From a virus, in IMG/VR virus record IMGVR_UViG_3300025141_000175, positions 1 through 47,061 of that record: a stretch of 47,061 nucleotides of DNA; one strand, given 5' to 3'. Both the position numbers and the translations under genes were made by a program. Every line of letters starts with the position of its first letter. Positions within the stretch are counted from its first letter, which is position 1. Shown piece after piece: positions 1-47,061 of the stretch. Under the pieces are notes generated by a model. It did not search any database. It was given only the letters and a program-made list of their open reading frames with translations, and had not been told where the DNA came from.

Positions 1-15
1 CTCGCCATGAACACC
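1..15. repeat. Terminal direct repeat shared with window end
   Basis: The first 15 bases (ctcgccatgaacacc) recur exactly as bases 47047-47061. This is what an assembler leaves when a circular or circularly permuted molecule is cut at an arbitrary point. It joins the left minus-strand genes to the packaging genes on the right. It is too short to be called a physical terminal repeat of the virion DNA. Confidence 0.85.
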
Positions 16-68
16 TCTGGCGGCCCCCCTATCGAAGAACCTAAGTCTGCGAGCATAGACGACCCCTC

Positions 69-124
69 CTCACAGCCTGCAAATGGCGTTCCTGCGGGGG
101 AACAGCCGCCACTCACAGCCTGCA
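69..124. repeat. Direct repeat pair of 13 bp (ctcacagcctgca)
   Basis: The 13-mer ctcacagcctgca occurs at 69-81 and again at 112-124, a spacing of 43 bp (about four helical turns). It sits in the non-coding region next to the small terminase gene. Repeats at this place could be small-terminase binding sites, as the R sites are in lambda. That role is inference. Confidence 0.6.
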
Positions 125-181
125 GCGAGGGGGGGCTCCGTCCGTGGTGCCCCCCCCGGGCCGCCGCAGGCAAGCTCATTG

Positions 182-922
182 TCAACCTGGAGCGGGCACG
201 AACGCCTTGATTGCGGCCTCCGCTACGCTGGCTGTGATTTCGCCGGCAATCTGCATCTCGCCTAGCCGCCGCTCGGCCTCGATCTTTGTCATGCCTTCGA
301 TGGCTGTCATCGCCGCTGCGTACATGCTGCTAACAACCTTGGCGTGTTCGGTGATGTTGAATTCCAAGCCAAGGATCTCCAGCTCGAACCCTCCAGGCTC
401 GGCGTTACTAGAGACCTTGATGCTCCCCACCTTGCCGTCCTTGGGGCTCCAGATGTACGCCGAGATGCCATTGGGCAAGGTAAGCACAGTGGCCCCGCCT
501 TGGCCCGGGGTTGTGATCCAGGCCCCTGTAGCATCCTGCTTGATGTTGGTAGGGGCTGCACCTTGGTAGCTCCCAGTCTGGAGGCCGTCGTTATCCATGG
601 ACGCCATGGACACAGGGCTCCCCTTGGCAACGGGGCCGTCTGGGCCTATCTCGTTGATGGCTGTAGGGGTGGAGCAACCGGCCGCCAGCAGGGCCGAGGC
701 CGTCAGGACGATCAGCCAAGACTTAATCGAGGTCCGCAGGAAGGCGAACCCAAGGCCCACCAATCCAGCCACGATGACACAGGCTATGGCGAGGCCGCTC
801 GATTCCGTCGTTGCAGCCAGCCCCATCAGGGTCACAACGATAGTGGCTGTGCTATAGGTCTCCGTCGATTTGAGGCCGGGCTTGACGGCCCGGGGTTCCG
901 GTTCGTGGGGTTTCTGATTCAT
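182..922 (-). CDS. Membrane protein with internal lipobox; possible lysis protein
   Basis: A 246-residue protein. The ATG at 922 is chosen because GAAAGGA lies about 8 bases upstream. Residues 25-37 and 43-62 look like two membrane segments in a hairpin. A third hydrophobic stretch (68-82) follows an R..K and ends in LLAAGC, a lipobox with Cys83. The remaining ~160 residues are soluble and end in an Ala/Glu-rich helical region. A holin-like hairpin ahead of a lipoprotein signal is unusual and suggests a fusion, or a second internal start I could not locate. It is the last gene before the packaging genes on the circle, a usual place for lysis functions. Outer-membrane spanin or holin activity is a guess. 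Confidence 0.6.
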   Translation of the reverse strand: MNQKPHEPEPRAVKPGLKSTETYSTATIVVTLMGLAATTESSGLAIACVIVAGLVGLGFAFLRTSIKSWLIVLTASALLAAGCSTPTAINEIGPDGPVAKGSPVSMASMDNDGLQTGSYQGAAPTNIKQDATGAWITTPGQGGATVLTLPNGISAYIWSPKDGKVGSIKVSSNAEPGGFELEILGLEFNITEHAKVVSSMYAAAMTAIEGMTKIEAERRLGEMQIAGEITASVAEAAIKAFVPAPG

Positions 923-1006
923 GGTCTGTTTCCTTTCAGGAATAGGGGTTGTAGAGCATTGGTTGACAATCATACCGGATTCCGGCCGGGCCGGGGGAAA
1001 AATCTT

Positions 1007-1627
1007 TCAGCCATAGGGCCAGACGATAATGCGGGCCCCGGGCTCGGGGCCGAACCGCTTAGCCAGGTACTCGGTGACAACGAACTTGTCGTCCTTCCAG
1101 ACGATCCCCGTCAGGGCGTCCTCCGTGGAGCGGGCCAGCTTGACGATGTCGGGCTTGCCGGTTGGCAGGTCCGGGGCCTTGGGCTTCAGCTGCCCGGCGA
1201 ACCGGCCGCTACGGAAGTGGTCTTGGGGGCGGCACTGGTAGAACACAATCATGCACCCGAGCGGCCCTTCCAGCAGGTCCGTTGCACCGTGCACCATACG
1301 GCCAAAGATCGCGACGTTGTGCCTCCAGTCGCTCGTCTTTTTGCCGCCGCAGTCGACGTAGTTGCCAATCACCATCGGCTTGCCGGAGGCCATGGCCTTG
1401 GTGACGATACTGCCGTCCTTGTAGCGACTGGGCATGAAGGTCTTACTGCCCGCCGGGCCGGGCCGCCCCGGCACCCAGAAGCAATGGGTTGCCTGTTGGC
1501 TGCAGACGAACCGCATGGCTTGGAACTGAGAGCAAGGTTCCCGCAACGCCTCGTCGTCCCAGAGCCGTTCCGCCGGGTCCCAGCCGTCAGGGTCGACGGG
1601 GCCTTGGATGGGGGGGGGTGTTTCCAT
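1007..1627 (-). CDS. rusA: RusA-family Holliday junction resolvase
   Basis: A 206-residue protein whose C-terminal half matches RusA. It shows GKPDIVKLARSTEDAL (158-172) then GIVWKDDKFVV (174-184), the segments that hold the acidic active site. RusA enzymes resolve four-way junctions made during phage recombination and replication. The ATG at 1627 has AGGAGAA about 5 bases upstream, and the gene follows the DUF5131 gene by 8 bp. The first ~80 residues are extra compared with the usual ~120-140 residue enzyme and contain several Cys and His. One oddity: the family pattern PDxD reads PD160-I-V162 here, so the second catalytic Asp seems to be missing. Confidence 0.78.
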   Translation of the reverse strand: METPPPIQGPVDPDGWDPAERLWDDEALREPCSQFQAMRFVCSQQATHCFWVPGRPGPAGSKTFMPSRYKDGSIVTKAMASGKPMVIGNYVDCGGKKTSDWRHNVAIFGRMVHGATDLLEGPLGCMIVFYQCRPQDHFRSGRFAGQLKPKAPDLPTGKPDIVKLARSTEDALTGIVWKDDKFVVTEYLAKRFGPEPGARIIVWPYG

Positions 1628-1635
1628 GGGTTCTC

Positions 1636-2415
1636 CTATTCGTCGTCTGGGAATCTCTTGGCAAGGTCGCCCAACAGGCCCGCCAGCTGTGGCTGGAACA
1701 GGTTCTTTTTCGATTCGCCGGGCCCCTTCCAGAAGAAGGGAATGCCGATGGCTTGGCACATCTCGTACAGGTTCCACGCCCAATTCAAATCCATGAACCG
1801 GGCGTTGGGGCCGTTCTCGCCGCCGCAGATGACCCAGTCGACCTGGGTGAAGCGACGTGGCACAGCGAGATCCTCGAGCATAGGCTCGACGCTGACGAAC
1901 AACTGGGCAGCGTATGGCCGCATATCCAGCAGGTGCGGCAGCCGCCGCTCCAAGGTCTTGCTGTCCTCGGCGGTGATGCCGAGCCAGAGATTGTGCAAGC
2001 CGAAGTCCCCCACCTGGTCGGGCAACAGGCCGTGCAGCATTTTGAGCCCCGCCTTGGGTCGCTTGGTAAGCAGCAGCCAATCCAGGAACGGGGTCGCCCG
2101 GATCAGATCGAACAGCCGGGCCCGGGGGGCGAGCAGCTCGTCCTTGTCCTCGGCCCAATCCATGAGCGAGCCACAGAACACCCGGGGGCGGTCGCCGCAC
2201 ATGCCGGCAGATCGGTCCCAGTGGCTGGGTTGCTTCCAGTAGGCGTCGGCCGCATGGGCCCGCCGCCCGTCCGACCCCCACTGGCCCAGGAGCTTCTGGT
2301 TTTGCTTGGACATGCGTGCCGCATAGCAGTTGACGCAACCGTCCGTCAACTTCGTGCAGCCCCGCCAGGGGTTGAAGGTGTGGTCGCACCACGCTATTGC
2401 TGTGTCCTCAGCCAT
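1636..2415 (-). CDS. Phage Gp37/Gp68 family protein (DUF5131)
   Basis: A 259-residue protein that opens with the family signature (FNPWRGCTKLTDGCVNCYA, residues 14-32). Cys20, Cys27 and Cys30 form a C-x6-C-x2-C cluster like the iron-sulfur site of radical SAM enzymes. LLTKRPK and VSVEPML segments, typical of this family, are also present. Such proteins are common in phages and prophages, but their reaction is not established. The ATG at 2415 has AAGGAG 6 bases upstream, inside the preceding mini-ORF. It shares an operon with a second radical SAM enzyme and a PLP enzyme, which hints at nucleobase or nucleotide chemistry, but this is inference. Confidence 0.85.
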   Translation of the reverse strand: MAEDTAIAWCDHTFNPWRGCTKLTDGCVNCYAARMSKQNQKLLGQWGSDGRRAHAADAYWKQPSHWDRSAGMCGDRPRVFCGSLMDWAEDKDELLAPRARLFDLIRATPFLDWLLLTKRPKAGLKMLHGLLPDQVGDFGLHNLWLGITAEDSKTLERRLPHLLDMRPYAAQLFVSVEPMLEDLAVPRRFTQVDWVICGGENGPNARFMDLNWAWNLYEMCQAIGIPFFWKGPGESKKNLFQPQLAGLLGDLAKRFPDDE

Positions 2416-2470
2416 TGTTCTGCTCCTTGTTCTCGCGTAGCTCCATCCGGAGTTGTTCCAGCTTGTTCAT
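2408..2470 (-). CDS. 20-residue mini-ORF coupled to both neighbours
   Basis: Reading MNKLEQLRMELRENKEQNNG, this tiny frame starts at an ATG that overlaps the stop of the upstream gene (ATGA at 2467-2470). It ends 8 bases into the DUF5131 gene. It is strongly charged and would form a single helix. The ribosome binding site of DUF5131 lies inside it, so its translation could open or couple that start. It may only be a coupling device and not a functional peptide. Confidence 0.4.
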   Translation of the reverse strand: MNKLEQLRMELRENKEQNNG

Positions 2471-2802
2471 CCTCGCACCCCACCTTCCTTGGCAACCAGT
2501 ATCCTACAGCCGCCCCGCTTGCGGGTCTGGCAGTCGACGAGCCGCCCCGCCTTCACCAGCTCCCACACCCGGGGCCCAACCGACTGCTGCAGCATATCCA
2601 AGTCCGCCTGGATCTCCCGCCGGGTTCGGCCTTGGTAACCGTGTTGCTTGACGTGATTGTAGACCCGCTCCCGCTGTTGTGCCGTCACGGGCCGGACCTT
2701 CTCGGCCGCCTCGATGCTGGTGTTGGTCTTGTTGTGCGGGGGGGCCGGGTTGTGGTCTCCGTTGCTCCACAGCAGCGTGTTGTCGGGGCCGTTGCTTCTC
2801 AT
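2467..2802 (-). CDS. Putative winged-helix DNA-binding protein
   Basis: A 111-residue protein. The N-terminal third is polar and probably disordered. Residues ~45-110 read like a winged helix: RVYNHVKQHGYQGRTRREIQ, then a helix with LQQSVGPRVWELVKAG, then a basic wing (RKRGGCRILVA). It may be a regulator or a replication accessory protein. The ATG at 2802 has AAGGAG 8 bases upstream. It lies 27 bp after the helicase gene and ends in an ATGA overlap with the mini-ORF. Confidence 0.55.
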   Translation of the reverse strand: MRSNGPDNTLLWSNGDHNPAPPHNKTNTSIEAAEKVRPVTAQQRERVYNHVKQHGYQGRTRREIQADLDMLQQSVGPRVWELVKAGRLVDCQTRKRGGCRILVAKEGGVRG

Positions 2803-2829
2803 GGCGGTTGCTCCTTCTGGTTGGGGTTG

Positions 2830-4194
2830 CTATGCTTCGCAGGCGTCGTAGTCATACGCCAGGTTCTGGAACGTGGTGCTGGCCAGGTTGAACGCCAGCT
2901 TGACCTTGCCGGTCGGGCCGTTACGCTGCTTGGCAACGATGACCTCGGCGACGTTGGTCGGGTCGTAGTTGTCCTCGGCTTGGTGGTAGTAGTCGTCCCG
3001 GTGCAACAACAGCACCACGTCGGCGTCCTGCTCGATTGCCCCACTCTCGCGGAGGTCGCTGAGCCGGGGGCGGTGCCCCTCGCGGGCCTCCGGCGAACGG
3101 TTGAGCTGACTAAGGCAAATCACCGGCACGTTCAGCTCCCGGGCCAGGGCCTTGAGCCCCCGGGAGATGGCGGTGACTTCCTGTTGCCTTGATTCGTGCC
3201 CGTGGCAGGTCATCAGCTGCAGATAGTCCACAACCACCAGGCCGATGCTACGCTTAATAGTCATCCGCCGGGCCCGGGCCCGCAGCCCCAACGGGGTGAG
3301 CGTCGAGGAATCGTCCAGATACAGCTTGCCGTCCGCCAGCTTCCCAACGGCCGTCGCCATAGCGTGGAACTCGTCGGCGTTGAGCGTGTTCCGCCGGGCC
3401 CGTAGCAAATCCACGTCCGCCGCCGAGCACAACAGCCGGTGCCCCATCTGGTCTCTGCTCATCTCCATGCTGAAGAGCAAGGTGGGGACCTTGGCGGCGT
3501 CAGCTGCGTGCATCGCTACGTTCAAGGCGAACGCCGTTTTGCCCATGCTCGGCCGCCCGGCGATAATAATCAGGTCGCCGTCCTGCAGGCCGCCGGTCTG
3601 GTTGTCCAGGTCCGTGAACCCGGTGGGGACGCCGACGGTCATGCCCGCCTCGGCGTTCTCCATCTGGTCGTAGGCACCTTGTAGCAGCTCGTTCAGCGTC
3701 GAGTTGTGGCCCTCTTGGATGCCACGCTCGGCGACCCGGAACACTTCGGCCTCGGCGTCGTTGGCTTGCTCGAGCGGGGGGGCGGAGCTGGTGTAAGCAG
3801 CTTGCAAAATCGAAGAGCCCGCAACAATCAATTCCCGCAACATCGCCTTGTCTCGGACTATGGCAGCGTAGCCGGGCCCGGAGGCTGCGGAAGGCACGCT
3901 GCCGGCAATCTCGAGCAGGTACGGGAGCCCGCCGATGTCCTCCAGCATGTGCCGGTCGGCCAGCCATTGCTTGAGCCGGACCATGTCGACTTTCTGGCCC
4001 TCGTTGTCGTAGATATCGACCAGGGCCTCGAAGATCGTGCAGTGGGCCTGTCGGTAGAAGTCGCCGCTCCCCCGCAACACCTGCAGGACATCGCCTAGCA
4101 CGTTGCTGTCAAGAATAATCGAGCCCAGCACAGCCGCCTCGGCCTCGAGGGCATGCGGTGGCAGACGATCCATGAGTTGGCTAGGGTCATTCAT
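2830..4194 (-). CDS. dnaB: Replicative DNA helicase, DnaB family
   Basis: A 454-residue hexameric helicase that would unwind the phage replication fork. The N-terminal DnaB domain starts at LPPHALEAEAAVLGSIILD. The RecA-like domain has Walker A GRPSMGKT (213-220), the SMEMS motif (~242), Walker B LVVVDYLQLM (319-328), SQLNR (362-366) and DLRESGAIEQDAD (380-392). Its length is that of a full bacterial DnaB. Its start overlaps the stop of the upstream gene by one base (TGATG), so the two are translationally coupled. That upstream protein may be its loader. Confidence 0.97.
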   Translation of the reverse strand: MNDPSQLMDRLPPHALEAEAAVLGSIILDSNVLGDVLQVLRGSGDFYRQAHCTIFEALVDIYDNEGQKVDMVRLKQWLADRHMLEDIGGLPYLLEIAGSVPSAASGPGYAAIVRDKAMLRELIVAGSSILQAAYTSSAPPLEQANDAEAEVFRVAERGIQEGHNSTLNELLQGAYDQMENAEAGMTVGVPTGFTDLDNQTGGLQDGDLIIIAGRPSMGKTAFALNVAMHAADAAKVPTLLFSMEMSRDQMGHRLLCSAADVDLLRARRNTLNADEFHAMATAVGKLADGKLYLDDSSTLTPLGLRARARRMTIKRSIGLVVVDYLQLMTCHGHESRQQEVTAISRGLKALARELNVPVICLSQLNRSPEAREGHRPRLSDLRESGAIEQDADVVLLLHRDDYYHQAEDNYDPTNVAEVIVAKQRNGPTGKVKLAFNLASTTFQNLAYDYDACEA

Positions 4195-5147
4195 CAGGCG
4201 AACTCCACAGTTGGGATTTGTGACGTTGGTAGCGAGTAGAGATCGGCCCCGGGGTTGTCTGGGTCGCCGACGTGGATCCAGTCAGCGTTGTAGCGGGCCT
4301 CTTTGCCTTGTACAGCAGCACCATCAATGAATATGATGTCTCCCTGTGCAATCGCCTCGGCGATATGCTTGGGCGAGGGGTGCTCGACTTCCAGCGGGCC
4401 CCGGGGGCGTTCCAGCTGTGAGACGAGCAGACCTATCGGCGACCGGGCGTTGTGTGATATCCCCATCCAGGTTCTCAACACCGTGTCTGCTGTCAGGCAC
4501 AGATCGAACTTGTTCCAGCTCGACTCGTTGACACCCAGACGCTTCAGGGCCGCTGCAGTAGCCGCAGGCAAACCACCATCATCACCGACGCCCGGGCTTT
4601 CCCCTATCGGGTTCGAACTCTCCAATGATGATAGATTCCTAACCTCTGAGTTGTTAGGCCGCTTTTCCGCCGCTTTTCCGCCGCTTTGTGCGTACGAATC
4701 TGCGTCGCCATCGTACGACGAATCCGTGCGATTGGCCGGTTCGGTTCGTACGCTATTATCGTACGATCCTGCTCGCTCATGTTGCCGGCGTTTTAGGGCC
4801 CGCCGGGCTTCTAAGTAGCGTCGGCGACTGCTCTTGCCGAAATACTTCTCGAACTTGGCAACCACCACCAGGCCCTCGTCGTTCAATGACAACCACCGGA
4901 TATCTTTGTCTTGGATTGCTGCACAGAAGTCGAGGAACTTTTTGCGGGTTCTACAACTAACCACCGAGTTGACGGCCGCCGGGGCAAGGGCTGTAAACTC
5001 ATTAACTAGATTCTGGTCTATCCAGCGGAACCAGGCGACCGCCCGGCCGCAGGCGGAGAACTTGGTCTCGCCGGTGAGCTCGGCCAGCCGCAGAATCTTC
5101 GGGTGGTCGGGGTGGACAAACAGTGGAATGTATTCGCTAGCACTCAT
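4194..5147 (-). CDS. Putative replication initiation or helicase-loading protein
   Basis: A 317-residue protein directly upstream of, and overlapping, dnaB. The N-terminal ~110 residues resemble the folded domain of phage replisome organisers (YIPLFVHPDHPKILRLAE). A very basic stretch follows (RRRYLEARRALKRRQHERAG, about 108-127), then a long low-complexity Ser/Asp/Asn-rich linker and a C-terminal domain rich in Trp and Pro. Origin or helicase-loader proteins of the DnaD/O type commonly sit here. The assignment rests on position and general layout, not on a clear motif. The ATG at 5147 lies 3 bp after the PLP-enzyme gene. Confidence 0.5.
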   Translation of the reverse strand: MSASEYIPLFVHPDHPKILRLAELTGETKFSACGRAVAWFRWIDQNLVNEFTALAPAAVNSVVSCRTRKKFLDFCAAIQDKDIRWLSLNDEGLVVVAKFEKYFGKSSRRRYLEARRALKRRQHERAGSYDNSVRTEPANRTDSSYDGDADSYAQSGGKAAEKRPNNSEVRNLSSLESSNPIGESPGVGDDGGLPAATAAALKRLGVNESSWNKFDLCLTADTVLRTWMGISHNARSPIGLLVSQLERPRGPLEVEHPSPKHIAEAIAQGDIIFIDGAAVQGKEARYNADWIHVGDPDNPGADLYSLPTSQIPTVEFA

Positions 5148-5150
5148 GGT

Positions 5151-5942
5151 TCAGCCTCGCGGATCTAAGGTTGGGCGGATGCCGACGACCCATAGCAGAT
5201 CGCCTTCTCTGAGGAACGGTAGGCACTTGGCCTCGTAGTGCGGGTCGAGGTTCAAGTCCTCGAGATGGTGGTACTTGGCGGGCCGGTCGTAGGGGCCTTT
5301 GCTGTGGACCACAGTCACTCTCTTCTCCCAATCCTCGGGTAGCCATCGCTTGATTCTCATCAGCGGCACGTTGCCGACACAGACCGCCCAGATGGGGATA
5401 TGCGACATCAGGTTCATGCCATGGTACACGCCCGCCAACGTCATGCCGCTCCCCAACACCAGCAGCACCCGCCGCACGCCCGGGGGGATGTTGACGGCCT
5501 GGGCGAGATTCGACTTGAAAGCCTCTTCAGATTCGAGCCCCATCGGTAGCATGGAGTAGCCTCGCTCGTCGGCGATTTTGCGGGCCTGGTAGGCACAGTA
5601 GCTGCCGTAGCCGGGGTTGACTTGCACCAGCTCCACACCGAGCCCCCGGGCGAATTCCATCTCGGGGGTTTCGGCCCCTTGTGCCGTCACGCAGACGGCC
5701 TTGATTCCACGCCGCTGGGCGAGCAATCCAATGTAGCCAGCCTGTGGAGATTTGCGGTGGCCGACGGTCGTAACGCCCCGGGTCTCGCCTTCCATGAGTA
5801 GGTCGGCGGAGCGGGCCTTGCCGCCCCGGGCCCCGTTGCGGTTGAACAGGTCGTCCCGCTTGACCCAGACGTTGCGGTCCTCGCACATGCGGACGGGGGT
5901 GATGGCTTGTGGGTCTTGCATGTCGGGGGCGTCGAGGCTCAT
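5151..5942 (-). CDS. Fold-type II PLP-dependent enzyme (ACC deaminase / cysteine desulfhydrase-like)
   Basis: A 263-residue protein with the landmarks of fold-type II pyridoxal phosphate enzymes. VWVKRDDLF (25-33) and GGKARSADLL (40-49) match the family pattern around the catalytic lysine, here Lys42, with one residue fewer than the usual GGNK. LGSGMTLAGVYHGMN (163-177) matches the glycine-rich loop that holds the cofactor phosphate. It is shorter than cellular homologues (about 330 residues), so the C-terminal part is reduced. The substrate is unknown. Its neighbour at 6248 is a radical SAM enzyme, and the two could act on the same small molecule or nucleotide. Its start overlaps the upstream gene by ATGA. 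Confidence 0.75.
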   Translation of the reverse strand: MSLDAPDMQDPQAITPVRMCEDRNVWVKRDDLFNRNGARGGKARSADLLMEGETRGVTTVGHRKSPQAGYIGLLAQRRGIKAVCVTAQGAETPEMEFARGLGVELVQVNPGYGSYCAYQARKIADERGYSMLPMGLESEEAFKSNLAQAVNIPPGVRRVLLVLGSGMTLAGVYHGMNLMSHIPIWAVCVGNVPLMRIKRWLPEDWEKRVTVVHSKGPYDRPAKYHHLEDLNLDPHYEAKCLPFLREGDLLWVVGIRPTLDPRG

Positions 5943-6181
5943 TCGGGCGTCTCCTGTTTGGCGGGGGCTTCGGCCGCCGGGGCCGCCAGGGCCCTGCGGA
6001 CGAGCTGCTTCGCCTTGGCACGGGCCGTCTTGGCTTGTGCCGTCTGGACGGCCTTCTTCCGCTGCAGGCTCGGGGCTCCCGCTGGCCGCAGCACCCGCCC
6101 GTGTTGGTCGACACAGGGGTTGTTGTGCTTGTTGCGGTGGCCACGCTTGAGCATACAGCCTCGGGTCTTACATCTGGCCAT
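5939..6181 (-). CDS. Small basic Cys/His protein, possible zinc finger
   Basis: An 80-residue protein. The N-terminus MARCKTRGCMLKRGHRNKHN, followed by PCVDQHG, offers C-x4-C...H...H...C ligands for one zinc ion. The rest is a Lys/Arg/Ala-rich helix likely to bind nucleic acid. The ATG at 6181 has AAGGA 8 bases upstream. The gene ends in an ATGA overlap with the PLP-enzyme gene, so both are co-translated. No family is recognised. Confidence 0.6.
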   Translation of the reverse strand: MARCKTRGCMLKRGHRNKHNNPCVDQHGRVLRPAGAPSLQRKKAVQTAQAKTARAKAKQLVRRALAAPAAEAPAKQETPE

Positions 6182-6247
6182 TAGTTGATCCTTCAATAAC
6201 AGGCCGGACGGGCCCCCGCCGCCGGGGGCCGCCCTGACCTTTGGAGT
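6182..6247 (-). terminator. GC-rich hairpin between radical SAM gene and next gene
   Basis: On the minus strand this gap can fold into a 7 bp stem, GGCCCCC pairing with GGGGGCC around a GGCGGC loop. No U tract follows it, so it is not a standard intrinsic terminator. It could pause polymerase or stabilise an mRNA end. It lacks the GAAA and CUGANGA cores of the plus-strand ribozymes. Confidence 0.35.
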
Positions 6248-7342
6248 TCACTCGGGTTCGGCCGGGTCGGCCGGGGGGGGTTGCTCTTCGCCGCCGAACA
6301 GCCCCATCTGGCTTTCGGTCTCGACGCCCAAGGCTATCCGCAGGGGCCGGGCCTTGGCGAGCCCCTCGACGAGCCGGTGCATAGGCAAGGGGCCGCACAT
6401 GGTATTGCCCGCCCCGCTCTGGAACAGCGAGGCTATCGCGGTGCCGGTGTTGGGGCTCTCTTGTGCCTCGGTGGTTGCGTAGCCACCGTAGTACAGATGG
6501 TTCAGGTTACAGCGGTTGTGGACGAACCCGGGGACGCCCGAAGTGCCGCAGCAGTTCAGGTCGTCGCCGAGCGGTCGATACCGATTCTCCGCAGCGTAGA
6601 ACGCAAGGCCCGCCGCCCGGGCCGCCGCCCGGATAGTCAACAGGCCGTCCTTCATCTCGTTGTCAGGGTACACCAAATCGGCCCCGAGCTTCTCCATGCC
6701 GGGCTCGGCCATGTCGCGGTTCATTGCCTTGTATCCCTCCACCGTGACGCCGAAGCAGTTGACCGCCGCCAGGGCCGGAATCGTCTCGCGGCATATCTCG
6801 TCCACGGCACTCAACATCAATGGCTGCATCCGGGCCAGCACCCGCTTGCAGACCTTCACGAGCTTGCCGACAATCTCGATCCGCTGGGCACAGGTCGGGG
6901 CCCCCCGCTCCCGCACGTCGTAGCTGGAGGCGAGCAGCGAGACCTGGCCGACGAAATTGCACTTGGCGAACATCTCGAGGTATTCGTCTGTGCCCGCCAG
7001 GGCCCCTTTGGTGCTGAACACGCAGGGGTATTGGCTCTCCGCGAAGATCTGCAGGCACTCCCAGGACCGCCGGTGCTCCAGCTCGCAGGGCTGGAAGGGG
7101 TCGCTCATTCCGCCCCAATGCAAGGGGATCTTCCAGTCGCACCAGTTGGTGGTCTGGGAGCGTTTGCCTTCCACGAAGTTGCGGAGATCCAGGGCCGTCT
7201 CGTAGGGGATGACGATCTCCCGGTCCTCGCCGACCCGCTTCCGGTTGGCGAAGCAATAGTCGCACCCGTGGGTGCAGCCCCGGTAGGTATCGAACCGGAT
7301 CGGTAGGTCACACAGGATCAACTGGCTTCCGCAATTAGGCAT
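6248..7342 (-). CDS. Radical SAM protein, SPL-like
   Basis: A 364-residue protein with the classical radical SAM cluster motif RGCTHGCDYCFANRKR, in which Cys23, Cys27 and Cys30 bind a 4Fe-4S cluster. The surrounding layout (DTYRGCTHGCDYCFA, then HWGGMSDPFQP, then STKG) resembles spore-photoproduct-lyase-like radical SAM proteins. That family repairs or modifies thymine, but many members are uncharacterised. The ATG at 7342 is preferred because GGAG lies about 8 bases upstream; it overlaps the end of the upstream gene by 25 bp. The C-terminal tail is Pro/Glu-rich. Possible roles include DNA base modification or repair of UV damage; neither can be decided here. Confidence 0.8.
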   Translation of the reverse strand: MPNCGSQLILCDLPIRFDTYRGCTHGCDYCFANRKRVGEDREIVIPYETALDLRNFVEGKRSQTTNWCDWKIPLHWGGMSDPFQPCELEHRRSWECLQIFAESQYPCVFSTKGALAGTDEYLEMFAKCNFVGQVSLLASSYDVRERGAPTCAQRIEIVGKLVKVCKRVLARMQPLMLSAVDEICRETIPALAAVNCFGVTVEGYKAMNRDMAEPGMEKLGADLVYPDNEMKDGLLTIRAAARAAGLAFYAAENRYRPLGDDLNCCGTSGVPGFVHNRCNLNHLYYGGYATTEAQESPNTGTAIASLFQSGAGNTMCGPLPMHRLVEGLAKARPLRIALGVETESQMGLFGGEEQPPPADPAEPE

Positions 7343-7530
7343 AGCAACATCTCCAGAACCTTCCGTCGGCCGTGCTTTTGGATGAACAGCTCGAGTTGGG
7401 GCCACTTGTCTTTGGGGATAGCGAACGTGCAGGTGCGGTAGGCTCCGTCGCCGTATTCCTCGGCGACAGCCCGGATCGCGTCAACGATGGTCGGATAGAT
7501 TTTCTTCTCTTCAGCAGGTGGCCTAGACAT
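7318..7530 (-). CDS. Small protein of unknown function
   Basis: A 70-residue protein starting MSRPPAEEKKIYPTIVDAIR. It is predicted helical with one conserved-looking aromatic patch (YRTCTFAIPKDKWPQLELF). It starts 3 bp after the ATPase gene and overlaps the start of the radical SAM gene, so it is co-translated with both. No motif allows a function to be named. Confidence 0.6.
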   Translation of the reverse strand: MSRPPAEEKKIYPTIVDAIRAVAEEYGDGAYRTCTFAIPKDKWPQLELFIQKHGRRKVLEMLLCLIAEAS

Positions 7531-7533
7531 GGT

Positions 7534-8841
7534 TCATTCGCCCTCCGGCCGGGGGCCCGGGGCGTGTGGGCCGGTCATGACTTCAACGACCGCACCGTCG
7601 TCGATGATGATTGCACATTCGTCTCCGGTGCCGACCCTTTCGAGCCAGACCTGGGCGTCGTGTTCCTCGGCCATCTGGGCCACAGCTTCCATGGCAGCCT
7701 CGCCCAGGAGACTGGCTTCGCGAATCAACAACACCCGCAGCTTCGGGTTCAGCCCGAGCCCGACGCTGACGGCGACCCGGAGCTGCTCGGCCTGGGAGGC
7801 TTGCTTGAATGGCAGGTAGTTCAGCGTGACGCCCTCGTCGTCGAAACCGAGCCCCTCCACGGGCCAATCCGCGTGCGTCATCGCCTTGCTTTTGGCTAGG
7901 TCGATATCGGACATCAACTGCGTTAGCTCCGCTGCGTCGGCCTCCGCCGAAACCAGGGCCGCCCGGGCGACCCGCCGGGCCCGGGCCTTCTGTTGCTTGG
8001 CGACGTTTTGCTCGACCCGCTCCATCTGCTCTAGGATCGGGGCTGTGTCGACATCGGCGGAATCGGCGAGCTCCTGCCGTAGGCCGGTGGTGTCAATCTT
8101 GGCCTTGTTAAGCGACAGCTCTAGCCTGCTCAAGACCGCTCGGGCCGAGTCAATCTCGTCTTGGAGACGGTCCTCGTTGGCGAGGCTCGACTCGAGGTCG
8201 GCTTGCTGTTTGGCCCGCACCTGGTTGGCAGAATCTGCGGTCCGCAGCTGCTGGGTGAGCTCTTCGACGCTGGTGGATTCTGTTGCGTCTGTGCCGGGTT
8301 CGTCGGGGCCCCACTCGGCCAGCTGGGCACACAGCCGGGTGACTTCGCGGTTGACGCCGGTCCGCTCGTCGAACAGCCGGGCCCGCTCTTTGTCTTGCTT
8401 GGAGAAGTCGAGCCCGACCAGGGCCCGCAGCTTGTTGACTTGTTCGTTGGGCTGCAGCCGAACGAACCCGAGCGGGTCATAGCTGACCCGGTTCCACAGG
8501 CTGTCCAGCAGCTTCTGCGGGCTGGGCTCGGTGTAGCCGGTTTCGGTTTTGACGGTGACCTCGCTGCCTTTGGCGTTGAACGTCCTTGTGACGACCAGAG
8601 GCACCTGCCCGGAGGCCTCGTCGCCGTCCAGGTGTAGCACGACCTTGGCCGCCTTGGCCCCGTTGCGGATGGGCTGTGAAGGCAAAGAACGGCCGCCGCC
8701 CAGAGCGTACATGATCGCGTCAAGGACGCTCGATTTGCCCGCCCCGTTCTCGCCGGCAATGACGACGACGTGGCCCGCCGGGTCTATATGGACCACCGAG
8801 AGACGCTTGACGTTCTCGGCACTGAACTGGGTGATTCTCAT
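7534..8841 (-). CDS. Rad50/SMC-like AAA ATPase
   Basis: A 435-residue ATPase. Walker A is GENGAGKSS (30-38) after the typical start MRITQFSAENVKRL of RecF/SMC/Rad50 proteins. Residues ~170-310 form a long coiled coil rich in Glu, Gln, Arg and Ala. The C-terminal lobe contains the second nucleotide-binding half (LRVLLIREASLLGE), where a strict Walker B DE pair is not obvious. Phage homologues (such as T4 gp46) work with a nuclease in DNA end processing and recombination. No SbcD-like nuclease is visible next to it. The ATG at 8841 has AAGGAGA 8 bases upstream. Confidence 0.8.
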   Translation of the reverse strand: MRITQFSAENVKRLSVVHIDPAGHVVVIAGENGAGKSSVLDAIMYALGGGRSLPSQPIRNGAKAAKVVLHLDGDEASGQVPLVVTRTFNAKGSEVTVKTETGYTEPSPQKLLDSLWNRVSYDPLGFVRLQPNEQVNKLRALVGLDFSKQDKERARLFDERTGVNREVTRLCAQLAEWGPDEPGTDATESTSVEELTQQLRTADSANQVRAKQQADLESSLANEDRLQDEIDSARAVLSRLELSLNKAKIDTTGLRQELADSADVDTAPILEQMERVEQNVAKQQKARARRVARAALVSAEADAAELTQLMSDIDLAKSKAMTHADWPVEGLGFDDEGVTLNYLPFKQASQAEQLRVAVSVGLGLNPKLRVLLIREASLLGEAAMEAVAQMAEEHDAQVWLERVGTGDECAIIIDDGAVVEVMTGPHAPGPRPEGE

Positions 8842-8875
8842 TGAAGAGTCTCCTTCTGATGTTAGGGGATAAAGG

Positions 8876-8922
8876 GCTGCCGCCAGCGTCAGCTGGGGGG
8901 CTGCGGTTTCGCTGGCGACAGC
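8876..8922 (-). other. 12 bp hairpin upstream of the ATPase gene
   Basis: The minus strand can pair GCTGTCGCCAGC (8922-8911) with GCTGGCGGCAGC (8887-8876), 12 base pairs with one G-U, around a 23-base loop. The hairpin sits 35 bp before the ATPase start in the 156 bp gap 8842-8997. No U tract follows. It may be a regulatory or processing structure. Confidence 0.5.
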
Positions 8923-8997
8923 CTGGGAACGCAAAAGGTGGCGGGAGGGGCTCATCTGACGATGAGGAAACCCCCCCCCCCGCCGAACCAGAAGGAG

Positions 8998-9429
8998 CTA
9001 TTCCTCGGGCTCGTCTTCAGGCTCTTCGGTCTCTTGTCCAGAGTCGCCGATCCGCTCCAAGACGATCCGGCCGGAACGGTTGGCAACGGCCGCCAAGTCC
9101 AGGGCCGCCGCCCGGTTGAACGAGATGCTGAAAGAGATAGACTCGACGCTGGAGCGGTAGGCGTTGATATCGCCTATCGCCTCGACCGCCGGGGTCTCTT
9201 CGTCGCCGCCGAGCGTCTGCTGCCCGGGCACGTCGTCGCTAGCGTTGGGGTCCAGGTAGAACACCACCTGCAAACGGGCTCCGACAAAGAAGTGTTCGGC
9301 CCCGTTCGGGCTGATTTTGCCTTTGGCCGACTTGACGCCGACCGAGGCCTTGTTCTTTCCGATCGATACACCGCCTAGCTCGACGGGCATATCGAGGGTC
9401 GAGGCATATACTGTTGCTTCAGATTCCAT
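8998..9429 (-). CDS. Protein of unknown function with acidic tail
   Basis: A 143-residue protein, mostly beta-strand in character, ending in an acidic tail (ETEEPEDEPEE). It lies between the annealing-protein gene and the ATPase gene. Acidic C-terminal tails are typical of single-strand DNA-binding proteins that recruit partners, but I see no clear OB-fold pattern. A role in recombination is suggested by context only. The ATG at 9429 has AGGAGA 7 bases upstream. Confidence 0.6.
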   Translation of the reverse strand: MESEATVYASTLDMPVELGGVSIGKNKASVGVKSAKGKISPNGAEHFFVGARLQVVFYLDPNASDDVPGQQTLGGDEETPAVEAIGDINAYRSSVESISFSISFNRAAALDLAAVANRSGRIVLERIGDSGQETEEPEDEPEE

Positions 9430-9490
9430 TGGATGTCTCCTAGAATCGTGTTGGCCGCCGGGGCCGCCGGGGCCCGGGCGTAGTGGTTGG

Positions 9491-10666
9491 TTACTTGCCG
9501 GAAACGATAATCGAGCCCATGCCGACCTTGTTCATCAAGTCGAGCAGCTTCTCCGAATTCATCTCGACCAGCCCCATGCTGTACAGCCGGGGGCAATACG
9601 TATCGAGACGGGCCTTGGCCGCCTCCATTGGGCAACCCTGCTGCTCGGCCAGAGCGTCGACAACCTGCTCCCAGGTGATCTCCGGCGTGGCCGCTGTTGT
9701 GGCTGGGGCCGGGTCCGGGGCCGGGGCCGCCGCCGGGGCCGGGGTTGCTGGCTTGGCTGGTGGCGGTGGTGGCGTGGGCTTGGGCTTGGGCTTCGGGGCT
9801 GGCTTGGGCTTGGCTGGGGCCGGGGCCGCTGGCTTGGCCGCCGGGGCGTCGCCCAGCTTGGCTGCGAGCTTGTCGGTGTCGCTGACGGTATTCTCGCCCG
9901 CCGGGGCGAAAGCATCGGCTATCGAGATCTGGCCTTCTGCCAGGGCCGTCTTGATTCCACGCAGGTCGGCGAGCTCCTCGTCGCCCAGTTGGCCAACAGC
10001 CTCCACGCCAACGGCCGCCAGGATTGCTTCCTTCTCGATCCCCTTCTTGAGGAAGTAGGTCATGGCCCCGTCGCGACGTGCCTCGATCGGGGCGTCGCCC
10101 CCGGCCGCCGTTTTGCGGGCCACCTTGTAGAGCTCTTGGATCACAGTGCCAGGCACAACCGCAAAGATTCCGTTCCTCCGGGCCTTAGCGGTAGTGGCGA
10201 GGGAGATCGTGTTGATCATGTCCTCGTTGTATCGCTCGCCGGGGTGCCACTTGTGGTCCGCCGAGTAGCGGATCGGGGTGGAGACTGTGCCGGTTGTGGC
10301 GTAGTTGGATTCCAGGTCGTGGGCCATCCAATCGACGCTGACGCTCTCGTCGCCCGCAACCGGGGGCCGACACACGACACGCAGGTTCTTCCAGCATATC
10401 GCCGCTATCTCGGCGAGGCGAATCGACGGGCCCCGGAGCCCCTCGCCCCGGGGGACGTTGTAGTAGCAGGCCTCCGCGATTTCGATGCTGGAGCCGACCA
10501 TGGACCGGGCGTTCTGGGTGCACAGGGCTGGGACTCGGGGGTATTGATGGGCCGTGGCGATTTGGATGTCGATCTCGGCCCGCTGGACTTGTTCGACTGC
10601 GTTGGGAGCCGCCAGCACAGGTAGACTGACCTGCGGCAAGACGGCAAGGGCTGTTTCTTCGGTCAT
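9491..10666 (-). CDS. Putative single-strand annealing protein with Pro/Ala/Lys linker
   Basis: A 391-residue protein immediately downstream of a YqaJ-type exonuclease, the usual place of a phage single-strand annealing partner. Residues ~30-235 form the folded part (IEIAEACYYNVPRGEGLRGP and ATTAKARRNGIFAVVPG are prominent). A roughly 60-residue linker made almost only of Pro, Ala and Lys follows (around 275-330), then a C-terminal helical domain of ~70 residues. The family (RecT, Erf or Sak) cannot be decided from visible motifs. The ATG at 10666 has AAAGGAA 8 bases upstream. Confidence 0.6.
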   Translation of the reverse strand: MTEETALAVLPQVSLPVLAAPNAVEQVQRAEIDIQIATAHQYPRVPALCTQNARSMVGSSIEIAEACYYNVPRGEGLRGPSIRLAEIAAICWKNLRVVCRPPVAGDESVSVDWMAHDLESNYATTGTVSTPIRYSADHKWHPGERYNEDMINTISLATTAKARRNGIFAVVPGTVIQELYKVARKTAAGGDAPIEARRDGAMTYFLKKGIEKEAILAAVGVEAVGQLGDEELADLRGIKTALAEGQISIADAFAPAGENTVSDTDKLAAKLGDAPAAKPAAPAPAKPKPAPKPKPKPTPPPPPAKPATPAPAAAPAPDPAPATTAATPEITWEQVVDALAEQQGCPMEAAKARLDTYCPRLYSMGLVEMNSEKLLDLMNKVGMGSIIVSGK

Positions 10667-10680
10667 GGGTCCGGTTCCTT

Positions 10681-11577
10681 TCACTTGGGTTTGCGGTGCC
10701 GTAGCACCCGGGTTGTAGACTTCTTGGTGTATTCCTCGGCGATTTCGGGCTGCTCGTCGCGGAGCCGCGATACGTCGATTCTGTTGTTAGGTTGCTCGAA
10801 CAGGGTCACTTCGCCCGCCGGGCCCGCCAGCCCCAACTCCGCGTCTCCCATGGCGAACTGCAGGGCCGCCCGGGCCATGTCGCGTTGACGCTCTGCGGCC
10901 TTGTAGGCTTCGTGGTAGTCCAGATATGCCTCGACCAAATCGGGCTCGACGCCGCAGGCCTTGCCGGGCGTCCGGCGGACCCGCTTCAGCGTCTCCAGGT
11001 GCGGCACAGCGTCCGGTTTTGTGTCCGAGCGAACCAGGGCCCAGAACTTGATGACGGCGAGAGCGATAACCTCGCAGATCTGGTCGTTCTTTTGCACATG
11101 ATACATCACCAGCCCCTTGTACGGATCGTGGTGAGGCACGTGGAACATCGGCAGGTTCGGATCCTTGCAGATGATCTGGGCGTGGCCCTGGAGGTTGACC
11201 CGCTCGGGGACTTGGTCGGTGCCGGGCTCGCCCCACACGTCGGGGGTGAAGATGGTGCTGAACTTCGCCTCGACGGGCTGGCCGTCGGCCTCCACTTCGG
11301 CGTCGAAGTTGGCAGCCAGGGGCAACCCCCCGGCCGCCTCGTAACGCCTGCCCCGCAGCAGGGGCCCGAGCTCCTGCTCGGCGAACATGAGCAACCCTGA
11401 TTCGAATACGGTTCCGATGTTCATCGCCATGGTGGTCGGCCCCGGTAGGGTCCGCCCGGTTTTCTCTAGCCACACGTCCGCCGGGCCCGCCCAGGGGTCC
11501 AGCCCCATGATGGCTGCAACGTCGCTGGCGCCAACGGTCTTTCTGCGTAGCTCGAGGTCAGCTTCGGTCAGCGGCAT
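10681..11577 (-). CDS. YqaJ-like viral recombinase / exonuclease
   Basis: A 298-residue nuclease of the lambda exonuclease fold. The opening RRKTVGASDVAAIMGLDPW (11-29) is the YqaJ signature, and Glu60, Asp98 and the EAK motif (Glu103, Lys105) would form the metal site. Such enzymes degrade one strand of duplex ends so that the annealing protein can pair the other. The ATG at 11577 has AGGAGG 7 bases upstream, and the gene overlaps the end of the small membrane-protein gene by 20 bp. Together with the genes at 9491, 7534 and 1007 it makes a full phage recombination set. Confidence 0.9.
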   Translation of the reverse strand: MPLTEADLELRRKTVGASDVAAIMGLDPWAGPADVWLEKTGRTLPGPTTMAMNIGTVFESGLLMFAEQELGPLLRGRRYEAAGGLPLAANFDAEVEADGQPVEAKFSTIFTPDVWGEPGTDQVPERVNLQGHAQIICKDPNLPMFHVPHHDPYKGLVMYHVQKNDQICEVIALAVIKFWALVRSDTKPDAVPHLETLKRVRRTPGKACGVEPDLVEAYLDYHEAYKAAERQRDMARAALQFAMGDAELGLAGPAGEVTLFEQPNNRIDVSRLRDEQPEIAEEYTKKSTTRVLRHRKPK

Positions 11578-11836
11578 CGTGGGCCTCCTGCTTGCGACGA
11601 TCCTTGTGCCCCCGGTGCCAGCCGAGATAGAAGGCCGTGCCCGCTACCAGGGCCACAGCCGCCGGGCGATAATTCCAGGCCGCCCAGCACGCCAACAGCA
11701 CGCAACCAACCTCGCACAGGAACCCCACAGCCCCCGCGAACCCGACAGCCTCGTCCGGCCCCCGGCCGCCCCCGCCCCGGACTCCGTGGGAGTCGTCGCA
11801 GATGATGCCATTAGGTTGTTCGTCGGGCTTCGCCAT
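11558..11836 (-). CDS. Small membrane protein
   Basis: A 92-residue protein. After a polar, Gly-rich N-terminus it has two adjacent hydrophobic segments (about 38-53 and 58-72, including VGFLCEVGCVLLACWAAW), then a short basic tail (HRGHKDRRKQE). This is a two-pass inner-membrane topology with a charged cytoplasmic end. A holin-like or superinfection-exclusion role is possible but not shown. The ATG at 11836 has GGAAGGAA about 8 bases upstream. Confidence 0.6.
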   Translation of the reverse strand: MAKPDEQPNGIICDDSHGVRGGGGRGPDEAVGFAGAVGFLCEVGCVLLACWAAWNYRPAAVALVAGTAFYLGWHRGHKDRRKQEAHDAADRS

Positions 11837-11859
11837 ATCTGTTTTCCTTCCACGCTCCC

Positions 11860-11906
11860 CCGCCGGTGCCGCCCCTGCGAGAGCAGGAGTATGCGGCCCG
11901 ACAGCG
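11860..11906. repeat. 47 bp repeat with hairpin, copy A
   Basis: This copy differs from copy B (11937-11983) at only four positions. On the plus strand, GCCGC pairs with GCGGC and an inner CCUGC pairs with GCAGG around a GAGA loop, leaving an AGUAU bulge. Two of the four changes restore the same pair (C-G here, U-A in copy B), so the folded shape seems to be kept. Confidence 0.65.
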
Positions 11907-11936
11907 AGAGGATAGACCACGCTGGTTCAACACCCG

Positions 11937-11983
11937 CCGCCGGTGCCGCCTCTGCGATAGCAGAAGTATGCGGCCCGACAGTG
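11937..11983. repeat. 47 bp repeat with hairpin, copy B
   Basis: This is the second copy of the 11860 element, 30 bp further on. The inner stem is UCUGC with GCAGA around GAUA. The closing pair is U-A instead of C-G, a compensatory change. It lies upstream of the divergent promoter pair, so it could be an origin or protein-binding element as well as an RNA structure. Confidence 0.65.
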
Positions 11984-12127
11984 GGCGATTTGGTTGGCAC
12001 GAAAAAAACCACCCCCCCGCCGACCGGGGCCCGCATACGATCGGGCCATGGCCGCTGGTGTGCGGGGGGGGTGGTTAGTTGATGAGATTCGGGGTTTCAT
12101 GGTAAGCAACACCAGCGTGCTTGTGAA

Positions 12128-12310
12128 TCAAGCTGCGTCTCCGGAGGGAGCTTCTTCTTCGACCGGGGGCCGAACCGGGAGTTGGTTGGCCCGCTCGAGA
12201 ATCATCTGCCGGGCGGTCTTGGCGAACGTGGCGTCGAGCCGGTATGCCGCCTCCCGGGAGACGATTCCCACCGTGTGTGGATCCTTCAAGACGATATGTT
12301 TTGCTGACAT
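12128..12310 (-). CDS. First gene of the leftward operon, unknown function
   Basis: A 60-residue protein (MSAKHIVLKDPHTVGIVSRE...). It has a basic helical centre (AKTARQMILERANQ) and an acidic Pro-rich tail. It is the first product of the minus-strand promoter at 12332-12359, the place where phages often put small regulators. The size and lack of Cys argue against a zinc protein. Function is unknown. Confidence 0.6.
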   Translation of the reverse strand: MSAKHIVLKDPHTVGIVSREAAYRLDATFAKTARQMILERANQLPVRPPVEEEAPSGDAA

Positions 12311-12331
12311 GTTGTCTCCAATCTGGCTTTC

Positions 12332-12359
12332 ACTATACGGGTGCTTCGACCGGCCGCAA
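12332..12359 (-). promoter_or_regulatory. Leftward promoter PL
   Basis: On the minus strand TTGCGG (12359-12354), a 16 bp spacer and TATAGT (12337-12332) form a sigma-70-type promoter. The -35 is preceded by GGGG, as in the plus-strand promoters (GGGGTTG). It lacks their TATCGG/CCGATA operator. It drives the replication and recombination genes. Confidence 0.7.
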
Positions 12360-12401
12360 CCCCGAGGCGTACTTTTTTTAACTTTTTTTAGCCAATTTCC
12401 G

Positions 12402-12446
12402 GAATTAGGGGTTGTCTCCTAAAGTTTATCGGGTATAGTACCGATA
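12402..12446 (+). promoter_or_regulatory. Promoter P1 with operator
   Basis: TTGTCT (12412-12417), 16 bp, TATAGT (12434-12439). The inverted repeat TATCGG...CCGATA (12427-12446, 8 bp apart) covers the -10 box, so a dimeric repressor bound there would block polymerase. An A/T-rich block with two ACTTTTTTTA runs lies just upstream and may act as an UP element. It is divergent from PL. Confidence 0.8.
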
Positions 12447-12958
12447 GTGAAGTTAGGAAATACGCTATGAAACACAGCACAAAAGCCAACCAAGACAAAA
12501 ACCAAAAGGAGCTCACCATGGCCACAACAGCAATCCAAGTCACACTCGCCGAACGCACAGTCGCCGATCTGTACAACATGATCGCCGGTGTCCGGGAAGC
12601 CGCAGTCGCCAAGCATCCTCGCGGTGCCGGTGGCAACTACAGGTTGGTCGCGGTTTCGGCCGACCGGGTTCTTTCCCACGAGTTTGGCTGCGAGCCGCTG
12701 TTCCTGATCGACGCCTGCCCGTCCAAGAAGCAGATCGTCGGCTACGCCAAAGACATGGCCGAGCGGTTCCCCGAAGTAGACGAATTCGTCATCGACCTCG
12801 ACGCCGACATCTACAGCCGCGAGATGGGCCACGACGACAAAGGGGCCTTCATCGAGCTCGAGCAGACCGGCGAGGGGTTCGATTGCACCGTGGCAGCCGT
12901 GACCCGGGGCCCCGCACCGACGACGCCCCCCCCGGCCCCCAAGACTCCCAAGGTCGCC
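12402..12958 (+). repeat. 557 bp duplicated segment, copy 1
   Basis: Bases 12402-12958 match 14248-14804 with a single difference that I can see (12452 g / 14298 a). The unit covers the promoter, the 5' leader and the first 147 codons of the gene. Such identity, including silent sites, implies a very recent duplication or ongoing gene conversion. Confidence 0.92.
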
Positions 12959-13573
12959 CCGGCCGCCCCGACTAACAACAAGGAATGGTGGGAAGAGGAC
13001 GACGAGCGTTGGCTGCCCGATCCCACCAAGAATGGCTGGTCCATGCGTGACAGCAAGCAGCGTCAGTGCTACAGGTCGGAATGGGCCGTGGATTGGAAAC
13101 GGTTCCCCAAGGAGCAGAGCTTCGAGACGACCGACGAAGTCGAGCGATACCTGGACGGCATCATGGCTACGGAATGGTTCAAGCGTCGCTGGCCCAAGGC
13201 CCGCCGCCCGCAGGTCAAGCCGGGCCGCCAAGGCATGCGTTCGGCACACGCCAGCTTCAACGGCAGCATGACGCTCCCAGGCTGGGCCCGCTGCACACAC
13301 GTGATCCTGCACGAGCTGGGCCACGTGCTGACGTCGCACGCCTCCGGGCCGGGCCACGGCCGCAAGTGGGCTCGGACGTTCCTGGAGCTGGTGCACTTCG
13401 CCCTGGGCGGCAAGGCCGAGAAGGCTCTGAAGGATTCCTTCAAGGCTCACAAGGTCCAGTTCAACCTGCCTCGCCGCATGTCGGCCGCAGCCAAGGCTGC
13501 AGCAGCCGAGCGGTTGCAGAAGGCACTGGGCAACCGGGCCGCCGAGCTCGGCCAGGATCCGTTCCGATCCTAA
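12518..13573 (+). CDS. Fusion of a shared N-terminal domain to a SprT-like zinc metallopeptidase
   Basis: A 351-residue protein. Residues 1-147 are identical to the N-terminus of the product at 14364 and end in a Pro-rich linker (TTPPPAPKTPKV). The C-terminal domain has the zinc peptidase motif HVILHELGHVLTSH, followed by GHGRKWARTFLELVH, resembling SprT/Wss1-like or phage-encoded metallopeptidases. Catalytic residues are the HELGH Glu and two His, with a third ligand downstream. The ATG at 12518 has AAAAGGAG 8 bases upstream. An earlier ATG at 12467 is rejected because the equivalent base is ACG at P3. The target protein is unknown; host proteins are plausible for an early gene. Confidence 0.75.
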   Translation: MATTAIQVTLAERTVADLYNMIAGVREAAVAKHPRGAGGNYRLVAVSADRVLSHEFGCEPLFLIDACPSKKQIVGYAKDMAERFPEVDEFVIDLDADIYSREMGHDDKGAFIELEQTGEGFDCTVAAVTRGPAPTTPPPAPKTPKVAPAAPTNNKEWWEEDDERWLPDPTKNGWSMRDSKQRQCYRSEWAVDWKRFPKEQSFETTDEVERYLDGIMATEWFKRRWPKARRPQVKPGRQGMRSAHASFNGSMTLPGWARCTHVILHELGHVLTSHASGPGHGRKWARTFLELVHFALGGKAEKALKDSFKAHKVQFNLPRRMSAAAKAAAAERLQKALGNRAAELGQDPFRS

Positions 13574-13575
13574 CA

Positions 13576-13638
13576 GCCGAAACGCCCCCCGGGGCGTCGT
13601 GGCCGGTTGCCCTCCGGCCGCCTGATGATGGCAGGGCA
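13576..13638 (+). ncRNA. Type II hammerhead ribozyme HHR1
   Basis: The conserved parts in order are: stem II strand GCC (13576-13578), GAAA (13579-13582), stem III (13582-13597, A-U closed, C/G arms), C17 at 13598, stem I of 8 bp with loop UUGCCCU (13599-13621), CUGAUGA (13622-13628), one extra U, then GGC (13630-13632). Cleavage is expected between 13598 and 13599, leaving a 60 nt leader for the next gene. The loop can pair with AGGGCA at 13633-13638 (6 bp). It starts 3 nt after the stop codon. The extra U at 13629 is a bulge that could slow activity. Confidence 0.9.
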
Positions 13639-13658
13639 CAACACGAAAGGATACGACA

Positions 13659-14228
13659 ATGAGCGACAACCAACGAGTAACGGTCGGCGAGCTGGAGCGG
13701 CAAAGTGTACTGATCGCCGAGGGCCTGGGCCTGAGCTACAACGAGGGGCTGAACGTGCTCTTCGATGCGGTGCGGGTCCGCGAGACAATCGAAGTGCTCG
13801 GCGACCCGGAGACGGTCGCCCCGGCCGACGCGGAGAATGTCCTGGCTGGCGTCAAGCAGATCCTCCAGGCCCGGGCCGCCCGGCCGGGCCCCCGCCAGAA
13901 CCCAGAGGAAGAAGCATGGCGTGCGGCACATCCTGCCGAGGCCAAGGCATTCGACCTGGGGCTCGCCCGGGGCCGCGAACAGGGCGACTTCCTCGCCACC
14001 GAGCGGGCCAGGAGCGAGGCCTACGACTCCGGCCGCAAGCAAGGCCTGAAGGAAGCCTTGCAACATGGAGAGCAAACAGCCTGGCGGGCCCAGAAGCTGG
14101 AGCTGGCGTTGGTGGATCTGGTGGCACACATGCGTAACGAGGCGAACTGGGCCGACCACGTCGTCGGCGGGCTCATCGAGATCAAGGTCGACGCGGATGC
14201 ACTGGAGCGGGCCCTCGAACTGATTTAA
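13659..14228 (+). CDS. Helical protein of unknown function
   Basis: A 189-residue, mainly alpha-helical protein rich in Ala, Glu and Arg (ARGREQGDFLATERARSEAY). No known family is recognised. It is the second and last gene of the P1 unit, separated from the metallopeptidase gene by ribozyme HHR1. The ATG at 13659 has AAAGGA 9 bases upstream. Its stop codon TAA is the first base triplet of the next promoter element (TAACTTTTTTTACG), so P2 abuts the gene. Confidence 0.7.
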   Translation: MSDNQRVTVGELERQSVLIAEGLGLSYNEGLNVLFDAVRVRETIEVLGDPETVAPADAENVLAGVKQILQARAARPGPRQNPEEEAWRAAHPAEAKAFDLGLARGREQGDFLATERARSEAYDSGRKQGLKEALQHGEQTAWRAQKLELALVDLVAHMRNEANWADHVVGGLIEIKVDADALERALELI

Positions 14229-14247
14229 CTTTTTTTACGAATTTCAC

Positions 14248-14292
14248 GAATTAGGGGTTGTCTCCTAAAGTTTATCGGGTATAGTACCGATA
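14248..14292 (+). promoter_or_regulatory. Promoter P2 with operator
   Basis: TTGTCT (14258-14263), 16 bp, TATAGT (14280-14285), with the inverted repeat TATCGG/CCGATA at 14273-14292 over the -10 box. The upstream block TTAACTTTTTTTACGAATTT holds two copies of ACGAATT. It is identical to P1 from 14248 on, apart from one base. Confidence 0.8.
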
Positions 14293-14804
14293 GTGAAATT
14301 AGGAAATACGCTATGAAACACAGCACAAAAGCCAACCAAGACAAAAACCAAAAGGAGCTCACCATGGCCACAACAGCAATCCAAGTCACACTCGCCGAAC
14401 GCACAGTCGCCGATCTGTACAACATGATCGCCGGTGTCCGGGAAGCCGCAGTCGCCAAGCATCCTCGCGGTGCCGGTGGCAACTACAGGTTGGTCGCGGT
14501 TTCGGCCGACCGGGTTCTTTCCCACGAGTTTGGCTGCGAGCCGCTGTTCCTGATCGACGCCTGCCCGTCCAAGAAGCAGATCGTCGGCTACGCCAAAGAC
14601 ATGGCCGAGCGGTTCCCCGAAGTAGACGAATTCGTCATCGACCTCGACGCCGACATCTACAGCCGCGAGATGGGCCACGACGACAAAGGGGCCTTCATCG
14701 AGCTCGAGCAGACCGGCGAGGGGTTCGATTGCACCGTGGCAGCCGTGACCCGGGGCCCCGCACCGACGACGCCCCCCCCGGCCCCCAAGACTCCCAAGGT
14801 CGCC
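14248..14804 (+). repeat. 557 bp duplicated segment, copy 2
   Basis: This is the second copy of 12402-12958, offset by 1846 bp. It ends in the shared linker sequence GTCGCC, where the two genes diverge into different C-terminal domains. The copy point within a Pro-rich linker suggests domain swapping by recombination. Confidence 0.92.
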
Positions 14805-15086
14805 AAGGCCTCGGTCAGCGACGTTCCGCACGGGCTGTCCGATGGCGGGCTGGAGCTGTTCACCGACCTGGCCGAGGACGCCGGCAACTGGAGCGGTCAG
14901 CCCCTGTTCGGCGGCAACGTCGGTTGCGATCCCAGCGACCGGGGCTGGCTCACCGAGCTGAAGAAGAAAGGCCTCGTGACGACGTTCGCCGACGACGAAG
15001 ACAGCTCGCTGAGCTGGGTCGTATTCACCGACGCTGGCCGGGCCTTGGCCGACAAGCTGGGCACCACCCTGGAAGACTATCGCTGA
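14364..15086 (+). CDS. Shared N-terminal domain fused to a winged-helix-like C-terminal domain
   Basis: A 240-residue protein. Residues 1-147 are identical to those of the metallopeptidase fusion at 12518, including an acidic EVDEFVIDLDADI strand. The last ~85 residues look like a small helical domain with a beta wing (RGWLTELKKKGLVTTFADDE, then SWVVFTDAGRALADKLG), similar to the C-terminal wing of DNA-binding or adaptor domains. The common N-terminus may target both proteins to the same partner. The ATG at 14364 has AAAAGGAG 8 bases upstream. It is the first gene of the P2 unit. Confidence 0.7.
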   Translation: MATTAIQVTLAERTVADLYNMIAGVREAAVAKHPRGAGGNYRLVAVSADRVLSHEFGCEPLFLIDACPSKKQIVGYAKDMAERFPEVDEFVIDLDADIYSREMGHDDKGAFIELEQTGEGFDCTVAAVTRGPAPTTPPPAPKTPKVAKASVSDVPHGLSDGGLELFTDLAEDAGNWSGQPLFGGNVGCDPSDRGWLTELKKKGLVTTFADDEDSSLSWVVFTDAGRALADKLGTTLEDYR

Positions 15087-15088
15087 AC

Positions 15089-15159
15089 GCCGAAACGGCC
15101 CCCGCCCCGGGGGGGCCGTCATCGCTGGCTGGCTACCAGCGGTCTGACGAGGCAAGCCA
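15089..15159 (+). ncRNA. Type II hammerhead ribozyme HHR2
   Basis: GCC (15089-15091), GAAA (15092-15095), a 9 bp stem III closing at U15119, cleavage C15120, stem I of 8 bp with loop CUGGCUA (15121-15143), CUGACGA (15144-15150) and GGC (15151-15153). Bases AGCCA (15155-15159) can pair with UGGCU in the loop. The predicted cut is 15120/15121, 60 nt before the next ATG. Stem I arms are the same as in HHR5, but the loop and its partner differ together. Confidence 0.93.
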
Positions 15160-15180
15160 ACAACCTAAAGGAGCTCGAAA

Positions 15181-15876
15181 ATGGCATCAGTCGAAACAAA
15201 AACGCAAGCATGGGAAGCTGTTCTGTCCTACGCAACCTACCACGCAAAGACCGTCGAATCGCACGCCCGCCGGGTCTTCGACGGGGTCGCCAAGGTCCGC
15301 GACGACGAGGGGTTCGTGCTCTCCGACGACCAGATCGACTGGGGATACGTCTGCGGCGAAACCAACCGCATCATCCAACAGCAGGTCAACGCCTCGGCCC
15401 GCACCAGCGAGCTGGTGGCATTCTATGGCGAGGCCCGGGTGCTCGACCTGACCAAAGACGACGCAACGAAGATCTGGGCCGACACGGCCGCCGAGGTCGC
15501 CGCCGAGATCGAAGAGAACCCAGCCGACATCGGCGTCAATGACGCCTGTCACTGGGCAACGGTTTCCAGCCGGGCCAACCGGGCCCTGCACCAGCTCGCA
15601 ATGACCAGGCGGGCCAATGGCGGCGACGAGCCCCGGGCCGCAACAGCCCTCTGGGAAGAGCTGGGCAAGATGGTCGACGCCCCGGGCTCCGGGCTGCAAC
15701 TGAAGCAGGTCCGCCCGGCAATCGACGCCACCCAAGATCTCGTCGCCGGGCACACCCGGTTGCTGAATGCGGCCGTGGTGATCCTGACGGATCCGAAGAT
15801 CAAATCATGGCTGACCGCCAACGATATGAATGCCTTCATGCAGCTCGAGAAGGCATACCTCCAGGCGATCAAATGA
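15181..15876 (+). CDS. Helical protein of unknown function
   Basis: A 231-residue, predicted all-helical protein (many Ala, Glu, Thr; two Cys). I recognise no family. It lies between two ribozymes (HHR2 and HHR3) in the P2 unit, so its mature message would be monocistronic. The ATG at 15181 has AAAGGAGCTC 4 bases upstream of the start, the same motif used throughout the cassette. Confidence 0.7.
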   Translation: MASVETKTQAWEAVLSYATYHAKTVESHARRVFDGVAKVRDDEGFVLSDDQIDWGYVCGETNRIIQQQVNASARTSELVAFYGEARVLDLTKDDATKIWADTAAEVAAEIEENPADIGVNDACHWATVSSRANRALHQLAMTRRANGGDEPRAATALWEELGKMVDAPGSGLQLKQVRPAIDATQDLVAGHTRLLNAAVVILTDPKIKSWLTANDMNAFMQLEKAYLQAIK

Positions 15877-15879
15877 GAC

Positions 15880-15945
15880 GCCGAAACGCCCGGCCCCCCG
15901 GGCGTCGGCCGCAGCTGGCTACTGTGGCCCTGACGAGGCAAGCCG
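15880..15945 (+). ncRNA. Type II hammerhead ribozyme HHR3
   Basis: GCC (15880-15882), GAAA (15883-15886), stem III of 6 bp, U15905 and cleavage C15906. Stem I has 8 bp (GGCCGCAG with CUGUGGCC, one G-U) and loop CUGGCUA, 15907-15929; then CUGACGA (15930-15936) and GGC (15937-15939). AGCC(G) at 15941-15945 pairs with the loop. The predicted cut is 15906/15907, 62 nt before the next ATG. Confidence 0.93.
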
Positions 15946-15968
15946 AGAACCAACAAGGAGATCCGATC

Positions 15969-16415
15969 ATGGCAAAGACAACGAACAACACAACCCGCGA
16001 CGAGACGGAAGCAGAGTTTGCGGGCACGCTGCAGCTTCTGCTGGACCGCTGCGAGGCCAGCGTGCTCCGGGCGAAGAAGCTCGAGCTGGAGCTGAAGAAC
16101 GCCAAGGTCAGTCGCGAACGTGCGGCCGCCCGGGCCCGTGAGCTCGAGACCGAACTCGGCGTCCGGACCGAGGCGAGCAACAAGAAGATCGAAAGCCTGA
16201 GCCCGCCCCGGTTGCTCGAGGCTGCCACCGAGGTCCTGCGGATCCTGGCGAACAGCAGCAACCTGGTCGAAGGTGCACAGATCGGCAAGGTCCGCAACAG
16301 CTCGGGCCTGGACCGGATGGAGCCCCTGCTCCGCGAGGCAATCGAGGCCGCAGGCTACACCATCACCATCGACTACCACGGGGTCCACCTGCAGGGCCCC
16401 TCCGAGGAAAATTAA
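15969..16415 (+). CDS. Coiled-coil protein of unknown function
   Basis: A 148-residue protein. Residues ~15-75 are a long charged coiled coil (RAKKLELELKNAKVSRERAA). The C-terminal ~70 residues form a small mixed domain (SGLDRMEPLLREAIEAAGY). A dimeric adaptor is plausible; no family is recognised. The ATG at 15969 is preferred to the earlier in-frame start at 15807 because it has AAGGAGA 8 bases upstream and follows HHR3. Its TAA stop opens the P3 element. Confidence 0.65.
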   Translation: MAKTTNNTTRDETEAEFAGTLQLLLDRCEASVLRAKKLELELKNAKVSRERAAARARELETELGVRTEASNKKIESLSPPRLLEAATEVLRILANSSNLVEGAQIGKVRNSSGLDRMEPLLREAIEAAGYTITIDYHGVHLQGPSEEN

Positions 16416-16480
16416 CTTTTTTTACGAATTTCACGAATTAGGGGTTGTCTCCCTAAAGTTATCGGGTATACTCGCCGATA
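16412..16480 (+). promoter_or_regulatory. Promoter P3 with operator
   Basis: The element starts at the stop codon (TAACTTTTTTTACG). TTGTCT (16445-16450), 16 bp, TATACT (16467-16472). Operator arms TATCGG (16460-16465) and CCGATA (16475-16480) are kept although their spacer is 9 bp, not 8, and the bases between them changed. This supports selection on the arms. Confidence 0.8.
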
Positions 16481-16533
16481 GTTAGGTTAGTGAAACGCTA
16501 CGAAACACAGGGCAAACCAAAAGGAAACGAACA

Positions 16534-16896
16534 ATGGCAACGATCCAAGCAAAACTGGCAGAGGCAATGACAGTGGCCGACCTTATCGCAGAGCTGAAGT
16601 ATCTCGATCCTGACGCAGCAGTCGTGTTTGGCTGCGACTATGGCGACCACTCCCACACCGAGCAGGCCCTGCAGGTCCAGGACGTTGAGCAGATCGACGC
16701 CCGGGGCCTGGTGGAATCGGCCTACAGCAACAGCCGCATGGCCGTGAAGCGAGACGGTGAAGAATACTGCGATTGCGAAGAACGCAGCCCCGGCGAATGT
16801 GCCGATTGCCCCGAGCTGGAATCTTGCCCCTGGGCGATTCGGGACGACGAGGACGACGAGCCGCAGAAGGTCGTCGTGCTACGCAGCAGCGACTAA
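16534..16896 (+). CDS. Small phage protein, Cys-rich C-terminus
   Basis: A 120-residue protein. The N-terminus (MTVADLIAELKYLDPDAAVVF) resembles a small domain often seen in phage proteins of unknown role. The second half has a Cys cluster (YCDCEE, GECADCPELESC) that could bind zinc or iron, and a very acidic DDEDDE stretch. It is the first gene of the P3 unit. Function is unknown; an acidic early protein could be a DNA mimic or partner-binding protein, but nothing proves it. Confidence 0.65.
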   Translation: MATIQAKLAEAMTVADLIAELKYLDPDAAVVFGCDYGDHSHTEQALQVQDVEQIDARGLVESAYSNSRMAVKRDGEEYCDCEERSPGECADCPELESCPWAIRDDEDDEPQKVVVLRSSD

Positions 16897-16898
16897 CA

Positions 16899-16961
16899 GC
16901 CGAAACGCCCGGGCCCCCCGGGCGTCGGTCGGGTTGTCCCCCGGCCCTGACGAGGCAGACA
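16899..16961 (+). ncRNA. Type II hammerhead ribozyme HHR4
   Basis: GCC (16899-16901), GAAA (16902-16905), stem III, U16925, cleavage C16926, stem I of 7 bp with a UUGUCC loop (16927-16946), CUGACGA (16947-16953) and GGC (16954-16956). GACA at 16958-16961 pairs with UGUC in the loop. Loop and partner both differ from all other copies yet remain complementary. The predicted cut is 16926/16927, 57 nt before the next ATG. Confidence 0.92.
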
Positions 16962-16983
16962 CCTCACTGGAAGGAGCTCAATT

Positions 16984-17727
16984 ATGAACGGTTTGATGCT
17001 ACATTGTGGGTCGGTTGAAGTGGGCCGCGAGCAGCTGGCTACGTATCCTGTGCCCGCCGCTACGGAAACCTGGCACCCAGTGCCCCACCACCAGCTCGTC
17101 GCCACGGTCGAGACGAGCCTCGAGGCCTCGGGGTTGCAGGTCGTCGAGCAGGGCCACGGGGTCTGGGGAGACGGGGCCCGCTACTTTGGCATGCTCGAGG
17201 TCCGGAACGGCGAGAACGCCGACGACTACACCATGGTCATCGGCATCCGTAACTCGCACGACCAGTCGTATCCCGCCAGCCTGGCGATGGGTGCGATGGT
17301 GTTCGTTTGCGACAACCTTTCGTTCTCCGGCGAGGTCACAATCGGCCGCCGCCACACCCGGTTCATCGAACGTGATCTGCCGGGCATGGTCACCAAGACC
17401 GTCGCCCAGCTCACCGAGGCCCGCCAGTTTCAGGACCGCCGGTTCGACGCCTATCGCCAGACGGGGCTGGGCGAAGTCCAGGCCCACGATCTGGTTGTGC
17501 GGGCCCTGGACGCCCAGGTGCTTCCGGCCTCGGCAATCCCCAAGGTTCTCCAGCAGTGGCGGACGCCGGACCACCCCGAGTTTGTTGAAGGTGGCAAGAC
17601 GGCCTGGCGGATGTTTAACGCATTCACCGAGACCCTGAAGGGCCGCTCGCTGCTCGAGCTGCCAGCTCGCACCCAGAAGCTCCACGGGCTGCTGGACGCC
17701 GAGAGCGGGCTCGTTGCTGCCGCGTAG
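16984..17727 (+). CDS. DUF932-family phage/plasmid protein
   Basis: A 247-residue protein. The central region (GARYFGMLEV, then YTMVIGIRNSHDQSYPASLA and VFVCDNLSFSGEV) is the signature of DUF932 proteins found on phages and plasmids. Their biochemical role is unknown. It lies between HHR4 and HHR5 in the P3 unit. The ATG at 16984 has AAGGAGCTC 5 bases upstream. The last base of its TAG stop is the first base of HHR5, so a ribosome at the stop codon would cover the ribozyme. Confidence 0.85.
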   Translation: MNGLMLHCGSVEVGREQLATYPVPAATETWHPVPHHQLVATVETSLEASGLQVVEQGHGVWGDGARYFGMLEVRNGENADDYTMVIGIRNSHDQSYPASLAMGAMVFVCDNLSFSGEVTIGRRHTRFIERDLPGMVTKTVAQLTEARQFQDRRFDAYRQTGLGEVQAHDLVVRALDAQVLPASAIPKVLQQWRTPDHPEFVEGGKTAWRMFNAFTETLKGRSLLELPARTQKLHGLLDAESGLVAAA

Positions 17728-17793
17728 CCGAAACGCCCCCGCCGGGGGGCGTCATCGCTGGGAGCCCTCCAGCGGTCTGAAGATGGCAGGGCA
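17727..17793 (+). ncRNA. Type II hammerhead ribozyme HHR5
   Basis: GCC (17727-17729, overlapping the G of the TAG stop), GAAA (17730-17733), stem III, U17752, cleavage C17753, stem I of 8 bp with loop GAGCCCU (17754-17776), CUGAAGA (17777-17783), an extra U, and GGC (17785-17787). AGGGC at 17788-17792 pairs with GCCCU in the loop. The cut 17753/17754 would leave a 61 nt leader. Like HHR1 it has the bulged U. Confidence 0.9.
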
Positions 17794-17814
17794 AACAACC
17801 GAAAGGAGCTACCG

Positions 17815-18207
17815 ATGGGCATGCGACGAAACCCTGTGAACGGGAAGATGAGGATCGACCTCGAAGGCGAATGCGGCAACGCATTCTGGCTGCTGGCGAT
17901 GGCACAACAGATCGCCTTGGAACAAGGCAAGGATGGCGTGGCAATCCAGGCCCGGATGGTGGCGTCCGACTACGACGATCTGCAGAAGGTCATGCTCGAA
18001 GAGCTCGGCGACCACGTCGAATTCGCCCCCCCGCCGGGCGAGCTGTGCCTGCACGAAGATCTGGCCGAGCTGAAGGATGGGACGGTCATCTGTGGCGGTT
18101 GCCTCCGCCGGTTCGAGGTCGTCAAGGATGGCGACGGGAACGATGTTGCGATGGTGGACAAGCATCTGGCTGCGGGCCCGGGCCGCCGCCCCGAGGAAGG
18201 AAAGTAA
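17815..18207 (+). CDS. Small protein with zinc-ribbon-like end
   Basis: A 130-residue protein. The N-terminal half is helical; the second half has C..H and CGGC residues (GELCLHEDLAELKDGTVICGGCLRRFEV) that could form a zinc ribbon. It is the last gene of the P3 unit. The ATG at 17815 has AAAGGAG 7 bases upstream. Its TAA stop begins the P4 promoter element. No family is recognised. Confidence 0.65.
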   Translation: MGMRRNPVNGKMRIDLEGECGNAFWLLAMAQQIALEQGKDGVAIQARMVASDYDDLQKVMLEELGDHVEFAPPPGELCLHEDLAELKDGTVICGGCLRRFEVVKDGDGNDVAMVDKHLAAGPGRRPEEGK

Positions 18208-18272
18208 CTTTTTTTACGAATTTCACGAATTAGGGGTTGTCTCCCTAAAGTTATCGGGTATACTCGCCGATA
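18204..18272 (+). promoter_or_regulatory. Promoter P4 with operator
   Basis: Nearly identical to P3. TTGTCT (18237-18242), 16 bp, TATACT (18259-18264). Operator arms are TATCGG (18252-18257) and CCGATA (18267-18272). The element again starts at the stop codon of the gene before it. Confidence 0.8.
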
Positions 18273-18330
18273 GTTAAGTTAGTTAAACGCTATGAAACAC
18301 AGTGCAAACACAACACAAGGGAACAACACA

Positions 18331-18576
18331 ATGGCAAACGCAACAATCAACAAACTGCACGTCAATGCACAGCATCTCACATTCGTGAAGATTGACCGCT
18401 TCGTCACCGAGGCCAGCGACATCGGGATCCGCCCCGGTCAGCGGTTGCCAGACCAACTCGTGATCGAACCCCCCATCGCCAACGGGCTGTCGTTCGTGCC
18501 GCACTCCCAGGACGACTGCAGCTTCACCTACGTCCAGGCCAACGGGCTGGTACGCATCCGCGTGTTCAACGACTAA
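18331..18576 (+). CDS. Small protein of unknown function
   Basis: An 81-residue protein (MANATINKLHVNAQHLTFVK...), probably beta-rich. It is the first gene of the P4 unit. The ATG at 18331 has AAGGGAA 8 bases upstream; the ATG at 18292 lies in the conserved leader and is not favoured. No family is recognised. Confidence 0.6.
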   Translation: MANATINKLHVNAQHLTFVKIDRFVTEASDIGIRPGQRLPDQLVIEPPIANGLSFVPHSQDDCSFTYVQANGLVRIRVFND

Positions 18577-18577
18577 C

Positions 18578-18645
18578 GCCGAAACGGCCCCCCCCCGGGG
18601 GCCGTCGGCCGCAGCTGGCTACTGCGACCCTGACGAGGCAAGCCA
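18578..18645 (+). ncRNA. Type II hammerhead ribozyme HHR6
   Basis: GCC (18578-18580), GAAA (18581-18584), stem III, U18605, cleavage C18606, stem I with 7 of 8 pairs (one C-A mismatch at the third pair) and loop CUGGCUA (18607-18629), CUGACGA (18630-18636) and GGC (18637-18639). AGCCA (18641-18645) pairs with the loop. The cut 18606/18607 leaves a 55 nt leader. Confidence 0.9.
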
Positions 18646-18661
18646 AACAAGGAACCTGGAC

Positions 18662-19018
18662 ATGGCAACAACCGAAACATACCAACGCAACAACATCGGC
18701 GGAGGCCAGTTCAACGTGAAGGTCGTGCGGGGTTGTGCCACGGTCGAGGAAATAACCGACGCAGTCGACGGCCGGGTGCTGCACTATGGCCAGTGGCCCA
18801 AGACCGACGAAGATCGCCGCTGCTGGCAGCACTGGTCGCTGGACTTCGGCCGCGAGTTTGCTTCGGTCACAAGTGCCAAGTCCTGGATCAGCAAGGCCGC
18901 CAACAAGCAAGGTTGGGACGGCAGCCGCGATTGGCTGGTCATCGAGGCCAACGTCGCAGGCTACCGTCACAGCATCAGCGTCTATCACCGCGAACCGGCC
19001 GCCCCGGTCGCCCACTAA
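18662..19018 (+). CDS. Small protein of unknown function
   Basis: A 118-residue protein with many Trp (QHWSLDFGREF, KQGWDGSRDWLVI). It lies between HHR6 and the next gene. The 25 bp gap to the next gene contains no ribozyme, so these two would stay on one message after processing. That may mean their products are needed together. The start has AAGGAA 9 bases upstream. Family unknown. Confidence 0.65.
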   Translation: MATTETYQRNNIGGGQFNVKVVRGCATVEEITDAVDGRVLHYGQWPKTDEDRRCWQHWSLDFGREFASVTSAKSWISKAANKQGWDGSRDWLVIEANVAGYRHSISVYHREPAAPVAH

Positions 19019-19043
19019 TCTGCTAACCAGAAGGAGCTCGAAA

Positions 19044-19448
19044 ATGGCAAGCACAGCAATGAAACGCGAACTGGCAATGACCGACATGGGAAGCATCCTC
19101 AAGCAGCTCGGCCCGGCCGAGGCTACTCGGGTGCTGGCGAATGCTGTCCGGAAATACGCAGCCTTCACCCCCGAAGTGACCGAGCGTCATATGCTGGTGA
19201 TGTCGGCCGAGCTCGAGCAGGCCGCCGATAAGATCTCCGACTACGACACCGTCATGCGGGAAGCACAGAAGGCCGAGTATCCCGGCGACGCCTGCCACAT
19301 CTGCGGCCGCTGGACAGAGGCTAGCGACTGCGATGCGGGGATCGAGATGAGCCGCGAGGATTACATGATGGGCCACGCCGACGGGGTGTACCAAAAGGCC
19401 GGGCTGTTCCACACTGCAGAGGGCTGCCGCTGCCACGGGGGCGGTTGA
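19044..19448 (+). CDS. Helical protein with Cys-rich end; shares a module with 21195 gene
   Basis: A 134-residue protein. Residues 1-85 are helical. The C-terminus holds Cys/His pairs (CHICGRW, SDCDAG, GCRCHGG) and the segment CDAGIEMSREDYMMGHADGV. That segment is encoded by a 68 bp block repeated exactly in the gene at 21195. The ATG at 19044 has AAGGAGCTC 4 bases upstream, and the gene is paired with the one before it. A zinc site is plausible; function is unknown. Confidence 0.65.
   Translation: MASTAMKRELAMTDMGSILKQLGPAEATRVLANAVRKYAAFTPEVTERHMLVMSAELEQAADKISDYDTVMREAQKAEYPGDACHICGRWTEASDCDAGIEMSREDYMMGHADGVYQKAGLFHTAEGCRCHGGG
19328..19395 (+). repeat. 68 bp exact repeat, copy 1 (with 21278-21345)
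   Basis: The block encodes CDAGIEMSREDYMMGHADGVYQ and is identical in both copies, including third codon positions. It is used in the same reading frame in both genes. This suggests a recent copy of a functional peptide module. Confidence 0.9.
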
Positions 19449-19450
19449 CC

Positions 19451-19516
19451 GCCGAAACGCCCGGGCCCCCGGGCGTCGGCCACAGCTGGCTACTGTGGCC
19501 CTGACGAGGCAAGCCA
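19451..19516 (+). ncRNA. Type II hammerhead ribozyme HHR7
   Basis: GCC (19451-19453), GAAA (19454-19457), stem III, U19476, cleavage C19477, a perfect 8 bp stem I (GGCCACAG with CUGUGGCC) with loop CUGGCUA (19478-19500), CUGACGA (19501-19507) and GGC (19508-19510). AGCCA (19512-19516) pairs with the loop. The cut 19477/19478 leaves a 55 nt leader. This is the cleanest copy. Confidence 0.94.
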
Positions 19517-19532
19517 ACCAAGGAGCTCGGTC

Positions 19533-19703
19533 ATGAATATCAACAGACGCTGGTGGAGGTTCGATTGGTTCGGGTTTAACCGCAATGGGGGATGGGTGCG
19601 AATCCTGCAGCTCCGCTACACGAAACAGCGGAGGCTGTTCCTGTTCGTTTCGACATGGGCCCGGCCCCGCATCTATACCGATGCCGCACTCGCCCCTCGG
19701 TAG
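19533..19703 (+). CDS. 56-residue basic aromatic protein
   Basis: The frame runs ATG to TAG and reads MNINRRWWRFDWFGFNRNGG at its start, with AAGGAGCTC 5 bases upstream. It is rich in Trp, Phe and Arg. A ribozyme stands on each side (HHR7 and HHR8), so the mature message would hold this gene alone. The strong ribosome binding site and position argue that it is real. Function is unknown. Confidence 0.7.
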   Translation: MNINRRWWRFDWFGFNRNGGWVRILQLRYTKQRRLFLFVSTWARPRIYTDAALAPR

Positions 19704-19766
19704 CCGAAACGCCCGGCCCCCGGGCGTCCGCTGTGGCTGGCTACCACAACGCTGATGAGGCAAGCC
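19703..19766 (+). ncRNA. Type II hammerhead ribozyme HHR8
   Basis: GCC (19703-19705, sharing G19703 with the TAG stop), GAAA (19706-19709), stem III, U19727, cleavage C19728, stem I with 7 of 8 pairs (C-A at pair 3, as in HHR6) and loop CUGGCUA (19729-19751), CUGAUGA (19752-19758) and GGC (19759-19761). AGCC (19763-19766) pairs with the loop. The cut 19728/19729 leaves a 59 nt leader. Confidence 0.9.
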
Positions 19767-19787
19767 GAAAACCAAAGGAGATTCGAT

Positions 19788-20243
19788 ATGGCAAGCACAC
19801 GCAAGAATTACATGGAATGGCTCTGGGACCAGGGCCAGGCCGACGCCCAGGCTGGGAAGGCGATCGGAGCTTTCTACGATCTCAAACTCCCCAAGGGCTG
19901 CAGCCACAACGAGGCAGCCCGCTCTCGCTACGAGCGAGGCTACCGAGACGAGAAGCAGACCCAGCGAGAGAATGGAAGGGGCAACACAATGGAACTGCGA
20001 GAGTATGAAACCGTGTGCCACAGCCTGCAGAAGAAGGGCGTAGTGCGGGCCTGGCATGTGTATCACAACGACGACAAGGTCGGCAACATCACAGAGCGGA
20101 AGGGCGAGTTTCGCCTGGAGGAACTCTGGCGTGCGGGTGGCCCGAAGATTCAACTCCGCAGCCGCAGGTTCGCTACGCTGCTGACCAAGGCCGCCGACAT
20201 GGTGCCCCACTTCGCGACAAGGATCGAATGGCGTAACCGTTAA
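19788..20243 (+). CDS. Basic protein of unknown function
   Basis: A 151-residue, positively charged protein (RYERGYRDEKQTQRENGRGN; LRSRRFATLLTKAADM). The N-terminus MEWLWDQGQADAQAGKA is helical. The ATG at 19788 follows HHR8 and has AAAGGAGA 7 bases upstream. It may bind nucleic acid. No family is recognised. Confidence 0.65.
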   Translation: MASTRKNYMEWLWDQGQADAQAGKAIGAFYDLKLPKGCSHNEAARSRYERGYRDEKQTQRENGRGNTMELREYETVCHSLQKKGVVRAWHVYHNDDKVGNITERKGEFRLEELWRAGGPKIQLRSRRFATLLTKAADMVPHFATRIEWRNR

Positions 20244-20249
20244 CCACCG

Positions 20250-20265
20250 GGGCCCCCGGGCCCCA
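20250..20265 (+). other. GC hairpin at a junction that lacks a ribozyme
   Basis: Between the stop at 20243 and the next start at 20286 there is only GGGGCCCCCGGGCCCC, which can fold like stem III of the ribozymes. The GAAA and CUGANGA cores are absent. It may be a ribozyme remnant or a plain mRNA-stabilising hairpin. Confidence 0.4.
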
Positions 20266-20285
20266 CCAACCAAAAGGAGTCCCCG

Positions 20286-20714
20286 ATGAGACGACAACAA
20301 ACTCGACCGACAAGGCCCCCGCAGCGAACGAAACAAGGCAAGCCGAAGTGCACCTGCCGCCCCCCGAAGAGTCACGCCGACTGCTTCTATTGCGGGTCCG
20401 GGATGGACGACCATATCTGTGGCGAATGTGCCGAGGCTGGCGTCGACGGCCGGGTCATCCACGGCACCGGCCGCATGACCTGCAAAATGCACAAGGCCGA
20501 GGCCGTCCGGGCGTTCTTCGCCGTTGCGTACAAGGGCTCTGCCGGCAAGCAGCACCTGTCCAGCAGCGACGCCGAGGCCCGGCCGCTGTGTGACGTTCGG
20601 ACTACAGGCTTGGTGTTCACGATGCGAAGAGCCCACACGGATACGGTCTGCTCCAAATGTGCCGCGAACGCCAAGGGGATCCTGGCCAGAAGGAAGGAGG
20701 CTCAAGGTGCGTAA
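20286..20714 (+). CDS. Zinc-binding Cys-rich protein
   Basis: A 142-residue protein with four CxxC-type pairs: KCTCRPP, CFYCGSG, CGEC and CSKC, plus several His. This suggests two zinc ribbons or a treble clef. It overlaps the next gene by 8 bp. Zinc proteins of this size in early phage regions often bind host polymerase or nucleic acid, but no family is recognised. The ATG has AAAAGGAG 8 bases upstream. Confidence 0.7.
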   Translation: MRRQQTRPTRPPQRTKQGKPKCTCRPPKSHADCFYCGSGMDDHICGECAEAGVDGRVIHGTGRMTCKMHKAEAVRAFFAVAYKGSAGKQHLSSSDAEARPLCDVRTTGLVFTMRRAHTDTVCSKCAANAKGILARRKEAQGA

Positions 20715-21198
20715 CCTCGAGCCGCACAGCGACATCCCAGGCTACAACTCCGGCCTTGTTTGCCGGCATGTTTGCGGTGGTCATATCGTGTTGATCGACC
20801 GCTATCGGGCCGGGTCCGCCGGGGGGCCCGGGGGCCGCTGGCTGTTGCGGCACGAGCCGTCCGGCCGCGAATGCCTCCACACCGAACACCAGGCCGCATG
20901 GGATGACATGAAGCTGGCCGCCTCCGGCGAGCTCGAGCGGCACGCTCTACTGCCCGGGGGCTCGCCGAGAGCTGTGCAGCCCGTTGCAGACGTTCCGGCC
21001 AAAACTCCGGGGCGTCGGCCCCTGGCCGAACAAACAGCAGGGAGCCGCTCCTACGCCGACTGCGTAGCACAGGCCGAGCGGGCGGTGGCGGTGCTGGGGC
21101 GGCCCCCGTTCCTGGATAGCGAGCTCTTTCGGGTGCAGCTCCGCCGCTGCGTGGAGACACTTGCCCGCCTATACGCCCGCCGGGGGGCCGGGCAATGA
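20707..21198 (+). CDS. Protein of unknown function, GTG start
   Basis: A 163-residue protein. The GTG at 20707 is chosen because AAGGAGG ends 6 bases upstream and the frame overlaps the previous gene in a coupled way. The N-terminal half carries Cys/His (CRHVCGGH); the C-terminal half is helical. It ends in an ATGA overlap with the next gene. Confidence 0.65.
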   Translation: MRNLEPHSDIPGYNSGLVCRHVCGGHIVLIDRYRAGSAGGPGGRWLLRHEPSGRECLHTEHQAAWDDMKLAASGELERHALLPGGSPRAVQPVADVPAKTPGRRPLAEQTAGSRSYADCVAQAERAVAVLGRPPFLDSELFRVQLRRCVETLARLYARRGAGQ

Positions 21199-21437
21199 AC
21201 ATCCCCGACGAGCTGACACTCGAGCGGACGGACTGGCTTTCGTTGTTGCGGTTGCTGAACCCCCGGGGGGTCTGCTGCTGCGATGCGGGGATCGAGATGA
21301 GCCGCGAGGATTACATGATGGGCCACGCCGACGGGGTGTACCAAATGGACATGACGGGCTGCGTCGAGCTGACGCCGTTCGGGGCTTGGCTGGCCGACCA
21401 ACTCATCAACCACCAAGACGCATGCGGGCCGAATTGA
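21195..21437 (+). CDS. Small protein sharing a module with the 19044 gene
   Basis: An 80-residue protein, coupled by ATGA to the gene before it. It carries CCCDAGIEMSREDYMMGH, encoded by the 68 bp block identical to 19328-19395. The rest is helical with a C-terminal FGAWLADQLINHQDA. Function is unknown. Confidence 0.65.
   Translation: MNIPDELTLERTDWLSLLRLLNPRGVCCCDAGIEMSREDYMMGHADGVYQMDMTGCVELTPFGAWLADQLINHQDACGPN
21278..21345 (+). repeat. 68 bp exact repeat, copy 2 (with 19328-19395)
   Basis: This is the second copy of the block described at 19328, in the same frame. Confidence 0.9.
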
Positions 21438-21456
21438 GCCCAGAAAGGAATCTACC

Positions 21457-21717
21457 ATGCCACGATCGAAGATCCGCCCAAACCACCAACGCCGGAGTCC
21501 GGTGCTGAAGCTGTTGCGGGCCGAGATGAAGAACCAAGGGGTGAGCCAGGAGGCCGTCGCCGCCGAGCTCGGAACGAGCCAGGCGTGCATCTGCTCATAC
21601 CTGTCAGGGGCGAAGCAACCCGGGCTCCGCAAGTTGGAGATGATGTTCAAGCTGCTGGGGATTCAGGCTGTGCCGGGCCCCGGGCCCGCCGCCCCCCCGC
21701 CGGGCGAGACTCCGTAG
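21457..21717 (+). CDS. XRE-type helix-turn-helix regulator
   Basis: An 86-residue protein with a Cro/CI-type helix-turn-helix: GVSQEAVAAELGTSQACICSY (about 29-49) followed by LSGAKQPGLRKLEMMF. A disordered Pro/Gly-rich tail follows. It is the last plus-strand gene. It is a good candidate for the protein that binds the TATCGG/CCGATA operators at P1-P4, because it is the only clear HTH regulator in the cassette. The ATG at 21457 has AAAGGAA 7 bases upstream. Its stop is 1 bp from the stop of the opposing gene. Confidence 0.85.
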   Translation: MPRSKIRPNHQRRSPVLKLLRAEMKNQGVSQEAVAAELGTSQACICSYLSGAKQPGLRKLEMMFKLLGIQAVPGPGPAAPPPGETP

Positions 21718-21718
21718 C

Positions 21719-21994
21719 TCACCGCTGGCGGTTGCCGATATCCGCCGGTGGGTCGCAACAACCCTGTCGCTCGTGGGCGGGGTTGTAGTCTTTTGGTATC
21801 CGCTGCGGTGGCAAGCTGGCAGCCGGGGCCTCTGGTGAAGGCTCTGAGAACGCAAAACTTACATGGCCGACGGTCCTGCCGTTGACCACCAAGGGGATCT
21901 GCCCGAAAGCCTCGGCCGCCTTGATATGCAACGAACCGAACGGGGTCTCGTAGCGGACCTCGCGGCCCCCCGCCGGGGTTGGTTTCATCATCAT
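21719..21994 (-). CDS. Last gene of the rightmost (structural) operon, unknown function
   Basis: A 91-residue protein starting with three Met in a row (ATGATGATG). The first overlaps the stop of the upstream gene as ATGA. It has a short beta-rich domain (YETPFGSLHIKAAEAFGQIP) and a Pro-rich tail. It is converging with the XRE gene with a 1 bp gap. Function is unknown. Confidence 0.6.
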   Translation of the reverse strand: MMMKPTPAGGREVRYETPFGSLHIKAAEAFGQIPLVVNGRTVGHVSFAFSEPSPEAPAASLPPQRIPKDYNPAHERQGCCDPPADIGNRQR

Positions 21995-23094
21995 GTTACC
22001 ACCATGGTCCCGATCCCGCCTATCCCCTTGCCTCCGCCCGTTCGGGGCACCGTATAGAGCACACAAAGGGGCTGGTTGGGGAGGTATGCGCCTTGAGGCG
22101 TCCCGGCGAAATCGTACCCCCACCCAAATCCGTGAGTGTAGACCTGCATACTATACGGGGGCGCAGAGGCGGTGCCGGGCTTCGTACTAGCGACAATGGC
22201 CCCCACCTTGCCGGTGACCTTATGCACAAGACCCCAGATCTCCAGGCCGTGGTGGACATAGCTATCCCCTGGTGAGCTATGGGAGCGCCCTGGTGGCCAA
22301 AAATCAAAGGCGCAGGTATTCCCCACGCTCTCATTGTAGTAGTGATATACACAATATTGACCGTCCACATGGACCGAGGGCCCGCCGCCGGACTCTGCAA
22401 ACATCACCGCCCCACCGTAGCTGCCCGCAATATTCACCGAGGTCATCCGGACCATATTGGGGGACCACGTTGGGCCCCAGCAAGCCAAATCTCCACCGCA
22501 AGGTCCCACGCCCGAGAACGTGAAAGTCCCGGTGGTTGCGGGCTGGCAATCACAGATCGTTGTGTCGGTTGGTGCGGTGACGACGGCCTCGCCGCCCCGG
22601 GTTGCGGAGTATCCGCAGGTGATGGATCCGTTGGGGATCGTGTCGCCTAGATCAAACTCCCCAACAGCGTTAAATAGATAGCCAAAACTGGGGGCGGTTG
22701 GCACCCCCCCTGATTGCGTGTGGGTGCTGACTACCACGCCCGTCACCTTGGAATCAGCCTTGCGGACCGTGACGCGGAGGTAGATATAATCGTAGTGCCA
22801 ATCCGCCATCGGGGATGTGCAGTCGAGGACGTGTCTTTCGCTGATTTCGTATTTGATGACCTCCCACACCGGGATCCGAGATTGGTAGATAACCGCCGCC
22901 GGGGTGTCGTAGAGCTGCGAGGCTGTATAGACGCCGTCCAGGTTGATCTCCTGCACGCGATAGGAGTATTGGTTGACGATGCCCGAGGTGTAGCAGTCGT
23001 TGCAATACAAGAGATCCACCCCCGAGATGTCCACGCGGACACAGGGGCTGCCCTCGAACGGATTACAGCAGCATTGCCAAGGTGCTCCACTCAT
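21991..23094 (-). CDS. Cys-rich tail or receptor-binding protein
   Basis: A 367-residue protein with an unusually Cys-rich N-terminus (PWQCCCNPFEGSPC, then YCNDCYTSG) and many aromatic and Gly residues, giving a beta-rich secreted-like composition. Its place at the end of the tail genes suggests an exposed virion part that contacts the host. The ATG at 23094 overlaps the stop of the gene before it (ATGA). A GTG at 23106 is also possible. Confidence 0.6.
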   Translation of the reverse strand: MSGAPWQCCCNPFEGSPCVRVDISGVDLLYCNDCYTSGIVNQYSYRVQEINLDGVYTASQLYDTPAAVIYQSRIPVWEVIKYEISERHVLDCTSPMADWHYDYIYLRVTVRKADSKVTGVVVSTHTQSGGVPTAPSFGYLFNAVGEFDLGDTIPNGSITCGYSATRGGEAVVTAPTDTTICDCQPATTGTFTFSGVGPCGGDLACWGPTWSPNMVRMTSVNIAGSYGGAVMFAESGGGPSVHVDGQYCVYHYYNESVGNTCAFDFWPPGRSHSSPGDSYVHHGLEIWGLVHKVTGKVGAIVASTKPGTASAPPYSMQVYTHGFGWGYDFAGTPQGAYLPNQPLCVLYTVPRTGGGKGIGGIGTMVVT

Positions 23095-23552
23095 ATTATT
23101 GGGCACGCCCCGTCTACGCCGTTGCTCAGGTTCGGGATCTGATACTCTTTCGTGCCGTCGTCCAGCGTAGCGACAAGCACCAGAATAGGCACGTCTTCGG
23201 GGATTGGCTGGTGGCTGAATGTGCCGATAAGATTGCCGGTATTCACGCCCGTGCCCATCAGGCCGCTCGCTCCGTTGTAGGCCTCGAGCATACTATACGC
23301 AACGCCCGTCCGGCCGCCCGATTTGTCGGCCCAGCCGCCGTGGCCTGCGGTGGACTTGACTATCTCCACGATCTGGTATGCCCATCGGAAATAGGTGCTG
23401 TCACGCGAAGCATCGTAGACCCGGGCCACGAAGATCAGGGGCCCGCCCCCCGCCGAGCTGGCCAGGCGGACCGGCATGTTGCCCACCATGCAGCGGAGCT
23501 CGGCGAGCTCGCTCTTCAGCTCGTTGACTTGCTGTTGTAGCTCTTGGCTCAT
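23091..23552 (-). CDS. Minor tail protein with N-terminal coiled coil
   Basis: A 153-residue protein. MSQELQQQVNELKSELAELR forms a trimer-type coiled coil; a beta-rich domain follows. This is the architecture of short trimeric tail fibres or tip connectors. It lies 3 bp after the tail hub gene. No family is recognised. Confidence 0.6.
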   Translation of the reverse strand: MSQELQQQVNELKSELAELRCMVGNMPVRLASSAGGGPLIFVARVYDASRDSTYFRWAYQIVEIVKSTAGHGGWADKSGGRTGVAYSMLEAYNGASGLMGTGVNTGNLIGTFSHQPIPEDVPILVLVATLDDGTKEYQIPNLSNGVDGACPII

Positions 23553-23555
23553 GGA

Positions 23556-25673
23556 TTAGAATCCTGCGAAGTCCATCTCTGAGAAGTTGGTCTGGATCTC
23601 GGTTGTGCCGTGCTCGTAGTCGCGGGTGCGACTCGTGACGACGGTCCCGATTGTCACCGTAACCAGGCCGCTCGCCGCCTGCCCAATCATCGACCCGGGC
23701 TCGCCCAACGAGCAGAACCCCGAGTAGGCCATCTGTATCGTGGCCCGCTCGCGACCATACCAGACCTTGGCCATCGCCATGATCCGCCGGAGCTTGGCGG
23801 AGTCGTCCCGCAAGGTGCAGGTGGAAGCCGCCCCGCCGGAATGGACCGGCAGCCCGTCCACACCGATGCTCAAAACCGTCGAGGGCACACACCACCACAA
23901 CTCGGCCCCGGGGACGTTGACGTGCAACACACGGCCGGTCGGGGCGGTGTCGGTGTTGTTGGGGTCGACCCGCTCGTATACGCGGAGCCGGTGGTCGCAA
24001 CGCATGGCGACCGTGGCGACGATTGTGTCGTAGTCGAACGTGGGCTGGATCACAGCTGGGGAGTCATTGAAGTGGTTCAGGCCAAACACCTGGTTCGGGC
24101 TCACGGTCAGGTGGAACCCGAAGTGCTTGTCCAGCATTGTGATGCTGGCCGAGGGCTTCTCCAGCACGTCCAGCCGCTCCACTTGATAGTATTTTGAGTC
24201 GTCGGGATTAAGCACCCAGACCAACGGGGCCTGGTAGGTTTCCTCAACTGAAGCGTCGGCCTGCATCGGCAGCTGCCGCTCGAGCCGGTGGCCCCAACCT
24301 CGTATCGAGGCCGGGGTAAAGTGCGGGGTGGAGGTCGTGTCGTCGATTGTGCCGTCTGCGTGCAGCTTGGGGCAAACGGGCGACGAGCCCGAGCCCAGCC
24401 CGTTGCCCGCCAGGAAGTCGAAGTCGTCGGGGATGACGTAGGATCGGTAGACCTTGCGGTAGGCGTCGCCGCCCCGGGCGTCCTCGTCCAGGGCGTCGTA
24501 GGCCGTCTCGTCGCCGTCTGTCCAGAGCCGCTCCAGGGTCGTATCTGTGATCGAGACCGTGAACATCGACAGGATTGGCTCCCCCTGCACGACGATCCAA
24601 TCGTAGCGTTCGCTGCCGTAGCCGATGACGACTTCGCCCAGTATCGCCAGGCCCCCCGAGCCTACCTCCAAATCCAAATCGACCCAGAACTGCTCGGCGT
24701 TCGCGGGGTGGATGTCGCTGGCGTAGCTCATGGGAACGTCCGCCGTCGAGAACACCCAAACCACTGCGTATTCGTTGTCGGGGTCGGCGGGATCCTCGAC
24801 AACCCGGATACACCACCCAACCCCCCGCCGCCGGTCGATGACTCGGTCCAGTGCGGCCTTGACGGAGAGGCCTTCAATGCTCAAGGTCGGGGGGTCGATG
24901 TCCTGCAAGATGCTCGCCTGCCCGCCGAGCCGGAACCGGAAGGGCAAGTTGTCGTCGCACAGCAGATACTCCGCGATATCGTATGCGGTCCAGGTGTCGC
25001 CCCCGGCCCCGGTGGGAGAGTCGTCCCGGTCGAACACGTACCAACCCGGGGTGCCGGAGCTCGGGTCTTTGGCTTCGGATCGGTTGCCGCCCCGGGCCGT
25101 GCCTGTGCCGGACTTGCGGCCGAGGTCGGGGCTGTCGTTGAACTTGAGCGAACGCTCTATGGACAGGTACGGGGCCGCCGGGCTCATGTTGCTGCCGACC
25201 CGGGTGGAGTCGTTGCCCGCCGGGGTGCTGTCCAGGATATGGGCCAGCCCGTAGGCGGTGATCTTCATGTCGCCTTGGCCGCCGACGGTCGGGTCGCCCC
25301 GGTGCAACAGGAAGTTGACTTCCGCAACTATGCCGACCCATATCGTCGTGCCGACCGTGACGTAGCTGCCGCCGCCCGGGTTCGGCACCCAGAAGGTGCT
25401 GACGGTCTGGACCCGGATGTACTTGCCGTCCAAGTCCTCGGAATAGTGCTGGGACAGGACGGACTCGTCTTCGCGTTTGAGCCAGCCGTAGCGGAACCGG
25501 AACTCCGCCGACGAAACCCCCGGCGAAACAAGATCCGTCGACCGTATCGGCTCGATATAGTGCACCGTCAACCAGGGGTCGCCCCAAGCAACTCTGGTCT
25601 GCACACGCAGGGGCTCGATGGCCGGGCCTATCGTCGGTGCGGGGGTGTATGGAGGTATAGAGATAGGGCTCAT
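23556..25673 (-). CDS. Large tail protein, possible baseplate hub
   Basis: A 705-residue protein. From residue ~35 it has beta-rich segments typical of tail hub proteins (gp27/gp44-like): RFRYGWLKREDESVL, WVGIVAEVNFLLHRG, then a long central domain with YDIAEYLLCDDNLPF. Distal tail proteins of siphoviruses are encoded just after the tape measure and minor tail genes. The ATG at 25673 overlaps the upstream stop by ATGA. The hub assignment is from context and overall look, not from a clear motif. Confidence 0.5.
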   Translation of the reverse strand: MSPISIPPYTPAPTIGPAIEPLRVQTRVAWGDPWLTVHYIEPIRSTDLVSPGVSSAEFRFRYGWLKREDESVLSQHYSEDLDGKYIRVQTVSTFWVPNPGGGSYVTVGTTIWVGIVAEVNFLLHRGDPTVGGQGDMKITAYGLAHILDSTPAGNDSTRVGSNMSPAAPYLSIERSLKFNDSPDLGRKSGTGTARGGNRSEAKDPSSGTPGWYVFDRDDSPTGAGGDTWTAYDIAEYLLCDDNLPFRFRLGGQASILQDIDPPTLSIEGLSVKAALDRVIDRRRGVGWCIRVVEDPADPDNEYAVVWVFSTADVPMSYASDIHPANAEQFWVDLDLEVGSGGLAILGEVVIGYGSERYDWIVVQGEPILSMFTVSITDTTLERLWTDGDETAYDALDEDARGGDAYRKVYRSYVIPDDFDFLAGNGLGSGSSPVCPKLHADGTIDDTTSTPHFTPASIRGWGHRLERQLPMQADASVEETYQAPLVWVLNPDDSKYYQVERLDVLEKPSASITMLDKHFGFHLTVSPNQVFGLNHFNDSPAVIQPTFDYDTIVATVAMRCDHRLRVYERVDPNNTDTAPTGRVLHVNVPGAELWWCVPSTVLSIGVDGLPVHSGGAASTCTLRDDSAKLRRIMAMAKVWYGRERATIQMAYSGFCSLGEPGSMIGQAASGLVTVTIGTVVTSRTRDYEHGTTEIQTNFSEMDFAGF

Positions 25674-27415
25674 TGTGCCTGCTCTCCGGTGTTGGTGCCG
25701 CTGGCTACGAAGAACGCCCCCGCCGGGCTCGGCGTAGCGGGCCCGTCGGTATCGGTGGTGCAGGTGTAGATGGTCGCATCGTCGCTGTCGAGGTCCGGGG
25801 TGCCGGAGTTGCGGCACTGGACGATGACCTTGGCTGTAGCTGCGTCTCCAGGCGTCACAGAGCTAGTCCAGTCGAGCTTGGCCGTTCCGTCGGAGAATAT
25901 CATGGCAACCTCTGTGGGCGTGTCAGAGCCAGGCACAGGGTCAACTCCGTTGGTCGTCAGGTACACCAGGAAGTTGTCCGCCCGGTTCGCCGCCAGGTCG
26001 GCCAGATACTGGTACTCCGCCCGGACCCGGACCTCGCCCGCCGCCGCCGGTTCGACGACGATGTTGGTCGGGTCGCTGGGGTCTATGGCGACCTCGGCCC
26101 CGTTCTCGTCGATGGTGAAGGTCAAGGCGACGACGTTGTAGCTGGACAGCCCGTAGGCGTTCCGCTTGCGGACCACCAGATTCACGACCTTGACGTTGCC
26201 CGCCCCGGGGTTGGCGATTGTGCCGGTGGACGTGTGCGGGAGGCTGGTGAAGGTCTCCCAGGCCGCCGCATCGAAGTCGGGCTGGGCGTCCTCGCCTTTG
26301 AATACCTCCCAGCGGGTGTTGGCGTCGTTGGCGACCCGGTGCATGCCCCGGGCGAGCTCTTCGAAGATGGTGATGGTGCACGAATGGAATCCACGGGCGA
26401 CCTCGACAAACGGGGCCCCGGTTTCGTGGGCCCCCCGGGCGACTTCGCTGACGAGCCAGGCCGCCTGGTGTGCCCCCCGGGCGACTTCGACGAACTGTGG
26501 CGGATTCGAATCCTTGCCGTCGAAACCTTCCTCGTATTCTCGGCCGGGGGTGGCGGTTGTGGAGAGCCGGGTGAACGGGCCCACTGTGCCCCGCATGCCC
26601 GCCGCCCGGTAGTGGGCCAGGACGCGAGCCCCGGTCAGCACGTGGTTGTAGACTGCGACCTCGTCCATGTATCCGCCCGCATTCAGGCTCGGCACAGTCA
26701 CTGCACTCCCGATGCCGATGCCGTCCGTGAATGGAGCCCAGCCGGTTGGCGTTTCTTGACGCTGGTAGGTGATTGCCAAGTCGGCCGAATCGACGTAGAT
26801 ATGGAGCGTGTTGGTTGTCGGGTCGGCGGTGACGACGATATGGTGCCAGTTGCCGTCGCGGACGCCCGTGTCGAAGGCCGCCGCCCCGGACAACATGAGC
26901 GTAGTCGGGGCCGCCGAGCTCGCCCCTATCGAATAGTGCAACTGCGCCCGTATTGCGTTCGGCATCGGAGTCGAATTCTCGTCATTGCCGATCGTGATAG
27001 ACAGGTAGGTGTTCGGATACACGCCGCCCACTGCGGTCCAGCCAAACATCAACGCCCCCCAAGTGGGCTCGTATCCGCTCGTATCCTTGAAGAAGCACTC
27101 GAACGAGAACCCTGCGTCGAGGTTCGTGCCGAGCTCGTTGAGAGAGCCTGCGGTGAAGTTGCCCATGTCGGCCTGGGTCAAGTCCAGGGCCTTGTCGCCC
27201 CCCCCCAAAGCACCTTCCACACCCATCGTCGGGCTGCCGTGGTAGGTGCCCTCGAAGCGTCGCCGCGATATGGCATAAGCCCGGGTGCCCTCGGTCTCGG
27301 CCATACGCCAGTAGACGTGCGGGCTGTCGGTCATGACCTCGCAGACGTATCGCTCTCGCCCGGCCCCTTTCCGCCCGGGGCCGCCCCCCAACGATAGTGA
27401 AGTGATTGCCCGCAC
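25670..27415 (-). CDS. LamG-domain tail protein, likely host recognition
   Basis: A 581-residue protein. Residues ~35-270 form a concanavalin A-like (LamG) jelly roll, with NWHHIVVTADPTTNTLHIYVD and GGYMDEVAVYNHVLTGARV as landmarks. Residues ~305-365 contain four copies of (E)VARGxH with spacers (EVARGAH, EVARGAH, EVARGFH, EELARGMH). A fibre-like domain and a C-terminal beta domain follow. LamG domains bind sugars, so a receptor-binding role is likely. The GTG at 27415 follows GAGG by 4 bases. Confidence 0.7.
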   Translation of the reverse strand: MRAITSLSLGGGPGRKGAGRERYVCEVMTDSPHVYWRMAETEGTRAYAISRRRFEGTYHGSPTMGVEGALGGGDKALDLTQADMGNFTAGSLNELGTNLDAGFSFECFFKDTSGYEPTWGALMFGWTAVGGVYPNTYLSITIGNDENSTPMPNAIRAQLHYSIGASSAAPTTLMLSGAAAFDTGVRDGNWHHIVVTADPTTNTLHIYVDSADLAITYQRQETPTGWAPFTDGIGIGSAVTVPSLNAGGYMDEVAVYNHVLTGARVLAHYRAAGMRGTVGPFTRLSTTATPGREYEEGFDGKDSNPPQFVEVARGAHQAAWLVSEVARGAHETGAPFVEVARGFHSCTITIFEELARGMHRVANDANTRWEVFKGEDAQPDFDAAAWETFTSLPHTSTGTIANPGAGNVKVVNLVVRKRNAYGLSSYNVVALTFTIDENGAEVAIDPSDPTNIVVEPAAAGEVRVRAEYQYLADLAANRADNFLVYLTTNGVDPVPGSDTPTEVAMIFSDGTAKLDWTSSVTPGDAATAKVIVQCRNSGTPDLDSDDATIYTCTTDTDGPATPSPAGAFFVASGTNTGEQAQ

Positions 27416-27425
27416 AGCCGCCTCG

Positions 27426-28094
27426 CTATATGATTATGAAGGTGTCGTTATTGGCCGGGGCCTCGGTGAGAGTCGTGTAGGTGAACTTGCCGTTGGCACC
27501 GGAGAGAACGTAGTCGGTGATGTCGGTGGCCTGGCCTAGCAGGGCCCCGCTGGTGAAGATAATGATCCGGCCGTTGTAGTGGTCCGCCGTCGCCTCGGTG
27601 ATGTCGTCCGCCTCGAGCTGGGTGGTGGTCGGGGTGAAGCCGCCGGTGGTGTCGACCGTGGCGGGGATAATCGAATCCGCCGACAGGGCCAGGGCCACAG
27701 CCGCATCGTTGTTGTTATTGATCGCCTTGACGTTGACGTCGTCCACAGCGTACAACTCGGCCACCACGTCCACGTCTGTGTCGGCGGCATTGGGGCTGAG
27801 AATCTTGAGATAGACGGCCGTATTTGCCGGCACTACAAACTGGTTGGTGACGATGGCGGAGCGGACCTCGGTGCCGAACACGATATATTGCGGCGAGGGC
27901 TGCACCGTCTGCGAGCCGATGACGATGACGCATTCGAAGGCCCCGCCGGTGCCGTCCAAATCCTTGGAGCCGTCGCCCAGGTGGATGACGCCCTGGCACA
28001 GCCGATTCTGTGTCGTGCTGGGGGTGTCGGTCAGCACAGTTTGCTGAGACGTCAGATTGAAGTCGGCGTTCTCTGTATCAAGTTGCGTCAGCAT
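27426..28094 (-). CDS. Virion/tail protein of unknown function
   Basis: A 222-residue beta-rich protein, Thr/Asn/Asp-rich. The C-terminal part (HYNGRIIIFTSGALLGQATDI) looks like a domain seen in many phage structural proteins. The ATG at 28094 has GGAG 9 bases upstream. It lies just after a 28-codon mini-ORF. Confidence 0.6.
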   Translation of the reverse strand: MLTQLDTENADFNLTSQQTVLTDTPSTTQNRLCQGVIHLGDGSKDLDGTGGAFECVIVIGSQTVQPSPQYIVFGTEVRSAIVTNQFVVPANTAVYLKILSPNAADTDVDVVAELYAVDDVNVKAINNNNDAAVALALSADSIIPATVDTTGGFTPTTTQLEADDITEATADHYNGRIIIFTSGALLGQATDITDYVLSGANGKFTYTTLTEAPANNDTFIII

Positions 28095-28100
28095 TGCAGG

Positions 28101-28187
28101 CTACTCCACGGGATAGATATACGGTAGGAACCAGGGGGTGGTGAACAGCTGCACATTGGGTTGCTGGTTGAGTAACAACAGAAGCAT
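28101..28187 (-). CDS. 28-residue hydrophobic mini-protein
   Basis: The frame is ATG to TAG, 28 codons: MLLLLLNQQPNVQLFTTPWF followed by LPYIYPVE. It has AGGAGAGA 5 bases upstream, the best ribosome binding site in this stretch. It fills the only gap between two long virion genes. The N-terminus could insert in a membrane, or the peptide could help translation of the next gene. Confidence 0.6.
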   Translation of the reverse strand: MLLLLLNQQPNVQLFTTPWFLPYIYPVE

Positions 28188-28198
28188 CTTGCTCTCTC

Positions 28199-29422
28199 CT
28201 ATGCGATCGGCAAGCCGACCAACGTGCAGAATCCGTCGAAGGAATCGGACAAGTCGCCCTTTATCCCGTCGCACCAAACACGGTTGACGAGCGGAGCCAG
28301 GGTCTGTATCGAGCCGGTGGCAACGGGCCAGGTGCCGGGCGTGCCGGCGGCAGCGTTGTGGACGGTATAGGTCGTCAAATCAAAGGCGAACGTCCGGGAG
28401 GCCGTCGACATATACAGGAACTGCCCGTATATGCGGAGCCGGTTGCGGGCCACCCCCGCCGCCACTCGCTGGTCGAGGGCTTTGGTGTCCTTGATCTTGA
28501 GGATTCCGCCGTCGTCGGTCAGCCGATCGTTGTCCATGGACCAACGGATCGTCCGGTGGATAATGTAGCGGTGGTCGAACCGGGCCGCCGGGTCGACGAT
28601 ATCCTTGGCTGTGCCGTCGGGATTGAACGCCAACGGTAGAACATCGTAGTCGGACAGGTCGGCGGAGCCGCCGGGGAACTCGCCCCAAGCGTTCGGCGTG
28701 TGGGCCACGTCCGACGGCCAACCAACCGACAAGGAACCGCCGAGAGCGTCGGAGAGAGCAGCGTAGGCCGCCTGTCGGACCTCCGTCTCCAGCGAGTCGC
28801 CGTTGCAAACGTGCGTCAGGAACACCCAGGCCGCATGGTTCGGCAATTCCAGCGTCTCGACCGGGAGCCCCTCGACCCGGTAGGACGGGCCCCGGGTTGT
28901 CACGAGCATCTGGATCTTGAAGGACAGCTTCGGGACGGCCCCCCGCATATTCAAGTAGAGGCTGTGGACCGCCAGGCCCTTGAGCTTCTTTTTGTACTCG
29001 GTGGTGACGGCCATCTCGAAGGGCCAACCCGAGTCGGTGATGTCCTCGTCCCAGTTGCCCACTTTCGCCTGCGGCCGGAGCTGGGCTGTGCCGCCCGCCG
29101 GTTCCGCCGGGAGGCTCACTACCGGGTCGGCAATCTCCACCGAGCCGGGCCGGAACTGCCGGTTGACCATCGCCAGAAACTCGCCTATCTCCTGCCCGAG
29201 TTGCTGGGCCTGGGTCGTGTGGTCGAGCAACTGCCGCCACGGAACAGCCGAAGCATGCGTGGCGAGCTTGGTGGCCCCTTGGAACTCCGCCGACGAGGAT
29301 ACCACCTTGTGCCGGGGCGACCAGCGGACCGCGAACGTGATCGGCAAGATCCGTGTCGCCTGGAACTCGACTGGCGTGTCCAGCGTCAGGAATCGCATAG
29401 GCTGCGGGTTTGTCTTCGCCAT
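28199..29422 (-). CDS. Large virion/tail protein of unknown function
   Basis: A 407-residue mixed alpha/beta protein (PVEFQATRILPITFAVRWSP...). It belongs to the block of tail genes downstream of the tape measure. No motif or family is recognised. The ATG at 29422 starts a few bases after the previous gene. Confidence 0.65.
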   Translation of the reverse strand: MAKTNPQPMRFLTLDTPVEFQATRILPITFAVRWSPRHKVVSSSAEFQGATKLATHASAVPWRQLLDHTTQAQQLGQEIGEFLAMVNRQFRPGSVEIADPVVSLPAEPAGGTAQLRPQAKVGNWDEDITDSGWPFEMAVTTEYKKKLKGLAVHSLYLNMRGAVPKLSFKIQMLVTTRGPSYRVEGLPVETLELPNHAAWVFLTHVCNGDSLETEVRQAAYAALSDALGGSLSVGWPSDVAHTPNAWGEFPGGSADLSDYDVLPLAFNPDGTAKDIVDPAARFDHRYIIHRTIRWSMDNDRLTDDGGILKIKDTKALDQRVAAGVARNRLRIYGQFLYMSTASRTFAFDLTTYTVHNAAAGTPGTWPVATGSIQTLAPLVNRVWCDGIKGDLSDSFDGFCTLVGLPIA

Positions 29423-29432
29423 TATCCTGTCC

Positions 29433-29660
29433 TTATGAAGAGGCCGTGTCTACGATGTTGGTGGAGCCGCTGGTCCGCCATTGGTGCTCTATTGTCTTGC
29501 CGTCGTCGACGATAGCCTGGACGTGGGTGGAGGCGTCCGGGGCCGCCGGGGTGGAGCCCTGTTCGGCATAGAAGATCTTGACGATTCCGTCGCCGTCCTC
29601 GCCCAGGGTCTCGCCTGCGTGTGTGTGTGCCGGTGCGGTGCTTGGGAATGTGACGCCCAT
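29433..29660 (-). CDS. Small virion protein
   Basis: A 75-residue protein (MGVTFPSTAPAHTHAGETLG...). The ATG at 29660 has AAAGGA 7 bases upstream and lies inside the end of the upstream neighbour's region by position. It is acidic and Thr/Asp-rich. Function is unknown. Confidence 0.55.
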   Translation of the reverse strand: MGVTFPSTAPAHTHAGETLGEDGDGIVKIFYAEQGSTPAAPDASTHVQAIVDDGKTIEHQWRTSGSTNIVDTASS

Positions 29661-29674
29661 GCTTCTGTCCTTTC

Positions 29675-30082
29675 TTAGACTGGCTGGTACCAACCGTCGA
29701 CGCCGTCGTTGTTGTTGTCGGCGTCAACGAACAGCTCGTTCAGGTCAATGTAGTAACCGGCCGGGGCCCGGTATTCCCAAATCGCACCGGCCGGGAGAAC
29801 AACCTGTCGACTCGAATCCTTGTCGACGCCCGTGGGCCCAATCATAACGTCGCCGGTGTTGTCGCCGGAGGCCTTGGTTGCACACAGCAGCACATAGACC
29901 GCTTTCGTCTCGGAGCCTATCAGCACAACGCCCGTCCCGGCGGTCGCGACAGCCTTGGTGATGGTGGTTGGCGTGCTCTTCTTGAAGCCGCCGATGATGC
30001 GTTGTCCGTGGACGCCGCTGACGTCCTCGGTGCCGACCGTCACCTTGCCTTCAGCAGTCAGAATATCCAGATTGTTAGCCAT
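29675..30082 (-). CDS. Small virion protein
   Basis: A 135-residue protein, beta-rich, with a Gly/Thr-rich core and an NNNDGVDGW end. It sits between the 344-residue protein and the 75-residue protein. The overall look is that of a small head or tail decoration protein. Not assigned. Confidence 0.6.
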   Translation of the reverse strand: MANNLDILTAEGKVTVGTEDVSGVHGQRIIGGFKKSTPTTITKAVATAGTGVVLIGSETKAVYVLLCATKASGDNTGDVMIGPTGVDKDSSRQVVLPAGAIWEYRAPAGYYIDLNELFVDADNNNDGVDGWYQPV

Positions 30083-30094
30083 CGTCAGAGTCCT

Positions 30095-31129
30095 TTATGC
30101 CGCTTCGTAGCTGAGATTGAACCGTTGGTAGCAGGTGGCGTCGGAGACCTGGCCGACCGGGGCGTGCCGGTGGATCCAGATGAAGTAGATTTCGCCCGTC
30201 AACAGCGTCCCGATATCCAGGCCCGTCGCCAGCGTGCAGCCGGAGTCCATGGTGGCCGCCGGGGCGGTATCCTCGTCGGCGATTGTCTCGGCGTAGCCTG
30301 CGGTGGAGGAGCCGGTGGGGGCTTCCTTGGCGAGGCGAATCGGAGCGACGTGGTCGGTGGTATCTTCGGCCGCCCCGGCCGTGGCCGAAGTGCCCAACAG
30401 CCCCCGCCCCGCCGCCGCGACGGTGAGGGCTGTGGCGGTTCGCGAGTTGTAGTAGACGATCTCTTTGGTCGCCCCGGCCGCCGATTTGACGTGGGCGAAT
30501 CCCCTCTCGCCCCAATCTGCAAAGCTGCCGGTCGTCGTGATTGTGCCCGCCCCCGAGGCCCCGAGCTGTGTGCTGTTGGTGGTGACTTGCGTGCCCAGCG
30601 TAGCGACGTATGCCTTGACCGAGCTGACCGTCATGGTCGACTCGTTCTTGACGCAGATACAGCGATACTCGTCGTCGCCTGCCGAGGCTTCGGCGGAGCT
30701 GATGTTGTCGAAGCCGACCAGATTGTTGTACTCCTCCGCCAGGGAAACTGTGGCTGTGCCGCTCAGATCTGTGGCCGAAGATCTCGTCACCCGGATACAC
30801 TTCTCGGGCTCGGCCCCGTCCTCCAGAACCTTGGTCTCGCCGTTGGCAATCGTAACTGCGTCGCCCAGGGTGCCGCTCGGGGCGGTCCACTTGAGCGTAT
30901 CGACCGAGGCCGCCGCCAGGGTGCCGTCGCCGACTCCGTTGGCCCCGTTGACGTGGTTGATTGTCACGTTGGAGATCGGGCTGGTGACGGTGTTGCCCAG
31001 CTGGGTGCACTCGGTCGAACTCCGGTAGTTGCCCAGGCAAGCGTCGGGGTCGGTCTGTGCCCCGCCGTCGGAACCGGCCCCGGTCATATACATGCGGAGG
31101 CTGTCAGCTCTGGTCTTTTCGTCTGCCAT
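30095..31129 (-). CDS. Virion protein of unknown function
   Basis: A 344-residue Thr/Ala/Ser-rich protein with several Cys, typical of extracellular beta-sandwich virion proteins. It lies next to an FN3-like protein. No family is recognised. The start at 31129 is the first ATG and fits the short spacing to the gene before. Confidence 0.6.
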   Translation of the reverse strand: MADEKTRADSLRMYMTGAGSDGGAQTDPDACLGNYRSSTECTQLGNTVTSPISNVTINHVNGANGVGDGTLAAASVDTLKWTAPSGTLGDAVTIANGETKVLEDGAEPEKCIRVTRSSATDLSGTATVSLAEEYNNLVGFDNISSAEASAGDDEYRCICVKNESTMTVSSVKAYVATLGTQVTTNSTQLGASGAGTITTTGSFADWGERGFAHVKSAAGATKEIVYYNSRTATALTVAAAGRGLLGTSATAGAAEDTTDHVAPIRLAKEAPTGSSTAGYAETIADEDTAPAATMDSGCTLATGLDIGTLLTGEIYFIWIHRHAPVGQVSDATCYQRFNLSYEAA

Positions 31130-31138
31130 GATTGCTTC

Positions 31139-31675
31139 CTAGTTCGCGGAGAACGTGACCTTGTTTGTACCCGAATCCCAGGCGACCGACAAGTCGGGGG
31201 AATCGGGGTAGCGGACCATCAGAACATTGCGGGTGTCGGCGGTTCCCTCGTTGCCGTTGTCTCCGACAGGCACAACCCGGAACTGGTGGGTCGTCACGTC
31301 CTCCAGGCCCCGCGAACGCCAGAGGAAATAGCCGTCGCCGTTGTCCTTGATACGGGCCCGGGCCGTCCACACGCTCGAGACATATTCGTCGATGCGGTAG
31401 TGGTCGACCGCCGCCCCGGTCGAAGCATACCAGGCCAGCGTAACTCGGCCGGGGTGGCTTTCCATTGGGGCGGTGTCGGCGTCGTCGAAGACTTCAATGA
31501 TCGGCGTCTCGCCGGGCTCGACCGACAGGACAATCGAGCTGCCGGGGGTGGTCGCTATCAACTGGCCGTCGCGATAGACGTAGTACGTCGCCCCGGCCGC
31601 CCCGCCGCTCCAGCTGATGAGCCAGGACATGGGCCCGAGATACTGCGGCGAGTTTGTACTCATCGTGACGGTCAT
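31139..31675 (-). CDS. FN3-like tail protein
   Basis: A 178-residue protein with two beta-sandwich modules. LAWYASTGAAVDHYRIDEY followed by HQFRVVPVGDNGN resembles a fibronectin type III fold. Such domains decorate phage tails and bind cell surfaces. The ATG at 31675 overlaps the upstream stop (ATGA). Confidence 0.55.
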   Translation of the reverse strand: MTVTMSTNSPQYLGPMSWLISWSGGAAGATYYVYRDGQLIATTPGSSIVLSVEPGETPIIEVFDDADTAPMESHPGRVTLAWYASTGAAVDHYRIDEYVSSVWTARARIKDNGDGYFLWRSRGLEDVTTHQFRVVPVGDNGNEGTADTRNVLMVRYPDSPDLSVAWDSGTNKVTFSAN

Positions 31676-32064
31676 ACGATGTTGGTCTCCTGCAGCTTCC
31701 AGGTCGCCTCGACCCAATATCCGGCGGAACTCGACAGCCCCCCAACCGCAACCGCCAGGGCCGTCTTGCGGGTGACGTCGACGCCTAGCACAGCGACGTT
31801 CGTGTGCGTCTGGCTGTGTTGGTCGACGACACTCTGCAACGTCCCCACCAGGGCCTTGTACGCTGTGGCTTCCACTTCGGCCGCCGCCGCATCGTCCACG
31901 TCCACTCCCGTAAGCAGCTGGAAGATCGGGCCCCGCTGTCCGAGCAGCCGGATGGCCGACCCGTGGGCGTTGGGCCGGGTGATATCTTCGATATCTTCGG
32001 CGAGAGTCTGGAACTCGCCTTTCATCGAGATCATCGTATAGGCACCGATTGCCGGGGAAGCCAT
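31672..32064 (-). CDS. Small tail-associated protein
   Basis: A 130-residue helical/beta protein directly after the tape measure gene. By position it could be a distal tail or tail-initiator protein. No motif supports a firm name. Confidence 0.6.
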   Translation of the reverse strand: MASPAIGAYTMISMKGEFQTLAEDIEDITRPNAHGSAIRLLGQRGPIFQLLTGVDVDDAAAAEVEATAYKALVGTLQSVVDQHSQTHTNVAVLGVDVTRKTALAVAVGGLSSSAGYWVEATWKLQETNIV

Positions 32065-32067
32065 AGC

Positions 32068-34002
32068 CTACTCCACGTGCGTATTCCGCCCGGACTTGGA
32101 GGCCGCCGCCTCTTGTTTGCCCGCTGCCTTGTCCTGTTTGCCGGCAGCCTTGTCCTGTTTGCCCGCCGCCTCCCCTTGCTTGCCGGCAGCGTCGGAGAGC
32201 CCCGCAGCCGCTGCGTTGAGCTTCTCGGCGACCGCTGTCAGCTCGGCTTGGGTCTTGATGTTCTCGGACATCCAGGTCGACATCTCCTCGAACGAAATAC
32301 CTTTGCCGCCGGGGCTTTCGGGTGCGACTAGCTGGCTGGCAGTCGGGGCGAACGGTTGCACGAACTCGGCCAGCTTGCCCGCCGACGCCATGGTCTGCAT
32401 ATCCTCGAGAACCCCTTCCTTCTGCTGGTACAAGGGGCTCTGCCGGAACATCTGCACCACGGCCGCCCCGGTGTTCTCCGGGGCCGTTTCGGGCGTGTAC
32501 TCTTTGCCGGTTCGCCGGTCGAACGCCATGCCCCTCGTCTGCTGGTGGGTGCGGATGAACTCGTATGCGGTCAGGGTCGGATCCTGTTCCTTGGCCTCGG
32601 TGAAGGCCTGTGCCTCGGACTCGCCGACCTTCATGTACTTGGACTTCTTGGGACCGTATTTCGAGCCCTCTTGCTTTTGCCTCCAGGCCAGGAACCCCGA
32701 GCCTAGCAGGGACTTGGCAGCGAAGTCGCTCCGGCCGCCTTTCTGGAGGGCCTCGATGTTGGCTTCCCAGCCCTTGGATTCGGGCACGAAGTTGGACATG
32801 AACCGCTCTTGCCAGGGGGCTGTTATGAGGCCGGTTTTCTCGTCCGTCTTAGCCGCCGCCCCGATCGATCGGTAGTAGCCTAGCAGCTTCATCTGGTCGC
32901 GGGTTGTCTCGGCGGACCATTCCTCGCGGAGCGGGATCTTCTCGGCGACTTGGCCGGAGACCTTGGCGAACTCGGCGTAGCGGGCCGTGGGGTCTTTGAA
33001 CTTCTCCTTGAGCCGGTTGCCGACCACTGCCGGGTCGACGCTCGTCACGTCCTCGATGGATTGCTTAATCTGCTCGAGGTTCCGCAACAGCCCCGAGCCT
33101 ACAACGAAGTTTTCCGTCCCGAGCAGCTTCTGCAGGAACAGCGGATCCTTGGCAGCCACAGCCTTGAGCTGGGTCAGCATGCTCATCAGATTGCCCTGCT
33201 CGATGATGCCCTTGCCCGCCGCCTCGTTCATCTTCAGGAACACGTTGCCCAGCGACGTGTAGGACTTCTGGTTCTTGCCGCCCACGTCCAAAGCAACCTT
33301 CATCGCCCCGGCGACCTCGTCCAGAGAGAGCTTGAGCGGGGTGGCTTTTGCGGCCGCCTCGGCAAGCCGGTCGGCCATCTCGCCCATGTCTGTGTCGGCG
33401 GCATCGGCCATGAAGCCGAGCTTGCTGTACATCTGTGTGACGCTGTCGAGCTGGTCTCCGTAGAGCCGCCAGCCCTTGATGCCGAGCTTGATGTTGGCCC
33501 CGAGCTCGCCGCCGAACAGGGCGGTGATGCGTAGAGCCTCGACGAGCAGCTCGTCCCGGAGGGCGTCGCTGGCTTCGCTGAAACCAGACTTCAGCCGGAA
33601 GGCCCCTTGGGCTATCTCGGTAACGGAAATGCCCCAAGCATTCGACAGCTCTTTGACCATCTCCCGCACCTTGGGCTGGTCCATGACGTTGTCGCCGAGC
33701 GAAACGAGTTGCTTGATATCCTGCTCGAACCCGAACGTGGCTTGCCGACTCTTGTCGACTTCCTGCAGGTAGCGTTGGAGGCCCTGCTGGAACACGCCTT
33801 TCATCGCACTGAATCCCACCAGGCCGCCGAACGCCCCGGCCGCCTTGGCGCCGATGTTCTTCATCATCCGCTCGAACTGCTTGCCCTTTTTGGTGTAGCG
33901 GTCGAGGCCCCGCTCGCCTTTCTTTTGGGCCTGCACGACCTTGAGAAATGCACCAACAGCCTTGGCTGATTCGGCGTCGAGAATGAACTTGACATCTGCC
34001 AC
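32068..34002 (-). CDS. Tape measure protein
   Basis: A 644-residue protein, long and almost fully helical, with the hydrophobic middle segment KAAGAFGGLVGFSAMKG near residue 50, and a repeated heptad-like tail (AAGKQ.. units: GKQGEAAGKQDKAAGKQDKA). It is the longest gene of the tail module and lies after the tail tube candidate, as expected. If the usual ~0.15 nm per residue holds, the tail would be near 95 nm. Part may be cleaved or carry membrane-penetrating segments, but none is clear. Confidence 0.85.
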   Translation of the reverse strand: MADVKFILDAESAKAVGAFLKVVQAQKKGERGLDRYTKKGKQFERMMKNIGAKAAGAFGGLVGFSAMKGVFQQGLQRYLQEVDKSRQATFGFEQDIKQLVSLGDNVMDQPKVREMVKELSNAWGISVTEIAQGAFRLKSGFSEASDALRDELLVEALRITALFGGELGANIKLGIKGWRLYGDQLDSVTQMYSKLGFMADAADTDMGEMADRLAEAAAKATPLKLSLDEVAGAMKVALDVGGKNQKSYTSLGNVFLKMNEAAGKGIIEQGNLMSMLTQLKAVAAKDPLFLQKLLGTENFVVGSGLLRNLEQIKQSIEDVTSVDPAVVGNRLKEKFKDPTARYAEFAKVSGQVAEKIPLREEWSAETTRDQMKLLGYYRSIGAAAKTDEKTGLITAPWQERFMSNFVPESKGWEANIEALQKGGRSDFAAKSLLGSGFLAWRQKQEGSKYGPKKSKYMKVGESEAQAFTEAKEQDPTLTAYEFIRTHQQTRGMAFDRRTGKEYTPETAPENTGAAVVQMFRQSPLYQQKEGVLEDMQTMASAGKLAEFVQPFAPTASQLVAPESPGGKGISFEEMSTWMSENIKTQAELTAVAEKLNAAAAGLSDAAGKQGEAAGKQDKAAGKQDKAAGKQEAAASKSGRNTHVE

Positions 34003-34004
34003 AG

Positions 34005-34871
34005 CTAGTCGCCTCTCTTATCGTTGTTCACTTGCGAAGAGCCAGAGATCGACCCAATCGGGTTCGTAGCCGGGGGGCCCGAGCCCGCTACGCCAGAGCT
34101 TGTACCGGAGCCAGCGGGGGTGTCGGCAGGGGCGTTTTTTTTTGAGGCCTCCGCCATGACCTTGCCCAGCTCGAATATCAGCGGGAGGTCAATCATCGCC
34201 CCAACTACGTCGTGGACGTTATCGGTATTCAACAGCTTCAACACCGATATCTCCCAGCGTGTCACCCGGTAGTTCAGGGCCAGGGCCCCGGTGGCGATAT
34301 TGAACCAGTCCTCTTGCTTGGTCAGGGGCCCGGGGGTCGCCTCGAATGTGCCGGGGGTTGCGTTGGATTCTTCTTCGGCCTGGTCGGCTTGATGACGGAA
34401 CTGCCGCCAGGCCCGCTCGGCGGAACTGCAGATACTTTGGTATCCTGGAAGGGGCTCTTGCACCAGCTCCCCTTCCGCGTTCAACACCAGGGCCTGCGGC
34501 AGCAAGGTTCCGTACGATATCGACCGGACCAGAGGCACCAGCCAGTTGTTGCCGTCCGCCAGCTCAATTTCGTGCCCGGCGACCCGCTTGTCTCGCAGGA
34601 GTTGCTCGGGCCCGGGGGGCCGCCCCCGCCAATAGCCGATCCAAAATCGGCCGCCGTCGCACTTGTCCCAGGCCTGCTCGTCGGCAACGTATTTGAAGGG
34701 GTCTTGGTCGCCGGGCCGGGTGGCCGCAGCCAACACCCCCCGCCCCCCGTCCGGACCCAACACGCCCCGCCCCTTGCGGGTCTCGCCTAGAGCATACCCG
34801 AGCCCCGCAGCGGATATCGCTTCGGGGCTCAGGCCTTGCACGTTCGGTAGGTAGTAGAGCAAATCGCCCAT
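34005..34871 (-). CDS. Tail protein in the chaperone position
   Basis: A 288-residue protein between the tail tube and tape measure genes, where siphoviruses encode tail assembly chaperones. The fold is mixed (YYLPNVQGLSPEAISAAGLG...), with a disordered Gly/Ser/Pro-rich C-terminus. It is in the same frame as the 59-codon gene upstream, only TAA-CCA-ACT apart. Whether it is the second part of a chaperone pair is unknown. Confidence 0.5.
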   Translation of the reverse strand: MGDLLYYLPNVQGLSPEAISAAGLGYALGETRKGRGVLGPDGGRGVLAAATRPGDQDPFKYVADEQAWDKCDGGRFWIGYWRGRPPGPEQLLRDKRVAGHEIELADGNNWLVPLVRSISYGTLLPQALVLNAEGELVQEPLPGYQSICSSAERAWRQFRHQADQAEEESNATPGTFEATPGPLTKQEDWFNIATGALALNYRVTRWEISVLKLLNTDNVHDVVGAMIDLPLIFELGKVMAEASKKNAPADTPAGSGTSSGVAGSGPPATNPIGSISGSSQVNNDKRGD

Positions 34872-34877
34872 AGTTGG

Positions 34878-35057
34878 TTACTTGCCCTCCCCCCGGGGGG
34901 CCGTTGCCTTGACGCTGGCCATGCCTTCCGCGATTGCGTTCAGGGCCTTGTTGGGGTCGGCGAAGCTGGTGGTCAGCTCGGCGACAACCTCGCCCGTTTT
35001 GACCTTCTTTCCGTCGACCGTCAAGTCGCGGTTCGCTACATAAGTCGTCTTGCCCAT
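34878..35057 (-). CDS. 59-residue protein between tail tube and tape measure
   Basis: Reads MGKTTYVANRDLTVDGKKVK at the start and ends at TAA (34878-34880). AAAGGAA lies about 8 bases upstream of the ATG at 35057. By position it may be the short tail assembly chaperone (gpG-like). It is short and charged. Family not recognised. Confidence 0.65.
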   Translation of the reverse strand: MGKTTYVANRDLTVDGKKVKTGEVVAELTTSFADPNKALNAIAEGMASVKATAPRGEGK

Positions 35058-35093
35058 GTGACTGGTTCCTTTGCTGTTGTGCCGCCCCCGCCG

Positions 35094-36002
35094 CTAGGCG
35101 ATTGCTGCTGTTGTGTCGATTGCGACGATATCGTTCGTGCCGTCGTAGGTCGGGCGAATCTCGATGGTGGCGGTGGCTTCGCCTTCTTGGCTGCCTTCGC
35201 CTTGGACTACCTTGACACGGCCCTCGTCGATGGTGAAGCTGATGTTTGTGGAGGTGCCGTCGGGGACGTTGACGCCTCCGGCCGCCTTGTGGCGGAGCCA
35301 GACGATGTCGCTGGTGACCGCCGACCCTGCCGCCGTGAGACTCGCCATGGCCGCCTCCACGTCGGTACAGGTCAGCGAGAGCACGGGCTGCCGCTGGTCG
35401 ACGCCACAGAACACGGGGTACACGTGGCCGTCGGTCGCGAGCTGCAGGGGCTGCAACCCGAAGTCCAGCGACCAGTCGGTAATGCCGTCGATGAAGGTCG
35501 ACGTATGCTTGTACGGGCCGAGCGTGTATATCTCGGTGATAGCTGGGCTGCCGTCGAGAGTCTGGCTGGCGGTATAGGCGACCGGAGCCAGAATGCCGTT
35601 CGAAGATCGCAACAGCATACGGTATCGGATCGTAGCCGGTTGGCCCTGCGAGGCCTGGATCGAGAGAGGCAAAAGCAACCCTTTGCTGGCTTCCATCTTG
35701 TAGTGGCTACTCGCCCCCGCCCGGGTGCCGCCTTGGCCGATCTTTTGCCAATACATGGTCGCCGCCGCCGCTACTGCGTAGCCGTCGATTCCGCAATAGC
35801 CCAGGGCCGTGGCAACCTGTGTCGTCTCGAATTCGAACACCGGCATCTGTTGCATCATAGCCACGAACTCGGGGTCGACCGCCCCGTCCGAGGCTACTAC
35901 GATCTCCTCGTCCTGGGGCTGGTGGGAGAACGATTGGATGCCGGCAATGGTCCCGGCCGCGATTTGCACTGCGTAGAGTTTGTATGCTGCAGAGAGAGAC
36001 AT
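35094..36002 (-). CDS. Putative major tail tube protein
   Basis: A 302-residue, beta-rich protein upstream of the presumed chaperone and tape measure genes. Its N-terminus (MSLSAAYKLYAVQIAAGTIA) and length suit a tail tube protein, and its position (after connector genes) matches lambda gpV. The C-terminal 60 residues hold a beta-strand rich domain (STNISFTIDEGRVKVVQG). Identification is mainly positional. Confidence 0.6.
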   Translation of the reverse strand: MSLSAAYKLYAVQIAAGTIAGIQSFSHQPQDEEIVVASDGAVDPEFVAMMQQMPVFEFETTQVATALGYCGIDGYAVAAAATMYWQKIGQGGTRAGASSHYKMEASKGLLLPLSIQASQGQPATIRYRMLLRSSNGILAPVAYTASQTLDGSPAITEIYTLGPYKHTSTFIDGITDWSLDFGLQPLQLATDGHVYPVFCGVDQRQPVLSLTCTDVEAAMASLTAAGSAVTSDIVWLRHKAAGGVNVPDGTSTNISFTIDEGRVKVVQGEGSQEGEATATIEIRPTYDGTNDIVAIDTTAAIA

Positions 36003-36013
36003 GGCTTGGTCCT

Positions 36014-36547
36014 TTATGCCGCCTTGCGGGTGCGATTCTTCCGGACTCGATTAAGGTGCCCGGTCACGAGTTGGTGGTGCTTTTTGCCAAGGTCTCGGAC
36101 CTCGGTGATGGTGGTCGCGGTCAGCTCCGCAGCCTTGTCGGGCTGGTCTAGATCCTTGCGGTATGCGTAGAAATATCGGGGCAAGCTCATTATCCCTGTG
36201 CCACGCTTCGAGCTGGCGCGGACCTTCAGCATCTGCCGGGCCTGCCGCTCGGAGTCGCCCGACCAAACCAGGGGCCGGGTGTGGCCTTGCTCCCACTTCT
36301 TCCGCCAGAAGTAGAGATGGGAGGACCGGACCTTGCCGTCCTTGGAGACGAAAGTCGGGGCCTTGCTTTGGCCCGCCCGGGGTTGGTACTTATACTTCCG
36401 CTGGGCCCGCTTTTGGAAGTGGCCCGGCATCCACTTGCTGTGCCATCTCTTGACGGCCCCGGCGTTCGCATACTTCACTGCGGCACGCAGGGCCTTGGCT
36501 GTGTCGAGGGGGCTGCGGGTGTATTGTATTGTGCCTCGAAGCATCAT
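36014..36547 (-). CDS. Basic head-tail connector / tail completion protein
   Basis: A 177-residue, very basic protein (KRWHSKWMPGHFQKRAQRKY; HLNRVRKNRTRKAA). Order and charge suit a gpZ-like or HK97-gp10-like tail completion protein. The start at 36547 overlaps the upstream stop as ATGA; a TTG at 36556 and an ATG at 36544 are alternatives. Confidence 0.55.
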   Translation of the reverse strand: MMLRGTIQYTRSPLDTAKALRAAVKYANAGAVKRWHSKWMPGHFQKRAQRKYKYQPRAGQSKAPTFVSKDGKVRSSHLYFWRKKWEQGHTRPLVWSGDSERQARQMLKVRASSKRGTGIMSLPRYFYAYRKDLDQPDKAAELTATTITEVRDLGKKHHQLVTGHLNRVRKNRTRKAA

Positions 36548-37101
36548 ATCCCCCAACTGAGAACAAGAATAGCACGGAAGAAGTCGCCTTGCAGGGCTCG
36601 CACGTCTGGCAAGCTGCGTTCCGGCCCCTCGTACAGCTCGATCCTGTTCACGTTCAGGTAGTTTGGGTTGCTGGCAACCGTGATTGTGCCCTCTGTCCCA
36701 GCCAGCGTAGCCATCTCTTCGACGACTGCTCCCAGGTTGTTTCCGAACTTGATTGCAGCCTCGGCCGCATCGTCCACGTCACCCACGGCAACGTCGGCCT
36801 CGATCATCACGAGAATCTTGCCGTCCTCGTCGAAACCGAACGGGCCGCCGCCGCTGGTCTTGGTTTTGCTGAAGCCGCCGTCGTCGGTGCCCACGATCGC
36901 GAACGGCCGGTATCCTTGTAGCTCGGCCATGGTGTAGCGGGCTTTGTTGGCCGGTTTCGGCAGGCCCTCGACGTAGATTTCGCCCATGGCCGCCGTGGCG
37001 TTGGCGGAGCCGGTCCAGGAGATCCAAGTCGCGGAATTGGCTAGCAGCACTTTCGCACGCTGCCTGGCCAGTGAAATAGGACCGGACGGGGCGGTTGGCA
37101 T
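36544..37101 (-). CDS. Minor head-tail protein, possible tail terminator
   Basis: A 185-residue alpha/beta protein, placed where lambda-like phages encode gpU or gpZ. The final strands (NYLNVNRIELYEGPERSLPD) are typical of terminator-ring folds, but this is a loose visual match. The ATG at 37101 has AGGAGG about 12 bases upstream. Confidence 0.5.
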   Translation of the reverse strand: MPTAPSGPISLARQRAKVLLANSATWISWTGSANATAAMGEIYVEGLPKPANKARYTMAELQGYRPFAIVGTDDGGFSKTKTSGGGPFGFDEDGKILVMIEADVAVGDVDDAAEAAIKFGNNLGAVVEEMATLAGTEGTITVASNPNYLNVNRIELYEGPERSLPDVRALQGDFFRAILVLSWGI

Positions 37102-37102
37102 G

Positions 37103-37453
37103 CTACTTCTTAACCTCCTTGAATACGTCGTCCAGACGGCCCCGGATATAGGCTATGTCGTCCTTGATATCCTCGTGGTCGGCCTGGTTGCGGGCGAAGC
37201 CGCTATCGACGCTCATCTCGCACTTTTCCAGCCTGCCGTAGATGGCCTTGTCCTCGACCCGCAGCTCGCCGATGGCTTCCTTGTGAAGCTCCAGAACATC
37301 GGCGTGAGAGGAACTCGTTTCCGCCAGGCCAGAGAGGGTTTCGCGGTCTTGGCCGAACACAATCAAGGCACTCGCCGTGACTAACACAACGGCCGTAATG
37401 GCCGCTGTCGTGCTCAGGATTTTCCATACGCTTGTGGAGGGCTTTGCGGTCAT
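37103..37453 (-). CDS. Single-pass membrane protein with coiled coil
   Basis: A 116-residue protein. Residues ~14-34 (TTAAITAVVLVTASALIVFG) are a membrane segment near the N-terminus, followed by a long charged coiled coil (to the end, KEVKK). This is the topology of i-spanins and of some coiled-coil membrane proteins. It is odd inside the connector genes. It is coupled by ATGA to the gene before it and separated by 1 bp from the next. Confidence 0.6.
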   Translation of the reverse strand: MTAKPSTSVWKILSTTAAITAVVLVTASALIVFGQDRETLSGLAETSSSHADVLELHKEAIGELRVEDKAIYGRLEKCEMSVDSGFARNQADHEDIKDDIAYIRGRLDDVFKEVKK

Positions 37454-37815
37454 ATCGCACCCCTATACTCCGGTCGGGTAGCCTCGGCCCGCCCGATTCT
37501 TGTAATTATCAAAACAGCCAACCCCCCGCTCGCCGGGCCGAGCGATTCCACTTCCCACTTCTCGGAAGTCGCGTCCACTGTCACTTGGTCTTGGTTGGTC
37601 CTTGTCGCTACGTCTGCAGTCTGCACTTGCAACTGTGCCCGCCGGTTGCCCGTCAGGCCGCCCCCGCCGGGGGTCTCGTTTTCGGATTCCTCGGTCAGGA
37701 TTCCGGCCGTGCTGATGTCGCTGGCGTTGGCTGGGTGATAGGTCACAGCCTGCCCAAACCGAGCGACCAGAGCGGGGGTTGCTTTATCGGCGAACTCCGT
37801 ATCAAACACAGACAT
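37450..37815 (-). CDS. Head-tail joining protein, gpFII-like
   Basis: A 121-residue protein after the major capsid gene, the position of lambda gpFII. The N-terminal stretch (FADKATPALVARFGQAVTYH) and strand content match head-tail joining proteins of this type. The ATG at 37815 has AAAGGCG 7 bases upstream. The longer upstream frame overlaps the capsid gene end and is not favoured. Confidence 0.6.
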   Translation of the reverse strand: MSVFDTEFADKATPALVARFGQAVTYHPANASDISTAGILTEESENETPGGGGLTGNRRAQLQVQTADVATRTNQDQVTVDATSEKWEVESLGPASGGLAVLIITRIGRAEATRPEYRGAI

Positions 37816-37886
37816 AGACAACGCCTTTCGCGGGCCTTGCCGTGGGCTGGCTGCAACCCGAAAGCTACAGCCAGCCCTGGCCGGGC

Positions 37887-38867
37887 CTAGGTGGTGGCGT
37901 TGCTGAGCAGGTGCCCGCACTCGGTGTACGAGATGATCTCGTCAACGTCGTGCCGGTAGCGGACCACGTCGCCGCGAATGCTCTCGTCTCGATACGTCTC
38001 GAGCGTGCCGCCGATTGACGAGCCGTCCTCGCCCCAATGGAAGGTCCGCCCAAGGCCGGGCTCCTTCATGTCGTTGGAAGTGGCGATACGGGCGACCATG
38101 ATATACTCGTCCGACCAGATCGAGCTCAGGCTCGAGGCCTGGCCCTCGTTGGCGGTGTTCTTGGCGGAGCCAGCGACGATGATTCGGTCCACGTCGAAGC
38201 ACATAGCCATCTGTGCTTCGGTGATGTCCGAGGCGACCTCGCTCTTGCCCGCACCAGCCGACGCGACGTTGTCCTTGATGTCGTCGCAGGCCCGGCCGTT
38301 GTTGAACACCTTGCGGTTCATGATCACGACGTTCGGCCACATCCCGCACAGATCCCAGACAGCCTGCTTGGCGGCCCGGATATCGGCAATGGGTGTGGCG
38401 TTGGAGGTGTCGTCCCACTCGTTGGTGATGGCCGTGGTGAGGGTGCCGCCGGTCCAGGTGGACGTATTAAAAACGGCCGCCGCCGCCCGGATCTCAGCGT
38501 TCCGCAGGACGAAGTCCTGGGCCCGGGCCGCCGAGATAACCTCGGCGTCAAAATACTCGGCGTAGAGGCTCGCTTCGCGGTCGTCGATGGGCTCTTCCCA
38601 GCCATGCTCCTCGGTGGCGAAGCTGGCGTCGGCGAACTTCCAGTTGCCGCGAGCGTAGCCGCTGCCGGGGGCCCGGCGAGTCTCGGGGCTCTGGAGGAGT
38701 TGCTCGATCGGGATGAGGCCGTACTTGCCTGAGGACTTGGCGACCTCGATGACGGGAAGCACCTGTTGGGCAATGAATCCTTGCCGGTCCTGGGCCAGCT
38801 CGAATTCCATGAGGCTGGCAGCCAGCTCCGGCCGCAGCGTTGCAAGACTTGCACTTGGTGAAGGCAT
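37887..38867 (-). CDS. Major capsid protein
   Basis: A 326-residue protein following the decoration gene, in the place of lambda gpE. It has strongly mixed alpha/beta composition with typical capsid segments: WDLCGMWPNVVIMNRKVFNN, SSIWSDEYIMVARIA and TFHWGEDGSSIGG. The start at 38867 has GGAG 8 bases upstream. Confidence 0.88.
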   Translation of the reverse strand: MPSPSASLATLRPELAASLMEFELAQDRQGFIAQQVLPVIEVAKSSGKYGLIPIEQLLQSPETRRAPGSGYARGNWKFADASFATEEHGWEEPIDDREASLYAEYFDAEVISAARAQDFVLRNAEIRAAAAVFNTSTWTGGTLTTAITNEWDDTSNATPIADIRAAKQAVWDLCGMWPNVVIMNRKVFNNGRACDDIKDNVASAGAGKSEVASDITEAQMAMCFDVDRIIVAGSAKNTANEGQASSLSSIWSDEYIMVARIATSNDMKEPGLGRTFHWGEDGSSIGGTLETYRDESIRGDVVRYRHDVDEIISYTECGHLLSNATT

Positions 38868-38911
38868 TGTTGTTCTCCAAAGGTCAGGGGGTTTCGTTAT
38901 TCCTTGTCACG

Positions 38912-38927
38912 CCAGCACGAAAGCTGG
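38912..38927 (-). other. CCAGC hairpin between decoration and capsid genes
   Basis: The minus strand folds CCAGC-TTTCGT-GCTGG, a 5 bp stem. The gap 39868-39881 carries the same stem around another loop. These may be processing or stabilising structures for the messages of the abundant head proteins. Confidence 0.5.
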
Positions 38928-38937
38928 AGCTGGGGGT

Positions 38938-39822
38938 CTAGTAGTTCACGTCCAGAAGCATGCTGACCTTGTTGATCCTGCTGTTGATCAACGGGGCCGC
39001 ATTGCCCGAGTCCGTAGCGACAGTCGTCAGGACCAGATTGATCACGTCGCCCGCTACGCAGTCGGTCGGCGTGAGTGTAAAGTCGATGTCGGCCACCGTG
39101 GCGGAGTTGATCGACTGCACCGCTGTGGCACAGATGTCGACGGTCGGTGCATCTGCACGGTAAGCGTTAACGTCCAGGGTGGAAGTGGCATCGGCAACCA
39201 CCAGCATCAGGGCTGCAACGCGAAGGGTGATGGTCTCGCCGTCCACGTACTCGGGGGGCAGCACGACATTGACGGCACCGATCTGGGTTTCGGCGGTGCC
39301 ACCTGCGTCCACGCCTTGCAGTGCGGGCGCGTTGGTACCGGGCGTGCCGGTAACGTAACCAAAGTCGTCGTTCGCCGCCGCCGCCGGAAGGTTCACGGCC
39401 ATGTCGTCCCACGTCCGGAAGGACGTCAGGTCGACGGCGTATTCCTTGAGGGCGTGCTGGTAGTTGCTGCCGAGCAGCGGAACGACTTCGATGATGTCGT
39501 CCTGGGCTGTGGCAGCTTCCAGTGCAATGCCGATCGGCACCGAGCCGCTGTCGTCTACTCGGCCTGCGGCCGCTGCGTACAGCTGTGCGAACGCCGAGAA
39601 AGCCGCATGGGCGACCATCTTGTGCGTGCCGGTGCTGTTGCAGTGACGGACGGATACGTCGTCGCCGGAAGTCACCACGTCGTCGCGTAGCTCGCCGAGC
39701 GAATCGGTGTCGGCCGCTCCCGCCAACGCCAGCGTCGTGCCGGAGATCCGGACCCGCCGGTGGATGGACATTGTTGACCCGGACGTGTAGGTCCGGTAGT
39801 CGCTGAAGTTTGCCTGACTCAT
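38938..39822 (-). CDS. Capsid decoration protein (DUF2190-like N-terminus)
   Basis: A 294-residue protein. The first ~110 residues (ELRDDVVTSGDDVSVRHCNS, then SGSVPIGIALEAATAQDD) resemble the DUF2190 decoration domain. The last ~130 residues are a separate beta-sandwich domain (YVDGETITLRVAALMLVVAD). Lambda-type gpD is only 110 residues, so the C-terminal domain is an added, probably exposed, module. Confidence 0.65.
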   Translation of the reverse strand: MSQANFSDYRTYTSGSTMSIHRRVRISGTTLALAGAADTDSLGELRDDVVTSGDDVSVRHCNSTGTHKMVAHAAFSAFAQLYAAAAGRVDDSGSVPIGIALEAATAQDDIIEVVPLLGSNYQHALKEYAVDLTSFRTWDDMAVNLPAAAANDDFGYVTGTPGTNAPALQGVDAGGTAETQIGAVNVVLPPEYVDGETITLRVAALMLVVADATSTLDVNAYRADAPTVDICATAVQSINSATVADIDFTLTPTDCVAGDVINLVLTTVATDSGNAAPLINSRINKVSMLLDVNY

Positions 39823-39867
39823 TGTTCTGCTCCCATTCTAGGGTAAGGGGGTTCAAGGGCCTTGTTT

Positions 39868-39881
39868 CCAGCTTCTGCTGG
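39868..39881 (-). other. CCAGC hairpin between protease and decoration genes
   Basis: The minus strand folds CCAGC-AGAA-GCTGG directly after the protease/scaffold gene. The stem matches the hairpin at 38912-38927. Confidence 0.5.
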
Positions 39882-39889
39882 CGGGTGGT

Positions 39890-40360
39890 TTACTTGTTCT
39901 CGGCGTTGTACTGCTCGATATACTCGTCGTACAACTCGGGCGAGCCCGTTACCAGGCTGCGGACCGCTTTCGGCTTGTCCATGCCCTTGGCCATGTTCTC
40001 CTGGACAGCTGCGTTCCAGCGGGTGATGGCGTCGCCGCTGGCCTGGGCCGGGGGCTGGCCTGCGTTGGCATCGCCGACGGGCTTGCCGCCGGGGGCCGGG
40101 GTCGGGGCCGCCGTCGCCTTGTCGGCGAGCTTCTTGTCGCGGGCCTCGATGCGAGCCTGCTGGGTCTCCATCCAGGCCCTGCGGGCCTGCGGGACCGTAG
40201 CATTCGTCTCGAGTTGCTGCACGAGGAAGTCGGCGTCCGCCCCGACACACTCGGCCTTCAGCTCGGTGAACGTAGCCGCCGTCGGGGCCGTCGGGGCCGC
40301 CGGGGTTGGGGTGTCTTGCGTGGGCACAACGTCCGTTGCTGTTGCGTCAGGTTGGGGCAT
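39890..40360 (-). CDS. Nested scaffold protein within protease gene (Nu3-like)
   Basis: The same frame as the protease contains an internal ATG at 40360 preceded by AGGAGCTC 5 bases upstream, the strongest ribosome binding site inside a gene here. The product would be 156 residues (MPQPDATATDVVPTQ...), Pro/Ala-rich, with helical segments. In lambda, Nu3 scaffold is made from an in-frame internal start in gene C in the same way. Confidence 0.75.
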   Translation of the reverse strand: MPQPDATATDVVPTQDTPTPAAPTAPTAATFTELKAECVGADADFLVQQLETNATVPQARRAWMETQQARIEARDKKLADKATAAPTPAPGGKPVGDANAGQPPAQASGDAITRWNAAVQENMAKGMDKPKAVRSLVTGSPELYDEYIEQYNAENK

Positions 40361-41287
40361 GTTCGAGCTCCTAATAGGGGTTGATTGACTCTTCGGTTCT
40401 AAGTCTACGCCAGCTGTGGCTCGGGCCCCCCGGGCCCGGGCCGGGGCCGGTTTGGTTCGCAATTCGTCCATGGCAGATTCAAACGTCTGCACACCATCAA
40501 TCAGGCCGAGCTCCACTGCCTTGGCCGCGATATGGACACGCCCGTCCGCCAGCTTCTCCACCTGTGATTTGGTCATCCGCCGCCCCCGGGCGACCGCCGC
40601 AAAGAACATGCTGTCCATGACCCGGATCATGTTGAGCCATTCGGCCCGCTGTTCTTCGGTGATCTTTGTGCCGGGTTCGCCCGCCCCTTTCATCTCCCGG
40701 GCCGAGATAACCTCCACCGTGACCCCCGCCATCTCGGCCGCCTTGCTACTGTCGTAGACTACGCCATACGTGCCGATGCTGCCGACCCAGGCCGAAGCAT
40801 TGGCATAGATCTGGTGGCACGGGGTGAGAGCGTAGTAACCGGCCGAAGCCAGGCGATCCTCGGCGTAACCGTATAGCGGTTTCTCGGAGGCGAACGCCGC
40901 CAAGTCGTCGGTGAGATCCTGGGTTCCGGCGACTGTGCCGCCGGGGGTGTCGGCGAATATCATGCCTGCTTTAACTTCCGGATCTCGCCGGGCCAATCGC
41001 ACCGACTGCCGGAGCATTGCGGTGCTTGTGCCTTCGGCGAGACTCGAAAGGTGTTTCATCATCATGCCTTGCAAATCGAACACAGCCACACCGTCCTGCA
41101 TGCTGTAGGGGTGCGGGCCGCCCCCGCCGCCGGGCCCGCCTTGGGCCTTGAACTGGGCGACGTGTGTCGGCAGATTCATCCCCACGGCCGCCGACCGCAT
41201 CCCGAACAGCACCTTGGGCAACATCCCCCAATAGCCGAAGTATTGATCCAGGTGCGGGATAGCTTGGAATAGGGCTGCGTCAGGCAC
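39890..41287 (-). CDS. S49 (SppA-like) head protease with scaffold C-terminus
   Basis: A 465-residue protein of the lambda gpC type. Residues ~65-265 are the ClpP-fold protease: nucleophile Ser148 in DRLASAGYYAL and general base Lys200 in REMKGAGEPG. The region after ~300 is the scaffold domain, also made separately. The protease processes head proteins and then itself. The start is GTG at 41287, supported by CAGGAG 6 bases upstream. It overlaps the portal gene by 8 bp. Confidence 0.9.
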   Translation of the reverse strand: MPDAALFQAIPHLDQYFGYWGMLPKVLFGMRSAAVGMNLPTHVAQFKAQGGPGGGGGPHPYSMQDGVAVFDLQGMMMKHLSSLAEGTSTAMLRQSVRLARRDPEVKAGMIFADTPGGTVAGTQDLTDDLAAFASEKPLYGYAEDRLASAGYYALTPCHQIYANASAWVGSIGTYGVVYDSSKAAEMAGVTVEVISAREMKGAGEPGTKITEEQRAEWLNMIRVMDSMFFAAVARGRRMTKSQVEKLADGRVHIAAKAVELGLIDGVQTFESAMDELRTKPAPARARGARATAGVDLEPKSQSTPIRSSNMPQPDATATDVVPTQDTPTPAAPTAPTAATFTELKAECVGADADFLVQQLETNATVPQARRAWMETQQARIEARDKKLADKATAAPTPAPGGKPVGDANAGQPPAQASGDAITRWNAAVQENMAKGMDKPKAVRSLVTGSPELYDEYIEQYNAENK

Positions 41288-42893
41288 TGGCTGGCTCCTG
41301 TTTTGGCCGGGGTTCCATTGGCTCCGCCGGGGGTTGTGCCGGGGGCTTGGCCGCCGGGTTGACCCGGGGCGTCTCTGGGAGCAGGAACAGCAAGTCCCGC
41401 CAGCACACGTCGATGTCGGGGTATGCCTTGATGAGCTGAGCCGCCTCTTTTGCGGCCGCCTCGATGGTGGCTGCGTTGTCTTCGACGATCTCCCGCCGGA
41501 TGTCCTCGATGTCGTGGCCCAGGTCGGCGTAGATCTGACGGGGGCTGGCCAGCAGATTGTCCTTGCGGCCCTTGTCAGCCTTGGCGTCGACTTCGGGCTG
41601 GATATACGACCAGCCAGGCCACTTCCAACTGTGCCGGTCCAGACGGACCTTCTTCCGGGGCCGCTGGGTCAGCGCAGCCATGGCCGGGTCTTTGGCCGCC
41701 CAGCGGGCCACCAGAAACTCGTACACGGGCCGCAGGAACTGTGGCTCGGATACCATCGTCCGGTTCCGGCGACATCGCTCGCGGGCCTGCTCCATGGCCC
41801 CCCGGTAGCCGCTGAAGTTGGTCTCTTTTGCGTCCATCAGAATCAGCACCAGCGGGAGCCCGAGCGTCACGCCGATCTGCTGTAGAACCATCCGCACATG
41901 CTGGAAGAAGTTGTCAGAGGGGATGTTGGGGCTGAAGCCAGTCATCTGCTCGCCGGGCCCGAGCCGGAGTAGCGTGCCGACGCTGATGCCTTCGATGGTC
42001 TCGGTCGAGCCGTCGGCCCGGGTTTCCGTTTCGCGGTTGCCGAGTTGCACGTCCGAGGTTCCACCCAGCTCGTCGCCCATCCGGGTGATGGCGACCGCGA
42101 ACGCCGAGACAGCCTGGTGCTTGACTAGGTTGGCGAACTCCAGATCCTCTTCCATGCCGACCCGGTCGAAGATCCGGGCGAACGGGGTAACGCCCCGGGC
42201 CTGCGTGACACGGTCGGGGTCGGTCACGTGCAACAACACCCGCACGTCGCCTTCCATGGCATCCACGGGCGTCATGTCCTTCCGCTGGATCTCCCGCTTG
42301 GACCAGGATTCATTAGCGAACCAAAAGCGGACCTTTCGGCGTTGGGCGTCCATCTCGACGCCATGGACCATCTGGGTCTTTTTGGCCTTGTCTTTCGGGG
42401 TGCGACAGCGGTCAGCCTCGAGAACCTCGATGGCCCCGGTGTCTGTGAGATGGGCGAATACGTCGCCGTCCCGCTTGTAGCTGCGGTTGACGGTCTCGAG
42501 CAGCCGCACGAAGTTGCGTTCGCCTTGGATATCGCACAGGGCCGGGTGGGTCGACCAGTCCTCGAAACGGTCGGCCAGCTCCCGGTCCAGGCCGGTGTCG
42601 CCGGTGTTCGGGTCCAGGCTCGGGCCGCCCCGAATCTCGTAGTCCCGACTCAGGTCCAGCAGCCGCCCCACAACCCATTCGTTCCGCTCCATGTCGCGGA
42701 CTTCGTCGATAATGCGGAAGAAATCGGTCTCGTTGACGTAGTGGGCATCGCCCGCCCCGCCGACCAGGTTCCGCCGCCGCTTGAAGCGGGATGCTTTGGC
42801 CGCCTTGTAGTCGGCCGAAGCATCCATCATCGTGCCCAGCGACGAGCCGACGCTGCCGGACTTGCGGAATTTGCGCATCGCCCGTGGACTCAT
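41280..42893 (-). CDS. Portal protein, lambda family
   Basis: A 537-residue protein of the lambda gpB portal family. It forms the 12-fold ring for DNA entry and joins the tail. The N-terminus is basic (KASRFKRRRNLVGG), and WVVGRLLDLSRDYEIRGGP, LHVTDPDRVTQARGVTPFA and MLQQIGVTLGLPLVLILMDA-like segments are family landmarks. The C-terminus is Pro-rich. It is coupled by ATGA to the small gene before it. Confidence 0.9.
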   Translation of the reverse strand: MSPRAMRKFRKSGSVGSSLGTMMDASADYKAAKASRFKRRRNLVGGAGDAHYVNETDFFRIIDEVRDMERNEWVVGRLLDLSRDYEIRGGPSLDPNTGDTGLDRELADRFEDWSTHPALCDIQGERNFVRLLETVNRSYKRDGDVFAHLTDTGAIEVLEADRCRTPKDKAKKTQMVHGVEMDAQRRKVRFWFANESWSKREIQRKDMTPVDAMEGDVRVLLHVTDPDRVTQARGVTPFARIFDRVGMEEDLEFANLVKHQAVSAFAVAITRMGDELGGTSDVQLGNRETETRADGSTETIEGISVGTLLRLGPGEQMTGFSPNIPSDNFFQHVRMVLQQIGVTLGLPLVLILMDAKETNFSGYRGAMEQARERCRRNRTMVSEPQFLRPVYEFLVARWAAKDPAMAALTQRPRKKVRLDRHSWKWPGWSYIQPEVDAKADKGRKDNLLASPRQIYADLGHDIEDIRREIVEDNAATIEAAAKEAAQLIKAYPDIDVCWRDLLFLLPETPRVNPAAKPPAQPPAEPMEPRPKQEPASA

Positions 42894-43180
42894 CGGTAGT
42901 CCTCCAGCGATAGCGAAGTAGCGTTGGGGCCCCGGCGGGCCGTGTCGTGTGTGGCTAGCCAGATACGGGCGTGCTTGAGCTGCTCGCGGGTGCCCTCGGT
43001 GTCGAGCTCTTCCTCGGCCGGGCCGTGCTTAGATCGCTTGGCCTGCATCCGCAGCAAGAACAAACAGGCCGTCACGAACGCCCGGGCCTTGGTGACAGAA
43101 TTGTCCTCGAGATACGAGGCATTGTCGTCGTAGGCGTCCTGGACGTTTGCTAGCGTGCTTGTGCTGGACAGTGTGCTCAC
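42890..43180 (-). CDS. gpW-like head-tail joining protein, probably leaderless
   Basis: A 96-residue helical protein directly before the portal gene, the place of lambda gpW (68 residues). The GTG at 43180 gives MSTLSSTSTLANVQDAYDDN as N-terminus, as expected for this type. There is no ribosome binding site, but a promoter -10 box ends 8 bp upstream, so transcription would start at about the GTG. A GTG at 43240 would add 20 residues but overlaps the promoter. Confidence 0.6.
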   Translation of the reverse strand: MSTLSSTSTLANVQDAYDDNASYLEDNSVTKARAFVTACLFLLRMQAKRSKHGPAEEELDTEGTREQLKHARIWLATHDTARRGPNATSLSLEDYR

Positions 43181-43187
43181 AAACAGA

Positions 43188-43228
43188 GCTATAGTCGACC
43201 CTGCAGGGAAAACAACCCCCAATTCCGG
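43188..43228 (-). promoter_or_regulatory. Promoter before the head genes
   Basis: The minus strand reads CCGGAATTGGGGGTTGTTTT, like P1 (CCGGAATTAGGGGTTGTCTC). TTGTTT (43215-43210), 16 bp, TATAGC (43193-43188) match P1-P4 in spacing. The TATCGG operator is absent; a CCCTGCAGGG palindrome sits in the spacer instead, so it may be under different control. Confidence 0.7.
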
Positions 43229-43299
43229 ACAAATAGCCACAATCCGGCTTTTTTATCGTACGAAAGTCGTAAGATTGGCCTGCAGAGCCTGTTTCTGCT

Positions 43300-43680
43300 C
43301 TATGCAGCCCCTGTGGCTGCCTTTGTCTTGGCGGAGGCCGGTTTGGGCCCGGGCTTCTGACGGGGCTTCGAGGCCGGGGCCGCCGGGCTCTCGGGAACCT
43401 CGAGAGCCGCGAGCTCCGCTGCAGCCACCTGTTCCAGCAGGTATCGGATGGTGTCTGCGGCCGTTTTGACGAATCTTCCACTGGTCAACTGGGCGTCCTC
43501 GGCCAGTGCAGCGTCGAACATCCGCCGCAGGATCTGCCTCTGCCGGAGGTTCAGCTGGAGGTCCACGTGCCGCCGGTGGTTGACGGTTTCGTCAAGGGGG
43601 GCGAGCCGGAGGCTCACCAAGCAGCTGTCGATCTGGTCGGGCCGGGCGTTCGTCTTGGGCTTGTTGGGGTACATGGGCAT
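43300..43680 (-). CDS. Small helical protein with basic tail
   Basis: A 126-residue protein. The middle is helical (LNLRQRQILRRMFDAALAED); the C-terminus is a Lys/Pro/Ala-rich tail (KPRQKPGPKPASAKTKAAT). It lies between the large terminase and the gpW-like gene. The ATG at 43680 has GGAG about 8 bases upstream. Function is unknown; DNA binding is plausible. Confidence 0.6.
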   Translation of the reverse strand: MPMYPNKPKTNARPDQIDSCLVSLRLAPLDETVNHRRHVDLQLNLRQRQILRRMFDAALAEDAQLTSGRFVKTAADTIRYLLEQVAAAELAALEVPESPAAPASKPRQKPGPKPASAKTKAATGAA

Positions 43681-43702
43681 CCTGGGTCTCCGTGGGGGGT
43701 GG

Positions 43703-45778
43703 TTACTGTTGGCGTTGCGTTACGAGGAATGGTCGGCCGTCCGGCGTTGTGACGCCCCCGCTCGAACGGGGCCGCCGGGCCTGCTTGACAGCTTGTTTGC
43801 GTTGTTGGGCCCAGGCGTGCAGCGAGGTCAACAGGTGGACCCCCCGCATGTAGGCCGCCGCCACCTGGTAGACTTCGCAGTCGCGGTAGTCCACGGACGC
43901 CCCGTCGGTAACAGGCACCCATCGCTCTACCATCTGGCCTTTGTCCCGGTCGAGCACCCGGTGCATGTTCGCCATGTGCCGGTTGTACTCTTTGTCCTGA
44001 CGCTGGTTCAGGCCCCACTGCGGGCCCTCGAGAACCTCGCCGGTGACCCGGTTGATGAACTCGACCTTGGCGTTCAGGATCATCTCCTGCAGCAGGTTCT
44101 GGGATTGGTGGGTGTCTATGAACCAGAGCGGCATCTCGATCTTGTGGAGCGAGCGACTCCGGGTCGACGCCGCCGGGTTGAACACGCCCCGCCCCCGCCA
44201 GAACAGCTCGGCGGTTTCGCGGACCTTGGAGGCACCTTTGATCGGCCGCACCCGGGCCCGCCGCTTCAGGCAATAGCTGTAGACCTGCTGGGTGCGGGAG
44301 CCGGTTTCGTTCTGTCCGATCTGGACCACTGTGCCGCCCGTGTCTATCAGCATGACGTCAACCGTCAGCGGTGGCAGCCAGTCGTCCTCGTAGTGGTAGA
44401 CGGTCGCGAAGCAGGCCTCGTCGAGCTCCTCGAATGAGTCGACCCGCCCGTGCCAGATCCGCCGACTAACGAGCCCCGCCCCCCATGCTCGCAACACGAT
44501 GTAGAAATGGTCACTCTGTGTATCCACCGCCGCCACCAGCCGGTCCGTCCACCAAGGCAACACCCGCTCGGGGTGCTCGGCGAGCTTGGTCTTGGCGGAG
44601 AATACGTGGGGGCTGGCCTTGCCGGTTTGCTGTTCCCATTCCTCGCCCAGGGTGCCGGTGAAGAAATCGAACAGCTTGCTCGGGTCGTTCTGTGCCCGGA
44701 GCCACTCGGCCACAAGGAAGTGCATTGCCGAGCTCTCCCAGAGCCAGTAGAGGGCGGAGATTTGCATGCCAATCCAACAGCCGTCCGGCCAGGATTCGAT
44801 GGTGCTGGCGTCGACGATCCGCCCCCCGGCGGTGACCTTGTTCTCCCCCACTGTGCCCCAACGCCCCGCCCGCACCAGCTGACGCTTTTGCCGCTCGTCG
44901 ATGTTGTATTCGCAATGCCGGCATTCGTACCAGACCGACCTCTGCTCGATGACGGCCTCGGCCGCCTTGATCCGGTCGGGGATTTCGCGTATGCTGTCGG
45001 GCCACTTGACGCCCCCCCACACCAGCCGCTGCCAGGTGCCGCACTTCGGGCACTCCACCAGATAGTACAGCTGGAAGCCGGAGTCGCGGAAGTTGGTGCT
45101 GATGGGGCCGTGCCGGGTTGTGGGCGAGCTGATCAGCACGTGCAGGGCGTCCGAGTAGGTCCGCATCCGCTTGTCGATTAGCTCGATGGGGCCTGCGTCC
45201 TGGCCGGTCCAGGGGGCGAACTTGTCGGTCTCGTCACTGATGGCCCGCTTCATCGGGTTGGACGCCATGGACGTGGCCGAGCCGGACCACATGAGATAGA
45301 GAATGAAGTTGTTGGCGAGCTTGATTTGGCCCTTCTTGACGTCATGGGCCCGGGGGCTGAACAGGTTCTTTAGCACCGGGGTCCGCCGGAAGAATGGCAC
45401 CACCTTGTCCCCGACGATCTGCTCGCCCTTCTCTTGACTCGGAAGGGCCAGGCCCATGGGGGCCGGGTCGGTGTGGGCCCAGTATCCCATGCAGTTGCGG
45501 AAGGCCTCGGAGATGCCGCCTTGGACGGCCTTCTTGACGGTCAGCCGCCGGACGCCCGGGGCCGCCCCGAGGTCCATCATCCCCACCAGGTACGGGGCCG
45601 CATCGTTGTCCCAAGGGCCCCGCAAGTCGGACTCGTCTTCGGTCAGGTGGCGATATCGTGCCGCCCACTCGCTCGGCTTCATCGCCGGGGGCCACTGCCC
45701 CGCCTCCGCCTCTTTGGGCGTGTACGAGGATCGCGGCATCTCGATCTTGATGCCGTCAGCTATGACGAGGCTAGTCAC
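43703..45778 (-). CDS. Terminase large subunit, lambda gpA family
   Basis: A 691-residue packaging motor. An N-terminal ATPase has a Walker A-like KKAVQGGISEA (82-92) and a Walker B-like AISDETDKFAPW (around 180). A Cys-rich zinc finger follows (CPKCGTW...CRHCEYN), typical of gpA. The nuclease part has AAVDTQSDHFYIV and MLIDTGG with the acidic residues for metal. The GTG at 45778 is chosen since GAGGAC lies upstream and the frame overlaps the previous gene by 8 bp; an ATG about 40 bases further on is an alternative. Confidence 0.93.
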   Translation of the reverse strand: MTSLVIADGIKIEMPRSSYTPKEAEAGQWPPAMKPSEWAARYRHLTEDESDLRGPWDNDAAPYLVGMMDLGAAPGVRRLTVKKAVQGGISEAFRNCMGYWAHTDPAPMGLALPSQEKGEQIVGDKVVPFFRRTPVLKNLFSPRAHDVKKGQIKLANNFILYLMWSGSATSMASNPMKRAISDETDKFAPWTGQDAGPIELIDKRMRTYSDALHVLISSPTTRHGPISTNFRDSGFQLYYLVECPKCGTWQRLVWGGVKWPDSIREIPDRIKAAEAVIEQRSVWYECRHCEYNIDERQKRQLVRAGRWGTVGENKVTAGGRIVDASTIESWPDGCWIGMQISALYWLWESSAMHFLVAEWLRAQNDPSKLFDFFTGTLGEEWEQQTGKASPHVFSAKTKLAEHPERVLPWWTDRLVAAVDTQSDHFYIVLRAWGAGLVSRRIWHGRVDSFEELDEACFATVYHYEDDWLPPLTVDVMLIDTGGTVVQIGQNETGSRTQQVYSYCLKRRARVRPIKGASKVRETAELFWRGRGVFNPAASTRSRSLHKIEMPLWFIDTHQSQNLLQEMILNAKVEFINRVTGEVLEGPQWGLNQRQDKEYNRHMANMHRVLDRDKGQMVERWVPVTDGASVDYRDCEVYQVAAAYMRGVHLLTSLHAWAQQRKQAVKQARRPRSSGGVTTPDGRPFLVTQRQQ

Positions 45779-46028
45779 GGTAGCTGTCCTCTTCTTCTTT
45801 GATCGTCGCCGCCAGCACCGCCACCACTGCCGGGGGCTCGCCGCAGACATCGACAGAACCCCCCGGGGTCTTGATTTGCGAAGTCTGAATGCCCCTGTCG
45901 TCGTCGCCACGTTCGATCCGGTAGTACAGGCCGTTGGTCTCCACTATCGCCACGGCCGCCGCCCGGACCCACACGTAGTGGCCGCCTCTGCTCTCTTCAA
46001 ACATCGCGAATCCTGTTGGGTTGCTCAT
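45771..46028 (-). CDS. Small protein of unknown function between terminase genes
   Basis: An 85-residue protein (MSNPTGFAMFEESRGGHYVW...), beta-rich with an acidic end (EEEDSYRD). It lies upstream of the large terminase and overlaps its start. The ATG at 46028 has AAAGGCAG 6 bases upstream. No family is recognised. Confidence 0.6.
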   Translation of the reverse strand: MSNPTGFAMFEESRGGHYVWVRAAAVAIVETNGLYYRIERGDDDRGIQTSQIKTPGGSVDVCGEPPAVVAVLAATIKEEEDSYRD

Positions 46029-46057
46029 TGGTCTGCCTTTCTTCGGGTTGGCTAGCA

Positions 46058-46432
46058 TCAACCAACCCCTTTGTACTGGAGGCACACTTTCGCTATAGCC
46101 TCCAGCTGCTCGTTCATCTCGTCCAGGTCGCACCGACTTTCCCAGGTGGCCAGATAGTGGATTTGCCGGGCCAGAGCTATCACGTCTCTGGCCTGGGCGT
46201 CGTCCTCGGCCTTCCGGCGAATCGCCGCCCGGGCTGCCGGCAATTTGTTCACGGCCGCAGCGTGCGATTCGAACTTCGTCATATGCTGGTCGTACCAGCT
46301 GCCGTTGCCGTCGTTGTCTTGGTAGTAGGTCTTCTCTTTGGGCCGCCAGATTAACCACTTCCCACCCCCCGCCGGAAAGATCACAATGCCCGCCTCGGCC
46401 GCCAACTCGATTTCCCTGTTTGGATCCTTCAT
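46058..46432 (-). CDS. Protein of unknown function between terminase genes
   Basis: A 124-residue protein with an aromatic beta region (AGGGKWLIWRPKEKTYYQDN) and a helical C-terminus. It follows the small terminase by 7 bp. The ATG at 46432 has AGGAGCACC directly upstream. Function is unknown. Confidence 0.6.
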   Translation of the reverse strand: MKDPNREIELAAEAGIVIFPAGGGKWLIWRPKEKTYYQDNDGNGSWYDQHMTKFESHAAAVNKLPAARAAIRRKAEDDAQARDVIALARQIHYLATWESRCDLDEMNEQLEAIAKVCLQYKGVG

Positions 46433-46439
46433 GGTGCTC

Positions 46440-46994
46440 CTATTCTACTGCTTCAGCCTTGCCGAACGCATGGTCGCAAATCGCCTTGAACGCCGTCAAC
46501 ATAATCTTCTCGCACGCCCGGGGGTCCGTCTCGTCAGCCAGCCGCATCCGTAACGCCCGGGCCGCCCGTTGGAGCCCAGTCCGCAGGGCCGAGTTGTTCG
46601 CCCCGTGTCGCCGCTCGACTTCGTCTCGCTCCACCAGCTTGCCTTGCCGCAGCTCCCGCTCGAGCTTCAGGGTCTTGGCCCGCTCCGCCGCCACCGTCGT
46701 CTGGGCCTCGGCCTTGTCGACCTGGAGCCGCCGGGCCCGCTCGGTCATCTTGTCGTGGGCTGTGCCGCCGGTGCGGTTGTTGCTGCCAGCCCCGGGCCCC
46801 CGCCCCGGGTTCGCGAAAGTCGTCGCCCGCCATTCCCGGATCTCCTCCAGGGGGAAGTCCTTCTTGCCCCATCGCCAATCCGGCCGCCGGGTCCATTCGT
46901 GTATCGTTGCCGTCGAGCGGTTCATGAGTGCCGCGAGGTCCTTCTGGGACCGTACTATTGTATGCGGACTGGGAGCTGCTGTAGCCATATCCAT
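46440..46994 (-). CDS. Terminase small subunit (Nu1-like)
   Basis: A 184-residue protein. The N-terminus is a winged helix-turn-helix (QKDLAALMNRSTATIHEWTR, about 17-36), then a coiled coil (ERARRLQVDKAEAQTTVAAE...). This matches Nu1-type small terminases, which bind the cos region and recruit the large subunit. It starts the packaging operon next to the non-coding region at the window ends. Confidence 0.85.
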   Translation of the reverse strand: MDMATAAPSPHTIVRSQKDLAALMNRSTATIHEWTRRPDWRWGKKDFPLEEIREWRATTFANPGRGPGAGSNNRTGGTAHDKMTERARRLQVDKAEAQTTVAAERAKTLKLERELRQGKLVERDEVERRHGANNSALRTGLQRAARALRMRLADETDPRACEKIMLTAFKAICDHAFGKAEAVE

Positions 46995-47013
46995 CTCGAT
47001 GCGATTGGGGTGG

Positions 47014-47032
47014 AAACGGAAATCCGTTTTTT
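47014..47032 (+). terminator. Possible plus-strand terminator near the circle junction
   Basis: AAACGGA pairs with TCCGTTT and is followed by T (47027-47032). This is a short hairpin with a U run on the plus strand. Read on the minus strand, the same palindrome lies just upstream of the small terminase gene and could also be a protein-binding site. Confidence 0.35.
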
Positions 47033-47061
47033 ACGTTTCTATGGGGCTCGCCATGAACACC

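Follow-up and report, generated by a model that had tools for sequence, protein, structure and literature searches.

Eight type II hammerhead ribozymes are spread over a gene cassette of about 7 kb in the window, by which we mean the whole 47,061-nucleotide stretch of DNA that was analyzed, and all of them lie on the + strand between codirectional genes. Judged by sequence, all eight junction elements are type II hammerheads, and their identity, covariation, pseudoknots, positions and leaders argue that they are likely functional ribozymes which cut the cassette transcripts between the stop codon of one gene and the ribosome-binding site of the next. The 47-kb record is classed as a virus and encodes a terminase, portal, head protease and replicative helicase; the first three bear out the phage assignment of the initial annotation. 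No close relative was found among viral contigs with a cassette protein, the DUF932 protein, the terminase or the promoter sequence as query, and the window yielded no direct terminal repeat. Comparison of the whole cassette with GenBank phages at the nucleotide level gave a single match, 33 nt in Gordonia phages, which was rejected as low-complexity chance similarity in coding sequence. The genes between the ribozymes are mutually unrelated, except for an N-terminal duplication shared by g17 and g19 and a 22-amino acid repeat in g27 and g30, and a PADLOC scan of the cassette proteins produced nothing beyond weak HTH matches.

A search for the catalytic core by regular expression found the GAAA, the A-U closing pair of stem III, the GUC and the CUGANGA intact and in permuted order in all eight copies, as the initial annotation had described for the same eight loci. 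The scan with the Rfam type II covariance model (RF02276), which that annotation had proposed as a check, gave matches at every locus. HHR4 (16898-16964) scored 46.4, HHR5 (17726-17795) 43.4, HHR8 (19702-19770) 40.0, HHR2 (15088-15161) 39.5 and HHR7 (19450-19518) 38.4 bits, which places five of the eight above the gathering score of 37. The other three, HHR3 (15879-15948, 36.8 bits), HHR6 (18577-18647, 36.5 bits) and HHR1 (13575-13640, 35.4 bits), fall short by less than 2 bits, with E values of 0.0006-0.0013 and the model covered over its full length. The best further match in the genome reached 12.3 bits and was judged to be chance. Neither the core search nor the RF02276 scan revealed a ninth copy on either strand of the window, and a stricter structural motif search gave no matches in a 1.2-Mb control made of reversed and complemented sequence. 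All eight copies share with the Rfam family the core, the open-stem-II permutation and the pseudoknot that joins loop I to the 3′ tail. As a single element none of them differs from it, but stem III is here almost uniformly G-C.

The helices of the fold vary between copies in a compensated manner. Because MAFFT, applied to the eight copies, misaligns stem II where an extra U is inserted, pairs in stem I and the pseudoknot were counted on anchored stems. Stem I pairs are canonical in 96% of cases, against a mean of 58% when partners are shuffled between copies, a value that none of 500 shuffles reached, and both-sided changes occur at all seven pairs. In HHR6 and HHR8 the third pair of stem I is a C-A mismatch. 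A pseudoknot of 4-6 bp between loop I and the tail that follows stem II can be formed in all eight copies and exists in several sequence versions, such as UGCCCU/AGGGCA in HHR1, UGGCU/AGCCA in HHR2, UGUC/GACA in HHR4 and GCCC/GGGC in HHR5. Each version is self-complementary, with 5.0 bp for its own partner and 2.8 bp across classes. This covariation of stem I and of the pseudoknot indicates selection on the folded structure. The stem III hairpins have folding energies of -10 to -21 kcal/mol, and stem II comprises only about 3 bp. When the junctions were folded at equilibrium together with their flanks, in a model that leaves the pseudoknot out, stem III was retained (p 0.90-0.98) and in several copies alternative pairings competed with stem I (mean p 0.00-0.96).

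The position of the ribozymes relative to the genes is regular, and each begins between -1 and +3 nt from the upstream stop codon. HHR1 (13576-13638, predicted cut after C13598) lies at the g17/g18 junction, HHR2 (15089-15159, C15120) at g19/g20, HHR4 (16899-16961, C16926) at g22/g23 and HHR7 (19451-19516, C19477) between g27 and a 56-amino acid ORF (19533-19703), and these four start 2 nt past the stop. HHR3 (15880-15945, C15906) at g20/g21 starts 3 nt past the stop and HHR6 (18578-18645, C18606) at g25/g26 1 nt past it. HHR5 (17727-17793, C17753) at g23/g24 and HHR8 (19703-19766, C19728), which separates the 56-amino acid ORF from g28, overlap the stop by one base, starting with the G of TAG. 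From the predicted cut to the AUG the leaders measure 60, 60, 62, 57, 61, 55, 55 and 59 nt in the order HHR1 to HHR8, exactly the 55-62 nt given in the initial annotation, and a separate Shine-Dalgarno sequence precedes each downstream gene.

The same placement is found in other viruses. In a sample of IMG/VR consisting of motif-pre-filtered matches, 109 of the 147 type II copies among the matches listed lie -2 to +7 nt from the stop of an ORF, compared to 2.9% of random positions. After removal of redundancy 46 of 64 type II cases among these matches abut a stop codon, and among the type III hammerheads listed none of 13 does. One record, G006, carries 23 type II copies spread over 13 kb, and the intervals between them hold about one ORF each; on the coding strand of this array the only promoter- or terminator-like site was a weak terminator-like match inside a gene. 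A scan of genome contigs for hammerheads gave mostly chance matches, and just 14 loci survived the structural filter.

Transcription of the cassette could start at four promoter-like sites on the + strand. P1 (12412-12439) and P2 (14258-14285), upstream of g17 and g19, read TTGTCT-16-TATAGT, and P3 (16445-16472) and P4 (18237-18264), upstream of g22 and g25, read TTGTCT-16-TATACT. P1 lies inside a repeat (D1) that is 98% identical to a copy at 14230. The three junctions that hold P2, P3 and P4 (14228, 16415 and 18207) have no ribozyme. Within the units so delimited eight of the nine junctions up to 20243 carry one, the sole exception being g26/g27 (19018/19044), a + strand junction of 25 nt (19019-19043) with a Shine-Dalgarno sequence. 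At g28/g29 (20243/20286) there is a bare GC hairpin on the + strand (20247-20264) that resembles stem III but has no ribozyme core. The initial annotation had placed one ribozyme at each gene junction, which holds for nearly every junction within units but not for these two or for the three promoter junctions. No clear terminator was detected between P1 and P4; a terminator-like hairpin with a T-rich tail (21758-21796, + strand) follows the last + strand gene and precedes the convergent - strand genes.

With this arrangement, transcripts from P1-P4 would overlap as long RNAs, and the ribozymes very probably dice them into messengers of one or two genes. The mostly single-gene mRNAs foreseen in the initial annotation are thus only an approximation, as read-through of the internal promoters would yield fragments of one gene alongside fragments of two. 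Type II is the permutation in which both ends created by the cut carry a hairpin, because the cut falls between two closed hairpins, with stem III ending the upstream mRNA and stem I starting the downstream one. In the cell, cleavage would leave the upstream mRNA with an end 25-34 nt past its stop codon, formed by the very stable GC hairpin of stem III and carrying a 2′,3′-cyclic phosphate. The downstream mRNA would begin with a 5′-OH and the stem I hairpin, followed by the leader of 55-62 nt, which carries a Shine-Dalgarno sequence of its own. The capping of both ends offers a possible reason for the use of the type II layout, and it may influence mRNA stability or uncouple translation of adjacent genes. 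In this way leaders and trailers would be uniform from gene to gene and independent of the neighboring genes, comparable to what is achieved with engineered ribozyme insulators. An example is RiboJ, an engineered insulator with a hammerhead between promoter and coding sequence; there too cleavage would fix the 5′ leader regardless of the upstream transcript. The phage elements differ in being natural and of type II, in occupying nearly every gene junction and in shaping the upstream message at its 3′ end as well. The catalytic fold and chemistry are shared with the hammerheads of viroids, satellites and retrozymes, which process the multimers formed by a single replicating RNA unit. In this cassette the genes between the copies are unrelated apart from the two local duplications, so there is no repeated unit, and membership in the class of rolling-circle replicons and retrozymes was rejected.

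Neither hammerhead clusters nor the dicing idea is without precedent, contrary to what the initial annotation supposed. The main text of Perreault et al. (2011, PMC3088659), the first description of such clusters, reports hammerheads clustered round single genes in prophages and proposes that phage transcripts are cut to single-gene mRNAs. According to the same text, tandem phage arrays cleave in vitro and an Agrobacterium array also in E. coli, whereas 4 of 18 consensus hammerheads assayed were inactive. Those clusters, such as the triple array around ardA in A. tumefaciens (Figure 3 of that paper), likewise have several hammerheads beside single genes in one phage region. The main text describes multiple and triple arrangements, whereas here there are eight copies of one type, each abutting a stop codon, with repeated promoters between the units. 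The present array is an unusually long and regular example of a hammerhead cluster, and relative to that text its scale and the stop-codon placement rule are new.

Other roles can be considered. The ribozymes might mainly be regulated switches, in which Mg2+, a ligand or translation tunes the cleavage rate and single genes are turned up or down; regulated cleavage is also raised as a possibility in the text of Perreault et al. (PMC3088659). With a start at or within 3 nt of the stop codon, the 5′ half of the ribozyme would sit beneath a ribosome that is terminating, and the tail of the pseudoknot is near the Shine-Dalgarno sequence, so translation could gate folding. However, one compact plan with short loops recurs in all eight copies with no extra domain or aptamer-like insertion, and the neighboring genes are mutually unrelated save for the two duplications, which makes switching as the main role unlikely. 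We regard as less probable still that the ribozyme is a dispersing module, a selfish element or recombination site that moves between junctions and aids the swapping of accessory genes, with cleavage as a secondary property. HHR3 and HHR7 are 95% identical while their 60-nt flanks on both sides are at chance level (23%), and in other viruses a great diversity of genes adjoins type II hammerheads, both of which fit such movement. Stems and pseudoknots, however, have undergone strong compensatory change, which shows preservation of structure and not of DNA sequence, and a recombination site would need sequence identity, yet the loops differ.

Circular single-gene mRNAs, formed when doubly flanked genes are released with a 5′-OH and a 2′,3′-cyclic phosphate and ligated by host RtcB or the ribozyme back-reaction, are quite improbable. 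Hammerhead cleavage does produce ends that suit RtcB, and three genes (15181-15876, 16984-17727 and 19533-19703) have ribozymes on both flanks. Yet RtcB is absent from the viral genes of this record and of 16 other hammerhead-bearing virus records, which weakens phage-driven circularization, and the text of Perreault et al. states that circular or spliced products of phage arrays were sought and none detected (PMC3088659). It is hardly credible that the motifs lack catalytic function, as relics or as GC-rich hairpins arisen by chance, given eight perfect cores, no control matches, compensatory changes and pseudoknot covariation, even though three copies are just below the Rfam threshold and stem I is rivaled by other folds in isolation.

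Dicing of the cassette transcripts may exemplify something wider. We tentatively propose that phage type II hammerheads form a dedicated, general operon-dicing system, fixed to stop codons so that terminating ribosomes gate folding and capped by hairpins at both product ends, by which 8 (here) to 23 (G006) genes would obtain separately stable mRNAs from shared transcripts. This locus, the G006 array and the stop-codon rule in IMG/VR predict that 5′-OH ends map to eight known positions, that multigene RNA is lost and that each cut is flanked by hairpins on both sides, and a long regular array of this kind helps to test the purpose of hammerhead clusters. A 2017 review (PMC6155905) treated the role of prokaryotic hammerheads as an open question, and in 2023 it was still described as unknown why ribozymes and genes are associated (PMC10085705). 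If general operon dicing is correct, the question of what prokaryotic hammerheads do would be answered.

The window spans the whole of a 47,061-base IMG/VR virus record. A cmscan search with Rfam release 15 locates eight type II hammerheads (HHR1 to HHR8 in + strand order, window 13576-19766), all on the + strand and precisely at the eight gene junctions where the initial annotation had reported them. Five copies exceed the gathering score of 37 of the type II model (RF02276) and three lie marginally under it (36.8, 36.5 and 35.4 bits; E 0.0006-0.0013), against a background in which the best further match in the window reaches 12.3 bits. The claim that every copy keeps the full core is borne out by a search of both window strands for GAAA...CUGANGA, which recovers the same eight copies and no others. 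A structural motif finder applied to the window and to viral loci gave 208 matches (159 unique); on 1.2 Mb of control sequence, reversed or complemented, it gave zero. Judged by their sequence, all eight elements are genuine type II hammerheads of canonical form that make up a long, regular array, and the earlier description of this array is accurate overall.

Gene calls and sequence give the order P1-g17-HHR1-g18-P2-g19-HHR2-g20-HHR3-g21-P3-g22-HHR4-g23-HHR5-g24-P4-g25-HHR6-g26-g27-HHR7-ORF(56 aa)-HHR8-g28-(GC hairpin)-g29, where g17 to g29 are predicted genes; the sigma-70-like promoter TTGTCT-16-TATA(G/C)T occurs four times, as P1-P4, each time inside repeated sequence. Up to position 20243 the units have nine internal junctions. 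The proposed rule of one ribozyme per gene junction holds for eight of these but fails at the 25-nt g26/g27 gap and at the promoter junctions, none of which carries a ribozyme. No strong terminator was found between cassette units; a terminator-like hairpin lies at 21758, past the last + strand gene. All eight ribozymes start -1 to +3 nt from where the preceding gene's stop codon ends, and HHR5 and HHR8 take the G of a TAG stop as their first base (for HHR8 the stop ends at 19703). Leaders from the predicted cut to the AUG measure 55-62 nt, as had been stated, each with an AAGGA(G)-type Shine-Dalgarno sequence. The g28/g29 junction has a bare GC hairpin like stem III (20247-20264) that lacks the ribozyme core and is perhaps a decayed copy.

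The folded structures appear to be under selection, as evidenced by covariation in the stems and in a pseudoknot. With pairs anchored between C17 and CUGANGA, 96% of stem I positions in the eight copies are canonical; permuting the 3' strands between copies lowers this to 58% on average, and none of 500 such shuffles matched the observed value, although shuffling ignores kinship among the copies. Direct evidence despite that limit comes from double-sided changes, present at all seven stem I pairs. The third pair is a C-A mismatch in HHR6 and in HHR8, one each. Stem III of seven copies is 100% canonical versus 87% when shuffled. In all eight copies loop I also pairs with the tail that follows stem II; the resulting pseudoknot has several versions, UGGCU/AGCC(A/G) in five, GCCC/GGGC in two (lengthened in HHR1 to UGCCCU/AGGGCA) and UGUC/GACA in one; loop and tail pair over a mean of 5.0 bp with their own partner versus 2.8 bp with partners from different classes. 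In equilibrium folding of each junction with its flanks stem III is retained (p 0.90-0.98); when folded without the pseudoknot or co-transcriptional order, several copies show alternative pairings that compete with stem I.

An IMG/VR pattern scan yielded at least 120 stretches. Among the matches listed, 79 of 100 whole records scanned with Rfam carry a type II hammerhead at E <= 1e-4, mostly one to three copies per record; six hold at least four, namely G006 (20 by Rfam, 23 by motif), G050 (9), G093 (6) and G001, G008 and G011 (4 each), beside which the window ranks third with 8. Record G006 (IMGVR_UViG_3300033112_000310, locus L131, 112 kb) has its 23 copies from 878 to about 13,930, an array far longer than the window's, about one copy per gene over 13 kb; exactly one ORF was detected in 20 of its 22 intervals. 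A promoter scan of this array found no promoter-like site, and in a terminator scan the coding strand gave a single weak match, which lies within a gene. Its stems covary even more strongly than those of the window (stem I 95% canonical versus 53% shuffled, stem III 99% versus 74%), with pseudoknot versions GGCU/AGCC, GGUC/GACC and GGGG/CCCC. The record encodes a DNA methyltransferase, a helicase, a RecT-like and a partial terminase-like protein and is taken as a virus mainly on its IMG/VR classification. Genes for ArdC anti-restriction and Ku proteins lie within the array, and a DUF4942 gene in or just past it. In another virus record (L034, IMGVR_UViG_3300031366_000001) the motif finder detected five type I hammerheads, perhaps also an array, and in L104 a tRNA gene (9139-9204) lies downstream of a type II array, with six copies in the whole record.

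Placement at stop codons prevails across the IMG/VR sample. Flanks were long enough for analysis in 147 viral type II copies among the matches listed; in 88 of them an ORF of at least 40 codons has its stop end -2 to +2 nt from the ribozyme, and in 21 more at +3 to +7 (74% jointly), versus 42 of 1470 random positions in the same loci (2.9%) and 1 of 147 on the reverse strand. After collapse by flank similarity to one copy per record, 46 of 64 listed copies lie within -4 to +7 and 62 have an upstream ORF. A parallel scan found such placement in 0 of 13 type III and a few type I copies, both small samples. Among the matches listed, 98 viral type II copies are followed by diverse genes, few of them with Pfam matches, which include Mu transposase, ArdA, AcrIC5, DUF932 (also encoded in the window), GemA, HTH regulators and a MazF-like toxin. 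Position is therefore conserved and gene identity is not; our impression is that early, accessory and anti-defence genes are favoured among the neighbours.

HHR3 (15880-15945) and HHR7 (19451-19516) are 95% identical amid unrelated flanks and neighbour genes, which suggests that the ribozyme is moved or converted as one compact piece. Other repeats were also seen. A 300-nt direct repeat (12384-12683 and 14230-14529, 98%) contains promoter and N-terminal coding sequence, because of which g17 and g19 have 170 N-terminal residues in common (97%), with complete divergence after that; in its C-terminal part g17 shows weak SprT-like similarity that includes HELGH. Upstream of P1, the intergenic region between divergent genes holds two internally symmetric 48-nt repeats that are nearly identical, CTGCGAGAGCAG (11857-11904) and CTGCGATAGCAG (11934-11981), a possible regulator-binding or RNA element. 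A 71-nt repeat (19328-19398 and 21278-21348, 99%) within the different genes g27 and g30 encodes 22 identical residues. In the replication region (- strand, 5151-5942 and 6248-7342) a PLP-dependent enzyme-like protein adjoins a weak radical-SAM match.

Hammerhead cleavage leaves a 2',3'-cyclic phosphate and a 5'-OH. From topology, type II is the only one of the three circular permutations with its cut between two closed hairpins, and thus both products are capped; type I caps the upstream product only and type III the downstream product only. The upstream RNA would end 25-34 nt past the stop codon in a hairpin one base from the terminus, with 6-9 pairs, G-C nearly throughout (-10 to -21 kcal/mol), and the downstream RNA would have stem I at its start. 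Full read-through from P1 would give g17, g18+g19, g20, g21+g22, g23, g24+g25, g26+g27, the 56-aa ORF and g28 onward, and starts at P2, P3 and P4 would give g19, g22 and g25 each alone. These transcripts would thus yield a mixture of one- and two-gene mRNAs; the mostly single-gene messages foreseen initially are an approximation. Since capping at both ends, tight stop placement and independent ribosome-binding sites point the same way, the best-supported reading is that shared transcripts are probably diced into messages with uniform, structured ends. Dicing could stabilise the messages or uncouple their translation, and it may itself be gated by ribosomes.

The role of prokaryotic hammerheads was an open question in a 2017 review (PMC6155905), and a 2023 paper (PMC10085705) reported that they are enriched close to Mu-like phage genes and gave the reasons as unknown. 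In the searched literature, which covers subscription journals thinly, neither the stop-codon rule nor an array of this length was found. The novelty suggested at first thus extends to length and regularity but not to clustering. Hammerheads clustered beside individual prophage genes were reported by Perreault et al. (2011, PMC3088659), who suggested that they process phage transcripts into messages of one gene and observed cleavage of tandem arrays in vitro and, in the Agrobacterium case, in E. coli; the window array is a strong further example of these clusters without being new in kind. Together with the IMG/VR comparison, it makes the long-standing question of the prokaryotic hammerhead role directly testable.
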